Source: Flavobacterium channae
GTDB lineage: Bacteria > Bacteroidota > Bacteroidia > Flavobacteriales > Flavobacteriaceae
Length of the DNA: 64,000 nt
Direction: 5' to 3'
NCBI RefSeq assembly: GCF_021172165.1
Contig: NZ_CP089096.1
Coordinates: 2,108,001-2,172,000, forward strand
Under the pieces are notes generated by a model. That model searched no databases and had not been told where the DNA came from. It worked only from the letters and a program-made list of their open reading frames with translations. How positions within the stretch are numbered: position 1 is the first letter of the stretch; each line of letters starts with the position of its first letter. The translations under genes and the position numbers were made by a program. Below, in pieces: positions 1-64,000 of the stretch.

Positions 1-425
1 TGATAAGCATCGTCCAATAAAATAACATCTGGTTTATTTGGAAGTTGCAATAAATTTTCAATTCCGTTTTTACGATTAGCGTCAACTGCTACTTGAATAT
101 AAGGAAATTTCGAATAAAACTGAAATGGTTCGTCTCCAATAGAACTCGCAGTTGCATTTTCATCCGCCAAAATAAAACCCTTGGTCGCACGTTTGTAACC
201 GCGACTCAAAACCGCCACTTTATAGTTATCAGAAAGTAATCGTATTAAATATTCGATTTGAGGTGTTTTTCCTGTACCGCCAACGCTTAAATTTCCAACA
301 GCAATAATTGGAATATCAAAAGAAGAACTCTTGCAAATGCCTTTGTCATACAGCCAATTTCGGATATAAGTAATGAGCCAATACAAAAAGGCTAAAGGGA
401 AAAGTATTTTTCGTAACAAAATCAT
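1..425 (-). CDS. lpxK: Tetraacyldisaccharide 4'-kinase, N-terminal part (cut by window edge)
   Basis: Only the first 141 codons are in the window; the gene continues off the left edge. The translation starts MILLRKILFP, has a hydrophobic N-terminal membrane helix (LAFLYWLITY), and then the P-loop AVGNLSVGGTGKTP typical of LpxK. LpxK phosphorylates the 4' position of the lipid A disaccharide at the inner face of the cytoplasmic membrane. Downstream of the P-loop the conserved VLSRGYKR and DANR segments are visible, followed by an LLDDAYQ-type segment, all matching the family. The ATG at 425 is the first in frame and gives the expected N-terminus. The gene is divergent from the Nif3-like gene. 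Confidence 0.93.
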   Translation of the reverse strand, partial: MILLRKILFPLAFLYWLITYIRNWLYDKGICKSSSFDIPIIAVGNLSVGGTGKTPQIEYLIRLLSDNYKVAVLSRGYKRATKGFILADENATASSIGDEPFQFYSKFPYIQVAVDANRKNGIENLLQLPNKPDVILLDDAY

Positions 426-535
426 ATTACGAAAGTATAATAAATTATTATCATATTAAAGTTTATGCTATTTATCATTTCATTTCTAACTGGTATTTCG
501 TTAATTTGTGTAATCATTTAGTAAAATCAAACATC

Positions 536-1630
536 ATGAAACTTTCCGATATACTTTCTGTTCTTGAAGAAATGGCGCCACTAGGTTATGCCGAAGATTT
601 TGACAATGTTGGGCTTTTAGTTGGAAACCCGAATCAAGAAATTAATGGCGTGCTAGTTTGTCATGATGCTTTGGAATCGGTGATTGAAGAGGCGATTTCG
701 AAAAAATGTAATTTAGTCGTTTGCTTCCACCCTATTTTGTTTTCGGGAATTAAGAAAATTACGGGTAAAAATTATGTGGAACGTGCTATTTTGAAAGCCA
801 TTAAAAATGACATTGCGATTTATGCGGTTCATACTGCATTGGACAATCATCAAAAAGGCGTGAATAAAATTTTCTGTGATGCTTTAGGCTTGAAACATTC
901 AAAAGTATTGATTCCAAAAGAAAATTACATTCAAAAATTAGTTACTTACACGATTCCAGAAAATTTTGAAAAATTGCGAAATGCTTTGTTTGATGCAGGC
1001 GCAGGAACCATTGGTAATTATGAAGATTGTAGTTTTAATTCGAAAGGAATTGGAACCTATTTAGGAAATGAAAATTCGAATCCGCAAATTGGAGAACGTT
1101 TTGAATTTGTAGAAAACGAAGAAATTAAAATTGAAATGACGTTTGAAAAGCATTTACAAGGTAAAATTTTAAAGGCTTTATTCAAAAATCATGTGTATGA
1201 AGAAGTGGCTTACGAAATTTATCAATTGGAAAACAAACATCAAAATATTGGTTTGGGACGCGTTGGCGAATTCGAAAATCCGCTTTCTGAAACCGAATTT
1301 TTACAATTGGTAAAGGAAAAATTACAATGTGATGGTATAAGGCATTCCGCTTTTACAGGAAAATCAATAAAAAAAGTAGCCGTTTTGGGCGGAAGTGGCA
1401 GTTTTGCCATTAAAAATGCAATTTCCTCAGGTGCAGATGCTTATCTTACGGCCGACTTAAAATATCACCAATTCTATGAAGCTGAAAATCAACTGCTTTT
1501 GGCTGATATTGGACATTTTGAAAGCGAAAGATTTACAAAAAATTATATTGTTGATTTTCTTAAAGAAAAAATCACTAATTTTGCATTCATTTTATCAGAA
1601 GAAAATACAAATCCCGTTAAGTACTTTTAA
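536..1630 (+). CDS. Nif3-like dinuclear metal centre protein (YbgI/YqfO family)
   Basis: A 364-residue protein with the Nif3 fold. Candidate metal ligands are His65 (FHPILF), His99 and Asp103 (AVHTALDN) and His327 and Glu331 (GHFESE) near the C-terminus. The stretch around residues 130-235 is the PII/CutA-like inserted domain seen in longer YqfO-type members, which explains the length of about 365 rather than 250. The family forms toroidal hexamers with two metals per subunit; GTP cyclohydrolase-type activity has been proposed but the cellular role is unclear. The ATG at 536 was preferred over an upstream TTG at 506 because homology begins at MKLSDIL. It lies 2 bases ahead of the next gene, so the two are probably cotranscribed. 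Confidence 0.9.
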   Translation: MKLSDILSVLEEMAPLGYAEDFDNVGLLVGNPNQEINGVLVCHDALESVIEEAISKKCNLVVCFHPILFSGIKKITGKNYVERAILKAIKNDIAIYAVHTALDNHQKGVNKIFCDALGLKHSKVLIPKENYIQKLVTYTIPENFEKLRNALFDAGAGTIGNYEDCSFNSKGIGTYLGNENSNPQIGERFEFVENEEIKIEMTFEKHLQGKILKALFKNHVYEEVAYEIYQLENKHQNIGLGRVGEFENPLSETEFLQLVKEKLQCDGIRHSAFTGKSIKKVAVLGGSGSFAIKNAISSGADAYLTADLKYHQFYEAENQLLLADIGHFESERFTKNYIVDFLKEKITNFAFILSEENTNPVKYF

Positions 1631-1632
1631 AT

Positions 1633-2412
1633 ATGGCAACAATCAAAGAGCTAAGTGTAGAAGATAAGTTAAGAGCCCTTTATGCTTTACAACTAGTTGA
1701 TTCTAAAATAGACGAAATAAGAAATGTAAGAGGAGAATTGCCTCTTGAAGTAGAAGATTTAGAAGATGAAGTTGCAGGACTTTCTACTCGTTTGGAGAAA
1801 CTAAAAAGTGATTTGGAGACCATTGACGACCAAATCAAAGAGAAGAAAAATGCTATCGACGAGCACAAAGCTGCGATTAAAAAATATTTAGAGCAACAAA
1901 AAAATGTTCGCAATAATAGAGAATTCAACTCTTTAACTAAAGAAGTGGAGTTTCAGGAATTAGAAATTCAATTGGCTGAAAAACACATTAAAGAAATGAA
2001 AGCTTCTATCGAACACAAAAAAGAAGTTGTAGCTCAAACTAAAGAAAGATTAGACGGTAAACAAACGCATTTAAAACATAAAAAAGCTGAATTAAGCGAT
2101 ATTATGGCTGAAACTGAAAAAGAAGAAAACTTCTTATCAGCTAAATCAGAAGAATTAAGAGGTCAAATCGAAGAGCGTTTAATTGCTGCTTATGACAGAA
2201 TTAGAAACAGTGTTAGAAATGGTTTAGCTGTTGTTTCTATTGAGCGTGGTGCTTCTGCTGGTTCTTTCTTTACTATTCCACCACAAACACAAATGGAAAT
2301 TGCAAGTCGTAAAAAAATTATTACTGACGAGCACAGTGGAAGAATCTTAGTTGACGGTGTGTTAGCTGACGAAGAAAAAGAAAAAATGGAAAAATTATTT
2401 GCTAGCATCTAA
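1633..2412 (+). CDS. Coiled-coil protein of the C4-type zinc ribbon (CT398/DUF164) family, ribbon decayed
   Basis: A 259-residue protein. Residues about 15-180 are a long charged heptad-rich coiled coil. The C-terminal 70 residues align by eye with the zinc-ribbon end of the CT398/DUF164 family, including IPPQTQMEI and the GRILVDG end. The four Cys of the ribbon are absent: the usual CGGCF knuckle reads SAGSF and the usual CEHCGR knuckle reads DEHSGR, and the protein contains no cysteine. The fold may persist without zinc. The family role is poorly defined (nucleic-acid or complex scaffolding has been suggested). It follows the Nif3-like gene directly, an arrangement common in Bacteroidota, and ends at a clear terminator. 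Confidence 0.85.
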   Translation: MATIKELSVEDKLRALYALQLVDSKIDEIRNVRGELPLEVEDLEDEVAGLSTRLEKLKSDLETIDDQIKEKKNAIDEHKAAIKKYLEQQKNVRNNREFNSLTKEVEFQELEIQLAEKHIKEMKASIEHKKEVVAQTKERLDGKQTHLKHKKAELSDIMAETEKEENFLSAKSEELRGQIEERLIAAYDRIRNSVRNGLAVVSIERGASAGSFFTIPPQTQMEIASRKKIITDEHSGRILVDGVLADEEKEKMEKLFASI

Positions 2413-2434
2413 TTAACCGTTTTCAAAATAAATG

Positions 2435-2463
2435 AAAGTCCTTTTTATAAAAGGACTTTTTTG
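2435..2463 (+). terminator. Rho-independent terminator after the zinc-ribbon-like gene
   Basis: The inverted repeat AAAGTCC-TTTTATAAA-GGACTTT is followed by a T-run. It closes the Nif3-like/coiled-coil operon 22 bases after the stop codon. Confidence 0.85.
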
Positions 2464-2487
2464 TTTTAAACAAGTGAAGAACTAAAA

Positions 2488-2517
2488 TTCGCTAATCACT
2501 AAAATATTCTATCTTTG
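2488..2517 (+). promoter_or_regulatory. Bacteroidota-type promoter for the RluF-like gene
   Basis: The -7 element TATCTTTG (2510-2517) fits TAnnTTTG, and a TTC (2488-2490) lies exactly 19 bases upstream at the -33 position (consensus TTG). Start of transcription would fall at about 2521-2522, that is, on the ATG at 2522, so the mRNA may be leaderless. Confidence 0.7.
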
Positions 2518-2521
2518 TAGC

Positions 2522-3310
2522 ATGGAAGAAAACACTGTACGTATCAATAAATATTTATCTGAAACAGGCTTTTGCTCACGTAGAGAGGCCGATCGATTAA
2601 TTGATCAAGGAAGAGTTACCATTAACGGAAAAATTCCGGAAATGGGTACCAAAGTTGCGCCTGGTGACGAAGTTCGAGTAAATGGTGTTTTAGTTGAACA
2701 GAAAAATGAAAAACCTATTTATTTAGCTTTCAACAAACCTGCAGGAATAGAATGTACAACCAATCAAAGTGTTCGTGATAATATAGTAGATTTTATTAAC
2801 TATCCTGAACGTATTTTTCCAATTGGACGACTTGACAAAGCCAGTGAAGGTTTGATTTTTATGACAAATGATGGTGATATTGTAAACAAAATTCTTCGCG
2901 CTAGAAATAATCACGAAAAAGAATATATTGTAACGGTTAACAAACCAATTACAGATCGTTTTATTGACCGAATGTCAAACGGAATTCCGATTTTGGAAAC
3001 GATTACCAAAAAATGTAAAGTAGAACAAGTGAGTAAATATGTTTTTCGAATTATTTTAACGCAAGGACTGAACCGACAAATTCGTAGAATGTGCGAATAT
3101 TTGGATTACGAAGTAACAGCTTTAAAACGTACTCGCATTATTAATATTTCATTAGATGTGCCAGAAGGCAAATATCGTAACTTAACCGATGCCGAAATTA
3201 CCGAATTAAATCAACTGATTGCTCCATCAAGCAAAACAGAAGAAGCAAGTTTACCAAGCAATAAAGGTAAGTTTACTGGGAAGAGAAATTACGGAGAGAG
3301 AAATAGATAG
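2522..3310 (+). CDS. rluF: RluF-like 23S rRNA pseudouridine synthase
   Basis: A 262-residue RsuA/RluB/E/F-family synthase. An S4 RNA-binding domain occupies about residues 6-65 ([20 protein letters not shown]), followed by the catalytic domain with [10 protein letters not shown], where Asp105 is the expected nucleophile. The [19 protein letters not shown] segment is characteristic of the RluF branch, which modifies U2604 of 23S rRNA in E. coli. The C-terminal 25 residues are a basic, low-complexity tail. It is monocistronic: it has its own promoter, a terminator upstream, and a convergent neighbour. The RluF rather than RluB/E assignment rests on motif similarity only. Confidence 0.85.
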
Positions 3311-3347
3311 ATTTTAGACGCTAATAAAATTAGCACTTATTAAATCA

Positions 3348-4835
3348 TTATAATATTTTACGAATATTATTTAAAAACTCTTCTACTTCATTTAAATTAT
3401 CTTTTTTCCATCTGTTAAATAGTCTTGAATAGCCAGAGCCAAAAAATCTTTTGTTCACAGGATCAACAAACCAATTCTTATGCGAGCCTTTTCCATTGTT
3501 AGTATAGTTATTAAAACAAGTTGACTTAGTAAAATTCTTTTCATCATCCCAAAATTCATCATCATCTGATAAATTTTTAATAAAATCATACATTATGGAT
3601 TCTGGTCTTAACTTTGTAGGAAGAAAAACAGTTCGAGGAGGAATTTTCTTTTGCTTAAATTTTTCTTTAACATCACCATCCAAAATATAATAAACATTCT
3701 TAAAAATCGAATGATTTGATTCAGCCATACTAATTAAAGTGCCGTCTGGAAATGGACCTTTTTCAATATTTATAATTTTCTTTAATTCAGAATTATTTAG
3801 AAGATTTTTAGAAAAATATTGTGCTACTTCATCCTCACAAATAAAGCTAATTTTTTCATTTTTTTCACTTTCTGAAACTTCATTTTTAATTTTTCTCTTT
3901 ACATATTCAAAAGATGGATTTATAGTATTTTTAACTTTACCATCTACTAAATTAAAATAATTAACTGTTGTATCATTTCCTACTTTATCATTCAAATATT
4001 CTAAGATTTCAATTGAATGAGTAGTAAAAATTATTTGTATATTTAGTTTTCTCGCATATCTAAACAAAATATCAATCAATTTACACTGAGAAGCTGCATA
4101 AAGAGTTGAATCAAGTTCGTCAATTAGAATAATTCCTCCTTTAAAATCTGAACCTTGTTTCTCTTTTAAAATCTCAAAAGAAATTAATGATGAAATAATT
4201 TGCGAAATATTATCTTGCCCAGCCGAATTACCTAAATGACTATAAGAATCCGTTTGTATAGCTAAAAGTTTTTTATTGGTAGACTTAATAGCTTCAGGAT
4301 TAACATTATCATTAACTAACACAAATATCTCCCTAATCAAATTAGAGTAAGTATTATTATATTTGGTAGAAATTGTAGTTTTAAAAGTAGATATTTTATT
4401 TTCAGTTGCTAAAGGAATCAATCTTTTTAAACCTAAATAAATAATTGGATGATTTAATGCTTTACCTCTACCATCAAAATCAGTTCTATATCTTTCAGGA
4501 GACTTGTCCGTTTTCTTTACATACCTAGTATTAATTTGCTTACTTTCTTCTAATAATAAATCTGTAGATAAATAATTGAATTTAACTTCATATTCCTGAT
4601 TATAATCATTGTTGGGACAAAATCTAAAAACATTTTTATAATCTTCTTTGAAATATGTATCCAAAATTGTCATTTCCTTTGGCTTATAATCACATAATTG
4701 AGCAATCCAACCCAAAATAGATGACTTTCCAGTCCCATTTAAACCTGTTATTACAGTTATAAAATTTCCAAATTCAACAGTTTGATTTTGAATATGTCTG
4801 AAATTTTGAATCTCTAAATTCTTTAATTTAATCAT
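3348..4835 (-). CDS. OLD-like AAA ATPase with a TOPRIM-like C-terminal region
   Basis: A 495-residue protein, not a housekeeping family. The N-terminal half is an SMC/RecF-type ABC ATPase: Walker A GLNGTGKSS at residues 31-39, a signature-like NSAGQDN near 203, Walker B GGIILIDELD at about 233-242 and a TTH switch His at 273. The C-terminal part contains an acidic ICEDE at about 332-336 and ILDGD at about 384-388, spaced like the Glu and Asp motifs of an OLD-family TOPRIM nuclease. Such ATPase-TOPRIM proteins often act in phage defence, alone or with a partner. No partner gene is adjacent. The start MIKLKNLEIQ at 4835 was preferred over an ATG ten codons upstream because the P-loop domain normally begins there. 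The gene is more AT-rich than its neighbours and sits between unrelated genes, which suggests acquisition. Confidence 0.75.
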   Translation of the reverse strand: MIKLKNLEIQNFRHIQNQTVEFGNFITVITGLNGTGKSSILGWIAQLCDYKPKEMTILDTYFKEDYKNVFRFCPNNDYNQEYEVKFNYLSTDLLLEESKQINTRYVKKTDKSPERYRTDFDGRGKALNHPIIYLGLKRLIPLATENKISTFKTTISTKYNNTYSNLIREIFVLVNDNVNPEAIKSTNKKLLAIQTDSYSHLGNSAGQDNISQIISSLISFEILKEKQGSDFKGGIILIDELDSTLYAASQCKLIDILFRYARKLNIQIIFTTHSIEILEYLNDKVGNDTTVNYFNLVDGKVKNTINPSFEYVKRKIKNEVSESEKNEKISFICEDEVAQYFSKNLLNNSELKKIINIEKGPFPDGTLISMAESNHSIFKNVYYILDGDVKEKFKQKKIPPRTVFLPTKLRPESIMYDFIKNLSDDDEFWDDEKNFTKSTCFNNYTNNGKGSHKNWFVDPVNKRFFGSGYSRLFNRWKKDNLNEVEEFLNNIRKIL

Positions 4836-4950
4836 ATGAAAATAAGTAAAAATAAAAAAGCTCACAAAAATATTAGTTGCGATTATTTCAGCAATTTACA
4901 AAACTCATTTCAAACCAAAATGCAGAAATCCGTAAAGTTATATACTTCTT

Positions 4951-5442
4951 TTAAACAGCTACCTCCATCACATAATCATCCATTACATATCCTTTGCCAA
5001 TATCAATTACCTCATCTTTAACTTTAGTAAATCCTAATTTGGTATAAAAATGGATTGCGTTATTGTATTTGTTTACATTTAAGAAAACGGCTTTTTGATG
5101 ATTTTCTTTTGCTTTTTGTTTTACCAATTCGAAAAACTGCTTTCCTAAACCCGTTCCTTGAGTTTCGGGTAAAACGTAAATTTTATGAATCTTTGTTTTG
5201 TTTGGCTCACAATTAATTTCATAAGAAACAAAACCTACAAATTTACCATTATCACTTTGAGCTAAATAAAAAACGTGCCCTTTCTGCATCAATTCAATCA
5301 GAGCAGTTTCATTATAAAACTTATCAATCATATAATTTAGCTGAGCATTAGAAAGGATTTCTCCATAAGCAACTGGCCAAATTTTCTTGGTTAATTCGAT
5401 AACGATAGAAATATCCGAAGTTTTTGCTTGTATTAAATTCAT
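4951..5442 (-). CDS. GNAT-family N-acetyltransferase
   Basis: A 163-residue single-domain acetyltransferase. The acetyl-CoA-binding motif A is visible as KIYVLPETQGTGLGKQF (about residues 87-103, with QGTGLG as the pyrophosphate loop), followed by the FLNVNKYNNAIHFYTKLGF segment that forms the conserved end of the fold. The substrate cannot be read from sequence. It lies 47 bases downstream of the DUF3467 gene with a terminator between them, so it probably has weak read-through or its own expression; no clear TAnnTTTG promoter was found in the gap. Confidence 0.85.
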   Translation of the reverse strand: MNLIQAKTSDISIVIELTKKIWPVAYGEILSNAQLNYMIDKFYNETALIELMQKGHVFYLAQSDNGKFVGFVSYEINCEPNKTKIHKIYVLPETQGTGLGKQFFELVKQKAKENHQKAVFLNVNKYNNAIHFYTKLGFTKVKDEVIDIGKGYVMDDYVMEVAV

Positions 5443-5454
5443 AATATCTTGTAC

Positions 5455-5485
5455 TAAAAAAGTCCCGCAATATACGAGACTTTTA
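5455..5485 (-). terminator. Terminator after the DUF3467 gene
   Basis: Read on the minus strand, AAAAGTCTCG-TATATTG-CGGGACTTTTT forms a hairpin ending in a T-run directly after the DUF3467 stop codon. Confidence 0.75.
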
Positions 5486-5489
5486 AATA

Positions 5490-5798
5490 TTAAGCTTGTC
5501 CTGTTGGACCAAAATTTAAAGGAATTGGAGGTTGTTCTCCTTCTTCTATCTTTCCATGAGCACTTTCAAAACGATGAATATTTTCACCTAACGCTTTTAA
5601 CAAACGTTTTGCGTGTTGTGGCGTTAAGATAATTCTTGATTTTACTTTTGCCTTAGGCACTCCTGGCATAATTGTTACAAAATCTACCACAAACTCCGAA
5701 TTTGAATGATTGATAATTGCTAAATTAGAGTAAATTCCTTCTGCAGTTTGCTCGTCTAGTTCAATATTGATTTGTCCTTGTTGGTTATTATTTTCCAT
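5490..5798 (-). CDS. DUF3467 domain protein
   Basis: A 102-residue protein recognisable as DUF3467 from the segment EGIYSNLAIINHSNSEFVVDF, the PGVPKAKVKSRIILTP core and the QHAKRLLKAL helix, ending in a Pro/Gly-rich tail. The function is unknown. It follows rpoC on the same strand, an arrangement I recall as common in Flavobacteriia, but a strong terminator separates the two, so coexpression would need read-through or a promoter in the 106-base gap, where TATCCTTG (near-consensus -7) can be seen. Confidence 0.85.
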   Translation of the reverse strand: MENNNQQGQINIELDEQTAEGIYSNLAIINHSNSEFVVDFVTIMPGVPKAKVKSRIILTPQHAKRLLKALGENIHRFESAHGKIEEGEQPPIPLNFGPTGQA

Positions 5799-5849
5799 GC
5801 TATTTAATGATTGCTATTTTGTTATACAAGGATAAGTATAATTTGGGTA

Positions 5850-5884
5850 AAAAAAAAGCCCAACAGAAAATCTGTTGGGCTTTG
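5850..5884 (-). terminator. Terminator of the rpoBC operon
   Basis: On the minus strand, AAAGCCCAACAG-ATTTT-CTGTTGGGCTTT forms a 12-bp perfect stem followed by a run of T. It lies about 20 bases after the rpoC stop and is the strongest hairpin in this part of the window. Confidence 0.92.
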
Positions 5885-5904
5885 TATTGAAATAATGAAG
5901 CTAA

Positions 5905-8900
5905 TTAGTAGTTAAACTCTTCTTTAGCAGCCATTAACTCGTTGTATTCTTCTTTAGATCCTACTATTGTATTATCATAATCTCTCATACCTGTACCAGC
6001 TGGGATTCTATGACCTACAATAACATTCTCTTTCAATCCTTCTAATGTATCTATTTTACCTGCAACTGCAGCTTCATTTAATACTTTAGTAGTTTCCTGG
6101 AACGATGCAGCAGAAATAAATGATTTCGTTTGTAACGACGCTCTTGTAATACCTTGAAGTACTGGAGTAGCAGTTGCCGTAACAACATCACGAGCAACAA
6201 CTAAGTTTCTATCATTACGTTTTAATAACGAATTTTCATCTCTTAACTGACGTGGAGAAACAATCTGACCTGGTTTTAAATTCTCAGAATCACCTGCGTC
6301 TTCAACAACTTTCATTCCGTATAATTTATCGTTTTCAACGATGAAATCACTTGTATGAGCTAATTGATCTTCTAAGAATAATGTATCTCCCGGATCCACA
6401 ATTCTTACTTTACGCATCATTTGACGAATTACTACCTCAAAGTGCTTATCATTGATTTTTACCCCTTGTAAACGGTATACCTCTTGAATTTCATTTACTA
6501 AATACTGTTGAACAGCAGATGGTCCTTGAATTCTTAAGATATCCTCTGGAGTAATTGCTCCATCAGAAAGTGGTGTACCCGCTTTTACGAAGTCATTCTC
6601 TTGAACTAAGATTTGGTTAGAAAGTTTTACCAAGTATTTCTTCACTTCACCAAATTTAGATTCGATAGCGATTTCACGGTTACCTCTCTTAATTTTTCCG
6701 AAAGTTACAACACCATCAATTTCAGAAACTACTGCTGGGTTTGAAGGATTACGAGCCTCTAACAACTCTGTAATTCTTGGTAAACCTCCTGTAATATCTC
6801 CCGCTTTTGAAGAACGACGAGGAATTTTAACTAAAATCTTACCAGCTTTAATTTTCTCTCCGTCATCTACCATAAGGTGAGCACCTACTGGTAAGTTGTA
6901 AGAACGAATTAATTCACCATCTTTACCATAAATTAATAAAGTAGGAACTAATTTTTTATTTCTACCTTCAGAAATTACTTTCTCTTGGAAACCTGTTTGC
7001 TCATCGATTTCAACTAAGAACGATTGTCCTTGTTCTAAATCTTCATAAGCAATTTTTCCTGTAAATTCAGAAACAATAACTCCATTATATGGATCCCATT
7101 TACAGATTGTAGTACCTTTTTCAACAACGTCTCCGTCTTTTACAAAAATACTAGAACCATAAGGAATATAGTGCGTATTTAATAAAATACCTGTTTTAGC
7201 ATCAACTAATTTTAACTCAGTAGAACGAGAAATTACGATATCAACAGTATTCCCATCAGCATCCTCACCTTTAACTGTTTTTAAATCTTCGATTTCTAAT
7301 TTACCTGCAAAACGAGTAACAATACTTGACTCTTCAGAGATACCTCCAGCAACCCCTCCAACGTGGAACGTACGAAGTGTTAACTGTGTACCTGGCTCAC
7401 CAATTGATTGCGCTGCAATAACTCCAACTGCTTCACCTTTTTGAGTCATTTTTCCAGTAGCTAAGTTTCTACCATAACATTTAGCACAAATACCTTTTGT
7501 AGCTTCACATGTTAATGGAGAACGTACATCAACTCTTTCAACTGGAGATGCTTCAATTTTCTTAACGATTGCTTCTGTAATTTGCTCACCTGCATGAACT
7601 AAAATTTCAGAATCAAGAGGATTAATAACATCTTGTAAGGCAACACGTCCTAAGATTCTTTCTCCTAATGTTTCAACAATCTCTTCGTTTTTCTTTAAAG
7701 CAGAAACTTCAATACCTCTTAAAGTACCACAATCTACAGAGTTTACAATTACATCTTGAGATACATCATGTAAACGACGAGTTAAGTAACCCGCATCGGC
7801 CGTTTTAAGAGCCGTATCCGCAAGACCTTTACGAGCACCGTGAGTAGAGATAAAGTACTCAAGGATAGAAAGACCTTCTTTAAAGTTCGATAAGATAGGG
7901 TTTTCAATAATTTCACCACCACCAGCAGTTGATTTTTTAGGCTTAGCCATCAAACCACGCATACCAGTTAACTGACGAATCTGTTCTTTAGAACCCCTCG
8001 CTCCAGAGTCAAGCATCATATATACCGAGTTGAAACCTTGTTGGTCTTCACGGATATTTTTCATTGCTAACTCCGTTAATTGAGCATTAGCAGAAGTCCA
8101 GATATCAATAACTTGGTTGTAACGCTCGTTATTAGTAATAAGACCCATGCTATAGTTCATCGAAATTCCTTCTACTTGCTCACGAGCATCAGCGATTAAT
8201 TTTCCTTTTTGTTCTGGAATTCTAATATCACCTAATGAGAAAGATAATCCTCCACGGAATGCGAACTTATAACCCATATCTTTCATGTTATCCAAGAAAG
8301 CAGCAGTTGTAGGAACGTCAGTAACCGCTAATATTTTACCAATAATATCACGAAGTGATTTCTTAGTTAATACCTCATTAATATATCCTGCAGCTTCAGG
8401 TACTACTTCATTAAATAATACTCTACCTGCTGTAGTTTGAATAATTTTTGTAACTAATTCTCCTTCTTCATTAAAGTCTTTTGCTCTAATTTTCACTCTA
8501 GCATTTAACTCTAATCTTCCTTCATTTAAAGCGATATTTACCTCTTCAGCTGAATAGAAAGTTAAACCTTCACCTAAAATTTTCATTTCTGGAGTTGACA
8601 AACGCTCTTTAGTCATATAGTAAAGACCAAGAACCATGTCCTGAGAAGGTACTGTAATAGGAGCACCATTTGCTGGATTCAAGATATTATGAGAAGCCAA
8701 CATTAATAATTGTGCCTCTAAAATAGCTTCTGGTCCTAAAGGTAAGTGAACCGCCATCTGGTCACCATCGAAATCGGCGTTGAATGCCGTACATACTAAT
8801 GGGTGTAACTGGATTGCTTTTCCTTCAATTAACTTAGGTTGGAATGCTTGAATACCTAAACGGTGAAGCGTAGGAGCACGGTTTAATAATACAGGATGTC

Positions 8901-10203
8901 CTTTAATTACATTCTCTAAAATATCCCATACTACTGGCTCTTTTTTGTCAATAATTTTCTTAGCCGACTTAACTGTTTTAACAATTCCTCTTTCGATTAA
9001 TTTACGAATAACGAATGGTTTATATAGTTCAGCAGCCATATCTTTTGGCAAACCACACTCGAACAATTTCATTTCAGGTCCAACAACAATTACCGAACGA
9101 GCAGAATAATCTACACGTTTACCTAATAAGTTTTGACGGAAACGTCCTTGTTTACCTTTTAATGAATCTGATAACGATTTTAATGGTCTGTTTGATTCTG
9201 TTTTAACAGCAGAAGCTTTACGTGTATTATCAAATAATGAATCTACAGATTCTTGTAACATACGTTTTTCGTTTCTTAAGATAACTTCAGGAGCTTTAAT
9301 CTCCATTAATCTTTTTAAACGGTTGTTACGTATGATAACTCTTCTGTATAAATCATTTAAATCTGAAGTTGCAAAACGACCTCCGTCAAGTGGAACTAAC
9401 GGACGTAATTCTGGTGGAATAACTGGAATTACTTTTAAAATCATCCATTCTGGACGGTTTTCTCTATTCAAGTTAGACTCACGGAATGATTCTACAACAT
9501 TTAAACGTTTTAATGCTTCTGTCTTACGTTGTTTAGATGTTTCGTTATTAGCAGCATGACGTAAACTATATGAAAGTTCATCTAAGTCAGTACGAGCTAA
9601 TAAATCCATAATACATTCAGCACCCATTTTAGCGATGAATTTATTAGGATCATTATCATCTAAATATTGATTTTCCATTGGAAGTGTATCTAAAATATTT
9701 AAATACTCTTCTTCCGTAAGGAAATCTAATTTTTGTAAAGATTCTCCATCAGCGTTTTTAGCAATACCTGCTTGAATTACTACGTATCTTTCGTAGTAAA
9801 TAATCATATCTAATTTCTTAGATGGTAATCCTAAAATATAACCAATTTTGTTTGGTAACGAACGGAAATACCAAATATGAGCAATTGGCACAACTAGGTT
9901 GATATGCCCTACTCTATCTCTACGTACTTTTTTCTCCGTTACTTCAACACCACATCGGTCACAAACGATTCCTTTGTAGCGAATTCTTTTATACTTACCA
10001 CAAGCACATTCGTAATCTTTTACTGGACCGAAAATTCTTTCGCAGAAAAGACCATCTCTTTCTGGCTTGTGCGTACGATAGTTAATAGTTTCTGGTTTTA
10101 AAACCTCACCTCTAGATTCTGCCAAAATAGATTCTGGAGAAGCTAGTCCTATCGTGATTTTGTTAAATCTTTTAACGGTATTTTTATCTTTTAATCTTGT
10201 CAT
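5905..10203 (-). CDS. rpoC: DNA-directed RNA polymerase subunit beta'
   Basis: A 1432-residue catalytic subunit of RNA polymerase. The N-terminal zinc finger uses Cys66, Cys68, Cys81 and Cys84 (ECACGK and CDRCG). The Mg-binding active site [12 protein letters not shown] has Asp477, Asp479 and Asp481. The second zinc site is visible as [13 protein letters not shown] in the C-terminal third, and the trigger-loop region reads [20 protein letters not shown]. Length and order match Bacteroidota beta'. It is cotranscribed with rpoB across a 68-base gap that holds a hairpin, and ends at a strong terminator. No truncation or odd residue was seen. Confidence 0.98.
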
Positions 10204-10240
10204 GATATGAATACTTTCGATTTATGAAAAGCGTTATAAA

Positions 10241-10262
10241 GGGAGTAACCAAGGCTACTCCC
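10241..10262 (-). other. Hairpin in the rpoB-rpoC junction
   Basis: GGGAGTA (10241-10247) and TACTCCC (10256-10262) form a 7-bp stem, extendable by a G:U and two G:C pairs. There is no T-run, so this looks like an mRNA stability or processing element rather than a terminator. Confidence 0.5.
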
Positions 10263-10271
10263 GGGATAAAT

Positions 10272-13200
10272 TTATTCTTCTAATCTGATGTCTAATCCAA
10301 GACCTTTTAATTCATGCATTAATACATTGAATGACTCAGGTAATCCTGGTTCTGGCATAGTTTCTCCTTTAACGATAGACTCGTAAGTTTTAGCTCTACC
10401 AATAACGTCATCTGATTTAACAGTTAAGATTTCTCTAAGCGTACTTGATGCACCGTATGCTTCAAGAGCCCAAACCTCCATCTCTCCAAAACGCTGACCT
10501 CCGAATTGAGCTTTACCTCCTAATGGTTGTTGCGTAATTAATGAGTATGGACCAATAGAACGTGCGTGCATTTTGTCATCTACCATGTGTCCTAATTTCA
10601 ACATGTAAATTACACCTACAGTAGCACGTTGGTGGAAACGCTCTCCAGTTCCTCCATCATACAAATACGTATGACCGAATCTTGGAATTCCTGCTTCGTC
10701 TGTTAGTTCATTAATCTGATCTAAAGTTGCACCATCAAAAATTGGCGTAGCAAATTTCTTTCCTAATTTTTGACCAGCCCATCCTAATACAGTTTCATAA
10801 ATCTGTCCGATGTTCATACGAGATGGTACCCCAAGTGGATTCAATACGATATCTACTGGTGTTCCGTCTTCTAAGAATGGCATATCTTCATGACGAACGA
10901 TTTTAGCAACAATACCTTTGTTACCGTGACGTCCTGCCATTTTATCCCCTACTTTTAATTTACGTTTCTTAGCGATGTAAACTTTAGCAAGTTTTAAAAT
11001 TCCAGAAGGTAATTCATCCCCAACGGTAATAGTAAATTTCTCTCTTCTTAACCAACCTTGTAAATCATTTAATTTGATTTTGTAGTTGTGAATTAAGTCA
11101 TTTACCATAGCATTTGTATGCTCATCAGTTGTCCACTGACCTTTAGTTAAGTGAGCAAAATCTTCTACTCCTTGTAACATCTTTTTAGTGAATTTTTTAC
11201 CTTTTGGTAATACTTCTTCACCTAAATCGTTCATTACACCTTGAGAAGTTTTACCGTCGATGATAACAAATAATTTTTCAATTAATTTGTCTTTCAAGTC
11301 AGTATACTTAACTTCAAATTCAGTTTCTAATTTATCAACGTCTTCTTTATCTTTAGAACGTTTTCTCTTATCTTTTACCGCTTTCGCAAATAATTTTTTG
11401 TCTAAAACTACACCGTGTAATGATGGAGAAGCTTTTAAAGATGCATCTTTAACATCACCAGCTTTATCACCGAAGATAGCTCTTAAAAGTTTTTCTTCTG
11501 GAGTTGGATCAGATTCTCCTTTTGGTGTAATTTTTCCGATTAGAATATCGCCAGGTTTAACCTCTGCACCAATTCTAATCATTCCGTTTTCATCTAAATC
11601 TTTAGTAGCTTCTTCAGAAACATTTGGAATATCATTAGTTAATTCTTCGTTACCTAATTTAGTATCACGAACTTCTAATGTATAGTCATCAATATGTAAT
11701 GATGTAAAAATATCATCACGTACTACTTTTTCAGAGATTACGATAGCATCCTCGAAGTTGTAACCTTTCCATGGCATGAACGCCACTTTTAAGTTTCTAC
11801 CGATTGCTAATTCTCCGTTTTGAGTAGCATATCCTTCACAAAGAACTTGACCTTTAGCAACTCTATCACCTTTTCTTACGATTGGTTTTAAGTTGATACA
11901 AGTACTTTGATTCGTTTTTCTATATTTGATTAACTGATATGTTTTCTCATCTGTATCAAAGCTTACCATACGCTCTTCTTCAGTTCTGTCGTATTTGATA
12001 GTGATCATATCAGCATCAACATACTCAACAGTTCCGTTTCCTTCAGCGTTGATTAATACTCTTGAATCAGAAGCAACTTGTCTTTCTAAACCAGTACCAA
12101 CGATTGGAGCTTCAGGACGTAATAATGGAACGGCCTGACGCATCATGTTAGATCCCATCAACGCACGGTTCGCATCATCATGCTCTAAGAAAGGAATTAA
12201 TGAAGCCGAAATCGAAGCAATCTGATTTGGAGCAACGTCTGTATAATGTACAGCAGAAGGAGCTACAACTGGGAAATCTCCTTCTTCACGCGCAATAACA
12301 TTAGAAGCGGTAATTTGACCGTTTCCATCCATTTCAATATTTGCCTGAGCAATCATTTTACCTTCTTCTTCCTCTGCACTTAAGTAGATAGGTTCAGAAA
12401 CTAAATCAACTTGTCCGTTAGTCACTTTACGATATGGAGTTTCGATGAATCCCATACCATTAACTTTAGCATAAACTCCTAAAGAAGAAATCAAACCAAT
12501 GTTTGGTCCCTCAGGCGTTTCAATAGGACAAAGTCTTCCGTAGTGTGTATAGTGAACGTCACGAACCTCGAAACCAGCTCTTTCTCTAGATAAACCTCCA
12601 GGTCCAAGGGCAGATAAACGACGTTTGTGAGTAATCTCTGCTAATGGATTCGTTTGATCCATGAACTGAGATAACTGGTTAGTTCCGAAGAATGAATTGA
12701 TTACCGATGATAATGTTTTAGCATTAATCAAATCGATAGGTGTAAACACCTCGTTATCACGAACGTTCATTCTTTCACGGATAGTTCTAGCCATACGAGC
12801 TAAACCTACACCAAACTGAGCTGATAATTGCTCACCAACTGTTCTTACACGACGGTTAGATAAGTGATCGATATCATCAATCTCTGCTTTAGAGTTGATC
12901 AATTCGATTAAATACTTAACGATAGTGATGATATCCTCTTTGGTTAAGACTTGCTTTTCCATTGGGATATCTAAGTTTAATTTTTTGTTCATTCTATAAC
13001 GACCAACTTCACCTAAGTTGTAACGTTGATCTGAGAAGAACAATTTATCTATAATACCACGAGCCGTTTCCTCATCAGGCGGTTCCGCGTTACGTAATTG
13101 TCTATAAATATGCTCAACAGCTTCTTTTTCAGAGTTTGTTGGATCTTTTTGAAGCGTATTATGAATAATTGTATAATCTGCAGCGTTGTTATCTTCTTTA

Positions 13201-14084
13201 TGTAAAAGAATAGTTTTAACATCTGCTTCAATTATTTCTTCGATATTATCTTTATCAAGAATAGTATCACGATCTAAGATAATTTCGTTACGCTCAATAG
13301 AAACAACCTCTCCTGTATCCTCATCTACGAAATCCTCATGCCATGTATTTAAAACACGTGCAGCAAGTCTTCTTCCAGCATACTTTTTGATTCCTGTTTT
13401 TGAAACTTTAATTTCTTCAGCTAAGTCGAAAATTTCTAAGATATCTTTATCTCTTTCGAATCCGATAGCTCTGAATAAAGTAGTTACAGGTAATTTTTTC
13501 TTTCTATCGATATACGCATACATTACATTGTTAATATCGGTAGCAAATTCAATCCAAGAACCTTTAAAAGGAATAATTCTAGCAGAATATAATTTAGTAC
13601 CATTTGCATGGAAAGATTGTCCGAAGAAAACCCCTGGAGATCTGTGTAACTGTGATACAACTACACGCTCAGCACCATTGATAACGAATGTACCGCTAGG
13701 CGTCATATATGGTATTGTTCCTAAATACACATCTTGAACGATAGTTTCAAAATCTTCGTGTTCAGGGTCAGTACAATATAATTTTAATCTAGCTTTAAGA
13801 GGCACACTATACGTTAAACCTCTGTCAATACACTCTTCGATAGTATATCTAGGTGGATCAATAAAGTAATCTAAAAATTCTAATACGAATTGGTTTCTCG
13901 TATCAGTAATTGGAAAATTTTCCATGAAGGTATTATACAGCCCTTCGTTGCCTCTTTCGTCAGATTTAGTTTCCAATTGGAAAAAATCTTTAAACGATTT
14001 CACTTGAATATCTAGAAAATCTGGATATTGTGGAATGTTTTTTGTTGAAGCAAAATTTAATCTTTCAGTCTGATTAGCAATCAT
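10272..14084 (-). CDS. rpoB: DNA-directed RNA polymerase subunit beta
   Basis: A 1270-residue beta subunit. The rifampicin-binding cluster reads [17 protein letters not shown] followed by [14 protein letters not shown]; the residues that commonly mutate to resistance (Asp476 here, His of THKRR, Ser of RLSAL) are all wild type. The [19 protein letters not shown] and [13 protein letters not shown] blocks and the C-terminal [24 protein letters not shown] block are intact. The ATG at 14084 (MIANQTERL) was chosen over a TTG one codon upstream. It is cotranscribed with rplL across a 243-base gap containing stem structures, and with rpoC downstream. Confidence 0.98.
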
Positions 14085-14231
14085 CAATGGATAAAATTTT
14101 GATTTAAAAAAAGTAATTTTTGTGTAAAAACACTGTTCTAATAATACTTCCTTTGATTTAGCAGCCGATACATCTTTAAAAACAAACCAGGAAAATATTT
14201 GTTTTTTTTCTTCGTTATTGACTCCTTTTTA

Positions 14232-14306
14232 GCGTATAAAAAATTACATTAATTCAATATACGCAAAATGGTTTAGGTCTTTGAGAACACTCTCAAGACC
14301 TAAACC
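14232..14306 (-). promoter_or_regulatory. Stem structures in the rplL-rpoB spacer (attenuator or processing site)
   Basis: Two inverted repeats lie in the spacer. The first, GGTTTAGGTCTTTGAGA (14270-14286) with TCTCAAGACCTAAACC (14291-14306), is a 16-bp stem with one bulged T and the loop ACAC. The second, GCGTATA (14232-14238) with TATACGC (14258-14264), encloses an A/T-rich loop. In E. coli the equivalent spacer carries an attenuator and an RNase III site; a similar role here is an inference. Confidence 0.6.
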
Positions 14307-14327
14307 TAGCTTATTTATGAGTATAAA

Positions 14328-14702
14328 TTATTTTAACTCAACTACAGCTCCTGCCTCTTCTAAAGCTTTCTTAAGACCTTCAGCCTCATCTTTAGAAACT
14401 CCTTCTTTAACATTTGTTGGAGCAGCATCAACTAAATCTTTAGCTTCTTTAAGACCTAAACCAGTTAATTCTTTAACCGCTTTAACAACTCCTAATTTAG
14501 AAGCACCAGCATCTTTTAATACTACTGTGAATTCAGTTTGCTCAGCAGCACCTGCACCAGCATCTCCACCACCAGCAGCAACTACTACAGCTGCAGCAGC
14601 AGGCTCGATACCATACTCATCTTTTAATATTGTTGCTAATTCGTTAACTTCTTTAACTGTTAAGTTAACTAATTGTTCTGCGAATTGTTTCAAATCTGCC
14701 AT
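14328..14702 (-). CDS. rplL: 50S ribosomal protein bL12 (L7/L12)
   Basis: A 124-residue stalk protein. The N-terminal dimerisation domain ([19 protein letters not shown]) is followed by an Ala/Gly-rich hinge around residues 37-55 and the C-terminal factor-binding domain with [15 protein letters not shown]. It recruits translation factors to the ribosome. It lies 55 bases after rplJ in the rplKAJL-rpoBC operon. All family features are present. Confidence 0.97.
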
Positions 14703-14757
14703 TTTTTCTATCTTTTAAAATGTTTTGTAAAAATATAATTTATTAAGTGCGTACTTA

Positions 14758-15255
14758 TTATTCAGCTGAATCTTCCTTCTCTGGTTGATTTTGAAGAGCT
14801 GCAAGAACTCTCTTAGCTGGAGATTGTAATAATCCAATAATTTCTGCGATAACTTCTTCTTTAGATTTAATAGCTACTAAGCTATCTAATAAGTTGTCAC
14901 CGATGTAAATTTCTTGGTTAATGTAAGCCCCTTTAAAGATTGGTTTTTCACCTTTCTTACGGAATTCTTTAATGATTTTTGCTGGAGCGTTAGCTGTATC
15001 AGCAATAAACATAGAAGTATTTCCTTTAAGAACTGATGCTAAATCACCGTAGTCATTATCAGAAGCTTCCATTGCTTTTTCTAACAATGTGTTCTTAACA
15101 ACTTCTAATTTAATACCAGCTTTAAAACAAGCTCTTCTTAAGTTTGAAGTAGTATCTGCATCTAGTCCTGAAATGTCTGCTAAATAAACAACATTTACAT
15201 CCGCTAACTGTGCAGTTAAATCTTCAATAGCGATTGATTTTTCTTCTCTAGTCAT
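14758..15255 (-). CDS. rplJ: 50S ribosomal protein uL10
   Basis: A 165-residue L10 that anchors L12 dimers to the ribosome. It begins MTREEKSIAIEDLTAQL, has the YLADISGLDADTTSNLRR segment and VVKNTLLEKAM typical of the rRNA-binding domain, and ends in the short acidic C-terminal helix region that binds L12. In other bacteria L10(L12)4 represses its own mRNA; the leader here is only 22 bases after rplA, so any such site would have to extend into rplA or the coding region. Confidence 0.97.
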   Translation of the reverse strand: MTREEKSIAIEDLTAQLADVNVVYLADISGLDADTTSNLRRACFKAGIKLEVVKNTLLEKAMEASDNDYGDLASVLKGNTSMFIADTANAPAKIIKEFRKKGEKPIFKGAYINQEIYIGDNLLDSLVAIKSKEEVIAEIIGLLQSPAKRVLAALQNQPEKEDSAE

Positions 15256-15277
15256 ACTAAAAATTTTTAACTACCAA

Positions 15278-15967
15278 TTATACTGCTTTAGGATCTAAAG
15301 CAATAGCAGGACTTTGAGTACTTGATAAGTGGATAGACTTAATATAAGTACCTTTTGCTGCAGTTGGTTTCAATTTGATTAATGTTTGAACAATTTCGTG
15401 TGCATTGTCATAGATTTTATCAGCATCAAAAGACACTCTACCTATTCCAGCGTGTACGATACCAGTTTTATCAACTTTGAAGTCGATTTTACCAGCTTTA
15501 ACTTCTTGTACAGCTTTAGCAACATCCATAGTAACAGTCCCAGTTTTAGGGTTTGGCATTAAACCTCTTGGTCCTAAAACACGTCCTAATGGACCTAATT
15601 TACCCATAACAGCTGGCATAGTGATGATAACATCAACATCTGTCCAACCATCTTTAATTTTTTGAAGATAATCATCTAAACCTACGTGGTCTGCACCAGC
15701 AGCTTTAGCTTCAGCTTCTTTATCTGGAGTAACAAGCGCTAAAACTCTTACATCTTTACCAGTTCCGTGAGGTAATGTTACAACCCCTCTTACCATTTGA
15801 TTCGCTTTTCTAGGATCTACACCTAATTTTACTGCGATATCAACAGACTCATCAAATTTTGCAGAAGCAACTTCTTTAATTAATGCAGAAGCATCTCTTA
15901 AAGTGTAAAGTCTATTCTTCTCAATTTTTGCTGCAGCCTCTTTTTGCTTTTTTGTCAATTTTGCCAT
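15278..15967 (-). CDS. rplA: 50S ribosomal protein uL1
   Basis: A 229-residue L1 with the two-domain architecture: [25 protein letters not shown] motif ([19 protein letters not shown]), [13 protein letters not shown], and the [10 protein letters not shown] loop in domain II. It binds 23S rRNA at the L1 stalk. It sits 21 bases after rplK. Length and motifs are those of the family. Confidence 0.97.
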
Positions 15968-15988
15968 TGTCTAATTTCTTTTTAGAGA

Positions 15989-16426
15989 TTAAAAAGGAGC
16001 ATTTCCTGTTACTGTTATACCCATAGATCTAGCTGTTCCAGCAATCATACTCATAGCTTTCTCAATTTCGAAAGCATTTAAGTCAGCCATTTTGTCTTCA
16101 GCAATAGTTCTAATTTGATCCCAAGTAACGTTAGCTACTTTTTTACGGTTAGGTTGCCCTGAACCAGACTTTAATTTCGCTGCTTCTAATAATTGAATTG
16201 CAGCAGGTGGCGTTTTAACAACAAAGTCAAAAGACTTGTCTTTATACACAGTAATTTGTACTGGTAATACTTTGCCAGGTTTATCTTGTGTTCTAGCATT
16301 GAACTGCTTACAGAACTCCATGATGTTAACCCCAGCAGCCCCCAAAGCAGGTCCAACCGGTGGCGATGGATTCGCAGCACCTCCCTTAACTTGTAGTTTA
16401 ACTACTTTACTAACTTCTTTTGCCAT
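15989..16426 (-). CDS. rplK: 50S ribosomal protein uL11
   Basis: A 145-residue L11. The Pro-rich N-terminal motif [21 protein letters not shown] and the C-terminal RNA-binding segment [10 protein letters not shown] are intact. It is a component of the GTPase-associated centre. The start was set at the ATG at 16426 ([13 protein letters not shown]) because the family begins there; a longer frame from 16453 adds nine non-homologous residues. Confidence 0.97.
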
Positions 16427-16491
16427 TTTAAAAAAATTTAGCACATCTATCAATTGGAAGCGATTGATGTGATTTATATATGTAACTAATA

Positions 16492-17043
16492 TTATACTTT
16501 TTCAACTTGCATGAAACTCAACTCTAATGGTGTTTTTCTTCCAAAAATCTTAACCATTACCTCAAGTTTACGCTTTTCTTCATTTACTTTTTCAATAGTA
16601 CCATTAAAACCATTAAAAGGACCATCAATTACCTTAACTGTTTCACCAACACTATATGGTATAGCAACATTATCAACTTTAACAGATAATTCATCAACTT
16701 TTCCTAACATTCTGTTTACTTCAGATTGTCTTAATGGAACCGCATCTCCTCCTTTAGTTTCACCTAAAAAACCAATAACTCCAGGAATTGACTTGATAAT
16801 ATGAGGAATTTCACCAGTTAAGTTAGCTTCGATCATAATATAACCAGGAAAATAAACTTTATCCTTAGCTATTTTTTTACCATCTCTTACTTGAACTACT
16901 TTTTCAGTAGGAACAAGAACTTGAGAAATATAATCCGCCATTCCTAATCTAGCAGCCTCAGTTTCTATGTAAGCTTTAACTTTGTTTTCTTGACCACTTA
17001 CAGCTCTTACCACATACCATTTATTAACATTATTATCAGCCAT
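16492..17043 (-). CDS. nusG: Transcription termination/antitermination protein NusG
   Basis: A 183-residue NusG. The NGN domain starts [19 protein letters not shown] and includes [13 protein letters not shown] and the GVIGFLGE segment; the C-terminal KOW domain includes [18 protein letters not shown]. It links RNA polymerase to the ribosome or Rho. It lies 10 bases after secE, the usual pairing. Confidence 0.97.
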
Positions 17044-17053
17044 ACTGTAAGTA

Positions 17054-17248
17054 TTATTTTAAAATGTTAAAAAAACCTTCAAGAGCTTTTACAAATAACT
17101 CATCAACACCCCATGTTAATAAGGCGAAAATAACTGAAAAAACAGCAACAATAATTGTTAAACGTTGTACATCAGCCCAAATTGGCCAAGTTACGTTTGT
17201 TTTCAATTCATGAAAAGCCTCAGATATGTAATTAACTACTTTTGTCAT
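17054..17248 (-). CDS. secE: Preprotein translocase subunit SecE
   Basis: A 64-residue SecE with a short amphipathic N-terminus (YISEAFHELKTNVTWP, the conserved element) and a single membrane helix at about residues 32-52 (TIIVAVFSVIFALLTWGV). It stabilises SecY in the inner membrane. The ATG at 17248 is used; extending to 17293 would read antisense through the tRNA-Trp gene, which is not credible. Confidence 0.95.
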   Translation of the reverse strand: MTKVVNYISEAFHELKTNVTWPIWADVQRLTIIVAVFSVIFALLTWGVDELFVKALEGFFNILK

Positions 17249-17263
17249 TTTAATCTTTATTTG

Positions 17264-17335
17264 CACGGGCGGAGGGATTCGAACCCCCATCAATGGTTTT
17301 GGAGACCACTATACTAGCCCTTGTACTACGCCCGT
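17264..17335 (-). tRNA. tRNA-Trp (anticodon CCA)
   Basis: A 72-nt cloverleaf on the minus strand. The acceptor arms ACGGGCG and CGCCCGT pair fully, the discriminator is G, and the anticodon loop CTCCAAA gives CCA. The T-arm is GGGGGTTCGAATCCCTC. CCA is not encoded. It lies between tuf and secE, as in many Bacteria. Confidence 0.96.
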
Positions 17336-17340
17336 TTGTT

Positions 17341-17370
17341 AAAAAACCAGCAGCTTAACTGCTGGTTTTA
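17341..17370 (-). terminator. Terminator after tuf
   Basis: AAAACCAGCAG-TTAAG-CTGCTGGTTTTTT on the minus strand is a perfect stem followed by T. It separates tuf from tRNA-Trp-secE, so the latter need read-through or their own promoter. Confidence 0.88.
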
Positions 17371-17388
17371 TTTATTGTTGACTTATAA

Positions 17389-18576
17389 TTAGTCTAAAAT
17401 TTCAGTAACCTGACCAGCACCTACTGTTCTACCACCCTCACGGATAGCGAAACGTAAACCTACTGATAAAGCGATAGGGCTTAATAATTGAACATCAATT
17501 GTTAAGTTATCACCAGGCATAACCATCTCTACACCAGCTGGTAAAGAAATTGTGCCAGTTACGTCAGTTGTACGTACGTAGAACTGTGGACGGTAGTTAT
17601 TGTGGAATGGAGTGTGACGTCCACCTTCTTCTTTTTTCAAGATATAAACCTCAGCTTTGAAGTGTGCGTGTGGCTTAACAGATCCTGGCTTAATAATAAC
17701 CATTCCTCTTTTGATATCTTCTTTAGCGATACCTCTTAATAATAAACCTACGTTATCACCAGCTTCACCTCTATCAAGGATTTTGCGGAACATCTCAACT
17801 CCTGTAATAGTAGAAGTTAATTTGTCAGCCCCCATACCAATGATTTCAACAGCGTCACCAGTATTAGCAACTCCAGTTTCGATACGACCTGTAGCAACAG
17901 TTCCACGACCTGTAATTGTAAATACGTCCTCAACTGGCATCAAGAAAGGCTTATCAACATCACGAGCAGGTAATTCAATCCAGTTATCAACAGCTTCCAT
18001 TAAAGCTAATACTGTATCAACCCATTTTGGCTCACCATTTAAAGCTCCTAAAGCAGATCCTTGGATAACTGGTCCATTATCACCATCATATTGATAGAAA
18101 GATAATAAATCTCTGATTTCCATTTCTACTAACTCTAACAACTCAGCATCATCAACCATATCAACTTTGTTCATGAATACAACCATTCTAGGTACACCTA
18201 CTTGACGACCTAAAAGGATGTGCTCTCTAGTTTGCGGCATAGGACCATCAGTAGCAGCAACTACTAAGATAGCACCGTCCATTTGAGCAGCACCTGTAAC
18301 CATGTTCTTAACGTAATCCGCGTGACCTGGACAGTCAACGTGAGCGTAGTGACGGTTAGCTGTAGAATATTCTACGTGAGATGTATTAATAGTAATACCT
18401 CTTTCTTTTTCTTCTGGAGCATTATCAATTTGATCAAATGATTTTGCTTCTGATAAACCTGCATCAGCTAACACTTTAGTAATAGCAGCTGTTAATGTAG
18501 TTTTACCGTGGTCAACGTGTCCGATAGTTCCAATATTTAAATGGGGCTTCGAACGATCAAAGGTTTCTTTTGCCAT
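17389..18576 (-). CDS. tuf: Elongation factor Tu
   Basis: A 395-residue EF-Tu. The G domain shows GHVDHGKTT (G1), RGITI (G2), DCPGH (G3) and NKVD (G4); domains II and III follow with the GRGTVATGR and GGRHTPF blocks. It delivers aminoacyl-tRNA to the ribosome. It lies 57 bases downstream of the tRNA-Thr(GGT) gene in a tRNA-tuf operon and is followed by a terminator. Confidence 0.98.
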
Positions 18577-18633
18577 GATTTAATAATTTAATCTTAGTTA
18601 TATATTAGTGTTCAAAAAATAAACTTCTTTAAG

Positions 18634-18705
18634 AGCCAATGACGGGAATTGAACCCGTGACCTCTTCCTTACCAAGGAAGCACTCTACCCCTGAGCTACA
18701 CCGGC
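18634..18705 (-). tRNA. tRNA-Thr (anticodon GGT)
   Basis: A 72-nt cloverleaf: acceptor GCCGGTG with CATTGGC (two G:U pairs), anticodon stem CTTCC/GGAAG and loop TTGGTAA, giving GGT. T-arm ACGGGTTCAATTCCCGT. Discriminator T; CCA is not encoded. Confidence 0.95.
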
Positions 18706-18776
18706 TTTTGTGTGTTCAGAAGTTAGCCATCAGAATTCAGAAAAACCAAATCCTTTACTCTAAATTCAAAATCTCG

Positions 18777-18858
18777 TGGGGAGAGCAGGATTCGAACCTG
18801 CGAAGACGTAGTCAGCGGATTTACAGTCCGCCCTCGTTGGCCGCTTGAGTATCTCCCC
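18777..18858 (-). tRNA. tRNA-Tyr (anticodon GTA)
   Basis: An 82-nt class II tRNA with a long variable arm. Acceptor GGGGAGA/TCTCCCC, anticodon loop CTGTAAA giving GTA, T-arm GCAGGTTCGAATCCTGC, discriminator A. Confidence 0.95.
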
Positions 18859-18889
18859 AAACCATTTACATTCAGTTACTTATAATTTG

Positions 18890-18963
18890 AGCCGATGGAG
18901 GGACTCGAACCCACGACCTGCTGATTACAAATCAGCTGCTCTAGCCAGCTGAGCTACACCGGC
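18890..18963 (-). tRNA. tRNA-Thr (anticodon TGT)
   Basis: A 74-nt cloverleaf with acceptor GCCGGTG/CATCGGC, anticodon stem CTGAT/ATCAG and loop TTGTA-containing TTTGTAA, giving TGT. It is the first gene of the tRNA-tuf operon. Confidence 0.95.
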
Positions 18964-18974
18964 AACTTGAATAT

Positions 18975-19000
18975 AAAAAGTCCGCTATTTCTAACGGACT
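18975..19000 (-). terminator. Terminator after hpf, overlapping the tRNA-operon start
   Basis: On the minus strand AGTCCG (19000-18995) pairs with CGGACT (18984-18979), followed by TTTTT. The left arm begins 2 bases after the tRNA-operon -7 element, so transcripts from that promoter would lack an intact hairpin. Confidence 0.7.
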
Positions 19001-19001
19001 G

Positions 19002-19030
19002 CAAATGTATATAATTTATTTTTGAATCAA
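19002..19030 (-). promoter_or_regulatory. Promoter of the tRNA-Thr-Tyr-Thr-tuf operon
   Basis: On the minus strand TTG (19030-19028), an 18-base spacer, and TACATTTG (19009-19002) match the Bacteroidota consensus TTG-N19-TAnnTTTG. Predicted start is near 18998. Confidence 0.8.
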
Positions 19031-19055
19031 AACATTTTTTATGTTTTTTTTATTT

Positions 19056-19358
19056 TTATGAATGCGCTCTTAATTTTTCCTTTCTTTTTACAATTACTCG
19101 CTCTAATGAATCTACCGATAAATCAACTGCTTCTTCAAAACTTTTAGCCGTTTTTTTAACTAGAAAATCATCTCCTGGAACGTTAATTTTTATCTCTACT
19201 GTTTTATTTTCTTTATCACTGGTATTTTCAAGTCTTAAAAAAACTTCCGATGAAACTATTTTATCATAATACTTTTCCAATTTATCCATTCTTTCTTGAA
19301 TGAAATCTACCAATTTTCTGTCTACATTAAAATTTACTGCTTGCACATTAACTTTCAT
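19056..19358 (-). CDS. hpf: Ribosome hibernation-promoting factor (HPF/YfiA family, short form)
   Basis: A 100-residue protein of the short HPF/RaiA type: MKVNVQAVNF start, DFIQERMDKLEKYYDKI helix, the VFLRLEN strand and the KKTAKSFEEAVDLSVDSLERVIVKRKEKL C-terminal part (split here as KSFEEAVDLSVDSLERV). It binds the small subunit in stationary phase. There is no long-form C-terminal dimerisation domain. The ATG at 19358 was used instead of a frame start 9 codons upstream. It is 32 bases after xerC, so the two are probably cotranscribed. Confidence 0.9.
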   Translation of the reverse strand: MKVNVQAVNFNVDRKLVDFIQERMDKLEKYYDKIVSSEVFLRLENTSDKENKTVEIKINVPGDDFLVKKTAKSFEEAVDLSVDSLERVIVKRKEKLRAHS

Positions 19359-19390
19359 AATTCTGTTAATTAAAAGGTTATACAATAGAG

Positions 19391-20281
19391 TTACTTTTTA
19401 TTTCTTGGGTGCGCATCTTGATATACTTTTTTCAATTCAGCCAAACTACTATGCGTATATATTTGAGTAGAAGACAAACTTGCATGACCCAATAACTCTT
19501 TTACGGAATTTAAATCGGCTCCATTATTCAACAGATGTGTTGCAAAGGAATGCCTAAGAACGTGTGGACTCTTCTTTTCTTTTTTCGAGACAGTACTAAA
19601 GTAATCATTTATTAAACGATATACAAGCGATTCACTTACTTTATTTCCGGTTTTAGATAAAATTAACACCTCGTCATCTTTAATGCTCTCTAAATGATTT
19701 CGTTGCTCTTTATACAGCTTATATAATTCAATCGTACAATCTAATAATGGAATAATTCGCTCTTTATTTCGTTTACCTAAAACCCTAATTGTTTTTTGTA
19801 ATTCGTTTACACTACTCATTTTTAAATTAATCAACTCTGCCCTTCTTATTCCAGTTGTGTAAAACAATTCTATTACAAATCTATTTCGAACACCTTCAAA
19901 ATCAATTGGATATTCATTTTCAACAAACACATCTTGCAATTCTTTTTCCGAAAATGGAATTTGGACTTTTTTAGCTGTTTTTAACGACTTGTGCTTCAAT
20001 AAAGGATTTATAGCAATCTGTTTGACTTTCAGTAAAAATTTATAATAGGATTTTAAAGCTGAAACTTTTCGGTTAACCGAAGTGGTTGACATATTTTGTT
20101 CCACTAAAATTACAATCCAATTTCTAATGTTTGGATACACAACTTCTTCAAGTGTTAAAGAATTCTCTTTTAAATACTCTTGAAAAGACAAAATATCATC
20201 TAAATAAGCACGAACAGTTAAAGGAGAATAATTCTTCTCCTTAACCAAATAATCTTGATATGCTTGTAAATTTGTAGACAT
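19391..20281 (-). CDS. xerC: Tyrosine recombinase, XerC/XerD type
   Basis: A 296-residue recombinase with all catalytic residues: Arg146 (TGIRRAEL), Lys170 (GKRNKERI), His240 and Arg243 ([12 protein letters not shown]), His266 (LLGHASL) and Tyr275 (STQIYTH). The N-terminal SAM-like DNA-binding domain spans about residues 1-95. Length and lack of extra domains indicate the chromosome-dimer resolvase class rather than a mobile-element integrase; its place between rpsU and hpf is a conserved housekeeping context in flavobacteria. The start codon directly abuts the U-tract of the rpsU terminator. Confidence 0.92.
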
Positions 20282-20326
20282 AAAAAAACCGCTAACAACA
20301 AAGTTACACTTTATTAATTAGCGGTT
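20282..20326 (-). terminator. rpsU terminator whose T-tract ends at the xerC start codon
   Basis: AACCGCTAA (20326-20318 on the minus strand) pairs with TTAGCGGTT (20295-20287); the loop itself holds an AAAGT/ACTTT mini-stem. The T-run (20288-20282) runs directly into the xerC ATG at 20281. Confidence 0.82.
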
Positions 20327-20348
20327 AGTATAGTTTATTCAAAAAATA

Positions 20349-20543
20349 TTAACTCTCTAATGAGTCTCTTAATCCTTGAATGTAAGCAGCTTTTTGAATT
20401 TGAGCTCTTTTAACTACAGAAGGTTTAATGAAAGCTTGACGTGCACGTAACTGACGAACAGTTCCTGTTTTATCAAATTTTCTTTTATAGCGCTTTAATG
20501 CTCTATCGATATTTTCTCCGTCTTTAATTGGTATAATTAACAT
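20349..20543 (-). CDS. rpsU: 30S ribosomal protein bS21
   Basis: A 64-residue bS21: MLIIPIKDGENIDRALKRYKRKFDKTG, then the basic helix VRQLRARQAF and the conserved PSVVKR. It sits next to the 3' end of 16S rRNA. In Flavobacterium, bS21 helps hide the anti-Shine-Dalgarno sequence, so most genes lack SD sites. This gene is an exception, with a perfect SD. It is monocistronic, with its own promoter and terminator. Confidence 0.97.
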   Translation of the reverse strand: MLIIPIKDGENIDRALKRYKRKFDKTGTVRQLRARQAFIKPSVVKRAQIQKAAYIQGLRDSLES

Positions 20544-20551
20544 AATATAGA

Positions 20552-20558
20552 CACCTCC
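20552..20558 (-). promoter_or_regulatory. Strong Shine-Dalgarno of rpsU
   Basis: GGAGGTG on the minus strand (within GAGGAGGTGT) lies 8 bases before the ATG. It is the only such strong SD noticed in the window and fits published autoregulation of rpsU in Flavobacterium johnsoniae, where ribosomes lacking bS21 expose the anti-SD and translate rpsU. Confidence 0.88.
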
Positions 20559-20572
20559 TCTCGTTAAGGCTG

Positions 20573-20601
20573 CAAAATTATAAATTAATTTTAAATAACA
20601 A
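20573..20601 (-). promoter_or_regulatory. rpsU promoter
   Basis: TTG (20601-20599), 18-base spacer, TAATTTTG (20580-20573) on the minus strand. Predicted start near 20569 gives a leader of about 25 nt carrying the SD. Confidence 0.75.
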
Positions 20602-20615
20602 ATTATTTATTGAAA

Positions 20616-21785
20616 TTATTTTACTGCAGGCTTATAATTCTGATTATCAATAATCATTTTAGATAGAATTTCTTTTAAAATTTCAGAAGTTCCACCACCA
20701 ATTGGCCCTAAACGACTATCTCTTAATAAACGCGCTAATGGATATTCTTCCATATAACCGTAACCACCTAACATTTGCAAGCAATCGTAAATAGCAAGAT
20801 CAGCAACTTTAGTTGATTTTAATTTTGCCATTGTCGCTTCTTTAACAACATATTCTTTATTATTTAATCTCGCAACAGCGGCATAATTAAACACTTTACA
20901 ATGTTCAACTTCAGTAGCGTGCTCAACCATGGTATGTCTTAAAGCTTGGAACTTGTTAATAGGACTTCCAAAAGCCTCACGTTGGGACATATATTCTAAT
21001 GTATACTCTATAGCATATTCCGCTCTTGCGTGTGCATTAATCGCCATAATCAAACGCTCTAATGCAAAATGTTGCATGATATAAGGAAATCCTTTTCCTT
21101 CTTCTCCCATTAAATTCTCTAATGGAATTTCCACATTATCAAAAGCAATTTCAGCAGTATCAGAAGCTCTCCAACCTAATTTATCTAATTTAGTTGCAGA
21201 TATTCCATTTGTTTTAGCATCAACTAAAAATATACTTACACCTTTATTACCAAGTTCAGGATTTGTTTTAGCTGCCACAACATAGTAATCTGCATAAACA
21301 CCATTAGTAATAAAGGTTTTAGAACCGTTTATTACATATTTATCACCATTTTTAACAGCTGTTGTACGCATTCCTGCAACATCACTTCCTCCAAAAGGCT
21401 CAGTTATACACAAAGCTCCAATCTTCATTCCTGCAATACTTGGCGCTAAATAATTTTGTTTGATTCTTTCATCACCTTCAGCATTTAAATGTGTCATCGC
21501 TAAATATGCATGAGCCCACATAGCTGCAGCAAAACCAGAAGATTTTACCTTTTGAAGCTCTTCCAAGAAGATAACTGTATAAAATAAATCTAAATTCATT
21601 CCACCATAAGCCTCAGGATAATTTAATCCGAAAAAACCCATTTCACCAAACTTTTCCCAAATAAAACGCTCAATGGTTCCAGTTTTTTCCCACTTCTCGA
21701 TATGAGGCACAACTTCTTTTTGTAAAAAGTCTCTAAAACTTGCTCTAAACAAATTATGCTCCTCTGTGAAATATATTGAATTCAT
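20616..21785 (-). CDS. Acyl-CoA dehydrogenase family protein
   Basis: A 389-residue FAD-dependent dehydrogenase. The conserved CITEPFGGSDVAGMRTTA block (FAD/substrate site), FITNGVYADYYVV, the WRASDTAEIAFDNV segment and the C-terminal QMLGGYGYMEEYPLARLLRD block are all present. The catalytic base appears to be Glu243 in FALERLI, as in isovaleryl- and long-chain acyl-CoA dehydrogenases; the alternative short/medium-chain position reads IGGGTSE, without Glu. Chain-length specificity cannot be set from sequence. It lies 42 bases after the helix-hairpin-helix gene on the same strand. Confidence 0.9.
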   Translation of the reverse strand: MNSIYFTEEHNLFRASFRDFLQKEVVPHIEKWEKTGTIERFIWEKFGEMGFFGLNYPEAYGGMNLDLFYTVIFLEELQKVKSSGFAAAMWAHAYLAMTHLNAEGDERIKQNYLAPSIAGMKIGALCITEPFGGSDVAGMRTTAVKNGDKYVINGSKTFITNGVYADYYVVAAKTNPELGNKGVSIFLVDAKTNGISATKLDKLGWRASDTAEIAFDNVEIPLENLMGEEGKGFPYIMQHFALERLIMAINAHARAEYAIEYTLEYMSQREAFGSPINKFQALRHTMVEHATEVEHCKVFNYAAVARLNNKEYVVKEATMAKLKSTKVADLAIYDCLQMLGGYGYMEEYPLARLLRDSRLGPIGGGTSEILKEILSKMIIDNQNYKPAVK

Positions 21786-21827
21786 AAAATATAAAATTGT
21801 ATTGTTTACTTTTTTTATGTTATTATT

Positions 21828-22706
21828 TTAAAAATCCAAATATAAGACGATTAAATTTAATTTTTCGTTAGGCAAGCCCTTAATTTTTGTTAAATCATCA
21901 AAATTCTTGATTTCACCATTCATTGTTCTATAGATTACAATCTCTTTAGCAAGTGAATAATTAAAATAAGGAAACTTAGCTAATTCTTTTTGAGACAAAT
22001 CATTTATTGCTATTTTTTTGATACCATTGTTACTTTTTACGGCGAAGCGTTTATTTAAATCCGCAATAGCTTCTGGACTAATTCCCCAAATAAACTGAAA
22101 TTGCTCCATACTTGCGAAAGCTCCGAATTTTTCTTTTTCAAGTAAAATTTTATCTGCTAACTTTTCACCAATCCCATAAACCGCAATTAAATCTTCACGA
22201 GTTGCCGTATTGATATCTTTTTGAATGATTTTCTCTTTTTCTTTTGGTAAAAACTTATGAAACTTTTCAGAAGTAGCAACTCCTTTGTTTTTAACCCAAT
22301 CAGGAAATTTAAAATATGGACTAATTTTAGACAAAAATGCAGTAGAAACTTTTGTCACCTTTTGGAATTCTTCAGCCGAATTTACAAACTTTCCTGATTT
22401 TCTGTAAGCATGTAAACGATCTATTTCTTCAATAGACATTCCCAATTTATAACCTTTATAATCGGTTATATAATTTGGATTAAAAGGATAAATTGTATCT
22501 TTTCTTGTAACCTTTATTTCTTTGAGACTATCTATTTCGTTTTGAACCAACAACCAAGCTTTGTCTTCGGCTTCAGATTTACTCGAAATAAGATTATTTT
22601 TAAAAATAAAATATCCTAATTGAACACAAATTATAATTACAAACAACAAAAAAATCCCACTTCTGTGTTCTCTTGAAAACAGGAAGTAGGATTTTAACTT
22701 TTTCAT
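21828..22706 (-). CDS. Membrane-anchored helix-hairpin-helix protein (ComEA-like repeats)
   Basis: A 292-residue protein. One membrane helix near residues 18-35 (GIFLLFVIIICVQLGYFIF) is followed by three helix-hairpin-helix units; the clearest is INTATREDLIAVYGIGEKLA, with others near LGMSIEEIDRLHAY and INDLSQKELAKFPYF. Such repeats bind DNA non-specifically, and ComEA-like proteins act in DNA uptake, but this repeat architecture is widespread in Bacteroidota and a competence role is unproven. It follows the small symporter-associated gene by 12 bases. Confidence 0.8.
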   Translation of the reverse strand: MKKLKSYFLFSREHRSGIFLLFVIIICVQLGYFIFKNNLISSKSEAEDKAWLLVQNEIDSLKEIKVTRKDTIYPFNPNYITDYKGYKLGMSIEEIDRLHAYRKSGKFVNSAEEFQKVTKVSTAFLSKISPYFKFPDWVKNKGVATSEKFHKFLPKEKEKIIQKDINTATREDLIAVYGIGEKLADKILLEKEKFGAFASMEQFQFIWGISPEAIADLNKRFAVKSNNGIKKIAINDLSQKELAKFPYFNYSLAKEIVIYRTMNGEIKNFDDLTKIKGLPNEKLNLIVLYLDF

Positions 22707-22718
22707 TATTCAAATATT

Positions 22719-22874
22719 TTATTCTTCTTTACGAACTAATTCTTCATCGTTTTCTGAAAAAGAATCAGGCTCTTGAGCAGGCGGAGTTGTTAAAACTTTA
22801 TAAAAAAAGTAACCTGTTAAACAAATAACAGTCCCTTGTGCCAAAACCATAGTAATTAATGCTGATGAATTCAT
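22719..22874 (-). CDS. 51-residue single-TM protein, MetS-like small partner of the sodium symporter
   Basis: This frame reads MNSSALITMVLAQGTVICL, a hydrophobic helix continuing through about residue 26, and then an acidic tail rich in Pro, Glu and Asp (PPAQEPDSFSENDEELV). Its ATG overlaps the TGA of the upstream transporter as ATGA, the hallmark of translational coupling. Size, topology and the M-x-S-A-x-I/L-x-MV start resemble MetS, the small subunit that NSS transporter MetP needs in Corynebacterium. The assignment is by similarity of layout and N-terminus only. Confidence 0.78.
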   Translation of the reverse strand: MNSSALITMVLAQGTVICLTGYFFYKVLTTPPAQEPDSFSENDEELVRKEE

Positions 22875-24691
22875 AATGTAGCCCTCCCTTCTTTAACTCT
22901 CTTTTTATATGCAACAAAAACGATAACTGAAATAAAAATAAACAATGTTAATAATAACATTCTACCTATAAATTTGTATAATGCATTGTTTGTAAAACTA
23001 CCTTTTGCGATTGCATCACCCGGCTTAACAACATCACCAACTTTTATAGTTGTTTCTTGATTTAATTTAGTATCGAATGTATACTCTTTAACATCTGTGA
23101 ATTTTTCTACTAAAACTTGATTAGATACTTTATCAAATTTCTTTCTTTCGTTTTCAAATTCAAATTTAACATAGTCAGACTTTACTTCAACGACTTTTCC
23201 TGAAGACATTCCTGACCCTTCAAAATTTTCAACATAAAACTCATCAGCAAACCATTCTTTATTATGTGTATCTTTATCTTGAACTTTACTAACCCAATCT
23301 GGAATACTTGTAATTAATACTGCTCCTAATAATAAAGGTGTAATAATCAATATTACATATTTAAAGAATTTTGGCAATTTAATATCCGCTCCTTTATTGA
23401 TTTCTTCCCAACCTCTATTAATTCCAAAAATATAAGAGAACAATACTGTTTCTAAAAAGGCAAATACAACCAAACTTACAGTTCCAGCCCAATAGTCATA
23501 TTGATCAAAAATTCCTTCATTATAAAAAATAACTGTTGGTAGTCCCATAATTAATGCTAAAGCCCCAAAAGACCAAGCCCCTTTATTTTTGCTCCAACCA
23601 AATTCATCAGACATAAAGCCCATCCACGGAGTTCCCATTGCTAATGATGACGTAATTCCAGCAAAGAATAAAAGCCCAAACCAAAAAACTCCTGCTAATA
23701 TTGCCAAAACCCCACCCCATTGCTGGAATAAATAAGGCATAGTTTGGAAAGCCATACCAAAACCTGCGTTTTGTATAACCCAATCCAATCCTAAATAACC
23801 AGCCGCAATTGGAATTACGATTAACGATCCTAATACTACTTCAACAAACTCATTCATGAAACCTGCAGAAACAGCATTTAAAGCAACATCATCTCGTTCT
23901 TTAAGATAGGCAGCATAACAATGAATAGTACCCATACCTACTGAAAGAGTAAAGAAAATTTGTCCAGCAGCAGCTAACCAAACTTTAGGATTAGCCAAAG
24001 AATCAAACTGAGGTGTCCATAAGAAATTCAGACCATCCCAAGCATTTGCATTTGGAAAAATATCAGATGCTCCACTTGTTCCTAAAGTAACCCCTCTTAC
24101 TGCTAAAATTACACCAAATAAAATCAATAATGGCATACCAATCTTAGCAACTTTTTCAATTCCTCCTAATCCTTTTGATAAAATCCAAGTATTTAAAAGT
24201 AAACATAAAATATAAAAAACAACTGCTTCATAAGGAATTCCAGTTGTAGAATGAGAAATATCTACATAAGAATTAAAGAAATTAGCTACATCCCCTTGAC
24301 TCATACCATTAAATGTACCCACAACTGAGTGATAAACATAAGACATTGTCCAAGACTCAATATAACAATAGTAAGCAGCTACTGCAATGTTTGTAAAAAT
24401 TCCAAAAACTCCAATATATTTCCAAATACGACCTTTTGCCATCGTATCCAAAATATATGGCGTACTATGGTTTCCGAATTTACCACCAAAACGACCTGTC
24501 GACCATTCAATCAACAAAAGCGGTATACCCATTAATAAAAAACACACTAAATAAGGAATAATAAAGGCTCCTCCTCCATTTTGTACTGCCTGAACTGGGA
24601 ATCTTAAAAAGTTACCTAATCCAACAGCATTTCCAGCCATGGCTAAGATAAGTCCAACGCGTGAACCCCACGATTCTGTTTTTGTTGACAT
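22871..24691 (-). CDS. Sodium-dependent transporter of the NSS/SNF family with a large late loop
   Basis: A 606-residue, 12-helix neurotransmitter-sodium symporter homologue. TM1 carries the unwound motif LAMAGNAVGLGNFLRFP that forms the Na+ and substrate sites. The substrate is probably an amino acid but cannot be read. Between TM11 (about 443-465) and TM12 (about 575-597) lies an insertion of about 100 residues, rich in beta strands, with VVEVKSDYVKFEF and GDVVKPGDAIAKG resembling a barrel-sandwich (biotinyl/lipoyl-like) fold; by LeuT topology it would face the periplasm. The gene has its own promoter and is translationally coupled to a MetS-like small protein. Confidence 0.9.
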   Translation of the reverse strand: MSTKTESWGSRVGLILAMAGNAVGLGNFLRFPVQAVQNGGGAFIIPYLVCFLLMGIPLLLIEWSTGRFGGKFGNHSTPYILDTMAKGRIWKYIGVFGIFTNIAVAAYYCYIESWTMSYVYHSVVGTFNGMSQGDVANFFNSYVDISHSTTGIPYEAVVFYILCLLLNTWILSKGLGGIEKVAKIGMPLLILFGVILAVRGVTLGTSGASDIFPNANAWDGLNFLWTPQFDSLANPKVWLAAAGQIFFTLSVGMGTIHCYAAYLKERDDVALNAVSAGFMNEFVEVVLGSLIVIPIAAGYLGLDWVIQNAGFGMAFQTMPYLFQQWGGVLAILAGVFWFGLLFFAGITSSLAMGTPWMGFMSDEFGWSKNKGAWSFGALALIMGLPTVIFYNEGIFDQYDYWAGTVSLVVFAFLETVLFSYIFGINRGWEEINKGADIKLPKFFKYVILIITPLLLGAVLITSIPDWVSKVQDKDTHNKEWFADEFYVENFEGSGMSSGKVVEVKSDYVKFEFENERKKFDKVSNQVLVEKFTDVKEYTFDTKLNQETTIKVGDVVKPGDAIAKGSFTNNALYKFIGRMLLLTLFIFISVIVFVAYKKRVKEGRATL

Positions 24692-24716
24692 AAAATTTTA
24701 TTGGTTGTTAATTTTT

Positions 24717-24745
24717 CAAAGATAAGAAAACTATCCAAAAATCAA
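24717..24745 (-). promoter_or_regulatory. Promoter of the symporter operon
   Basis: On the minus strand TTG (24745-24743), 18-base spacer and TATCTTTG (24724-24717). The predicted start gives a leader of about 20 nt. Confidence 0.78.
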
Positions 24746-24766
24746 ATAAAAGTTAAGAAATAGCTA

Positions 24767-24988
24767 TTAAAGATCAAAAACCGAACTTCTTTTTGTACGT
24801 ATCATATCTTTTAATTTTAATAAAAAGGCTAAAGTTAAATACAAACCAAATCCTAAACCCACTGTAATAAATGAAATGTAAATAAAAAATAAACGCACAT
24901 TACTAGCTCGCATACCTAAGCGATCAGCAAAACGAGTAGCTACAAAAAAACCGTGCTTTTCAAAAAAATGTAATAGGTTTTGAACCAT
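24767..24988 (-). CDS. PspC-domain membrane protein
   Basis: A 73-residue protein with the PspC signature: FVATRFADRLGMRASNVRL followed by one membrane helix (FFIYISFITVGLGFGLYLT). PspC proteins are associated with envelope stress responses in Proteobacteria; the Bacteroidota homologues are uncharacterised. The start at 24988 (MVQNLLHFF) was chosen because the frame upstream overlaps the DUF2851 gene out of phase. It lies 26 bases after DUF2851, probably in the same operon. Confidence 0.85.
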   Translation of the reverse strand: MVQNLLHFFEKHGFFVATRFADRLGMRASNVRLFFIYISFITVGLGFGLYLTLAFLLKLKDMIRTKRSSVFDL

Positions 24989-25014
24989 TTTGAAGATTTT
25001 TTTCAAAAATACAA

Positions 25015-26283
25015 TTATTTTCTCAGTATAAAATGTCCTACTGCACAATCGAGACATTTTTTAAAGTCGCAATATTCTTTTTTCATTTGCAGCAATGCTT
25101 GAGAATGATACACATTTTTAGATTGTATCGTCAAACTACGAAATCTTTCAATAATAGAATTTTCTTCTGAAGGAATTGAAAAAGCCAAATCTATTAATTC
25201 TTGGGTACAATCTTTTTGTTGAATTGACGCATAAGCAAATCTTAAGGGTATAATCGTATTAACAATTAATAAATGGATGAATGATTTGGAAAGTTTCTTT
25301 AATTTCTTAGAACTTTCTTTATCAAAAACATAATGTGTTTCCCAATATTTCGTCACACCAACATCAAAAACCTTATATAAACCATCAAGTGAATTACATT
25401 CTAGAATTTTAGAAAAAAGATTTTGTTGTGAATGGTATAAATTAGCTAATTGTGACAATCGAATTGTTGGAAAATTATCTGGTCGGTGCTTAAAAAACTC
25501 CACTTTACCGAAAACTTCAGCCGAAATCTGATGTTTGTTTACCAAATAACTATATTCCTTCAGCAATTGTTTAGCATAAACATCTTGAAAATCATTCGAC
25601 AATAAATCAGCTTGTCCAAAAAACAAAGCTTCTAAATAACAAACCTCAAAAGCTTCTTTTCTAATTACAGAGAAAGGAATTGACTTTGCCAATTCAAAAA
25701 AAGATTCACCGTTAGTATTCAATCCAAAATTTCTAGCAAGCAAACAAAACAAAACCGCTTCCCAATCTTGACTCAAATCTTCAAGCAATTCAAAAATTAA
25801 TTTTGATTTTCTTTCCAAGCGCTCAAAAAACAAACGTTCCTGCCAATTTTTAAAAACAAAATCATCAATTTTTCCTATTTCGTTTTCACAGAATATCCAA
25901 GATTTCTGAAGCATTAACGATTGATATTTATGCAAATCTGATAATACAACATAATTTTTTAATTCTAGAGTTGGGATTTCAGAATTATCTTTCCTAAAAA
26001 CAGGCATATCATGTTCCCAAACCACATGTAAAATAACGGAATCATAATTTGCATCGTTTTCATGATTGTGAACATACCAATCGGAAGACTTGAGATGAAT
26101 TTCTATATTCCCAGCCCATTTTTGGTTCCCAATAATAATTTGTGCATTGAAAAAATCAGGTCCGGCAAGTTGCAAATATTGACCCGAATTTAGAATCTGA
26201 ACCGATTCTTCTTTGGTAGTTTTTAAATTGGCAATATCAAATTTCTTGTATTGCCACAAGTGGTGCAAAAAATCTTCTTTCAT
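25015..26283 (-). CDS. DUF2851 family protein
   Basis: A 422-residue protein starting MKEDFLHHLWQYKKFD, with the GPDFFNAQIIIGNQKWAGNIEIH and SSDWYVHNHENDANYDSVILHVVWEHD blocks that define DUF2851, and a Cys-containing C-terminus (CDFKKCLDCAVG). The function is unknown; the His/Asp-rich N-terminal block resembles a nuclease or metal-binding site but this is only an impression. Its promoter is interleaved with that of the divergent PNGase-like gene. Confidence 0.88.
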   Translation of the reverse strand: MKEDFLHHLWQYKKFDIANLKTTKEESVQILNSGQYLQLAGPDFFNAQIIIGNQKWAGNIEIHLKSSDWYVHNHENDANYDSVILHVVWEHDMPVFRKDNSEIPTLELKNYVVLSDLHKYQSLMLQKSWIFCENEIGKIDDFVFKNWQERLFFERLERKSKLIFELLEDLSQDWEAVLFCLLARNFGLNTNGESFFELAKSIPFSVIRKEAFEVCYLEALFFGQADLLSNDFQDVYAKQLLKEYSYLVNKHQISAEVFGKVEFFKHRPDNFPTIRLSQLANLYHSQQNLFSKILECNSLDGLYKVFDVGVTKYWETHYVFDKESSKKLKKLSKSFIHLLIVNTIIPLRFAYASIQQKDCTQELIDLAFSIPSEENSIIERFRSLTIQSKNVYHSQALLQMKKEYCDFKKCLDCAVGHFILRK

Positions 26284-26301
26284 TCTGTATGGCGTATATA
26301 A

Positions 26302-26331
26302 TTGAAAAACAAAGATAAAAAATTATATTTG
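26302..26331 (+). promoter_or_regulatory. Promoter of the PNGase F-like gene
   Basis: TTG (26302-26304), 19-base spacer, TATATTTG (26324-26331): a full match to the Bacteroidota consensus, about 15 nt of leader before the ATG at 26350. Confidence 0.85.
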
Positions 26332-26339
26332 CTGAACAA
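26310..26339 (-). promoter_or_regulatory. Promoter of the DUF2851 gene, interleaved with the opposite promoter
   Basis: On the minus strand TTG (26339-26337), 19-base spacer, TATCTTTG (26317-26310). It covers almost the same bases as the plus-strand promoter, so the two cannot be occupied at once. Confidence 0.82.
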
Positions 26340-26349
26340 CCTAACATTC

Positions 26350-28038
26350 ATGAAAAAAATTATAACTATCACATTTTTAAGTCTTTTTGCTTTTATACAT
26401 TCACAAACTGGAGTAAAACCACCAAAAGGTTTTAAAATTACTTACACTCGAAGCTCAAACGGAAAATTATTAGAAAACCAAGATGCTATTTTTATTTTTA
26501 CAAATGCATTGGAAACACTAATTACTTCTGAAAAAATGAATTCAGGAAAAGCCGATTTCCCTTTCGAACAAACATTAATCAATCATTCTGAAAATAAAAT
26601 TATTCAGGTAACCCAACTCAAAAAAGAGAAATCGGTTACTACAGTTGACAGTCTTTCTTTGGCTAAACAAAATTTTGAATTTCTTACGGAATCAAAAACG
26701 ATTTTAGGCTACAAATGTCAAAAAGCGAAAACCATTATAAATTCAAACACAATTGAACTTTGGTACACAAATGATTTACAAGTAAAAGGAGCTCCAACAA
26801 CTTTAGGACAAAACATTGGATTGGTTTTAGAAATGGTTCGAAATGGAAACTTTATAATAAAAGCTACCAAAATTGAAAAAATGAAATCGGCTAGCCCGAG
26901 TTTAATTTTGCAAAATTCAACCACAAACAGTCCTATTTTAGATGGTTTGACATATAAAGATTTGGTTTGGAAAAGCCGATTTACTACTATAAAAATTTTT
27001 GAAAACGAAATCATCAACTTTTCTGACGCTTCTAAATCGAATGATAGTATTTTACGTTTTGCAAACGGAACCATTATTTTGAAAAAAGTTACATTTCCAG
27101 AAATTAAAAAAGGTGATTTGGTCTTTTTGGATTTAATAGAACAATCCAACGGAGACGCTTATGATAGAACAGGTTCAGTCTTTTTGATTCCTCAAGACAA
27201 AAAACAATCCTTTATTGACGGCTTACAAAATGGCGTTAAAACATTACCTATTTATGAAAACGGAAATGGCAAACAATATCAAGGAGTCGTTTCAACAAAA
27301 GAATATTCCTCGTTAATTGAATTGATGCGCTTTTTTACGCCATTCGGAATTAAACAATACAATTACATACAACTAAAAGATAAAAATTGGCATGAAATTG
27401 TGCCTTATCGAGCTGAAATTACCGATTTAAAAACAAATTTATCTGGAAAAACGATATACATAGGATCTTTTATCGGCAATTACGATAAAGGCGGACACAA
27501 AGTTTCTTTAAATATTACCATTCATCCAAGCGAAAGTAATTTAGACAAAACAAATGTTGCAATTCCTTTATTTAATACGACAAACGTGATGGAAATGGCT
27601 GGACAAGAATATGCAACTATGTTCAATCATGAAAAAGGGTTAGAAGTAACATTTACAATAGATAAAGAAATTAAGAATGTAAAATTGCGTTACATTTCAA
27701 CCGGTCATGGTGGTTGGGAAAATGGAGATGAATTTGTACCAAAAAGAAATACAATAATTTTAAACGGTAAAGAAGTGTTTTCGTTTATTCCATGGAGACA
27801 AGATTGTGGAGGTTACCGATTATTTAATCCTGCATCAGGAAATTTTAATGATGGATTATCATCGTCAGATTTAAGTCGCTCAAACTGGTGTCCGGGAACT
27901 GCAACCAATCCAATTTATATAGAACTTGGTGATTTAAAAGCTGGAAAACATACAATTCAAGTAAAAATTCCTCAAGGAGCAAACGAAGGCGGAAGCTTTA
28001 GTTCGTGGAATGTTTCTGGAATATTACTAGGAGAATAA
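26350..28038 (+). CDS. Secreted peptide-N-glycosidase F-like protein (type II, with N-terminal domain)
   Basis: A 562-residue protein with a signal peptide (MKKIITITFLSLFAFIHSQ). Residues about 20-220 form an N-terminal GLPGLI-like domain. The rest matches the two eight-stranded jelly-roll domains of PNGase F: GDAYDRTGSVFLI aligns with the Asp60 region (Asp272 here), GGWENGDEFV with the Glu206 region (Glu461), and RSNWCPGTATNP with the conserved RAGWCPG segment. The third catalytic-area residue, Glu118 of PNGase F, has no clear Glu here. PNGase F cleaves Asn-linked glycans; type II enzymes from Elizabethkingia also carry an extra N-terminal domain, so this is probably of that type. The start at 26350 fits signal peptide and promoter. 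Confidence 0.85.
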   Translation: MKKIITITFLSLFAFIHSQTGVKPPKGFKITYTRSSNGKLLENQDAIFIFTNALETLITSEKMNSGKADFPFEQTLINHSENKIIQVTQLKKEKSVTTVDSLSLAKQNFEFLTESKTILGYKCQKAKTIINSNTIELWYTNDLQVKGAPTTLGQNIGLVLEMVRNGNFIIKATKIEKMKSASPSLILQNSTTNSPILDGLTYKDLVWKSRFTTIKIFENEIINFSDASKSNDSILRFANGTIILKKVTFPEIKKGDLVFLDLIEQSNGDAYDRTGSVFLIPQDKKQSFIDGLQNGVKTLPIYENGNGKQYQGVVSTKEYSSLIELMRFFTPFGIKQYNYIQLKDKNWHEIVPYRAEITDLKTNLSGKTIYIGSFIGNYDKGGHKVSLNITIHPSESNLDKTNVAIPLFNTTNVMEMAGQEYATMFNHEKGLEVTFTIDKEIKNVKLRYISTGHGGWENGDEFVPKRNTIILNGKEVFSFIPWRQDCGGYRLFNPASGNFNDGLSSSDLSRSNWCPGTATNPIYIELGDLKAGKHTIQVKIPQGANEGGSFSSWNVSGILLGE

Positions 28039-28040
28039 AA

Positions 28041-28068
28041 AAAGCCGTTCGTTTGAACGGCTTTTTTT
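28041..28068. terminator. Bidirectional terminator between the PNGase-like gene and the CBS gene
   Basis: AAAGCCGTTC-GTTT-GAACGGCTTT, flanked by A and T runs, serves both convergent genes. Confidence 0.9.
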
Positions 28069-28069
28069 A

Positions 28070-29431
28070 TTATTTAATCGAATTGATAATATCGTGTTTT
28101 GTAATAATGTGGTGTTTTCCATTTCCTAAATCAATCAAAACAGCTTGATTTTCTTTAGTAATTAATCTTGAAACATCTTCAATTGGAGTTCCTAATTTTA
28201 CAATTGGGAAAGGTTTACCCATAACTTCTCTAATTGGTCTTTCAGCTGTATTTTTATCTGTAATATAACTTTGGAATAAATCAGACTCATCAACAGAACC
28301 TACAAATCCGTTTACATCAATTACTGGAATTTGAGAAATTTTATATTTTCTCATTCTTTCAATTGCATGCGAAACCAATTCTTCAGTACGAACCACAACT
28401 AAAGGTTTATCGATATGCTCTTTGATTAAATCTTCTGCTTTTGTAACTTCTTCTTCTAAGAAGCCTCTTTCTCTCATCCAATCATCATTAAACATCTTTC
28501 CAACATAACGGCTTCCAGAATCGTGAAATAAGACCACAACAACATCATTTGGACCAAAATGCTCTTTCAACTGAATTAAGCCCTTTACAGCAGCTCCTGC
28601 AGAGTTCCCAACAAAAATCCCTTCTTCTAAAGCTATTTTTCGAGTATAAACTGCTGCATCTTTATCAGTAACCTTTGTAAAACCATCAATTAATGAAAAG
28701 TCAACATTCTTAGGTAAAATATCTTCTCCAATACCTTCTGTGATGTAAGAATAGATTTCGTTCTCATCAAAAATTCCAGTTTCGTGGTATTTTTTGAAAA
28801 CCGAACCATAAGTATCTACACCCCAAATTTTGATATTAGGATTTTTCTCTTTTAAATATTTTGCAACTCCTGAAATAGTTCCTCCTGTTCCAACACCTAC
28901 AACAAAATGCGTAATTTTACCTTCTGTTTGTTCCCAAATTTCAGGACCAGTTTGTTCATAATGCGCAACAGCATTACTTGGATTATCGTATTGGTTTACA
29001 TACCAAGAATTAGGAATTTCTTCTCCCAATTTTTTTGAAACCGAATAATACGAACGAGGATCTGTAGGTTCAACATCTGTTGGACAAACAATAACTTTAG
29101 CACCAACAGCACGAAGAATATCCGACTTTTCTTTAGATTGTTTATCAGAAATAACAAAAATACATTTATAACCTTTAACAATTGCTGCTAAAGCCAAACC
29201 CATTCCGGTATTTCCTGAAGTTCCTTCGATAATTGTTCCTCCTGGTTTTAAACGACCATCTGCTTCTGCATCTTCAATCATTTTAACAGCCATTCTATCT
29301 TTAACAGAATTTCCTGGATTAAAAGTCTCCACTTTAGCCAAAACCAAAGCATCAACTTCTGAAGTAATTTTATTCAATTTAACTAATGGTGTATTCCCAA
29401 TAGTTTCTAATATATTTTTAGCGTATTTCAT
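28070..29431 (-). CDS. Cystathionine beta-synthase (PLP enzyme with CBS pair)
   Basis: A 453-residue fold-type II PLP enzyme. NPGNSVKDR contains the PLP Lys44, EGTSGNTGMGLAL is the Asn/phosphate loop and GVGTGGTISGVAKYL the Gly loop. Residues from about 340 form a pair of CBS domains that in other members sense S-adenosylmethionine. It joins serine (or O-acetylserine) with homocysteine to make cystathionine; a cysteine synthase activity is possible. A TATCTTTG -7 element lies just upstream (29460-29453) without a good -33. The gene shares a terminator with the convergent PNGase-like gene. Confidence 0.9.
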   Translation of the reverse strand: MKYAKNILETIGNTPLVKLNKITSEVDALVLAKVETFNPGNSVKDRMAVKMIEDAEADGRLKPGGTIIEGTSGNTGMGLALAAIVKGYKCIFVISDKQSKEKSDILRAVGAKVIVCPTDVEPTDPRSYYSVSKKLGEEIPNSWYVNQYDNPSNAVAHYEQTGPEIWEQTEGKITHFVVGVGTGGTISGVAKYLKEKNPNIKIWGVDTYGSVFKKYHETGIFDENEIYSYITEGIGEDILPKNVDFSLIDGFTKVTDKDAAVYTRKIALEEGIFVGNSAGAAVKGLIQLKEHFGPNDVVVVLFHDSGSRYVGKMFNDDWMRERGFLEEEVTKAEDLIKEHIDKPLVVVRTEELVSHAIERMRKYKISQIPVIDVNGFVGSVDESDLFQSYITDKNTAERPIREVMGKPFPIVKLGTPIEDVSRLITKENQAVLIDLGNGKHHIITKHDIINSIK

Positions 29432-29520
29432 TTCTTAATTTGAATTATTGTGCAAAGATAGTGTGAATTTTGCAAATAAAAAATCAAACAAAAATGTTTA
29501 AAAAAGTTAAATCTGTAAGG

Positions 29521-31464
29521 TTATTTGAAAAAGTTCCAAACCAATCCAAAACGAATCATAAAATCACGGTAAGGATAATTTGGAGCTGAATAAAAATCAT
29601 AACCTGTCCAAGCCGAATTAAAGTGTTCTGCCTTTAAGAAGATTCTGGTTTGTCTAACTCTAGCATTAACAAAGAAATCAAACATTGGAAAACCTCCAAT
29701 TTTAGATTCATTTTGCACATAGAATTCGCCAAGTAATGGATTATAATCGTTAGCGTAGTATTCTGTAAAATATTGGAATGTAACACCTGTTTGTAGCAAC
29801 ATCGCTTTTTTAAACACATGTCCAGTAAAATACAAAGTGTTTCTAGTTACAATTTTTGGTACATTTAACACTTCATCTGATTGTTCAACTTGTTGATATA
29901 AAACCGTATTATCTAATGCAAATTTCCAAAACTTAATTTCTTTATTTGCTTTAACCGAAAAATAATTAATAGTCTTATCATACTGTTGTGGTTTTACTGT
30001 TAACTGAGTGATATCATTTGTTAAATTATCAAAATACAAATAATCGTCTAAAACCTTATACGTTGCATTTATATTTAACCATTTTGTAAGTGCTGAAAAC
30101 TGAAATTGGTTTAATTTTTCGTTCTTAAAATTATTTGACCAATTGTAATCTACATAACCACTTTGATATAAATTGTAGTTTAGATTTGGTAAACTATTTA
30201 ACTTTTGATATTTAAATTCAAATTTATAATCATCATTTATTTTATAATTTCCACTTGCTTCAATATTTGAAATTGATTGATTAGAGATTGATTGCGAAAC
30301 ATGTAACCTCACATTCACCTTATTAATTAAATAGGAATAATTACCTCCTAAATTATTGATTCTATCAGAAATAGAATTAGGGACTACAATATCACCTGCA
30401 GAATCATAAACAACTCTATCGTAATAATAATTATATTTATTATCATCAATGAAAAACTCTAAATCACCATAAGACTTCGTCTTATAAGCAACTCCTAATT
30501 TATTATAAAAATGATTATATCTGGTTTTGTTATTAATTTTATTAGTAAATCTATCACCAAATCTATCACTTGGAGTATCTTGAGTAAATTCAAAAAATTT
30601 ATATTCTTGATTAAATTGATGTATAAAAACCAAACTATTTGGATTCTCTTTATTTAGTTTAAACGAATGATCTAGAAAAAAACGATTTCCTTTTAAAAGC
30701 GAAGTTGCATTAGTAAAATAAACTTTAATACGATCTCTTTCATCAAAAGGATCTTCACTTGATTCAAATTCACTTAAATTAACAATCCCTCCATTTTCTT
30801 GATTGGAAATATCCTGACCTGTAAAATGAGCATTTAAAAAATATCGCTTATCTTTTGTAAAATAACTTGATGTAAATCTAAAATTACCAGAACTCGTTAA
30901 GTTATTTACATATTTACCAAGAGAACGCAAACCGCGATAGGCAATAGAAAAATTAAGGTTAGGTTTTGTATTAACTGTTAGAAAAGCATCCAATGTTTGT
31001 CCTTGCTCCATAACAGTTTTAAAATATAAATCTGTTAAAGGGGTAGGAACGGAATAATATTTTATTTCATCAACTTCTAAATAGTTAAAATGTTTTGCTC
31101 TAAAACCAAAATTCGGAAAAGCAGTTTTAGGATTTAGACCAAAATCAAGAGTGTTATAAGTGTGACCTTCGTTTGAAAAAGGCATTAAACCAAATATATC
31201 TTTACGAAGTAAATTATATTTATACTCACTCTGAATAGTTAACGAAGTGTCTACATAAGTGGTATCTTTTTGTAAAGTGTATATTTTGTATAAATCTATT
31301 GGTGCTTTGGCGGTTACATCACGATTCTTATTAAATTTAGCAATAGTATCATTAGGATCGGAAGAATTATTAGGCAATTTACCAATACTACCATCTACAC
31401 TTCTAATTTGAGCATTAGAAATAAAAGACAAGAAGAGAAAACAAGTAAAAATTAAAAATCTCAT
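29521..31464 (-). CDS. Putative porin (outer-membrane beta-barrel)
   Basis: A 647-residue protein with a signal peptide (MRFLIFTCFLFLSFISNAQ). The mature part is built of alternating aromatic strands and turns and ends in Phe (GLVWNFFK), the pattern of an outer-membrane barrel. It matches the Bacteroidota putative porin family by overall layout, including the RKDIFGLMPFSNEGHTYN region and the KHFNYLEVDEIKYY segment near the N-terminus. The substrate is unknown. A TACATTTG -7 element lies at 31490-31483. Confidence 0.82.
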   Translation of the reverse strand: MRFLIFTCFLFLSFISNAQIRSVDGSIGKLPNNSSDPNDTIAKFNKNRDVTAKAPIDLYKIYTLQKDTTYVDTSLTIQSEYKYNLLRKDIFGLMPFSNEGHTYNTLDFGLNPKTAFPNFGFRAKHFNYLEVDEIKYYSVPTPLTDLYFKTVMEQGQTLDAFLTVNTKPNLNFSIAYRGLRSLGKYVNNLTSSGNFRFTSSYFTKDKRYFLNAHFTGQDISNQENGGIVNLSEFESSEDPFDERDRIKVYFTNATSLLKGNRFFLDHSFKLNKENPNSLVFIHQFNQEYKFFEFTQDTPSDRFGDRFTNKINNKTRYNHFYNKLGVAYKTKSYGDLEFFIDDNKYNYYYDRVVYDSAGDIVVPNSISDRINNLGGNYSYLINKVNVRLHVSQSISNQSISNIEASGNYKINDDYKFEFKYQKLNSLPNLNYNLYQSGYVDYNWSNNFKNEKLNQFQFSALTKWLNINATYKVLDDYLYFDNLTNDITQLTVKPQQYDKTINYFSVKANKEIKFWKFALDNTVLYQQVEQSDEVLNVPKIVTRNTLYFTGHVFKKAMLLQTGVTFQYFTEYYANDYNPLLGEFYVQNESKIGGFPMFDFFVNARVRQTRIFLKAEHFNSAWTGYDFYSAPNYPYRDFMIRFGLVWNFFK

Positions 31465-31535
31465 TGCATATTTTGATTAAGGCAAATGTAAGGAGTTTTT
31501 TATGAATTAAGAAGAATTAGCAAAAATCTAAAAAT

Positions 31536-31565
31536 AAAAAAACCGAAACTAAAAAGTTTCGGTTT
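31536..31565 (-). terminator. Terminator of the susC-susD-lipoprotein operon
   Basis: On the minus strand AAACCGAAAC-TTTTTA-GTTTCGGTTTTTTTA forms a stem with a T-run, 22 bases after the lipoprotein stop. Confidence 0.88.
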
Positions 31566-31587
31566 AATATTTAAAGTAAATTACAGA

Positions 31588-32409
31588 CTATTGAATAGTG
31601 AATGTGTGTTCTGAAAAAGAACCAAAATTACCTCCACCAGTAAATAAAACAGCACCATTATTTAAGTTGTTTCCAGAGAAAGATCCAGAAACCGTAGCAC
31701 TAGTATACATACCATCTCCATAATCATCATAGATTACAAAAGTATATTCACCAGGAGCTAAACATTTTACAACTGAGAAAGTACTTCTATCAGCAAATCC
31801 TAAAGCTGCGTAACCTGTAATTGCACCACCAGTAATACCACCAGAATCAATCACATTAAAATCAGCATCATATAATTCCCAAGCAGTTTCTTCTGGATAA
31901 TTATCAAAAGTAATTGATAATCTAGCTCTAACAGAAGCACATGGTCTATATAAATTAAATGTTGACTTTGCAGTACCAACACCAGTTAATACCCCATTAG
32001 AATATGTACCATAAGTAGTAGAATGATTAACTCCTTCAGCAGTTTCTAAGTAAACTACTATTTTGTTACCATCAACTAAACTATTTCCAACAATAGTTAC
32101 ATCATAAGTACCTTCTTTTGATCCAGCAGGAATAGTTACAGTAGCAGGTACTGAATAATTAGCTGCTCCGTGAGTAGTTGAAGGATCAACCATTAAATTA
32201 AAAGTTCTATCTTCACCAGTTGCTTCAGAAGCTAAAATACGTCCTTCAACAACAACAGTTTCACCATCAGCAATCTCAACAGTTTGATAATTCTCTAATC
32301 CTACAAAATTAGATGCTGAATTATCTCCTGAATTATCATCTTCACAACTCATCATTGTCAAAGACAATGCTACAGCTGAATAAAATGCAATTGATTTAAT
32401 TAATTTCAT
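31588..32409 (-). CDS. Surface lipoprotein of the SusCD operon
   Basis: A 273-residue protein with a lipobox (MMSC, Cys22) followed by EDD, an acidic start often seen on surface-exposed Bacteroidota lipoproteins. The segment VEGRILASEATGEDRTFNLMV to VDGNKIVVYLETAEGV resembles a Calx-beta/DUF4843-type domain, and the C-terminal part contains YEFVIYDDYGDGMYT-like text (TFVIYDDYGDGMYT), a short Gly/Asp motif. It is probably the ligand-binding accessory protein (SusE/F-like position) of the upstream susCD pair. The ligand is unknown. Confidence 0.75.
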   Translation of the reverse strand: MKLIKSIAFYSAVALSLTMMSCEDDNSGDNSASNFVGLENYQTVEIADGETVVVEGRILASEATGEDRTFNLMVDPSTTHGAANYSVPATVTIPAGSKEGTYDVTIVGNSLVDGNKIVVYLETAEGVNHSTTYGTYSNGVLTGVGTAKSTFNLYRPCASVRARLSITFDNYPEETAWELYDADFNVIDSGGITGGAITGYAALGFADRSTFSVVKCLAPGEYTFVIYDDYGDGMYTSATVSGSFSGNNLNNGAVLFTGGGNFGSFSEHTFTIQ

Positions 32410-32425
32410 AATTTTTATTTTAAAA

Positions 32426-33925
32426 TTAGTTTTGACCAGTTATTTGAGAATTATTATCCATTTCCAACTGTGGAATTTGGAATGACATTTCATCAGAATC
32501 ATATAAGAAAGATTGACCTGCACGGAAAACGTGGTTAGTACCTCTAGTTACAGTAGCTTGATTACGTTTCATAGCTAAGTAACTTTTACCTTCACCCCAT
32601 AATTCAATTCTAGTTTGACGGTAAATTGCTTCTCTAAGAGCAGCACCTGTTAATGGATCAACATAAGCATCAGCATTTGCTGAACCACCTAAACGACTAG
32701 CCAACAACTCTTTTAATCTTGCTTTAGCAGCAGCTTCATTACCAGATTTAGCAGCAGCTTCAGCACTTAATAAATAAAACTCATCAACACGCATAAAAAT
32801 CAAATCGGTAGTTATAACTTGTTGACCACCTACAACACGATCAGGAGAGAAGAACTTATTAATTGGCATACGAATAGATGTACCAGATGTACCAAATTGA
32901 GATCTTCTAACATCATTAGCAGGGATTAAAGCTAATAATCCGTTATCGATAGTTTTTCTATCTCCAGCCCATTGGTAACTATAAGTAAAATAATCCATTT
33001 GTCCCCACCAATCTAATAACTGATGACCTAAATCTAAAGTTAAATCATAACCCCACATCCAAGATTCAGTATTAACATCATTAAATCCTGAACCAGAACC
33101 AGGGAATGCTAATTGTCCTGTTGTAGTCATAGAATAAGCTCCAGAAGAAATAATTTCATCTGATAAAGTTTTAGCATCAGTATAATTCCCCATAGCAGCA
33201 TAGGTATATGCCAACAAACCTTTAGCAACGTGCTGACTAATTTGTTGTTTGCTAGAAGGTGTAAAATCACTTAAAAACTGAACTGACTGTGTTAAGTCAC
33301 TTATAATCAAATCATAGATTTGAGAAGCAGGAACCTTAGCATAAGATATATTTGCATCATTACCATCATTATAAGGTAAGATAGCTTGAGAAGGATCATA
33401 AGCTCTTTGGAAAATTTGAGCTAAATAAAAATATGCATAAGCACGATAAGCTTTTGCTTGTGCATAAATATGACGAGCTTCAGAAGTTGTTGGTGCAGCA
33501 TCGTTACCACCAAAACTATTAATAACATTATTAGATAAAGCAATAACCTTATAATAAAATCTCCAGATAATACTATTCTCCTCACGAGAAAAGTCTACTG
33601 TAGATACAAGGTTAGCCGTATCTCTATACCAACCATAAGAATTAGCTGATAAAGCCATATCACCAGATAAGATATCTAACCAAATATCAACACCTTTTTG
33701 TCCTAAATCATAATGTCTTGTTCCTGTGATACCAGCAGGCTCAATTAACAAACTACCAATCCCGTTAAGACTACCTTCCAACAAAGCTGGATTTAAATTT
33801 GCATTGGCTGCAATATCTTCACTAGTAACAACATTAGTATTTCTTACTGGATCTAAGAAATCTTCACTACATCCAACCGAAATGATTGAAGCAGCTACTA
33901 ATAAATAAATTAAACTTTTTTTCAT
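32426..33925 (-). CDS. SusD/RagB-family surface lipoprotein
   Basis: A 499-residue lipoprotein with lipobox SVGC (Cys19) then SEDFLDP. The TPR-rich fold is recognisable from AQAKAYRAYAYFYLAQIFQ, HVAKGLLAYTYAAMGNY and the C-terminal LREAIYRQTRIELWGEGKSYLAMKR block. SusD proteins form the lid on a SusC channel and bind its substrate at the cell surface. It follows susC by 12 bases, so the two are cotranscribed. No glycoside hydrolase or regulator is nearby to reveal the substrate. Confidence 0.93.
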   Translation of the reverse strand: MKKSLIYLLVAASIISVGCSEDFLDPVRNTNVVTSEDIAANANLNPALLEGSLNGIGSLLIEPAGITGTRHYDLGQKGVDIWLDILSGDMALSANSYGWYRDTANLVSTVDFSREENSIIWRFYYKVIALSNNVINSFGGNDAAPTTSEARHIYAQAKAYRAYAYFYLAQIFQRAYDPSQAILPYNDGNDANISYAKVPASQIYDLIISDLTQSVQFLSDFTPSSKQQISQHVAKGLLAYTYAAMGNYTDAKTLSDEIISSGAYSMTTTGQLAFPGSGSGFNDVNTESWMWGYDLTLDLGHQLLDWWGQMDYFTYSYQWAGDRKTIDNGLLALIPANDVRRSQFGTSGTSIRMPINKFFSPDRVVGGQQVITTDLIFMRVDEFYLLSAEAAAKSGNEAAAKARLKELLASRLGGSANADAYVDPLTGAALREAIYRQTRIELWGEGKSYLAMKRNQATVTRGTNHVFRAGQSFLYDSDEMSFQIPQLEMDNNSQITGQN

Positions 33926-33937
33926 ATTTCAATTTTT

Positions 33938-36900
33938 TTAGAATTCAATTTTAGTACCAAAACTAAATGTAGTCATTGGCATATAAATACCAGAGTTTGA
34001 AGAGTTTATTAAAGTCTGTGGATTTAATCCATCTCTTTTACTAAACATTAACAAATTGTCTCCAGATAAAAATAAATTAAATTTAGATAAATGTAATTTT
34101 TGTAAGTAACTAGATGGGATATTATAACCTAATCTAACATTATTTAAAGATAAATAATCCGCTTTTGTTAAGAAACGAGAAGAAGCAGAATTAAATTGAA
34201 CATCTGTACTTACACCTGTTGTTAATCTAGGAACATCTGTTACATCACCATATTGCTTCCATGCATTGTGAATGTCTCTATGCCAGTTGTTAGCCCCTAA
34301 TAAACCACTATTACTCATTAATGTAGCATAACCATTATCGTATACATAACCACCAATGCTATAACCAACTTGAGCAGTTAAATCAAAGTTTTTATATGAA
34401 GTATTCAAACGGAATGAACCTCTAACATCAGGAATAGCAGATTTACCAGTATATTTTTGAGTAGCTTGAGCATAAGCAGTAGTAGTTGTTTTTCTTACAT
34501 TAGCATCAGGATTTTGACTCATATAAATCGTCATACTACCAATTGGCGCATCAGCATTATCAAAAACACCATTATCATTTAAATCATCATAATATAAATT
34601 CCACATAGCAGAACCAGTAGCAGGATCTACACCAGCCCACTCACGCAAATACCAATCATATAAAGAATGACCTTCAGATAATCTACCATCTAAAACTTTA
34701 GGCTCTCCTGTTGCAGGATCTATAGGCATTTCTGTAATCTTATTTGTTAAGATTTCACCATTTACACCAACCGATAATTTAAAACCACCTGCAGATTTAG
34801 CTTTTATTAAATGCCCCATTACATCAAACTCAACACCACTATTTTGTAATTTACCATCATTAATTTGTTGATTAGTATAACCTAAGAAAGGAGGTAATGT
34901 CTGAGTAAAAAATAAATTTTCGGTATTTTTAACATAATAGTCAACATTAACATCTAAAGTTTCATTAAACCAAGTTGACTCAATACCAAACTGAGCAATT
35001 TTAGACGTTTCCCAAGTCAAATTAGGATTAGCTAAAGTTGAACTTTCAGTGAATGAGTAATCTCCACCAGGCGTTTGATTTATAGATGATAATTGCCAAC
35101 CATATTGTAAACTAGTACCTTGATCACCAATTAAACCATAACTAGCTTTTAACTTTAAAAAGTCAATAAAACTTAATTTAGACATAAAGTCCTCTTTAGA
35201 CACAATCCAACCTAAACCAGCAGAACCAAATGTTCCCCATTTATTATTAATAAAACGAGAAGAACCATCTCTTCTTACTGATCCCGTTAAGAAATACTTT
35301 TGATTGTAATTATAATTTAACTGACCAAAATAACTATCTAAAGTCCATCTTTGAGAATAAGAAGTAGCTCTACCATAAGGAGTTGTATATTGAGCCAAAT
35401 CTAAAGTATTAGGCATAATAGCTCTAGTAGCAGCAGCGTTAAAATCTTTAAACAAATTTGAAGTTGACTCATGAGCAGCAAAAACTTCTAAATTATGAGA
35501 TCCAAAAGATTTATTAAAACGCAATAATTGTAAGAAATTTTGATTTACCGTAGAACTTTCATCTTTTGACAAAAATCCAAAATTTGCAGCCCATCCTCCG
35601 TAATAAGGATTATTTCTAGTAGCGCCATCAAACTGTTGATATTGTCCACTATAACGAGTTTCAAAACTTAAATTTTTAGTTAAATCAACTCCGATATTAA
35701 AGTTACCTAAAATTGTATTAGCATCAGTTTGAGACAAATCATATTGAGCATCAGCTATACCATTTGTAGCAGTCCAAGCTCTACGAGAGTAATCACTTCC
35801 GTAATCATATTGTACACCACCAAAAATCGGATCAGCAACTAAATTACCAGCAGCATCTCTTAAATACACATCATAAATAGCAGGAGTAGTATTTGTTAAT
35901 GCAAATATATTTCCAGAAGAACCAGAACTACCTTCATCACTTGAAGAATTTGTATATCTAGCCCCTGTATAAGCCATATTAGCACCAATTTTCAACCATT
36001 CTTTAGGCTTGTGTTCTAAATTAATTCTAGCTGTATAACGCTTATAATTTGACTTAATTGTATAACCTTGATCATCCAAATAACCAAAAGATGTAGAATA
36101 ACGCGTAGAACCATCTCCACCACTAAACTGAACATTAGCCTCGTTTCTTACACCAGTACCAAAAGCCGCATCAGACCATTTAGTTGGATTATATCTTCTA
36201 CTTACACCACTAGCAATTTTCCCTGTAGCTGGATCAATAAGCTGAGAACCTTGAACATTCCATATATTATAGAACTCATTCATTGCAATTCCCGTACCAG
36301 TACTATTATATAAATTTAAATTAGCAAAAGCAGCTGGATCTAAGAACCCTTGAACCATACCTGTAGTCTTTAATTGACTCCAAGAAGTTTCAATATACTC
36401 TTCTGGAGAATCAATAACATCATACTGAGGCAAAGACAATGTATTAATACTAGTTTTAAAATCAACAGCAATAACCGACTTACCAGCTTTACCTTGTTTT
36501 GTAGTAACCAAAATAACCCCATTAGCACCTCTAGAACCATAAATAGAAGTAGCAGCAGCATCTTTTAAAACAGTAATATTTTCAATATCAGCAGGATTAA
36601 TAGCACTGATATCACTACTATAAGGAGCGCCATCTACAACATATAATGGAGATTGATTACCATTAACAGAACCAAATCCACGAATACGAATTGTAGCATC
36701 GCTACCTGGAGCACCAGAACCAGTAATTACATTAACCCCAGCAACCTCACCTCTTAAAGCTTGAGAAATATTTGAAACAGTTTTCGCTTCTAAATTTTCT
36801 TTCGCTACAACAGTCGCCGTACCAGTAAACGCTTCTTTTGTAGTTTTACCATAACCTACAACTACAACATCAACCCCTTCAACAACATCATCTTTTAATG

Positions 36901-37177
36901 CAACGTTGTAAGAACTTGCTGCAGCAATGGTTACTTTAGCCGTCTTCTTACCTGTGTAAGAAATTACTAAAACTTCACCTTGTTTAGCCTTGATAGTATA
37001 ATTACCATCAAAATCTGTAGTAGTACCACGAGTTGTTCCTTCAACAACAACGTTAGCACCTGCAATTGGGCCTAGTTCGTCAGAAACTACACCCGTAACA
37101 GTTTTCTCTTGCGCGAACGAAAACTGCATTGTAAACGCTACTAAAAGCGTAAAAATCCATTTGAACTTCGATCTCAT
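33938..37177 (-). CDS. SusC/RagA-family TonB-linked outer-membrane protein
   Basis: A 1079-residue importer. A signal peptide is followed by a CarboxypepD_reg-like domain (about residues 25-105, TVTGVVSDELGPIAGANVVVEGT), the SusC signature VVVGYGKTTK, a plug domain (about 115-225) containing LYVVDGAPYSSDISAINPADIE, and a C-terminal 22-strand barrel ending TTFSFGTKIEF. No N-terminal STN signalling domain is present, so it is not coupled to an anti-sigma factor. With the SusD lid it makes a TonB-driven pedal-bin importer. The upstream 180 bases show no consensus TAnnTTTG. Confidence 0.95.
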   Translation of the reverse strand: MRSKFKWIFTLLVAFTMQFSFAQEKTVTGVVSDELGPIAGANVVVEGTTRGTTTDFDGNYTIKAKQGEVLVISYTGKKTAKVTIAAASSYNVALKDDVVEGVDVVVVGYGKTTKEAFTGTATVVAKENLEAKTVSNISQALRGEVAGVNVITGSGAPGSDATIRIRGFGSVNGNQSPLYVVDGAPYSSDISAINPADIENITVLKDAAATSIYGSRGANGVILVTTKQGKAGKSVIAVDFKTSINTLSLPQYDVIDSPEEYIETSWSQLKTTGMVQGFLDPAAFANLNLYNSTGTGIAMNEFYNIWNVQGSQLIDPATGKIASGVSRRYNPTKWSDAAFGTGVRNEANVQFSGGDGSTRYSTSFGYLDDQGYTIKSNYKRYTARINLEHKPKEWLKIGANMAYTGARYTNSSSDEGSSGSSGNIFALTNTTPAIYDVYLRDAAGNLVADPIFGGVQYDYGSDYSRRAWTATNGIADAQYDLSQTDANTILGNFNIGVDLTKNLSFETRYSGQYQQFDGATRNNPYYGGWAANFGFLSKDESSTVNQNFLQLLRFNKSFGSHNLEVFAAHESTSNLFKDFNAAATRAIMPNTLDLAQYTTPYGRATSYSQRWTLDSYFGQLNYNYNQKYFLTGSVRRDGSSRFINNKWGTFGSAGLGWIVSKEDFMSKLSFIDFLKLKASYGLIGDQGTSLQYGWQLSSINQTPGGDYSFTESSTLANPNLTWETSKIAQFGIESTWFNETLDVNVDYYVKNTENLFFTQTLPPFLGYTNQQINDGKLQNSGVEFDVMGHLIKAKSAGGFKLSVGVNGEILTNKITEMPIDPATGEPKVLDGRLSEGHSLYDWYLREWAGVDPATGSAMWNLYYDDLNDNGVFDNADAPIGSMTIYMSQNPDANVRKTTTTAYAQATQKYTGKSAIPDVRGSFRLNTSYKNFDLTAQVGYSIGGYVYDNGYATLMSNSGLLGANNWHRDIHNAWKQYGDVTDVPRLTTGVSTDVQFNSASSRFLTKADYLSLNNVRLGYNIPSSYLQKLHLSKFNLFLSGDNLLMFSKRDGLNPQTLINSSNSGIYMPMTTFSFGTKIEF

Positions 37178-37375
37178 ATTAAATTTATTTGAGTTAGTTA
37201 TTCCGCAAACTTCTTAATTATTTCTTAAATAAACAAATAATACTTCGGAATATTACTAATTTATTTTTGTTAAAGTTTTCGTTTTAAAAAAACATTTTAC
37301 GGAAGAATCTCATAGTAAAGATGAAAATTTCGCAAAAAGGTTGCGTCAAAAATTATATTTTTGTCAAAAAAAAGA

Positions 37376-38035
37376 ATGTTAAGTAAAAGTTACAGTAATT
37401 TAATATTGGAATGCGGAACTGACGAAGCCGGAAGAGGCTGTTTAGCTGGTCCAGTAACAGCAGCATCCATAATTTTACCAGAAGAATTTGAAAATGAGCT
37501 CCTTAACGATTCTAAACAATTATCTGAAAAAGCAAGAGAAAAACTAAAACCTATAATTGAAGAAGTAGCAGTTTCTTTTTCAGTAACAAACCTTTACCCA
37601 ATTGAAATTGACGAAATTAATATTTTAAACGCTTCAATGAAGGCCATGCAAGAATGTGTTTTAAAATTAAATCCGAAACCTGAATATATTATAGTAGATG
37701 GAAATAGACCTCTTTATGGAAAACTAGGCTTAAAACAAAAATCTGGAAAAATTTTCACTACTGAGGAAATCGAATATTTAAAATCAATCCCAAATACGAG
37801 TATTATAAAAGGAGACAGTAAATATCTTAGCATAGCAGCCGCTTCAGTTTTAGCAAAAACATATCGTGATGAATATATGGATAAAATTCACGAAGAATTC
37901 CCAATGTACAATTGGAAGAAAAACAAAGGTTATCCTACAACTGAACACAGAGATGCCATAAAAAAATATGGCCCTTGTAAATACCACAGAATGAGTTTTC
38001 GATTATTACCCGAGCAACTCACTCTAGAATTTTAA
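37376..38035 (+). CDS. rnhB: Ribonuclease HII
   Basis: A 219-residue RNase HII that removes ribonucleotides from DNA. Catalytic Asp16 and Glu17 lie in GTDEAGRG, and Asp108 in IIVDGN; the [12 protein letters not shown] segment and the C-terminal [11 protein letters not shown] block are typical. The ATG at 37376 was chosen over a TTG at 37361 because that TTG lies inside a TATTTTTG -7-like element (37356-37363), which would make it part of the promoter. It is divergent from susC and convergent with lipB. Confidence 0.93.
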
Positions 38036-38055
38036 TACCCATCGTTTTTTAAATT

Positions 38056-38760
38056 TTATTCAGCCGAAATTATTTGGGCTTCAAATAAATTTTGAAAATG
38101 TTTAAGAATTTTTTCTTTTACTTCTTGCTCGTCTACATACCTATTTAATTCGGCATGCATTGAAGTTACTGCTTTGCCTTTAATTCCACATGGTATAATA
38201 TTATCAAAATATCCTAAATCTGCATTTACATTTAATGCAAAACCATGCATCGTTACCCAGCGAGAAGCACGAACTCCCATGGCACAAATTTTTCTAGCAA
38301 ATGGTGTACCCACATCAAACCACACACCTGTTTCTCCCTCGCTCCTTGTTCCTTTCAATCCATATTCTGCTAAAGTCAAAATAATAGACTCTTCAAGCAA
38401 GCGTAGATATTTATGTATATCTGTAAAGAAGTTCTCTAAATCTAAAATTGGATATCCTACAATTTGGCCAGGGCCATGATAAGTTATATCACCTCCTCTA
38501 TTAATTTTGTAAAAAGTCGCCCCCTTTGATTCTAGCTGTTTTTCAGAAAGCAGTAAATTTGAAATATCACCACTTTTACCAAGAGTATAAACATGAGGAT
38601 GTTCAACATATAAAAAATAATTAGGAGTTGGCAAATTTGACTCCTCTCTCCTATTACTTACTTTTATATCGACTATTTCCTTGAACAATTGTTCTTGATA
38701 ATCCCAAGTATCTTTATAGTCTTTATTACCTAAATCTTGTAAAATTACTTTCTTATTCAT
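38056..38760 (-). CDS. lipB: Octanoyl-[acyl carrier protein]-protein N-octanoyltransferase
   Basis: A 234-residue LipB that transfers octanoate from ACP to lipoyl domains. The RGGDITYHGPGQIVGYPIL block, KICAMGVR (Lys157) and IIPCGIKGKAVTS (Cys191) carry the substrate-site and catalytic pair. The ATG overlaps the stop of the upstream lipoprotein gene by one base (TAATG), so translation may be coupled. No lipA is adjacent. Confidence 0.95.
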   Translation of the reverse strand: MNKKVILQDLGNKDYKDTWDYQEQLFKEIVDIKVSNRREESNLPTPNYFLYVEHPHVYTLGKSGDISNLLLSEKQLESKGATFYKINRGGDITYHGPGQIVGYPILDLENFFTDIHKYLRLLEESIILTLAEYGLKGTRSEGETGVWFDVGTPFARKICAMGVRASRWVTMHGFALNVNADLGYFDNIIPCGIKGKAVTSMHAELNRYVDEQEVKEKILKHFQNLFEAQIISAE

Positions 38761-39590
38761 TATTCCAATTCTACTTCAAAATTCACATCTTTACTTTCCA
38801 TATAATTTTCCATAGGAAAAACCAAAACAACTGTTTTTCCATCTTCAGAAATTTTCGCATTAGAAATAGATACCTTTTTTATCTTTTTTGGAAAACTAAC
38901 TGTCATTTCGTAAGACGATTCATTATACATCATTTTAAAAGACTCTGATAACTCGTTTGCTAACTTTTCTACATTAACATCTTCTTCTCCTTCTTTTTTA
39001 GAATCTCTATCAAGTTTTTCAAGATCTTTTTGCAAATCAGTTTTAGGAGCTAATTTTACAATCTTCATAAACTTTTTACCATTATAATCATAACTTGTGA
39101 TTCCTTCATTTTTTGGAGCATCATTCCCTAATTGTGCTGTCGATGGATTCATCCCAGCTAATGAGTTTACTGGCGAAACCAAATCTTGCAATTCAGCTGG
39201 ATTTTTAAAATCGGTAAACAAATGAAACTCCATTTTTTTCTGAGCTTCATTCATGACTAATCTACCTGAATATTTTTCCATTTTTTTCAATCTGGCTTGT
39301 TCTTCTATTGGCAACTTAGCAATACTATCTTCTTTTCCAACCAACATATCTTTATAAGAAAAAACAGAATCGATATCTTTAGAATTATCGACTTTCTTAT
39401 TGTTTTTCTTACTTTTTTTCTTATTTGTTTCTCCACCAAACTTATCCCCAGCCATTGTCATCATTTTCGACATATCAATTTTATATGTCAATCTACCAGA
39501 ACCGTCTTCATTAAAATTTAAATTCTCTTGAACAATACAACTCGTTAATACAAAAACCAACAATAAAATCAAATAACTATATCTTTTCAT
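38760..39590 (-). CDS. Lipoprotein of unknown function
   Basis: A 276-residue protein with a lipobox (VLTSC, Cys18). The mature protein starts with the strands QENLNFNEDGSGRLTYKIDMS, has a Lys-rich charged stretch around residues 55-80 and ends with KIKKVSISNAKISEDGKTVV strands. I do not recognise a named domain. A similar lipoprotein next to lipB is familiar in flavobacteria but no function follows from that. It is the first gene of the pair with lipB and has its own promoter. Confidence 0.8.
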   Translation of the reverse strand: MKRYSYLILLLVFVLTSCIVQENLNFNEDGSGRLTYKIDMSKMMTMAGDKFGGETNKKKSKKNNKKVDNSKDIDSVFSYKDMLVGKEDSIAKLPIEEQARLKKMEKYSGRLVMNEAQKKMEFHLFTDFKNPAELQDLVSPVNSLAGMNPSTAQLGNDAPKNEGITSYDYNGKKFMKIVKLAPKTDLQKDLEKLDRDSKKEGEEDVNVEKLANELSESFKMMYNESSYEMTVSFPKKIKKVSISNAKISEDGKTVVLVFPMENYMESKDVNFEVELE

Positions 39591-39607
39591 TTTTTTTTAA
39601 ATTTTGT

Positions 39608-39636
39608 CAAAGATACAAAAGATATCAACCATTCAG
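39608..39636 (-). promoter_or_regulatory. Promoter of the lipoprotein-lipB pair
   Basis: On the minus strand TATCTTTG (39615-39608) with CTG (39636-39634) 18 bases upstream at the -33 position (consensus TTG). Confidence 0.6.
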
Positions 39637-39673
39637 GTTTAAAAAATCAAGACATAATTTTCAAATTTTCAAA

Positions 39674-39704
39674 TTGCTTCATTTTCAAAATATAACTATC
39701 TTTG
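39674..39704 (+). promoter_or_regulatory. lysS promoter
   Basis: TTG (39674-39676), 20-base spacer, TATCTTTG (39697-39704), giving a leader of about 16 nt. Confidence 0.75.
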
Positions 39705-39723
39705 CACGCTTAAATAAAATACT

Positions 39724-41421
39724 ATGCAACTTTCGGAACAAGAAATCATTAGAAGAGACAAACTAAACGCTTTACGCGAATTAGGTATCAACCCTTATCC
39801 TGCGGATTTATTCCCTGTAAATCATACTTCAAAGCAAGTGAAGGAAAATTTTGAAGAAGGTAAGAAGGTTATTTTGGCTGGACGTTTAATGAGTGTTCGC
39901 GATCAAGGAAAAGCTTCTTTTGCTGAATTACAAGACAGCGAAGGAAGAATTCAGTTGTATTTCAATCGTGATGTAATTTGCGAAGGTGAAGACAAAACAT
40001 TGTATAATCAAGTTTTTAAAAAATTAACTGATTTAGGAGATTTCATCGGAATTGAAGGTGAATTATTCATGACAAAAGTTGGCGCAATGTGCGTTCGTGT
40101 GGATGATTTTAAAATGTTAAGTAAAACATTAAAACCGCTTCCTCTTCCTAAAACAGATGAAGAAGGTCATGTATTTGATGCATTCACTGATCCTGAATTA
40201 CGTTACAGAATGCGTTATGTTGACTTAGTAGTTAACCCACAAGTTAAAGAAGTTTTCATGAAAAGAACTAAACTTTTCACAGCAATGAGAACGTTCTTCA
40301 ATGAAGCAGGTTATATGGAAGTGGAAACTCCGGTTTTACAATCGATTCCTGGTGGAGCTGCAGCTCGTCCGTTTATTACACATCACAATAGTTTAGATAT
40401 TCCATTATATATGAGAATCGCTAACGAATTATATTTAAAAAGATTAATCGTTGGTGGATTTGACGGTGTTTACGAATTTTCGAAAAACTTCCGTAACGAA
40501 GGAATGGACAGAACGCACAATCCAGAATTTACTGCAATGGAAATTTATGTAGCTTACAAAGACTACAACTGGATGATGGAAATGACTGAAAATTTATTAG
40601 AATATTGTGCTTTACAAGTAAATGGAACTACAAAAGCTACTTTTGGAGAACACGAAGTAGATTTTAAAGCGCCTTATGCAAGAGTAACGATGACCGATGC
40701 TATCAAACAATTCACAGGTTTTGACATTACTGGAAAATCGGAAGATGAATTACGCGAAGCTGCAAAATCTATGGGAATTGAAGTAAACGACACCATGGGT
40801 AAAGGAAAATTAATTGATGAAATTTTTGGTGAGAAATGTGAAGGCAACTTCATACAACCTACTTTCATTACCGATTATCCAAAAGAAATGTCTCCATTGT
40901 GTAAATCGCATAGAGATAATCCTGAATTAACTGAGCGTTTTGAATTAATGGTTTGTGGGAAAGAAATTGCAAATGCTTATTCGGAATTAAACGACCCTAT
41001 CGATCAAAGAGAACGTTTTGAAGCTCAAATGGCTTTAGCGGCTAAAGGTGACGATGAAGCAAACGGAATTATTGATGAAGATTTCTTAAGAGCTTTAGAA
41101 TATGGAATGCCACCAACATCTGGTTTAGGAATTGGAATGGATCGTTTGATTATGTTCTTAACGAATAACCAATCGATTCAAGAAGTGTTGTTTTTCCCAC
41201 AAATGCGACCAGAGAAAAAAGGTCCAGAATTAACAGAAGATGAGAAACATGTAATTGAAATCTTAAAAGCTAACGAAGGAATTTCTATAGGAGATTTAAA
41301 AGAAAAAACTGGATTAAGCGGAAAAAAATGGGATGCTGCCAGCAAAGGAATCAGCAAACACGGATTAATGAAAATAAAAGTAGACGGTGAAAATAAAATT
41401 GCCGAATATCTTGGAAAATAA
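39724..41421 (+). CDS. lysS: Lysyl-tRNA synthetase (class II)
   Basis: A 565-residue class II LysRS. The N-terminal OB-fold (GRLMSVRDQGKASFAELQD) binds the tRNA anticodon; the class II core shows motif 2 around FRNEGMDRTHNPEFT and motif 3 GLGIGMDRLIMFL. After the core (from about residue 500) there is a C-terminal extension of about 65 residues, VIEILKANEGISIGDLKEKT then GLSGKKWDAASKGISKHGL, that looks like a small winged-helix domain not present in E. coli LysRS. It has its own promoter and terminator. Confidence 0.96.
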   Translation: MQLSEQEIIRRDKLNALRELGINPYPADLFPVNHTSKQVKENFEEGKKVILAGRLMSVRDQGKASFAELQDSEGRIQLYFNRDVICEGEDKTLYNQVFKKLTDLGDFIGIEGELFMTKVGAMCVRVDDFKMLSKTLKPLPLPKTDEEGHVFDAFTDPELRYRMRYVDLVVNPQVKEVFMKRTKLFTAMRTFFNEAGYMEVETPVLQSIPGGAAARPFITHHNSLDIPLYMRIANELYLKRLIVGGFDGVYEFSKNFRNEGMDRTHNPEFTAMEIYVAYKDYNWMMEMTENLLEYCALQVNGTTKATFGEHEVDFKAPYARVTMTDAIKQFTGFDITGKSEDELREAAKSMGIEVNDTMGKGKLIDEIFGEKCEGNFIQPTFITDYPKEMSPLCKSHRDNPELTERFELMVCGKEIANAYSELNDPIDQRERFEAQMALAAKGDDEANGIIDEDFLRALEYGMPPTSGLGIGMDRLIMFLTNNQSIQEVLFFPQMRPEKKGPELTEDEKHVIEILKANEGISIGDLKEKTGLSGKKWDAASKGISKHGLMKIKVDGENKIAEYLGK

Positions 41422-41426
41422 AAATT

Positions 41427-41454
41427 AAAAGACCTTTTATAGGTCTTTTTTTTT
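41427..41454 (+). terminator. lysS terminator
   Basis: AAAAGACCT-TTTAT-AGGTCTTTT followed by more T, 6 bases after the stop. Confidence 0.88.
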
Positions 41455-41476
41455 ACTTTTATAAAAAACTTTAAAA

Positions 41477-43012
41477 ATGAATTCAAAACACATCTCTATT
41501 ATTTGCTTCTGCTTTATTGTAAATTTAATTGGAGCTCAAAACCCAACTTTTAAATGGAACGAAGTAAATACTCCTATTCAAAATGAATTAAATTTTGACA
41601 TAAATCATCACTTTGATGGTAAGCGTGTATTCTTTGTAAAATCAAAATACAACGAAGAAATTTTTAACAAAGATGTTTTTGTTGATATTTACGATACTCG
41701 TGATGAATTTGAAAAAGATGAAACTGATTTTTCTGTTGGTGTTGAACAACCCGCAATGGGAAAAAACATGCAAACCGTTTCTTATTTATTTCCACTTAAA
41801 AACAAAGACTATGTTTATTTTCTAACTGAATACAACAACAAGACAAAGGAATATGAACTTTCTTCTCAAAGAATAAATTTTGATACAGGAACAAAATACG
41901 AAACCAATTTCATCTCAAAGATGAGTGCAAAAAACATGTTCAATATTGGTGATTATTTTGTCGCACAATCAGAGAATAAAGAGTTTTATGGTGTAGTTTC
42001 AAGGCCTTTAGGCGATAAAAAACTGAATGAAAATGTAACCTTAATGATTTTAGATGCTAATTATAAAATTATTAAGAGTTTAGATTATACTTTCAATTTT
42101 ACAACAAAGCAATCTTTCAAAATAGATGTCCATGTTACAAATGATGGAAACTTAGCTATAATTAGAGAAATTGACCTTCCAAAAATGAAACCTTTTAAAT
42201 CGTTATTCTTTTGGAATTCCTCAACTTCAAATGTAAATGAACATAATTTAAAACAAGAATTAGATTATCCTATTGGACAATTTAAATGGAAAGAAGGAAA
42301 TGGAGAATCCTATTTTATAGGAACAGTAAGTGATGGTAAAAGCAAAGTTATTGTTGATTTAGGTGGCGCTTTACCAGAAGGAAATCCAGTTGTAACTTTA
42401 TTATTTATGAGTTTTGACAAAAACGGTCAATTAGTTGTAAATGAAAAAATTAAAACAGAGAGACAAAACAATTTAAATTTTCAAGATATTAAACTAGAAA
42501 ACGGTAAGCTTTGGGTTTTATTCAATGAATTATACAAAGGGACCAAAAGACTACCTTCTTCCGACCCAGCAAAACCGTTAAATTACAATTACGAATATTC
42601 TTATATCTCTACAGGATTTACCGTTGCAAATATTGACCCAAAAAATGGTAAATTAAATTGGATGACAAGAATTAAAAACGAAGAACCAAAATCATTAAAT
42701 GACAATGGTGACTTTCTTAAATATCTTCCTTTCTTCAAAGACAACAAGTTGTACTTAATTTATAATGATTCGAGAGATATTAATCCAAATACAAAATACT
42801 TTGTAAAAGATAGTAGATTTGCTGTAATGAGTACTATTAATCAAGATGGTACAATTATAAACACAAAAGACATTCAAAACTCAGGAGTTGGAAGAACCTA
42901 TAATTTTTGTTATGAACTAGACTTATCTTTTGCCTTAGCAGTTGATGACAACACTTTTATTGTAAGATCTAAATGTGGGAATAGTTCAAGATTTGGATAT
43001 TTATCATTTTAA
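41477..43012 (+). CDS. Secreted protein of unknown function
   Basis: A 511-residue protein with a signal peptide (ISIICFCFIVNLIGAQ). The mature region is rich in beta strands with repeated FDKNGQLVVNEK- and IDPKNGKLNWMTRI-like units, which suggests a propeller of repeat blades, but I cannot name the family. No T9SS sorting signal or lipobox is visible, so it is probably periplasmic. It lies 55 bases after lysS, separated by a terminator; TACTTTTA at 41454 is only a poor -7 match. Confidence 0.75.
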   Translation: MNSKHISIICFCFIVNLIGAQNPTFKWNEVNTPIQNELNFDINHHFDGKRVFFVKSKYNEEIFNKDVFVDIYDTRDEFEKDETDFSVGVEQPAMGKNMQTVSYLFPLKNKDYVYFLTEYNNKTKEYELSSQRINFDTGTKYETNFISKMSAKNMFNIGDYFVAQSENKEFYGVVSRPLGDKKLNENVTLMILDANYKIIKSLDYTFNFTTKQSFKIDVHVTNDGNLAIIREIDLPKMKPFKSLFFWNSSTSNVNEHNLKQELDYPIGQFKWKEGNGESYFIGTVSDGKSKVIVDLGGALPEGNPVVTLLFMSFDKNGQLVVNEKIKTERQNNLNFQDIKLENGKLWVLFNELYKGTKRLPSSDPAKPLNYNYEYSYISTGFTVANIDPKNGKLNWMTRIKNEEPKSLNDNGDFLKYLPFFKDNKLYLIYNDSRDINPNTKYFVKDSRFAVMSTINQDGTIINTKDIQNSGVGRTYNFCYELDLSFALAVDDNTFIVRSKCGNSSRFGYLSF

Positions 43013-43080
43013 AATGATATTCAATTAAACTTTTTTACATTTACAAAGTCTTACTACAAGAAAACAATAAAATATAAATT

Positions 43081-43500
43081 ATGAAAAAACTAATTTTAGT
43101 TATAGCACTTACATTAAGTAGCTTAACATTTGCTCAAAACAAAAAAACTCAAGAAATGACTCCTGAGCAACAAGCAGAGCTTCAAACAAAAAAAATGACT
43201 CTTGATTTAGATTTAAATTCAAATCAGCAAAAAGAAGTAAAAACGATATTTTTAGAACAAGCAAAGAAAAAACAAGCACTTAGAGCTGAAATGAAAGCTA
43301 AAAAAGAAAGTGGCGAAAAAGCTTCTTCTGATGAGCGTTATAAAAAAGAAATTGAAGTTTTAGACAATCAAATAGAAATGAAAGCTAAAATGAAAAAAGT
43401 ACTTTCTCCTGAACAAATGAAAAAATGGGAAACTAAACAAGATGAACGCAGAGAAAAAATTGCTAAATCAAAAAGAAAAGTATTAAACAAACAAGAGTAA
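43081..43500 (+). CDS. Small secreted Lys/Glu-rich helical protein (Spy/CpxP-like)
   Basis: A 139-residue protein with a signal peptide (LILVIALTLSSLTFAQ). The mature part is entirely helical and highly charged; TPEQQAELQTKKM, LDLNSNQQKEVKTIFLEQ and VLSPEQMKKWETKQDER resemble the LTxxQ repeats of Spy/CpxP periplasmic chaperones. The similarity is of pattern, and a chaperone role is an inference. It is followed by a second gene of the same style. Confidence 0.75.
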   Translation: MKKLILVIALTLSSLTFAQNKKTQEMTPEQQAELQTKKMTLDLDLNSNQQKEVKTIFLEQAKKKQALRAEMKAKKESGEKASSDERYKKEIEVLDNQIEMKAKMKKVLSPEQMKKWETKQDERREKIAKSKRKVLNKQE

Positions 43501-43521
43501 TTATTAAAAATTGCATATTTT

Positions 43522-43552
43522 TTGCTTTTCTTCTAAATTTAATCTAGTTTTG
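43522..43552 (+). promoter_or_regulatory. Promoter of the second small secreted gene
   Basis: TTG (43522-43524), 20-base spacer, TAGTTTTG (43545-43552), about 23 nt of leader. Confidence 0.65.
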
Positions 43553-43578
43553 GCATACCAATATCAAATTTTACAATT

Positions 43579-43944
43579 ATGAAAAAAATAATCACTGCTT
43601 TTGTTCTGTTTGTTGGTTTTTCTTCAACAGTTAATGCTCAAGAAATTAAAGCTAAAAACACTCAAGAAAAGCTACAATTAACAGAACAAAAAGTTGATTT
43701 TAACGAATTAGCTAAAAAAGATGCTAAAGACTTAAACCAATTGTTACAATTAGATCAACAAAAAAATAAAGATTTTTATGGCTTATTTCTTTACAAACAT
43801 GAAGAAATGAGTAAAGTTAAAGAAACGAGTGATAAAGAAAAGATTAGCACTATAATTGAGGCAAAACTTAGAGCTTCTTTGACAACAAGTCAGATGGAAA
43901 AACTTGCAAGTCAACCTAAATTACTTCATCAATTAACACATTAA
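43579..43944 (+). CDS. Small secreted helical protein, relative of the upstream gene
   Basis: A 121-residue protein with a signal peptide (IITAFVLFVGFSSTVNAQ) and a helical mature part with LLQLDQQKNKDFYGLFLYKHEEM and LTTSQMEKLASQPKLL. It shares style and the LxxxQxxKxxxFxxLF pattern with the upstream protein but overall identity is low. It may be a diverged paralogue in the same periplasmic role. It has its own promoter and shares a terminator with hemL. Confidence 0.72.
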   Translation: MKKIITAFVLFVGFSSTVNAQEIKAKNTQEKLQLTEQKVDFNELAKKDAKDLNQLLQLDQQKNKDFYGLFLYKHEEMSKVKETSDKEKISTIIEAKLRASLTTSQMEKLASQPKLLHQLTH

Positions 43945-43975
43945 AAAAAAGTCCCGATTAAATCGGGACTTTTTT
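43943..43975. terminator. Bidirectional terminator between the small secreted gene and hemL
   Basis: AAAAGTCCCGATT-AA-ATCGGGACTTTTTT, flanked by A and T runs, lies between convergent stops. Confidence 0.92.
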
Positions 43976-43976
43976 A

Positions 43977-45263
43977 TTATAATTCTTTTGCAGTTTCTTT
44001 AATTGCTGCAATAGTAAAATTTAAATCTTCATAAGTTAAAGCATCGGTTATAAACCAAGTTTCATAAGCCGATGGAGCAATGTAAACTCCTCTTTTCAAC
44101 AAACCGTGAAAGAACTTTTTAAAGGTTTCATTATCTCCATTTTTAGCAGTTGAAAAATCGTAAACAGCGTTTTTATCAAAATGAACAGAAATCATTGACC
44201 CTACTCTATTAATTGTAAAATCAATATTTTCTTCTGTTAAAACTCTTCTGATGCCATTTTCCAAATAAGCTGTTTTTTCATCCAAACGAGTGAAAATTTC
44301 ATTATCAGAATTTAACGATTTCAACATCTCATATCCAGCTGCCATTGCTAAAGGATTTCCAGACAAAGTTCCTGCTTGATAAACTGGTCCTAAAGGCGCT
44401 AAAAAATTCATAATTTCTTCTCTAGCAGCAAAAGCACCTACTGGTAATCCACCACCAATAACTTTTCCGAAACAAGCAATATCAGCTTTTATCCCAAATA
44501 ACTCTTGTGCACCACCTTTAGCTAATCGAAAACCAGTCATTACTTCATCAAAAATAAGCAAAGTGTCATTTTGAGTACAAACTGCTCTTAAATCTTCTAA
44601 AAAACCTTTTAACGGAGGTATACAACCCATGTTTCCTGCTACAGGTTCAATAATTACAGCTGCAATCTCATTTTTGTTCGCTTCAAATAATGCTTTTACA
44701 TTTTCAATATCGTTATAAGAAGCTAACAATGTATCTTTGGCAGTACCTTCAGTAACCCCAGGACTATTTGGTACTCCAAACGTACTTAAACCACTTCCAG
44801 CTGCAATTAAAAAAGAATCGGAATGGCCATGATAACAACCCGAAAATTTAATTATCTTATCTCTTTTTGTGTAACCTCTTGCCAAACGAATAGCGCTCAT
44901 ACAAGCTTCTGTACCCGAATTAACAAAACGAATTTTATCAATACTCGGAACCATTGCAACTGCTAATTCTGCAATTTTAGTTTCTAATTCCGTTGGCATT
45001 CCAAAAGAAGTTCCCTTTTTTGCTTTCTCAACAACCGCATTTACAACAGGCTCATAAGCATGTCCTAAAATCATAGGTCCCCAAGAATTAATATAATCGA
45101 TTAGTCGATTTCCATCTTCATCATACAAATAAGCACCTTTAGCTTCTTTCACAAAAATTGGAGTTCCACCAACTCCTTTAAATGCTCTTACCGGCGAATT
45201 TACACCACCAGGAATCACTTTATTAGCTTCAACAAATAGTTCGCTACTTCTTTTATACAACAT
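43977..45263 (-). CDS. hemL: Glutamate-1-semialdehyde 2,1-aminomutase
   Basis: A 428-residue class III PLP aminotransferase that makes 5-aminolevulinate. PLP Lys267 lies in [14 protein letters not shown]; the [23 protein letters not shown] and FDEVMTGFR blocks are the family signatures. Its start overlaps the glucosaminidase stop by one base, so the two and the upstream desulfhydrase-like gene form a tightly packed set although their functions are unrelated. Confidence 0.96.
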
Positions 45264-46141
45264 TATTTTAACTTGATTTGTTGTCCAATAGAAATGGTAT
45301 TATCAGACATATTATTTAATTTTTTTATTGCATCAACAGACAAATTGAATCTTTTAGACAACGAATACAAAGTATCTCCTTGTTGAATAGTATAAAAATC
45401 GCCACCTTGAGCCACTACAACTTCTTTTTTAACAGGTTTAGGTTGATTTCCTAAAACTTCAGTATCGTATTTGAATAACTCAAAACGTTCAATCAAACCA
45501 ATTAATTTATCTGGATACTTAACATCAGTTGCATAACCCGCCGCTTTTAATCCTTTTGCCCAAGACTCATAATCACCTTTATCTAATTTGAATAAACTAG
45601 AATATCTTGGTCGTGAAGTTAAAAACAAAGAATGGTCTCGATACGATTCTGAAGGATGTTCGTATTTTCTAAAACATTCTTGTGCTGCATCATCATCATG
45701 TTTAACACTTTCTCCTGTCCAACCGGTATGACATTTAATACCAAAATGATTATTAGCACTCATTGCTAATTTCCCTTTTCCTGCACCTGATTCTAAAATA
45801 CCTTGCGCTAAAGTAATACTAGCTGGAATACCATGAACCCTCATATTATTCATAGCAATATCTTTAAAATTGCTTACATACGATTGAATTTCTTCAGCAT
45901 ACGTTTTTACATTAGAAGTTGCTTCTAAATTTACTTCTGAATTCGTTTTTGTAGTAGTAGGAGTTGATGTATTGGTATTGGTATTTGGTTTTGTAGTTGT
46001 AGGATTAGTTTTTGTTTGAGTAACGGGTTGCTTTTTTGAAACTACTTTAGGCTTAGATGTAGTTCTTACAACTGGTTTAGTACTGTTACAACTTACCACT
46101 AAAAGCGCGAATATAAAAAGGGCAAATTTAGTCTTTATCAT
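45263..46141 (-). CDS. Lipoprotein glucosaminidase with LysM domain
   Basis: A 292-residue cell-wall hydrolase. Lipobox VVSC (Cys18), then a Thr/Lys/Pro linker (about 24-70), a glucosaminidase domain (FlgJ/LytG type, about 80-225) with [15 protein letters not shown] carrying the catalytic Glu117 and FGIKCHTGW, and a C-terminal LysM domain (about 247-292, [19 protein letters not shown]). It would cut glycan strands of peptidoglycan from the inner side of the outer membrane. It overlaps the upstream gene by 14 bases. Confidence 0.92.
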
Positions 46142-47039
46142 ATTGTATTATTTCTTTATTCTTTTTTTGCAATGCAAAATTCATACCTTTTATTCCTTGT
46201 AAACCTCCAGTATGAATCATTAGTATTTTTGATTTTGGAGCAAAATATCCATTTTTAATCATTTCCAAAATTCCAAAAACCATTTTCCCTGTATAAACTG
46301 GATCTAAAGGAATATTTGTTTGATTATAAAAGGAATTTAAAAAATGAATGAATTCATCTGTAACTTTACCATATCCTCCAAAATGATAATCATCATTTAT
46401 TTCCCAATTGGTTTTCTCAGCAAAATTACGAATTACATCAGATAAAAATGCTCCTTTTAATGAAGAAAATCCAATTAATTGCTGTTTTTCATTTGAAGAA
46501 TTGATTAATCCCGAAAATGTACCTCCAGTTCCAACAGCACAAACAACATGCGAAAAGACTTGTTTATCTTCTTCTGTTAAAATTTCTTCGCATCCTTTAA
46601 TTGCAAACTTATTTGTTCCACCTTCGGGAATTAGATAAAAATCACCAAACCTATCTTTCAACTCTATTACAAAAGATTCACTTTCTTTTTCTTGATAAAC
46701 AGACCTACTTACAAAGTAAAAATCCATTCCCAATTCTTTCGCTTTGAACAAAGTAGGGTTTTGATTTACTTTAGAAGCCAACTCTTCTCCCCTTATAACA
46801 CCTATAGTCTTAAAACCAAATTCTGCACCAGCTCCTGCCACCGCTAAAATATGATTAGAAAAAGCGCCACCAAAAGTTAACAATGTTGTATGTCCTAACT
46901 TTTTTGCTTCCTGAATGTTGTATTTGAGTTTTCTGAATTTATTTCCAGAGACTATAGGATGCAATTTATCTTCTCTTTTTATAAAGAGCTCTATTCCATC
47001 AGGTAAATTAAGTAGTATTTTTTGATTGATTAAATCCAT
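46128..47039 (-). CDS. 1-aminocyclopropane-1-carboxylate deaminase/D-cysteine desulfhydrase family enzyme
   Basis: A 303-residue fold-type II PLP enzyme. PLP Lys34 lies in SGNKFRKLKY, followed by TFGGAFSNHILAVA (substrate loop) and AVGTGGTFSGLI (phosphate loop). The family includes ACC deaminases and D-cysteine desulfhydrases; the exact substrate is not decidable here. The ATG sits directly after the T-tract of a hairpin (47042-47067), so its expression could depend on read-through or on a start within that hairpin. Confidence 0.88.
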   Translation of the reverse strand: MDLINQKILLNLPDGIELFIKREDKLHPIVSGNKFRKLKYNIQEAKKLGHTTLLTFGGAFSNHILAVAGAGAEFGFKTIGVIRGEELASKVNQNPTLFKAKELGMDFYFVSRSVYQEKESESFVIELKDRFGDFYLIPEGGTNKFAIKGCEEILTEEDKQVFSHVVCAVGTGGTFSGLINSSNEKQQLIGFSSLKGAFLSDVIRNFAEKTNWEINDDYHFGGYGKVTDEFIHFLNSFYNQTNIPLDPVYTGKMVFGILEMIKNGYFAPKSKILMIHTGGLQGIKGMNFALQKKNKEIIQYDKD

Positions 47040-47041
47040 AA

Positions 47042-47067
47042 AAAAAGCAGCTTGTATAAGCTGCTTT
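47042..47067 (-). terminator. Hairpin with T-tract abutting the desulfhydrase-like start codon
   Basis: On the minus strand GAAAGCAGCTT-ATAC-AAGCTGCTTTTTT runs directly into the ATG at 47039. It could end transcripts from the T9SS gene at 47280 or act as an attenuator. Confidence 0.78.
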
Positions 47068-47126
47068 CAAATATACTATAAGTTACCCTTTTAGTGTGAT
47101 TAATTATGTTAAATAAATTTTCATCA

Positions 47127-47256
47127 ATTCGAGTGAATTTTTAGAAAAGTTAAACCGTATTTGATAAAATTTGTATCGAGAATAAGAAAATTTATATTTA
47201 TAAATAGTTCTCGATACTTTTTTTGCTCCATTATATTACACAAAAAACACTCGAAC
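47127..47256. repeat. Nested inverted repeats, candidate REP/MITE-like element
   Basis: GTATCGAGAA (47173-47182) and TTCTCGATAC (47208-47217) form a perfect 10-bp inverted repeat, flanked by an outer pair TTCGAGTG (near 47128) and CACTCGAA (near 47248). The spacing and the TCGAG theme suggest a small palindromic element; only one copy is in the window. Confidence 0.5.
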
Positions 47257-47279
47257 TGACGCTAATTTCATCAACTTAA

Positions 47280-49115
47280 TTATTTGTTATAAACAGATAC
47301 TTTCTTAGAAACGCTTAAATTGTCTTTAGTAGCCACTTTTACAACATAAACCCCAGTACTATAACTTGCTGTTGAAAAATCATATTCTGGATTAGTCCCT
47401 AAATTCGCTTTTTTCAAAATAAGCTTACCAGTTACATCATAAACTTCTAAAGAAGAAATATCTTTTAATTGCGTATTGTATAAAGTTAACATTTCGTTGT
47501 CATTGTTTTGTGCAACAACAAACATAGTTTCAATTTCCTCAATTGGAGTTGATAAAGTTGAATTTTTAAATGTAACTTCAAAACGAGTTCTATTATCACC
47601 AGCTGGCATTGTCATATCAAAAACACCATTTTTAATATCGTAATAGATATCAGATTGTTTGTCATGAATGTACACCTCTTGGTTATTGTCAAAATTAACC
47701 ACATCTTTAACTTGAACTTTAAAGTTAGTATCAGCAGTACATCTGAAACCTACAGGAATTCTTTTATCAATATCAAATTGAACTGCTGTTGCAACATATT
47801 CATGCGGCATATCGGTTAATACATAGTAAAATTCTGCAGCTTCACCTGAAGGAGAGCGTCCATCAGCACCATAATCAAAACCGTCTGTAGCAGTGTCTAA
47901 AAACGCAATAGTTGTTGGGCGAACACCACCATTATTATACATGGCATGAATTCTAATATAAGGAGCTGTACCTTTTCTAATTTGAGTATAATCTGTTCCT
48001 GCTACGTTAGGAATTTCAGGAAAAAATTCAGAACTTGTGTCATATACATCAGTTGAAGAAACCTCACCAGTTCTTGCAAATTGCGACTGAGTAGCCACTC
48101 CTTCTTTTACAAAAACACGAAATGCATTTTGCATAGTCACACTACCCGCAGCAGTACCCATTACCATAAAACCTTGTCCTACTGGACTAAATTTTCTTTG
48201 AAAAACGGTACCAACTCCCGCAGGAACCCCTTGATTTCCAGCACCATCGTACGTCCAAAAAGCTGCAGGAGTATAAATCCCAGTTCCAGGATTATAAATT
48301 CCATACCCTCCTTGGTATTGATTTAAAATATGAGTATTAACCGTTACTTGCTCCCAAAAATAAGCTTGACCATTAATTACAGCCGCATTAGCTGGATGTA
48401 ACAAATAAGCATCTAAATCAATTGCACTTGGATACGGATTCCCAACTAACGTAAAATTACCATTAGAAACAGGAACCGAAATCGTACCGTCATTTGGTTT
48501 TCCTCTAAAATCGTAACGTTGTCTACTTCCTGTATTGTTCTGAACATTCTCAGTTGCATCTGCAATTGTAGCATCTGTACCTGAAGTCCCTTTCATGGTA
48601 AACCCTTCACCTGCGTTGATTGCTGTAGCAGCTCCCACATAAGCCCATTGCGCATAAGCATTAGACGTTATGAATTTCCAAATCCAATAAGGCGCAATTG
48701 CCAAAGGATTGGCAGTACCATTATAATTGTTTGTTGCTAAAATAGTTGCAGGATCACTAGTTGTCAATCCCGTTGGACGGTTTAACATAGTAATTCCGAA
48801 AGCTTCATTTCCGACTGCCGCCGAAGCATTACCAACAGGCGAACACCAATAATTATATTGAAAATTATTTACGGTACCTTCCTGAAAAACTGAAAGTTTA
48901 CCTGCTCCAGTGTTTGCCCCAGCACCAGTGGAACCTTGTAATAACTGTGAATTATTTCTAAGAAAGAAATTTCCGTTATTCTGTAAATTCACATCTTGTC
49001 TTACGTACATGAACTGATCATTAACAAATACGTAACTATTAGGACTCACATACATTTGAGAAAATGCGGTTAACGAACCCAAAAAGGTTAAAGTGGAAAG
49101 TATAATTTTTTTCAT
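47280..49115 (-). CDS. Secreted T9SS type A sorting-domain surface protein
   Basis: A 611-residue protein with a signal peptide (IILSTLTFLGSLTAFSQ). The middle contains the module also present in the two large proteins to the right: YNYWCSPVGN, NFTLVGNPYPSAIDLDAY and FSPVGQGFMVMG. The last 70 residues are a type A T9SS C-terminal domain (LEVYDVTGKLILKK to YSTGVYVVKV to KKVSVYNK). The protein would be exported by T9SS and attached at the surface. The start at 49115 fits the signal peptide; the TATATTTG at 49150-49143 is a candidate -7. Confidence 0.85.
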   Translation of the reverse strand: MKKIILSTLTFLGSLTAFSQMYVSPNSYVFVNDQFMYVRQDVNLQNNGNFFLRNNSQLLQGSTGAGANTGAGKLSVFQEGTVNNFQYNYWCSPVGNASAAVGNEAFGITMLNRPTGLTTSDPATILATNNYNGTANPLAIAPYWIWKFITSNAYAQWAYVGAATAINAGEGFTMKGTSGTDATIADATENVQNNTGSRQRYDFRGKPNDGTISVPVSNGNFTLVGNPYPSAIDLDAYLLHPANAAVINGQAYFWEQVTVNTHILNQYQGGYGIYNPGTGIYTPAAFWTYDGAGNQGVPAGVGTVFQRKFSPVGQGFMVMGTAAGSVTMQNAFRVFVKEGVATQSQFARTGEVSSTDVYDTSSEFFPEIPNVAGTDYTQIRKGTAPYIRIHAMYNNGGVRPTTIAFLDTATDGFDYGADGRSPSGEAAEFYYVLTDMPHEYVATAVQFDIDKRIPVGFRCTADTNFKVQVKDVVNFDNNQEVYIHDKQSDIYYDIKNGVFDMTMPAGDNRTRFEVTFKNSTLSTPIEEIETMFVVAQNNDNEMLTLYNTQLKDISSLEVYDVTGKLILKKANLGTNPEYDFSTASYSTGVYVVKVATKDNLSVSKKVSVYNK

Positions 49116-49963
49116 AATCCTGGATTTTAATATATTACTTGACAAATATACATATTATGTATTTATTATTTGTTAAAAAAAACATCTTTTGAACGATAAA
49201 AAATGCATTTCATCTAAATTAATCGCAATTAAAAACCAAAAAAAACAGTTTTTAACTTAAAATTTTAAGAAAAACAATTTAACAAAAAGCAATAAAACTA
49301 GAGCAAAATTCTTAAAAATCGAATTAAAAAAAATTGTTTAAAATTCTATATTTAACAGTTATTTTGTGAAATTTAATCAATTTTAATGCCGATTTTAAGC
49401 AACAATATCAACTTGTTAGGCAATAAAAACAAACTCTTATCTATTCTTAAATTACCTTTTCATTTTCTAAAAAACGCATTTATTTCATTTACGAAAGAAC
49501 TATTTTCTTGGTTTTACAAATTTTAAAAAAAAGAGAAAAACCTTTTAAATCAAGAGAAATTCACAAACAAAACTATCGTGTTTCCTCAAAAAAATCTTTT
49601 CTAATTTTTTAATTTAAACATGCTTTCCAATATTAAAAAACAAATAATTATCTTTTTGTTGAAATCAAAACACACAAATACTAAACAACTTAATTTCAAC
49701 TAAATAAACCTACACATAAACGATTAAAATTTTGTAATTAAAAAAATAAATATACATTTGTTTATTAAACAGTTATTCTAAAAAAAGATACACTTATTCT
49801 TTTTTTTGAACAAACTATTCGTTACATTTACGATATTGTTACAATAAAAATTGAAAAAAAACAAAAAGCTAAAGAGTTTACTTACAATAAGTTATTTTTT
49901 TTGCCTACTTACTAAACATAAGCTTCCCCAAGCCTATTGTTTTACTTAAAATTTTTTATTTTT
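49116..49963. other. 848-base AT-rich intergenic region between divergent T9SS genes
   Basis: No coding frame, RNA or strong hairpin was seen. The region is very A/T-rich with long A and T runs. It contains the candidate promoters of both flanking genes (49143-49150 minus, 49732-49760 plus). The left two thirds show nothing I can interpret. Confidence 0.6.
49732..49760 (+). promoter_or_regulatory. Promoter of the first large surface-protein gene
   Basis: TTG (49732-49734), 18-base spacer, TACATTTG (49753-49760). It would give an unusually long leader of about 200 nt before the ATG at 49964. Confidence 0.6.
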
Positions 49964-52900
49964 ATGAAAAAAAATTACTTTCTGAAAAATGCAACAAAAA
50001 CTAGTACCCCTCTAGTTTTAAATTGCGAAAAAAAATCCTTGAAAAACATCTTTAAAAGTTTGTTTTTATTACTTTTTACGCTTTTAGGATTTTCTGATGC
50101 TTTTGGGCAAGTTGTCACAGATACCTACACCACAACTGGTGCAGGAACTTGGAAAGCCTATGCGGTGTGACCTCGGTTACCGTTGAAGCATGGGGAGCTG
50201 GAGGCTCTGGAGGAGGAAATACAGCAAATACAAGCCGAGGTGGTGGAGGTGGTGCAGGAGGCACATATGTAAGTTCTATTTTAACTGTTACTCCTGGTAC
50301 AACTTACAATTTATTTGTTGCACCAAATACTGTCGGAACAACATCAGCCGGCACTAAAGGCCAAGGCTCATGGTTTATAAACAACACAACCTTATTTGCT
50401 GAAGGAGGTAATGGAGGTGAAGCACCAAATGGAGGCACTGTTGCTGGTGGCACTGGATCAATAGCTTCAAGTATCGGAACTACTAGAATTGCAGGTGTTA
50501 ACGGATCGAATGGAACTTCTACAATAGGTGGCGCTGGAGGTACTGGAGGTAACTTTGGTGGCGCTGGAGGTATTCAAAGAACTTCAGAAAACGATGGAGC
50601 TAACGGGGCTACCCCTGGCGGCGGCGGCGGCGGCGCATATATTCCTGACAATACTAATCACACTGGTGGTAACGGAGCTAGAGGAGAAATAAGAATTACC
50701 TACACTGTCGTAACCCCTGCTAATCCATCCAACCCAACGAGTAATTCGCCACAATGTAACCCTCCTGGTGTTACTTTAACAAGAGTTGGTACACCTCCTG
50801 CTGGTGTAACATGGTATTGGCAAACAACAGCATTAGGTACAGACACTACCAATAGTGGTACAACTTTTAATGTAACAACTTCAGGAACATATTACTTAAG
50901 AGCTAGACATGATTTAACTGGTTGTTGGAGTGTAGGTTCAGGAAGTACTACTGTAACTGTATTAACAACCCCTTCAATTATAACAAACCCATCAAATTTC
51001 ACAACAAATAATGGAGGAACTGCTACCTTTACTGTGACAGCTAATAATTCTCCAACCTCATATACATGGCAAGTTAGTACTAATGGAGGTGCTACTTGGA
51101 CAACGATAACCAATGGTGGTATTTACAGTGGCGCAACAACTGCAACCTTAACTATAACAGGAGCTACATTGGCAATGGATGGTTATTTATACCACGCTTC
51201 TGCAACAAATGCTTGTGGTACATCTGCTTATTCAACAGCTGCAACATTAACAGTTAACAACATTGTTCTAGTAAGTGGTGCAGGCGTAAATAACGTAAGT
51301 TGTGGGTCAAATACAATTTTGAGAGATCATGCAGACACAGGTAATTATGCTAATGGCAGAAACGATTGGAGTGTAATTAATGTTAACTCAACAGCACAAG
51401 TTACAATTTCCGGAACATACAATACAGAAAACAACTTTGATTTTATAAGAATATATGATGGAGTTGGAATTGGAGGAACTCTTTTAGCCTCTTACACAGG
51501 AGTCGGAGGAACAATTAATTTTACAAGTCTTGTAGGTCAAACCGTAACCATACAATTCCAATCGGATGTAAGCAACGTAAATACAGGTTTTGAATTAAAT
51601 GTTAGTTATTCTGGAACTTGTAATATTCCATGTGTTGCTCCTACTGCACTGCCTACTAGTTTATCATTTATACCTTATGGAACTGTCATTTCAGGAACAT
51701 TTAATCATGCTATACCTCAACCTGATAATTACTTGGTTATAATTAGCACGAGTGCTACTCCTCCTAGTCCAGTTAATGGAACCTCATATGCAGTAGGAAG
51801 TACTGTAGGTGCTGGATACACAGTAATTTCAAACACAAGTAATAATACTTTTTCAGCCACAGGACTAAGCAATTTCACAACATATTATTTTTATATCTAC
51901 TCATATAGTAGTTTATGTATTGGAGGGCCAATATATCTTGGAACACTTTCTGGTAGCTCAACAACTACAGGAACAACTCCTTATTGTGTACCAACTTCAA
52001 ATGTTAGTACTAGATGGATTGATGGAGTTTGGACTGTTGGTTATATAACTGATATCAACAATAGAAACACTGGAAGAGCTGCTTCAGGTTATTCAGATTT
52101 TACTGCAGCACCACCTGTTACACAAATACCAGGAGGTGGAGTTACACTAGATTATTTCTTGAGAACATCAAGACAATTTGTTAAAATTTGGGTAGACTGG
52201 AATAACGACGGAACATTTACAGATGCTGCACCAGAACTTGTTTACACAACAGGAGGAGTTCAAACCATAGCTGGATCTGGTGGATTTGTTGTACCTATTG
52301 CGACTTTACCAGGAAATTACAGAATTCGAATCAGATCATTTGAAACATCACAAACATTTGGACCATGTGGCAACTTAACAACAGGTGAAACAGAAGATTA
52401 CAGATTAGTTGTTGTTGCTGATTGCTTAGCTAAACCTACAACTCTACATGATGGAGAAAGATGTGATAATGGCACAGTTGTTTTAGGTGTTGAAGGCTCA
52501 CCTGGTGTAACCCAATATAGATTTTACGATTCTTTATATGGAGGAACATTAATTGGTTCTCAAGCAGCTGTTCCTGGAATCACTAATTGGACAACACCAT
52601 TCTTAACTGCTACTACTAAATATTATGTAACTGCATTCAATGGCACTTGTGAATCATGGTATCGTCAAGAAATTGTTGCAACTGTAAATCCAACAGCAAA
52701 TATTGTAGTTACTCCCTCAGTTCCTGAAGTTTGTGGAGAAAACAATGTAGTTCAAATTGATGCAGGAGGTGACTTTGTAATTGATTACTTAGTCAACGAA
52801 AATTTTGAAGGCGGCGGTTTTGGAGTATTAAACAGAGTTAACATCTCAGCAAATGCTGACACACAATGGACAAACAGAACAAGTCCCTATGTTCCTAATG

Positions 52901-55251
52901 GAGCTGTTTGGAAACCTGCAATTACATCAAAATCTATCGGAAATAGATTCGTTTGTGCAAACTCAGATTTTCCATTAAATCCTAAAGACACACAACTTAG
53001 AACTGCGGTATTAGATGCATCAGCTTATTCTGATCTGTTTTTAAGTTTTAGACATTATTTTTCATATTATCCAGGAGAGCCATCTCAGTTTGCGGATGTC
53101 GACATTTCGATTGACGGAGGTGCTACATGGCCAACCACTATAGCCAGCTACACTTCTAATCAAGCATTTGCAGGTCAATTTGACCAAGTAGTAATTGATT
53201 TGTCTGCTTATGCCGGACAACCAAGTTTAATGATAAGATTTAGATTTCATCTTGCAGGTGGTTCAGCATGGGCTGATGGTTGGGCTATTGATGATATCCA
53301 AGTATATGGAACAAGACCTTTAAATACAACATTTACATGGACAGGAGGAACCGTTTCAGCATTTACTGACCCAGCTTGTACTATACCCTATGTTGCACAA
53401 TCTGTAACAACTGTATATGTAAGACCAACAGCATTACAATTAGCTTCAACTTCATGGTCATTTACAGCCAATGCTACACTAGGTAACGGATGTCCAATTT
53501 CAGAGTTTATTACAATTAACAATAAAACAAAACTTTGGAAAGGTGGTACAAATGGAGATTGGTATAATGCTAATAACTGGGAACCTATAGGCGTTCCAGA
53601 TTCAAATACTTGTGTTTATATTTATGATGGACCTAATGATTCTTACATAAATACGAGTGCAAATGATGCTTTTGCTAGGATTGTAACTGTTAGACCAAAT
53701 GGTCAGTTACAAATTGAAGCCGATAATACTTTAACTGTAACTGATGCAGTCACAGTCGATGCTGGTGGAACTTTCAATATTGAAAACTCAGCTAGTTTAA
53801 TCCAAGTTAACAATGTAGCAAATACAGGAAACATTACCATGAGACGTAATGTAAACATCAGACAATTAGATTATGTTTACTGGTCATCACCTGTTGCTAA
53901 TTTTGCTTCAAGTGCCGTTTCACCTTTAACACCAACAGGATTCATTTACAAATGGGCACCTACACTTGGTAGTACCGTTAACAATCATGGAAATTGGATT
54001 GGTGGAAACGAAAGCATGGTAAATGGTAAAGGTTATATTTTGAGAGGTCCGAGTACATATACATCAACATTACAAAACTTTACTGCAAATTTTGTTGGAG
54101 TACCAAACAATGGAAACATTACAATACCTGTCAGTAGAGGTACATATGATGGTGCAAATTACAATACAGGACTTTCATCTACATTAGCAACTAGAGATGA
54201 TGACAATTGGAATTTATTAGGAAACCCATATCCATCTGCAATTAGTGCTAATACATTCTTAGCAACGAATACTAATCTAGCTGGATTTATTAAATTTTGG
54301 ACTCACGGAACTTTACCATCAGCTGTTGCATCTGATCCATTCTACAATAATTATGCACAAAATTATACAGTTGCAGATTATGTAACTTACAATGCGACTG
54401 GAGCAAATCCACCTATAGGAAATGGTAATATCGCAGCAGGACAAGGTTTCTTCGTATTAATGAATCATACGTCAGCTGCTACAACAGAGAATGTAGTTTT
54501 CAATAATAGCATGAGAAGAAATGACTACAGAAATGACCTTTTCTTCAGAAATTCAAATACAACTAACTCTGAAAATGAAGAAAAACATAGAATTTGGTTA
54601 AATTTAATTAGTCCATCAGCAACATCAAGCACTACTTTAGTAGGATATGTTTCAGGAGCAACTAATGACTTAGACAGAATGTATGATGCACCTGCTTTAG
54701 ATGTTAAAACAAACTTTGAATTATATTCGTTCTCTAATACAGACAAATTAAATATTCAAGGAAAGTCATTACCATTTAACGATACAGATCAAATTCCATT
54801 AGGTATCTCAATTGCTCAAAATGGAATACATACTTTAGGAATTTCAACAGTTGATGGATTATTTGATTCTGCTTCACAAGGAATATATCTTGAAGATAGA
54901 AATTTAGGCATTACTCACGATTTAAGAGTAGCTCCGTATAGCTTTACTGCTACTACTGGTAGATTTGAAAATCGTTTTGTATTGAAGTTCAACAATGAAA
55001 CGTTAGGTAATGAAGACTTTATTGGAAATAATGTAACCGTTTATACTAATGAAAGCATTAATATTAGTGCTCCAAACCAAGTTATTAAATCGGTACGCGT
55101 ACACGATTTACTTGGTCGAGTTTTAGGAATATTTAATAATGTAAATAGTGATTCATTCTCTTCTAAAAACATTGCTAAAACACAAAGTCCTCTATTAGTA
55201 GAAGTGACTTTAGAAAATGGTGCAACTAAAACCTATAAAGTGATATTCTAA
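49964..55251 (+). pseudogene. Large T9SS type C surface protein, frameshifted after the signal peptide
   Basis: An intact signal peptide (LFLLLFTLLGFSDAFGQ) reads in frame to TYTTTGAGTW, then hits TGA at 50168. The rest continues for about 1700 codons in the -1 frame from GVTSVTVEAWGAGG. Approximate parts: Gly-rich region 50180-50700, Ig-like 50720-51260, CUB-like 51300-51620, fibronectin-like 51630-51970, GEVED domain 52000-52420, Ig-like 52440-52700, MAM/choice-of-anchor-like 52790-53320, shared YWSSP/GNPYPSAI module 53530-54540, and type C sorting domain 55010-55251 (IKSVRVHDLLGRVLG). Such proteins are secreted adhesins or enzymes. Apart from the frameshift the frame is perfect, so it is either recently broken, phase-variable, or a sequence error. 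The ATG at 49964 fits the signal peptide. Confidence 0.85.
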
Positions 55252-55273
55252 ACTAAAGTTAGATTTTAAATGT

Positions 55274-55304
55274 ATAAAGGGCAAACATCTGTTTGCCCTT
55301 TATT
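55274..55304 (+). terminator. Terminator after the first large surface-protein gene
   Basis: ATAAAGGGCAAAC-ATCT-GTTTGCCCTTTAT: an 11-bp or longer perfect stem with T-rich tail. Confidence 0.85.
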
Positions 55305-55421
55305 ATTTATTAAAAACTCAAGTAGTTAACCTAAAAAAAATAAGATGTGTTTTTTTAAGGACATAAAACACAAAAGTTATCAACAAATTGTCTTTTTTTT
55401 AACAAATGTTTCATTATAAAC

Positions 55422-55451
55422 TTGTATAGTTCACAAAAAAAATTAAATTTG
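55422..55451 (+). promoter_or_regulatory. Promoter of the second large surface-protein gene
   Basis: TTG (55422-55424), 19-base spacer, TAAATTTG (55444-55451), about 45 nt of leader before the ATG at 55501. Confidence 0.78.
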
Positions 55452-55500
55452 TTGGAAAATCAACACAATCAACTGTAAACTACAATTATTTAACTTAAAA

Positions 55501-58500
55501 ATGAAAACTATTCCCCTCTTTCAGAAAAACTTTTGGGTTTTTCTTTTTTTTATTTTCTCAACTACAACGTTTTCGCAAACTACAGAAACTTTCACAACCT
55601 CTGGTTCTTGGACAGTCCCTGCGAGTAACTTCGGTTACTGTTGAAATATGGGGCGCTGGTGGTGGTGGTGGTGGTTCTAATACTAATGGATCTGGTGGGT
55701 CTGGAGGAGGCTCAGGGGCTTATGCTTCTAAAACAATGATAGTAACACCTTCTACAAATTACACGTTCACAATAGGAACTGGGGGAGCTGGAGGAGCTGC
55801 AAATACAGCTACTGGAGGTAACGGAGGTGATTCTACAATAAATTTTGGTGGATTAATAACTGCTGGTGGTGGAACTGGTGGAGCAAGAAACAATGGTGCT
55901 GTTGGGACTGGCGGAGTCGCTTCTGGAGGAACAACAAACACAAATGGAAACCCTGGAATGGCGGGTACTACATCTGGGGGAAATGGAGGTAGCGCTCCAA
56001 ATGGAGGTACTGGAGGTACTGGAAGTACAAATGCGGCTGGCAATCCTGGAAACACACCCGGTGGCGGTGGCGGTGGTGGAGAAAGAGGCGGTGGAAATCA
56101 ACCTGGTGGTTCTGGAGCACGTGGTGAAATACGTTTCACATATACTGTAACTAGCCCATGTACATCAGCTATAAACTTACCTTGCGGAACTACAAATCTT
56201 GCAGGAACAACTGTTGGTAGTTCAAATTTCACCCATAACAGTGGGTGCTTAATGAGTAATTATGGAGCATGGTACACTTTTGTTGGAGACGGACAACAAA
56301 CAACAATTACCTCTACTGCAGGCGCTGGATTTGATCATGAAATGTCAATTTCATCAGGTAGTTGTGGAACACTAACAAATATTGCTTGTCAAGATTCAGG
56401 TTTGTCAGGCGGAACTGAAACCTATACTTTTATTTCATCAGCTGGAGTAAATTATTATGTTTATATAGCTTATTATAGTTCTACTGGCACAGCTACTGAC
56501 ACAGGAACTTTTACAATTTCTAGAACTTGTACTCCTATAGTATCTCCCGCAAATGACAATTGCTCTGGAGCTATAGCATTAACTGTAAATCCAGATCTAA
56601 ATTGCGGAACGGTGACTAGTGGAACAGTTCAATTTGCAACTGATTCTGGAATAACAGGAAGTGGATGTTTTGGCACAGACGACGATGATGTTTGGTATCG
56701 ATTCGTAGCAACAAACACAACACATCATGTGAGTTTATTAAATATTTCTGGTAGCGCAACAGATCTGTACCATGCTGTATATTCTGGAGCTTCAGGTTGT
56801 GGTTCACTTGGAGCTGCCATAACATGTTCTGATCCAAATTCAAGTATTTTAACAGGCTTAACAATTGGACAAACTTATTATGTACAAGTTTACTCCTATA
56901 CAAGTACAACAGGTCAAAACACTACATTCAATATTTGCATTGGAACTCCCCCTCCCCCTCCATCAAATGATAATTGTAGTGGGGCTATAACCTTAACCGT
57001 AAATCCAGACACAAGTTGTGCAGTCGTTACAGCTGGAACTGTTGCTTCAGCCACAGATTCAGGAATTGCAGGCAGTGGTTGTTTTGGTACAGATGATGAT
57101 GACGTTTGGTATCGATTTGTAGCAACTAACACTACTCATTACGTTAACTTATTAAATGTTACCGGTAGTGCAACCGACATGTATCACGCTGTATATTCTG
57201 GAGCTTCAGGATGCGGAACTCTTGGTGCTGCAATTTTATGTTCAGATTCAGATTCAAGTATTGTAAATGGTTTAACAATTGGACAAACTTATTATGTACA
57301 AGTATACACCTATACAAGTACAGGAGGACAAACTACAAATTTTAATATCTGTATTGGAACTCCTCCACCTCCTCCCTCAAACGATAATTGTAGTGGGGCC
57401 ATCTCATTAACCGTAAATACAGATCTTAGTTGTACAACTACAACTGCAGGAAGTGTTGCATCAGCAACGGATTCTGGCATTGCCGGAAGTGGATGATTTG
57501 GCACAGATGATGATGATGTTTGGTATCAATTTGTAGCAACTAACACTACTCATTATGTTAACTTATTAAATGTTACTGGCAGTACAACTGACATGTACCA
57601 TGCAGTATATTCTGGCGCCTCTGGCTGTGGTTCACTTGGTGCCGCATTAGTATGTTCAGATTCAGATTCAAGTATCGTAAATGGCTTAACCATCGGACAA
57701 ACTTATTATGTACAAGTTTATACCTATACAAGTACTGGTGGACAAACTTCAAATTTCAACATCTGTATCGGAACACCTTGTAATGGAAATGGTCCAGGAA
57801 CTGGAACAACTGATTTAGGATGTCCTTCAGTAGTTTCTGGTGGATTAGGACTAAATGGCGCTGATCATAATGCTATTTTATGTACTGCAGCTTCTACTTG
57901 TGTAGATTTAGAAGCCACCTATTTAGACTTAGGAAATACTTCTACTTATAGAGTAGAATCAATCCCATACAATCCTCCTTATCAGTTTACTTGTTTAGAA
58001 AATCCTGTAAGTGTGGATACAGACGACGTTTGGTCTCCGGTTATTAATTTACCTTTTAATTTTTGTTTTTATGGCAACACCTACAATCAATGTTTAATTG
58101 GTTCAAACGGAGTTATTACATTTGATTTAGGAAGCAATACTGCAGGTGGTACTTGTGATTGGGAATTTGATTCTACTAATCCAGGGCAACTTCCAGTTAG
58201 CGGACATTCGTCACTAATTGAAAACGCAATTTTTGGTGTTTTCCATGACATTAACCCGGGAGTAAGCGGTGAAGTTGGATGGGAATTAATCACATTAAAC
58301 ACAGGCTGTAGAGCACTTGTTGCTTCATGGAGTAGCGTTCCTCTATTTGGAGATAATTCTAAAATATATACAGGGATGATTGTGTTATATGAAAATTCAA
58401 ACGTCATAGAAGTTTACATTCAGAATAAGCCTTTAGATCCTGACGCTTGGAATGATAACAATGCTGTTGTCGGAATTCAAAATGCAGCAGGTACTCTTGC

Positions 58501-60472
58501 AGCTGTTGCACCAGGAAGAAATGCATTAGACGCTGACTGGACAGCAACCAATGAAGCTTGGAGATTTATCCCTGATGGTACTTCGATTGCAACATTAAGA
58601 TGGCATGAAGGTTCTGGAACATCTGGACCAGTTATAGGAACTACTCCAGTAATCAATGTATGCCCAACTGCCACTACAACTTATACAGCTGCAATTACTT
58701 ATACTTTATGTAATGGATCAACCCTTGTAGAAACAGAAGAAACTATAGTTACAATTAATGGTTCCAAAGTATGGAATGGTTCTTTAAATACTGACTGGGA
58801 TACAGCTAACAACTGGACACCTGCAGGAGTTCCAACCGCTTCAGATTGCGTTGTCATCCCTGACACAGCAAATGATCCAATCATTTCAGGAACAAATTAC
58901 AATGGTTTAGGATTGAATTTAACTGTTCAAAACAATGCTGCTTTGACTGTAACTTCAAATAATGACTTAACCATTACAGAATGGGTTAACATTAACACAA
59001 CAGGTGATTTAATTTTACAAAATAGTGCAAGTTTACTTCAAATCAATAATGATGTTAATCAAGGAACTATGCACATGACCAGAACTGCAAATATCAGAAA
59101 ATTAGATTATGTATATTGGTCATCTCCTGTTTCAAATTTCAGCGTTAATAATGTTTCACCGGGAACTACTGGTAATAAATACAAATGGATTCCTACAATC
59201 GCATCTAACATAAATGGTTTTTGTAATTGGGTCGGAGCAAATGAAAATATGGTTCTTGGAAAAGGATATATCGTAAGAGGTCCAGATAGTTTTACATCTA
59301 CAGTCACCCCTTTTAATGCCGTTTTTGCCGGAACTCCAAATAATGGCATTATTTCAACTCCTATTTTGAGAGGCACATGGAATGGAGGTACGTATTCTAC
59401 AGGGGTATCAACAACTCTTGGAACAAACCATGATGATAATTGGAATTTAATTGGAAATCCTTATCCATCTGCAGTAAGAGCTATTGACTTCTTGACATTA
59501 AATACAAATATTGACGGATTCATTAAAATATGGACTCATGGAACTTTACCAAGTTCTGCTATTGCTGATCCATTTTACAATAATTATACCTATAACTATA
59601 CTCCTGGAGATTACATCACTTACAATAGTTCAGGAACTTCGTCAGGACCTGGTGTTTTTAATGGAAATATAGCCGCAGGACAAGGATTTTTTGTATTGAT
59701 GCATCATACATCTGCTTCTGCTTCTGAAAATGTTACATTTAACAACTCTATGAGAAGCAGTACTTATGACAATAGCCAATTTTTCAGAACTTCTAATGAA
59801 AATGGAAGAATTTGGTTAGATTTAGTTGCATCAAACGGAACAAACATCCGAAATCTTGTTGCTTATGTTGATGGCGCTTCTAATAACAGAGATCGTTTAT
59901 TTGATGCAATAACTGATGAAAAATTAAATTTCAATTTGTATAGTTTGATTGGCGACTTACCTATGACGATTCAAGGAAGAACATTACCATTTGACCAAGA
60001 AGATCGCGTTCCAATGGGAATCAAAGTTTCACAAAATGGAAATTATACAATTGGTATTGGCGCTGTTGATGGTTTCTTTACTAATACTAATCAAAACATT
60101 TATCTTGAAGATTTAGAAAATAATATTATTCATGACTTGAGACAAAATCCATATAGCTTTACTGCTGAGGCAGGAAACTATCCAAATCGTTTTGTATTAC
60201 GATACACGAACGAAACTTTAGGTGGCGATGATTTAGTAGTTGATGATGCTAATTTATGGGTGTACTCTTCAGATGTATTATCTGTGAAATCAACAAAAAA
60301 TACAATTCAATCGGTAAGAGTATTTGATGTTTTAGGAAGACACTTAGCCTACTATCCAAATGTTGATGGCTATGAAGTTCCTTTAACTACCATTCAAAAA
60401 AACAATGCTGGATTAATAATTCAAGTTACATTATCTAACGGATCTGTTATTAGTAAAAAAGCGATTTACTAA
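55501..60472 (+). pseudogene. Large T9SS type C repeat protein, frameshifted and with an internal TGA
   Basis: A signal peptide (WVFLFFIFSTTTFSQ) reads to SGSWTVPA, then the frame is lost (TGA at 55642) and resumes in the +1 frame at VTSVTVEIWGAGG. A Gly-rich region follows (55650-56150), then a PPC-like segment and three exact-length 138-residue repeats (56552-57778). In the third repeat a TGA at 57494-57496 replaces the TGT (Cys) found in the other two. The frame then continues to a nidogen-like region (about 57990-58590), the shared YWSSP/GNPYPSAI module (58770-59770) and a type C sorting domain ending at 60472. Without these two lesions it would be a protein of about 1650 residues. The promoter and terminator are intact. 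Confidence 0.85.
56552..57778 (+). repeat. Three tandem 414-bp repeats (138 residues each)
   Basis: Copies start at 56552, 56966 and 57380, with exactly 414 bases each and the third slightly shorter. Each begins NDNCSGAI, contains GCFGTDDDDVWYRFVATNTTH, YHAVYSGASGCGS and GLTIGQTYYVQVY, and ends in CIGTP followed by a Pro run. The fold resembles bacterial pre-peptidase (PPC) domains. Confidence 0.93.
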
Positions 60473-60497
60473 ACAACTAAAAACTTTAATAAACAAG

Positions 60498-60527
60498 AGC
60501 CTCAACGTAATGTTGGGGCTTTTTCTT
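60498..60527 (+). terminator. Terminator after the second large surface-protein gene
   Basis: AGCCTCAAC-GTAAT-GTTGGGGCT followed by TTTTCTTTT; one T:G pair in the stem. Confidence 0.82.
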
Positions 60528-60600
60528 TTACTCCCTCCATTACTTATTCAAATGAGGAAAACAAAAAAATGACACTAATTTTAATTTTTGTTATAATATT

Positions 60601-60630
60601 TTGATTTTAACATTTAAAAAGATACTTTTG
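60601..60630 (+). promoter_or_regulatory. Promoter of the tail-fibre-like secreted gene
   Basis: TTG (60601-60603), 19-base spacer, TACTTTTG (60623-60630): a full consensus match, about 37 nt of leader. Confidence 0.82.
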
Positions 60631-60670
60631 TACTTGAAAAAAAACCATAATTATTTTAAAATCAAAGATT

Positions 60671-62089
60671 ATGAAAAAAGTATTAATTTTAATAGTGCCT
60701 TTATTTATTAATTTAAATATGGTGGCACAAGTTGGTGTTGGCACAACTGCACCAGCCGGAGCATTAGATGTAAATTCAACAACTAATGGATTCATACCAC
60801 CTAGAGTAGCGTTAACAGCTACTAACGTTGCCGCACCAGTTGTTAACCCACAAGGTGGTGCTATTCCTGCTGGAACAATTGTCTGGAACACAAATACTAG
60901 CTCTCCTACTCCAGCTACTGCTGTCGCTCCAGGTCTTTACTATTGGAATGGAACTAGATGGGTGGCATTTGCAGGTTCTCCAGGAGGACTTGATTGGTCT
61001 TTAAATGGAAATTCAGGAACTACAGCTGGAACTAACTTTTTAGGAACAACAGATGCTCAAGACGTACGTTTTCATACCAATAATACTGAAAGAGCGCGCA
61101 TTCTTAGTGGTGGAACAATAGGAGTTAACTCCGCTGGAACAGCATCTAGTCAGATTACCGTAGTTGGTGCTGGTACAAATGACGCAGTTGCAGGTTCTGC
61201 TAACGACAATGTTGCTAATGCTTTTTGGGGTAGAAATAGTCACGCAACTGGAACAGCTATTATTGGAGCAAGTAATGGTCTAGGAGGTGTTTATCCTACA
61301 AAAGGTGCGGGTGTAGCGGGCTCAGCAATCGACGGACATGGTATTTCTGGTATGGCTGGAAATGGAGCACCAAACAATACTGCTCATGATGGAAATTCTG
61401 CAGGATATTTTTCATTAGATTCTGACAATAATCCAAGCACAAATAACTCTAGTGCATTTGCTTTAATTGCTGGTAAAACCGAAATTGATCCACCAGGACT
61501 TTTAACTCCTTTAAGAAGATCTTTATTTGGAGGGTATTTCGTTTCTGGAATTGGATCTGGACAAGCTTATGCATATGTAGGAACTAAATATGACCATGAT
61601 AATACAGGAGCAGGAGGAACAAATTATAAAATTTTAGGTGATGGAACTGTTTCAACTATAGTAAAAGATAAAGATAACAATCCTAGAATTATGTTTGCTC
61701 CAGAAGCACCCGAAGTACTTTTCCAAGACTATGGAATTGGTAAACTAGTAAATGGAACAGCAGTGATTAAACTAGATGAAATTTTAAGTAGAAACATCTT
61801 AGTTGACAACACTCATCCTCTAAAGGTTTTCATTCAATTAGAAGGAGATTGTAACGGTGTATACGTAACAAACAAATCAGACAAAGGCTTTACCGTTAAA
61901 GAATTACAAAACGGGAATAGTGATGTTACTTTTTCTTGGCAAATCGTTGCTACAAGAGCCAATAGTAAAGATACGAATGGAGAAATAACATCTCATTTCG
62001 AAAACTTAAGATTTCCTATCGGTCCAAAATTAGTACAAGAACCAGGATTCAAATCAAAAGAAGTAAAGAAAGAAGAAACTAAAAACTAA
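60671..62089 (+). CDS. Secreted tail-fibre-like surface protein
   Basis: A 472-residue protein with a signal peptide (VLILIVPLFINLNMVAQ). After VGVGTTAPAGALDVNS and GFIPPRVALT, the typical start of a Bacteroidota family of fibre-like surface proteins, come Gly/Asn/Thr-rich repeats (GTAIIGASNGLGGVYPTKGAG) resembling trimeric tail fibres, and a C-terminal domain with VNGTAVIKLDEILSRNI. There is no sorting domain, and it ends in a Lys/Glu-rich tail. The function is unknown; adhesion is a guess. Its 3' end overlaps the convergent gene by 4 bases, and its likely terminator lies inside that gene. Confidence 0.78.
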   Translation: MKKVLILIVPLFINLNMVAQVGVGTTAPAGALDVNSTTNGFIPPRVALTATNVAAPVVNPQGGAIPAGTIVWNTNTSSPTPATAVAPGLYYWNGTRWVAFAGSPGGLDWSLNGNSGTTAGTNFLGTTDAQDVRFHTNNTERARILSGGTIGVNSAGTASSQITVVGAGTNDAVAGSANDNVANAFWGRNSHATGTAIIGASNGLGGVYPTKGAGVAGSAIDGHGISGMAGNGAPNNTAHDGNSAGYFSLDSDNNPSTNNSSAFALIAGKTEIDPPGLLTPLRRSLFGGYFVSGIGSGQAYAYVGTKYDHDNTGAGGTNYKILGDGTVSTIVKDKDNNPRIMFAPEAPEVLFQDYGIGKLVNGTAVIKLDEILSRNILVDNTHPLKVFIQLEGDCNGVYVTNKSDKGFTVKELQNGNSDVTFSWQIVATRANSKDTNGEITSHFENLRFPIGPKLVQEPGFKSKEVKKEETKN

Positions 62090-62412
62090 ACATACTTCAA
62101 AAAATTCCAAAAAGACCTCCTCTTTAAATAGTCGAGGTCTTTTTCTTTGGCATACGCTTCTCTTTCAAAAGAAATGTTGTAATAAGCTTCTCTCCTATTT
62201 TTATATTGAATTAACCTCACCAAATATTCAACAAAATACCAAACAAAAAATAAGACAATTAAAAGTTCTAATTGTTGTTTGATATGAATTCTTTCATGGT
62301 TTAATAAAACAGGATTTAACTTATCCTTTTTATTCAATAAAAAAATAAATGGGAAAATGGTAAATCCTCGAAATCCTTTCGGTATTAAATATTTAATAAC
62401 TAGTACAATCAT
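62086..62412 (-). CDS. Small membrane protein with an HExxH motif
   Basis: A 108-residue protein. LLNHERIHIKQQLELL contains HERIH, the zinc-peptidase HExxH signature, followed by a membrane helix (LIVLFFVWYFVEYLV) and FEREAYAKEKDLDY, whose Glu could be the third zinc ligand, as in M48/M56 peptidases. It is much shorter than a full M56 protein, so it may be a minimal peptidase or an inactive relative. The ATG at 62412 was chosen; the upstream frame overlaps the divergent DUF5522 gene. The convergent gene's terminator is encoded within its 3' end. Confidence 0.75.
   Translation of the reverse strand: MIVLVIKYLIPKGFRGFTIFPFIFLLNKKDKLNPVLLNHERIHIKQQLELLIVLFFVWYFVEYLVRLIQYKNRREAYYNISFEREAYAKEKDLDYLKRRSFWNFLKYV
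62111..62147 (+). terminator. Terminator for the tail-fibre-like gene inside the opposing coding sequence
   Basis: AAAGACCTC (62111-62119) and GAGGTCTTT (62134-62142) followed by TTCTTT on the plus strand. It lies 22 bases after the stop at 62089 and within the last codons of the minus-strand gene. Confidence 0.78.
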
Positions 62413-62440
62413 ATTATACAAAATTGGTAAATTTGCCCAT

Positions 62441-62617
62441 ATGAACAATGAATTAAATCCAAATAATTTAAAAGAAGGAGAAGATTTTTATTATACTCCT
62501 GAAGGATACAAATGCTTTACAGAAAAATATCATTTAAAAAGAGGTTATTGCTGTAAAAGTGGGTGCAGACATTGCCCTTATGGTTTTGATAAAAAAACTG
62601 GAACTAATAAAAAATAA
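62441..62617 (+). CDS. DUF5522 Cys-rich small protein
   Basis: A 58-residue protein with YYTPEGYKCFTEKYHLKRGYC then CCKSGCRHCPYGF. The Cys pattern (C, CC, C, C with His) suggests a metal site, and the family is common and uncharacterised in Bacteroidota. The start at 62441 is taken because homology begins there and TAAATTTG (62428-62435) lies only 5 bases upstream, which would make the mRNA almost leaderless. It is divergent from the HExxH gene with a 28-base gap. Confidence 0.85.
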   Translation: MNNELNPNNLKEGEDFYYTPEGYKCFTEKYHLKRGYCCKSGCRHCPYGFDKKTGTNKK

Positions 62618-62750
62618 GCAGTGTTAAGTCACAGTATTCAGTAGTCAGATTAAACATCAAACAATAAATAATAAACAAGATAAATAGATTAAAGATATTT
62701 AGACAATCCAATCTGAAAATCAAAAATCTTAACATCTAAAATCAAGAATA

Positions 62751-64000
62751 ATGACATTTCAAGAACAAATATTAGAAGGTATTCCATCGGTTCTACCCAA
62801 TCCAAAACCTTATGAAGCAGAAATTAATCACGCTCCAAAAAGGAAAGAAATCTTAACAGAAGAAGAAAAAAAATTAGCTTTAAAAAATGCACTTCGTTAT
62901 TTTGAACCAAAACATCATGCAACTTTAATTCCAGAATTCAAAGCGGAACTAGAAACTTACGGAAGAATTTACATGTACCGTTTGCGTCCTGATTATAAGA
63001 TGTATGCTCGTCCAATTTCAGAATATCCTGGAAAAAGCGAACAAGCCAAAGCGATTATGCTAATGATTCAAAACAACTTGGATTACGCTGTAGCCCAACA
63101 TCCTCATGAGTTAATTACCTATGGCGGAAATGGTGCGGTTTTTCAAAACTGGGCACAATATCGCTTAACGATGAAATATTTGGCCGAAATGACTGACGAG
63201 CAAACCTTAGTCATGTATTCGGGTCATCCAATGGGATTATTTCCATCGCATAAAGAAGCACCAAGAGTTGTGGTTACAAATGGAATGGTTATCCCAAATT
63301 ACTCCAAACCAGACGATTGGGAAAAAATGAATGCTTTAGGAGTTTCGCAATACGGACAAATGACGGCTGGAAGTTATATGTACATTGGTCCACAAGGAAT
63401 TGTACATGGAACTACAATCACTGTTTTAAACGGATTTAGAAAAATTAAAAAATCACCAAAAGGCGGATTATTCGTAACTTCTGGATTAGGAGGTATGAGT
63501 GGTGCTCAACCAAAAGCTGGAAATATTGCAGGTTGTGTTACGGTTTGTGCCGAAGTAAATCCAAAAATTACACACATTCGTCATTCACAAGGTTGGATTA
63601 ATGAGATAATTGATAACATTGACGAATTAGTTCCTCGAGTTAAAAAAGCGTTAGAAAATCAAGAAGTAGTTTCCATTGCTTATTTAGGAAATGTGGTAGA
63701 TGTTTGGGAACGATTTGACCAAGAAAATTTACATATCGATTTAGGTTCTGACCAAACTTCTCTACACAATCCTTGGGCTGGAGGCTACTACCCTATCGGA
63801 TTTACCTTTGAAGAATCGAATGAAATGATGGCAAATGAACCAGAGCGCTTCAAAGAAGAAGTTAGAAAAACACTTCGTCGTCATGCTGAAGCAATTAACA
63901 AACATACAGCTAAAGGAACGTATTTCTTTGATTATGGAAATGCCTTTTTATTAGAATCTTCAAGAGCAGGTGCCGATGTTATGAATGACCATCCAACATT
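62751..64000 (+). CDS. hutU: Urocanate hydratase, N-terminal part (cut by window edge)
   Basis: The first 416 codons of urocanase, the second enzyme of histidine degradation. MTFQEQILEGIPSVLPNPKPY is followed by the NAD+-binding blocks HELITYGGNGAVFQNWAQY, VMYSGHPMGLFPSHK and FVTSGLGGMSGAQPKA, and then GCVTVCAEVNP. The ATG at 62751 is the first in frame and fits the family. The frame stays open to the end of the window, so the gene is truncated only by the boundary. The 130-base spacer upstream holds a CAGT-rich stretch and no clear promoter. Confidence 0.95.
   Translation, partial: MTFQEQILEGIPSVLPNPKPYEAEINHAPKRKEILTEEEKKLALKNALRYFEPKHHATLIPEFKAELETYGRIYMYRLRPDYKMYARPISEYPGKSEQAKAIMLMIQNNLDYAVAQHPHELITYGGNGAVFQNWAQYRLTMKYLAEMTDEQTLVMYSGHPMGLFPSHKEAPRVVVTNGMVIPNYSKPDDWEKMNALGVSQYGQMTAGSYMYIGPQGIVHGTTITVLNGFRKIKKSPKGGLFVTSGLGGMSGAQPKAGNIAGCVTVCAEVNPKITHIRHSQGWINEIIDNIDELVPRVKKALENQEVVSIAYLGNVVDVWERFDQENLHIDLGSDQTSLHNPWAGGYYPIGFTFEESNEMMANEPERFKEEVRKTLRRHAEAINKHTAKGTYFFDYGNAFLLESSRAGADVMNDHPT

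Follow-up and report, generated by a model that had tools for sequence, protein, structure and literature searches.

Two giant surface-protein genes of Flavobacterium channae carry N-terminal modules that differ from those of their near-identical alleles, and both have lost the reading frame at one codon position behind the signal peptide. They lie in the window, a stretch of 64,000 nucleotides (NZ_CP089096.1, positions 2,108,001 to 2,172,000). The differing modules are probably explained by exchange of the tip module (probability about 0.6), and the breaks would then be scars of imperfect exchange or consensus errors where alleles diverge. Neither body has an in-frame signal peptide; therefore, neither protein would be exported as written.

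Gene layout and the two break sites

Both genes share one architecture: a leader, a signal peptide, a Gly_rich_2 module, Ig-like, GEVED and galactose-binding-like domains, and a sorting domain (Table 1). The modules belong to the Gly_rich_2 family (PF21722), with 32.5 and 46.7 bits at a Pfam gathering cut-off of 24.3. In the predicted structure, the match to a phage tail-fibre-tip-like Gly-rich fold spans the whole domain. S16 gp38 was absent from the fold-search results, which is no evidence against a relation. The C-terminal domains align with all 55 positions of NF033708, but their 27.1 and 30.8 bits (33.0 and 37.4 in a second scoring) fall below the cut-off of 40 for this family. The signal peptides of a T9SS type C protein are present, out of frame with the bodies, and the bodies of both genes are under purifying selection. 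Both genes apparently encode giant surface proteins that are exported by the T9SS and held by the C-terminus; the N-terminus is therefore probably the outermost tip. This tip is modelled as a self-contained Gly-rich module with a phage tail-fibre-tip fold.

Table 1. Positions of the features of the two genes in the window.
Feature	Position	Strand	Remarks
Gene 1, 5' leader	49880..49963	+	Resembles leaders of orthologous loci L052, L054, L058 (AACATAAGCTTCCCCAAGCC...) in alignment
Gene 1, signal peptide and first mature residues (...FGQVVTDTYTTTGAGTW)	49964..50152	+	59/63 identical to P0001
Gene 1, break site	50153..50166	+	Frame lost, body in -1 frame; K-A-Y replaces conserved Pro
Gene 1, exchangeable N-terminal module, Gly_rich_2 (PF21722)	50167..50709	+	Phage tail-fibre-tip fold (predicted structure)
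Gene 1, body (Ig-like, GEVED, Ig_7, others)	50710..55251	+	Open; 1506/1514 residues shared with P0001
Gene 1, C-terminal T9SS-type-C-like sorting domain	55084..55248	+	NF033708 27.1 bits, cut-off 40
Gene 2, signal peptide	55501..55578	+	26/26 identical to P0121
Gene 2, first module residues in signal-peptide frame, until break	55579..55621	+	Body in +1 frame
Gene 2, exchangeable N-terminal module, Gly_rich_2	55625..56152	+	Pfam 46.7 bits, cut-off 24.3
Gene 2, 414-bp tandem repeat (GBD_T9SS_assoc units)	56636..57774	+	
Gene 2, in-frame TGA, third repeat unit	57494..57496	+	Units 1 and 2 and P0121 have Cys here
Gene 2, C-terminal T9SS-type-C-like sorting domain	60305..60469	+	NF033708 30.8 bits, cut-off 40

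The frames and translations showed that both genes are broken where the original prediction had placed the breaks, in opposite directions and with no homopolymer at either. The signal-peptide frame of gene 1 stops near 50170 as ...TGAGTWKAYAV*; the -1 frame, open between 50149 and 55251, encodes the body VTSVTVEAWGAGG.... Translation of gene 2 from its signal peptide gives ...SGSWTVPAS...; its body, VTSVTVEIWGAGG..., is read in the +1 frame. Everything else had been described as open; this holds for the body of gene 1, but gene 2 contains an in-frame TGA. The K-A-Y of gene 1 had been suspected to be a scar, and Pro indeed occupies this position in 70 of the 71 copies caught by the pattern among 240 fetched homologues. 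The gene 1 site therefore departs from the family by several bases.

Neither break site showed a tandem repeat or had an inverted-repeat pair nearby; thus both lack the simple repeat or inverted repeats of a phase-variable locus. The predicted DNA fold gave no hairpin signal at the sites (z 0.47 to -1.24). Hairpin-driven slippage at the GTAAC-TTCG-GTTAC stem of gene 2 was also considered and rejected, the stem being within chance expectation. Within the window, the word AAGCCTAT has just two occurrences: 49930, in the leader of gene 1, and 50154, at its break. The density of this word in sampled DNA is 22 per Mb on both strands. One given word would recur within 250 bases in roughly 1% of cases, and several words are possible; the pair is no more than suggestive of a template switch, from the 5' leader, behind the gene 1 break.

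Probable module exchange behind the signal peptide

Gene 1 and P0001 share 59/63 residues in the signal-peptide part, 134/180 in the module and 1506/1514 in the rest. Gene 2 and P0121 share 26/26, 87/173 and 1395/1438, respectively. Among the 240 fetched proteins, the gene 2 module is closest to those of P0144/P0145 (89%), compared with 87/173 for the same-locus allele; both window modules are closest to modules on proteins with more divergent bodies. Bodies at least 95% identical (compared after residue 400, with at least 600 aa aligned) were found in 13 pairs of the fetched homologues. Two of these involve P0147, which has no N-terminus, and were set aside. In the remaining 11 pairs, the modules were unrelated or below 70% identical in eight and at least 90% identical in three; because clustering of the protein database at 90% identity favours differing pairs, 8/11 gives examples and not a rate. 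Pairs with bodies 90-95% identical had differing modules in 12 cases and similar ones in three. Many of the compared pairs stem from metagenome assemblies, in which chimeras are possible. Differing modules on near-identical proteins, the mark of allelic exchange, were thus seen for both genes and for eight further pairs.

The common prefix of these eight pairs ends at the signal-peptide Gln in five, three residues before it in two, and, in the last pair, within the Gly module. Prefix identity ranges from 18/26 to 80/83, and two pairs share only 18/26 and 22/26 of the signal-peptide part. The leader and signal-peptide DNA of gene 1 aligns with two MAGs and the isolate F. aquaticum, and the similarity stops at the same codon. 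Near-identical bodies are thus shown to carry different or even unrelated modules, with the switch at or a few residues from the cleavage site; between two Gly modules, it follows directly on the conserved strand with which the module opens. The original prediction had proposed a recombination hotspot for signal-peptide/promoter cassettes that switches proteins on and off. The hotspot survives in part, as exchange of the N-terminal module behind the signal peptide and not of a signal-peptide/promoter cassette; the switching is not supported.

Modules probably pass between cells by homologous recombination, with the conserved leader and signal peptide as one arm and the body as the other. Such exchange would change the specificity of the surface protein while leaving the parts for export and anchoring intact. 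In the own genome (2.81 Mb, one contig), neither 5' region turned up a second time, the longest other match being 62 bases, and a search of this genome for the Gly-rich module gave two matches only. From the parts of the genome that were read, exchange between cells would fit better than a store of silent cassettes. In the loci of relatives, module-like matches lie mostly inside T9SS-type genes. Three such matches in sampled stretches of the own genome (L138, L164, L166; 30-56% identity) sit within long genes of their own, which by eye end like T9SS substrates and are not orphan cassettes.

Frame status in relatives and the cause of the breaks

Comparison of the junction with relatives, suggested as a check in the original prediction, found 31 of 31 other motif copies in frame. 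These are the motif matches in the fetched loci; L028, L033, L036, L039, L044, L045 and L048 were unmatched and left out, and for 24 of the 54 hits, including gene 2 itself, there was no locus. Five of the copies (L030, L031, L032, L046, L050) look internal and not directly behind a signal peptide; another, L040, has its break downstream of the site, in the 3' part of its Gly module. The near-identical alleles P0001 and P0121 are both in frame at the site. At least 321 of 398 genus genomes have a homologue of the gene 1 C-terminal part at E <= 1e-60. The 5' ends of the best 40 non-own homologues were read by eye; one lies at a contig end, and among the 39 judgeable, 35 have an in-frame signal peptide and four are interrupted. 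The four come from two genomes (L258 and L259 in one; L256 and L260 in another); L040 belongs to a third. Of the four, L258 is broken where its Gly module ends on the 3' side, L259 near residue 370-390, L260 near residue 170-195 at the end of a GEVED-looking module, and L256 further down the gene than these three. Frame loss around N-terminal modules thus recurs among relatives, though at other codons: none of the 31 motif copies and none of the 39 judgeable 5' ends is broken at the codon of genes 1 and 2.

The sorting domain has 23 matches in the own genome at E <= 0.001, six of which exceed the cut-off. Twenty lie outside the window, and 18 of these have an in-frame signal peptide by eye. 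L264 is a match in a gene without a 5' end, and L267 is a 44-codon remnant. Among the fetched homologues, P0147 (1433 aa, 12 contigs) is 98% identical to P0135 over its length, without signal peptide and first module; it may be another broken 5' end.

The frame losses, peculiar to this genome, fall within the module's first strand, close to the 5' edge of the module; they are therefore best read as exchange scars or consensus errors. A real scar or inactivation comes close to even odds, and so does a sequence or consensus error; anything programmed or switching is improbable. The scar agrees with the position near the module edge, the multiple base changes in gene 1 and the TGA in gene 2. Intact alleles, conserved bodies and two further genes with lost frames in the assembly speak for the error. 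Reads from mixed alleles would break the consensus exactly where the alleles part, so scar and error may share one cause, a polymorphism at the module border. Against the exchange scar stand the 0/31 and 0/39 at this codon, since frequent scarring would predict some.

The strongest rival is that basecalling faults or a mixed-strain consensus in the hypervariable Gly/GC-rich stretch disrupted the sequence and both genes are intact in the cell, which is a serious contender at somewhat under even odds. A frame-loss screen covered 1.064 Mb (51 stretches, 377 neighbour pairs; short segments are missed). The aspartate kinase/homoserine dehydrogenase gene is also broken between its halves (L131 ~6519, near C1:1506519), and a nitroreductase-like gene, recognized by eye, loses its frame mid-gene (L150 ~17540, near C1:1617540); weaker candidates include L168 ~19365. 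These two unrelated housekeeping genes favour a sequence or assembly error. The modules are also GC-rich (0.48 and 0.50, against 0.33 for the whole window) and variable between strains, and P0001 and P0121 are intact. However, the two are the only clear losses elsewhere in about 1 Mb, against two at one codon position here; the gene 1 site differs by more than one base, and gene 2 bears a substitution to TGA, albeit in an error-prone 414-bp tandem repeat. A urocanate hydratase neighbour, suspected to be broken, is intact in its part inside the window (to 63992), and the candidate coding switches in L139 and L136 resemble normal borders between genes. GGCC, GATC and similar words were counted in 664 kb of the own genome, with a view to a systematic base-calling motif that the four broken genes might share. 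In the 664 kb, GATC was about 2.6 times and GGCC about 1.9 times rarer than expected, hinting at restriction avoidance.

Plain decay would mean that both genes were lost for unrelated reasons, such as phage or culture selection, and broke at the same codon by chance or at a mutational hotspot; it is unlikely. The extra TGA and the multi-base change in gene 1 favour recent decay or a real scar. The incomplete sorting-domain genes of the own genome, the four interrupted genes of relatives and the later break in L040 are likewise consistent with decay. However, the chance of a second break within two codons of the first is about 0.003-0.005 (5/1650 or 5/1100) if breaks are uniformly placed along the genes, the sites show no hairpin signal, and the bodies are under purifying selection.

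A switch that would turn the proteins on and off, by recombining the two genes with each other or with stored cassettes, is very unlikely and was rejected: both copies are off at the same place and the same locus carries different modules in different strains, but either signal peptide joined to the other body at the shared TGCG stays out of frame, flanking inverted repeats were not found, the own genome showed no second 5' copies and only two Gly-module matches, and the other module-like matches in its sampled stretches are not orphan cassettes. Programmed ribosomal frameshifting, put forward from the long conserved open body past the break as a way to unite signal peptide and body, is hardly credible with opposite directions in the two genes, no slippery sequence by eye at the shift, and all 31 other copies and both near-identical alleles in frame.

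Beyond tip-module exchange itself, a broader and rather doubtful proposal is a system by which flavobacteria diversify their giant T9SS surface fibres. Phage-fibre-like and other tip modules would be swapped as units exactly behind the signal peptide, and the border would be a hot zone where imprecise repair leaves genes transiently silent, as both might be here.

Relation to known systems

Domain exchange in T9SS surface proteins is already known. The gingipain/adhesin system of P. gingivalis, in the parts of PMC5266723 consulted, combines domain rearrangement with allelic exchange in T9SS-exported proteins; as here, domain variants are mosaic across strains against the phylogeny. The variable parts described there are internal catalytic and adhesin domains, whereas here the whole N-terminal module behind the signal peptide varies and unrelated modules interchange. 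RemZ (Fjoh_0803) of F. johnsoniae, a homologue of RemA, is a T9SS substrate (passages of PMC10994853), and its chain matches the Gly-rich profile over residues 2-201 of 1114; a Gly-rich module is likewise present in both genes. Unlike theirs, its sorting domain is type A, and only the CTD is well resolved in the structure; the same passages hold no description of module exchange. Polymorphic toxins also carry exchangeable terminal domains on a more constant protein, but exchange the C-terminal ones (PMC3482391, in part), whereas the N-terminal end is concerned here; unlike for the toxins, no standalone module cassettes were found in the own-genome parts searched.

At title and abstract level, the literature search found no account of N-terminal modules being exchanged or varied in surface proteins of flavobacteria or Bacteroidetes, and none of a whole N-terminal tip changing hands at the border of the signal peptide. 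If true, such exchange would offer this large environmental genus a testable route to altered adhesion, predation or phage sensitivity, and the 5' ends of such genes would be places to doubt assemblies and annotations. Gly-rich tips are described for the phage Pam3 tail fibre gp24 and, cited there, for S16 gp38 (PMC9608196, in part); unlike these, the module here forms the N-terminus of a bacterial surface protein and is a putative binder. Should the exchange hold, bacteria would diversify the ends of their surface fibres using a type of module that phages vary at the tips of their tails, with export and anchor parts unchanged.
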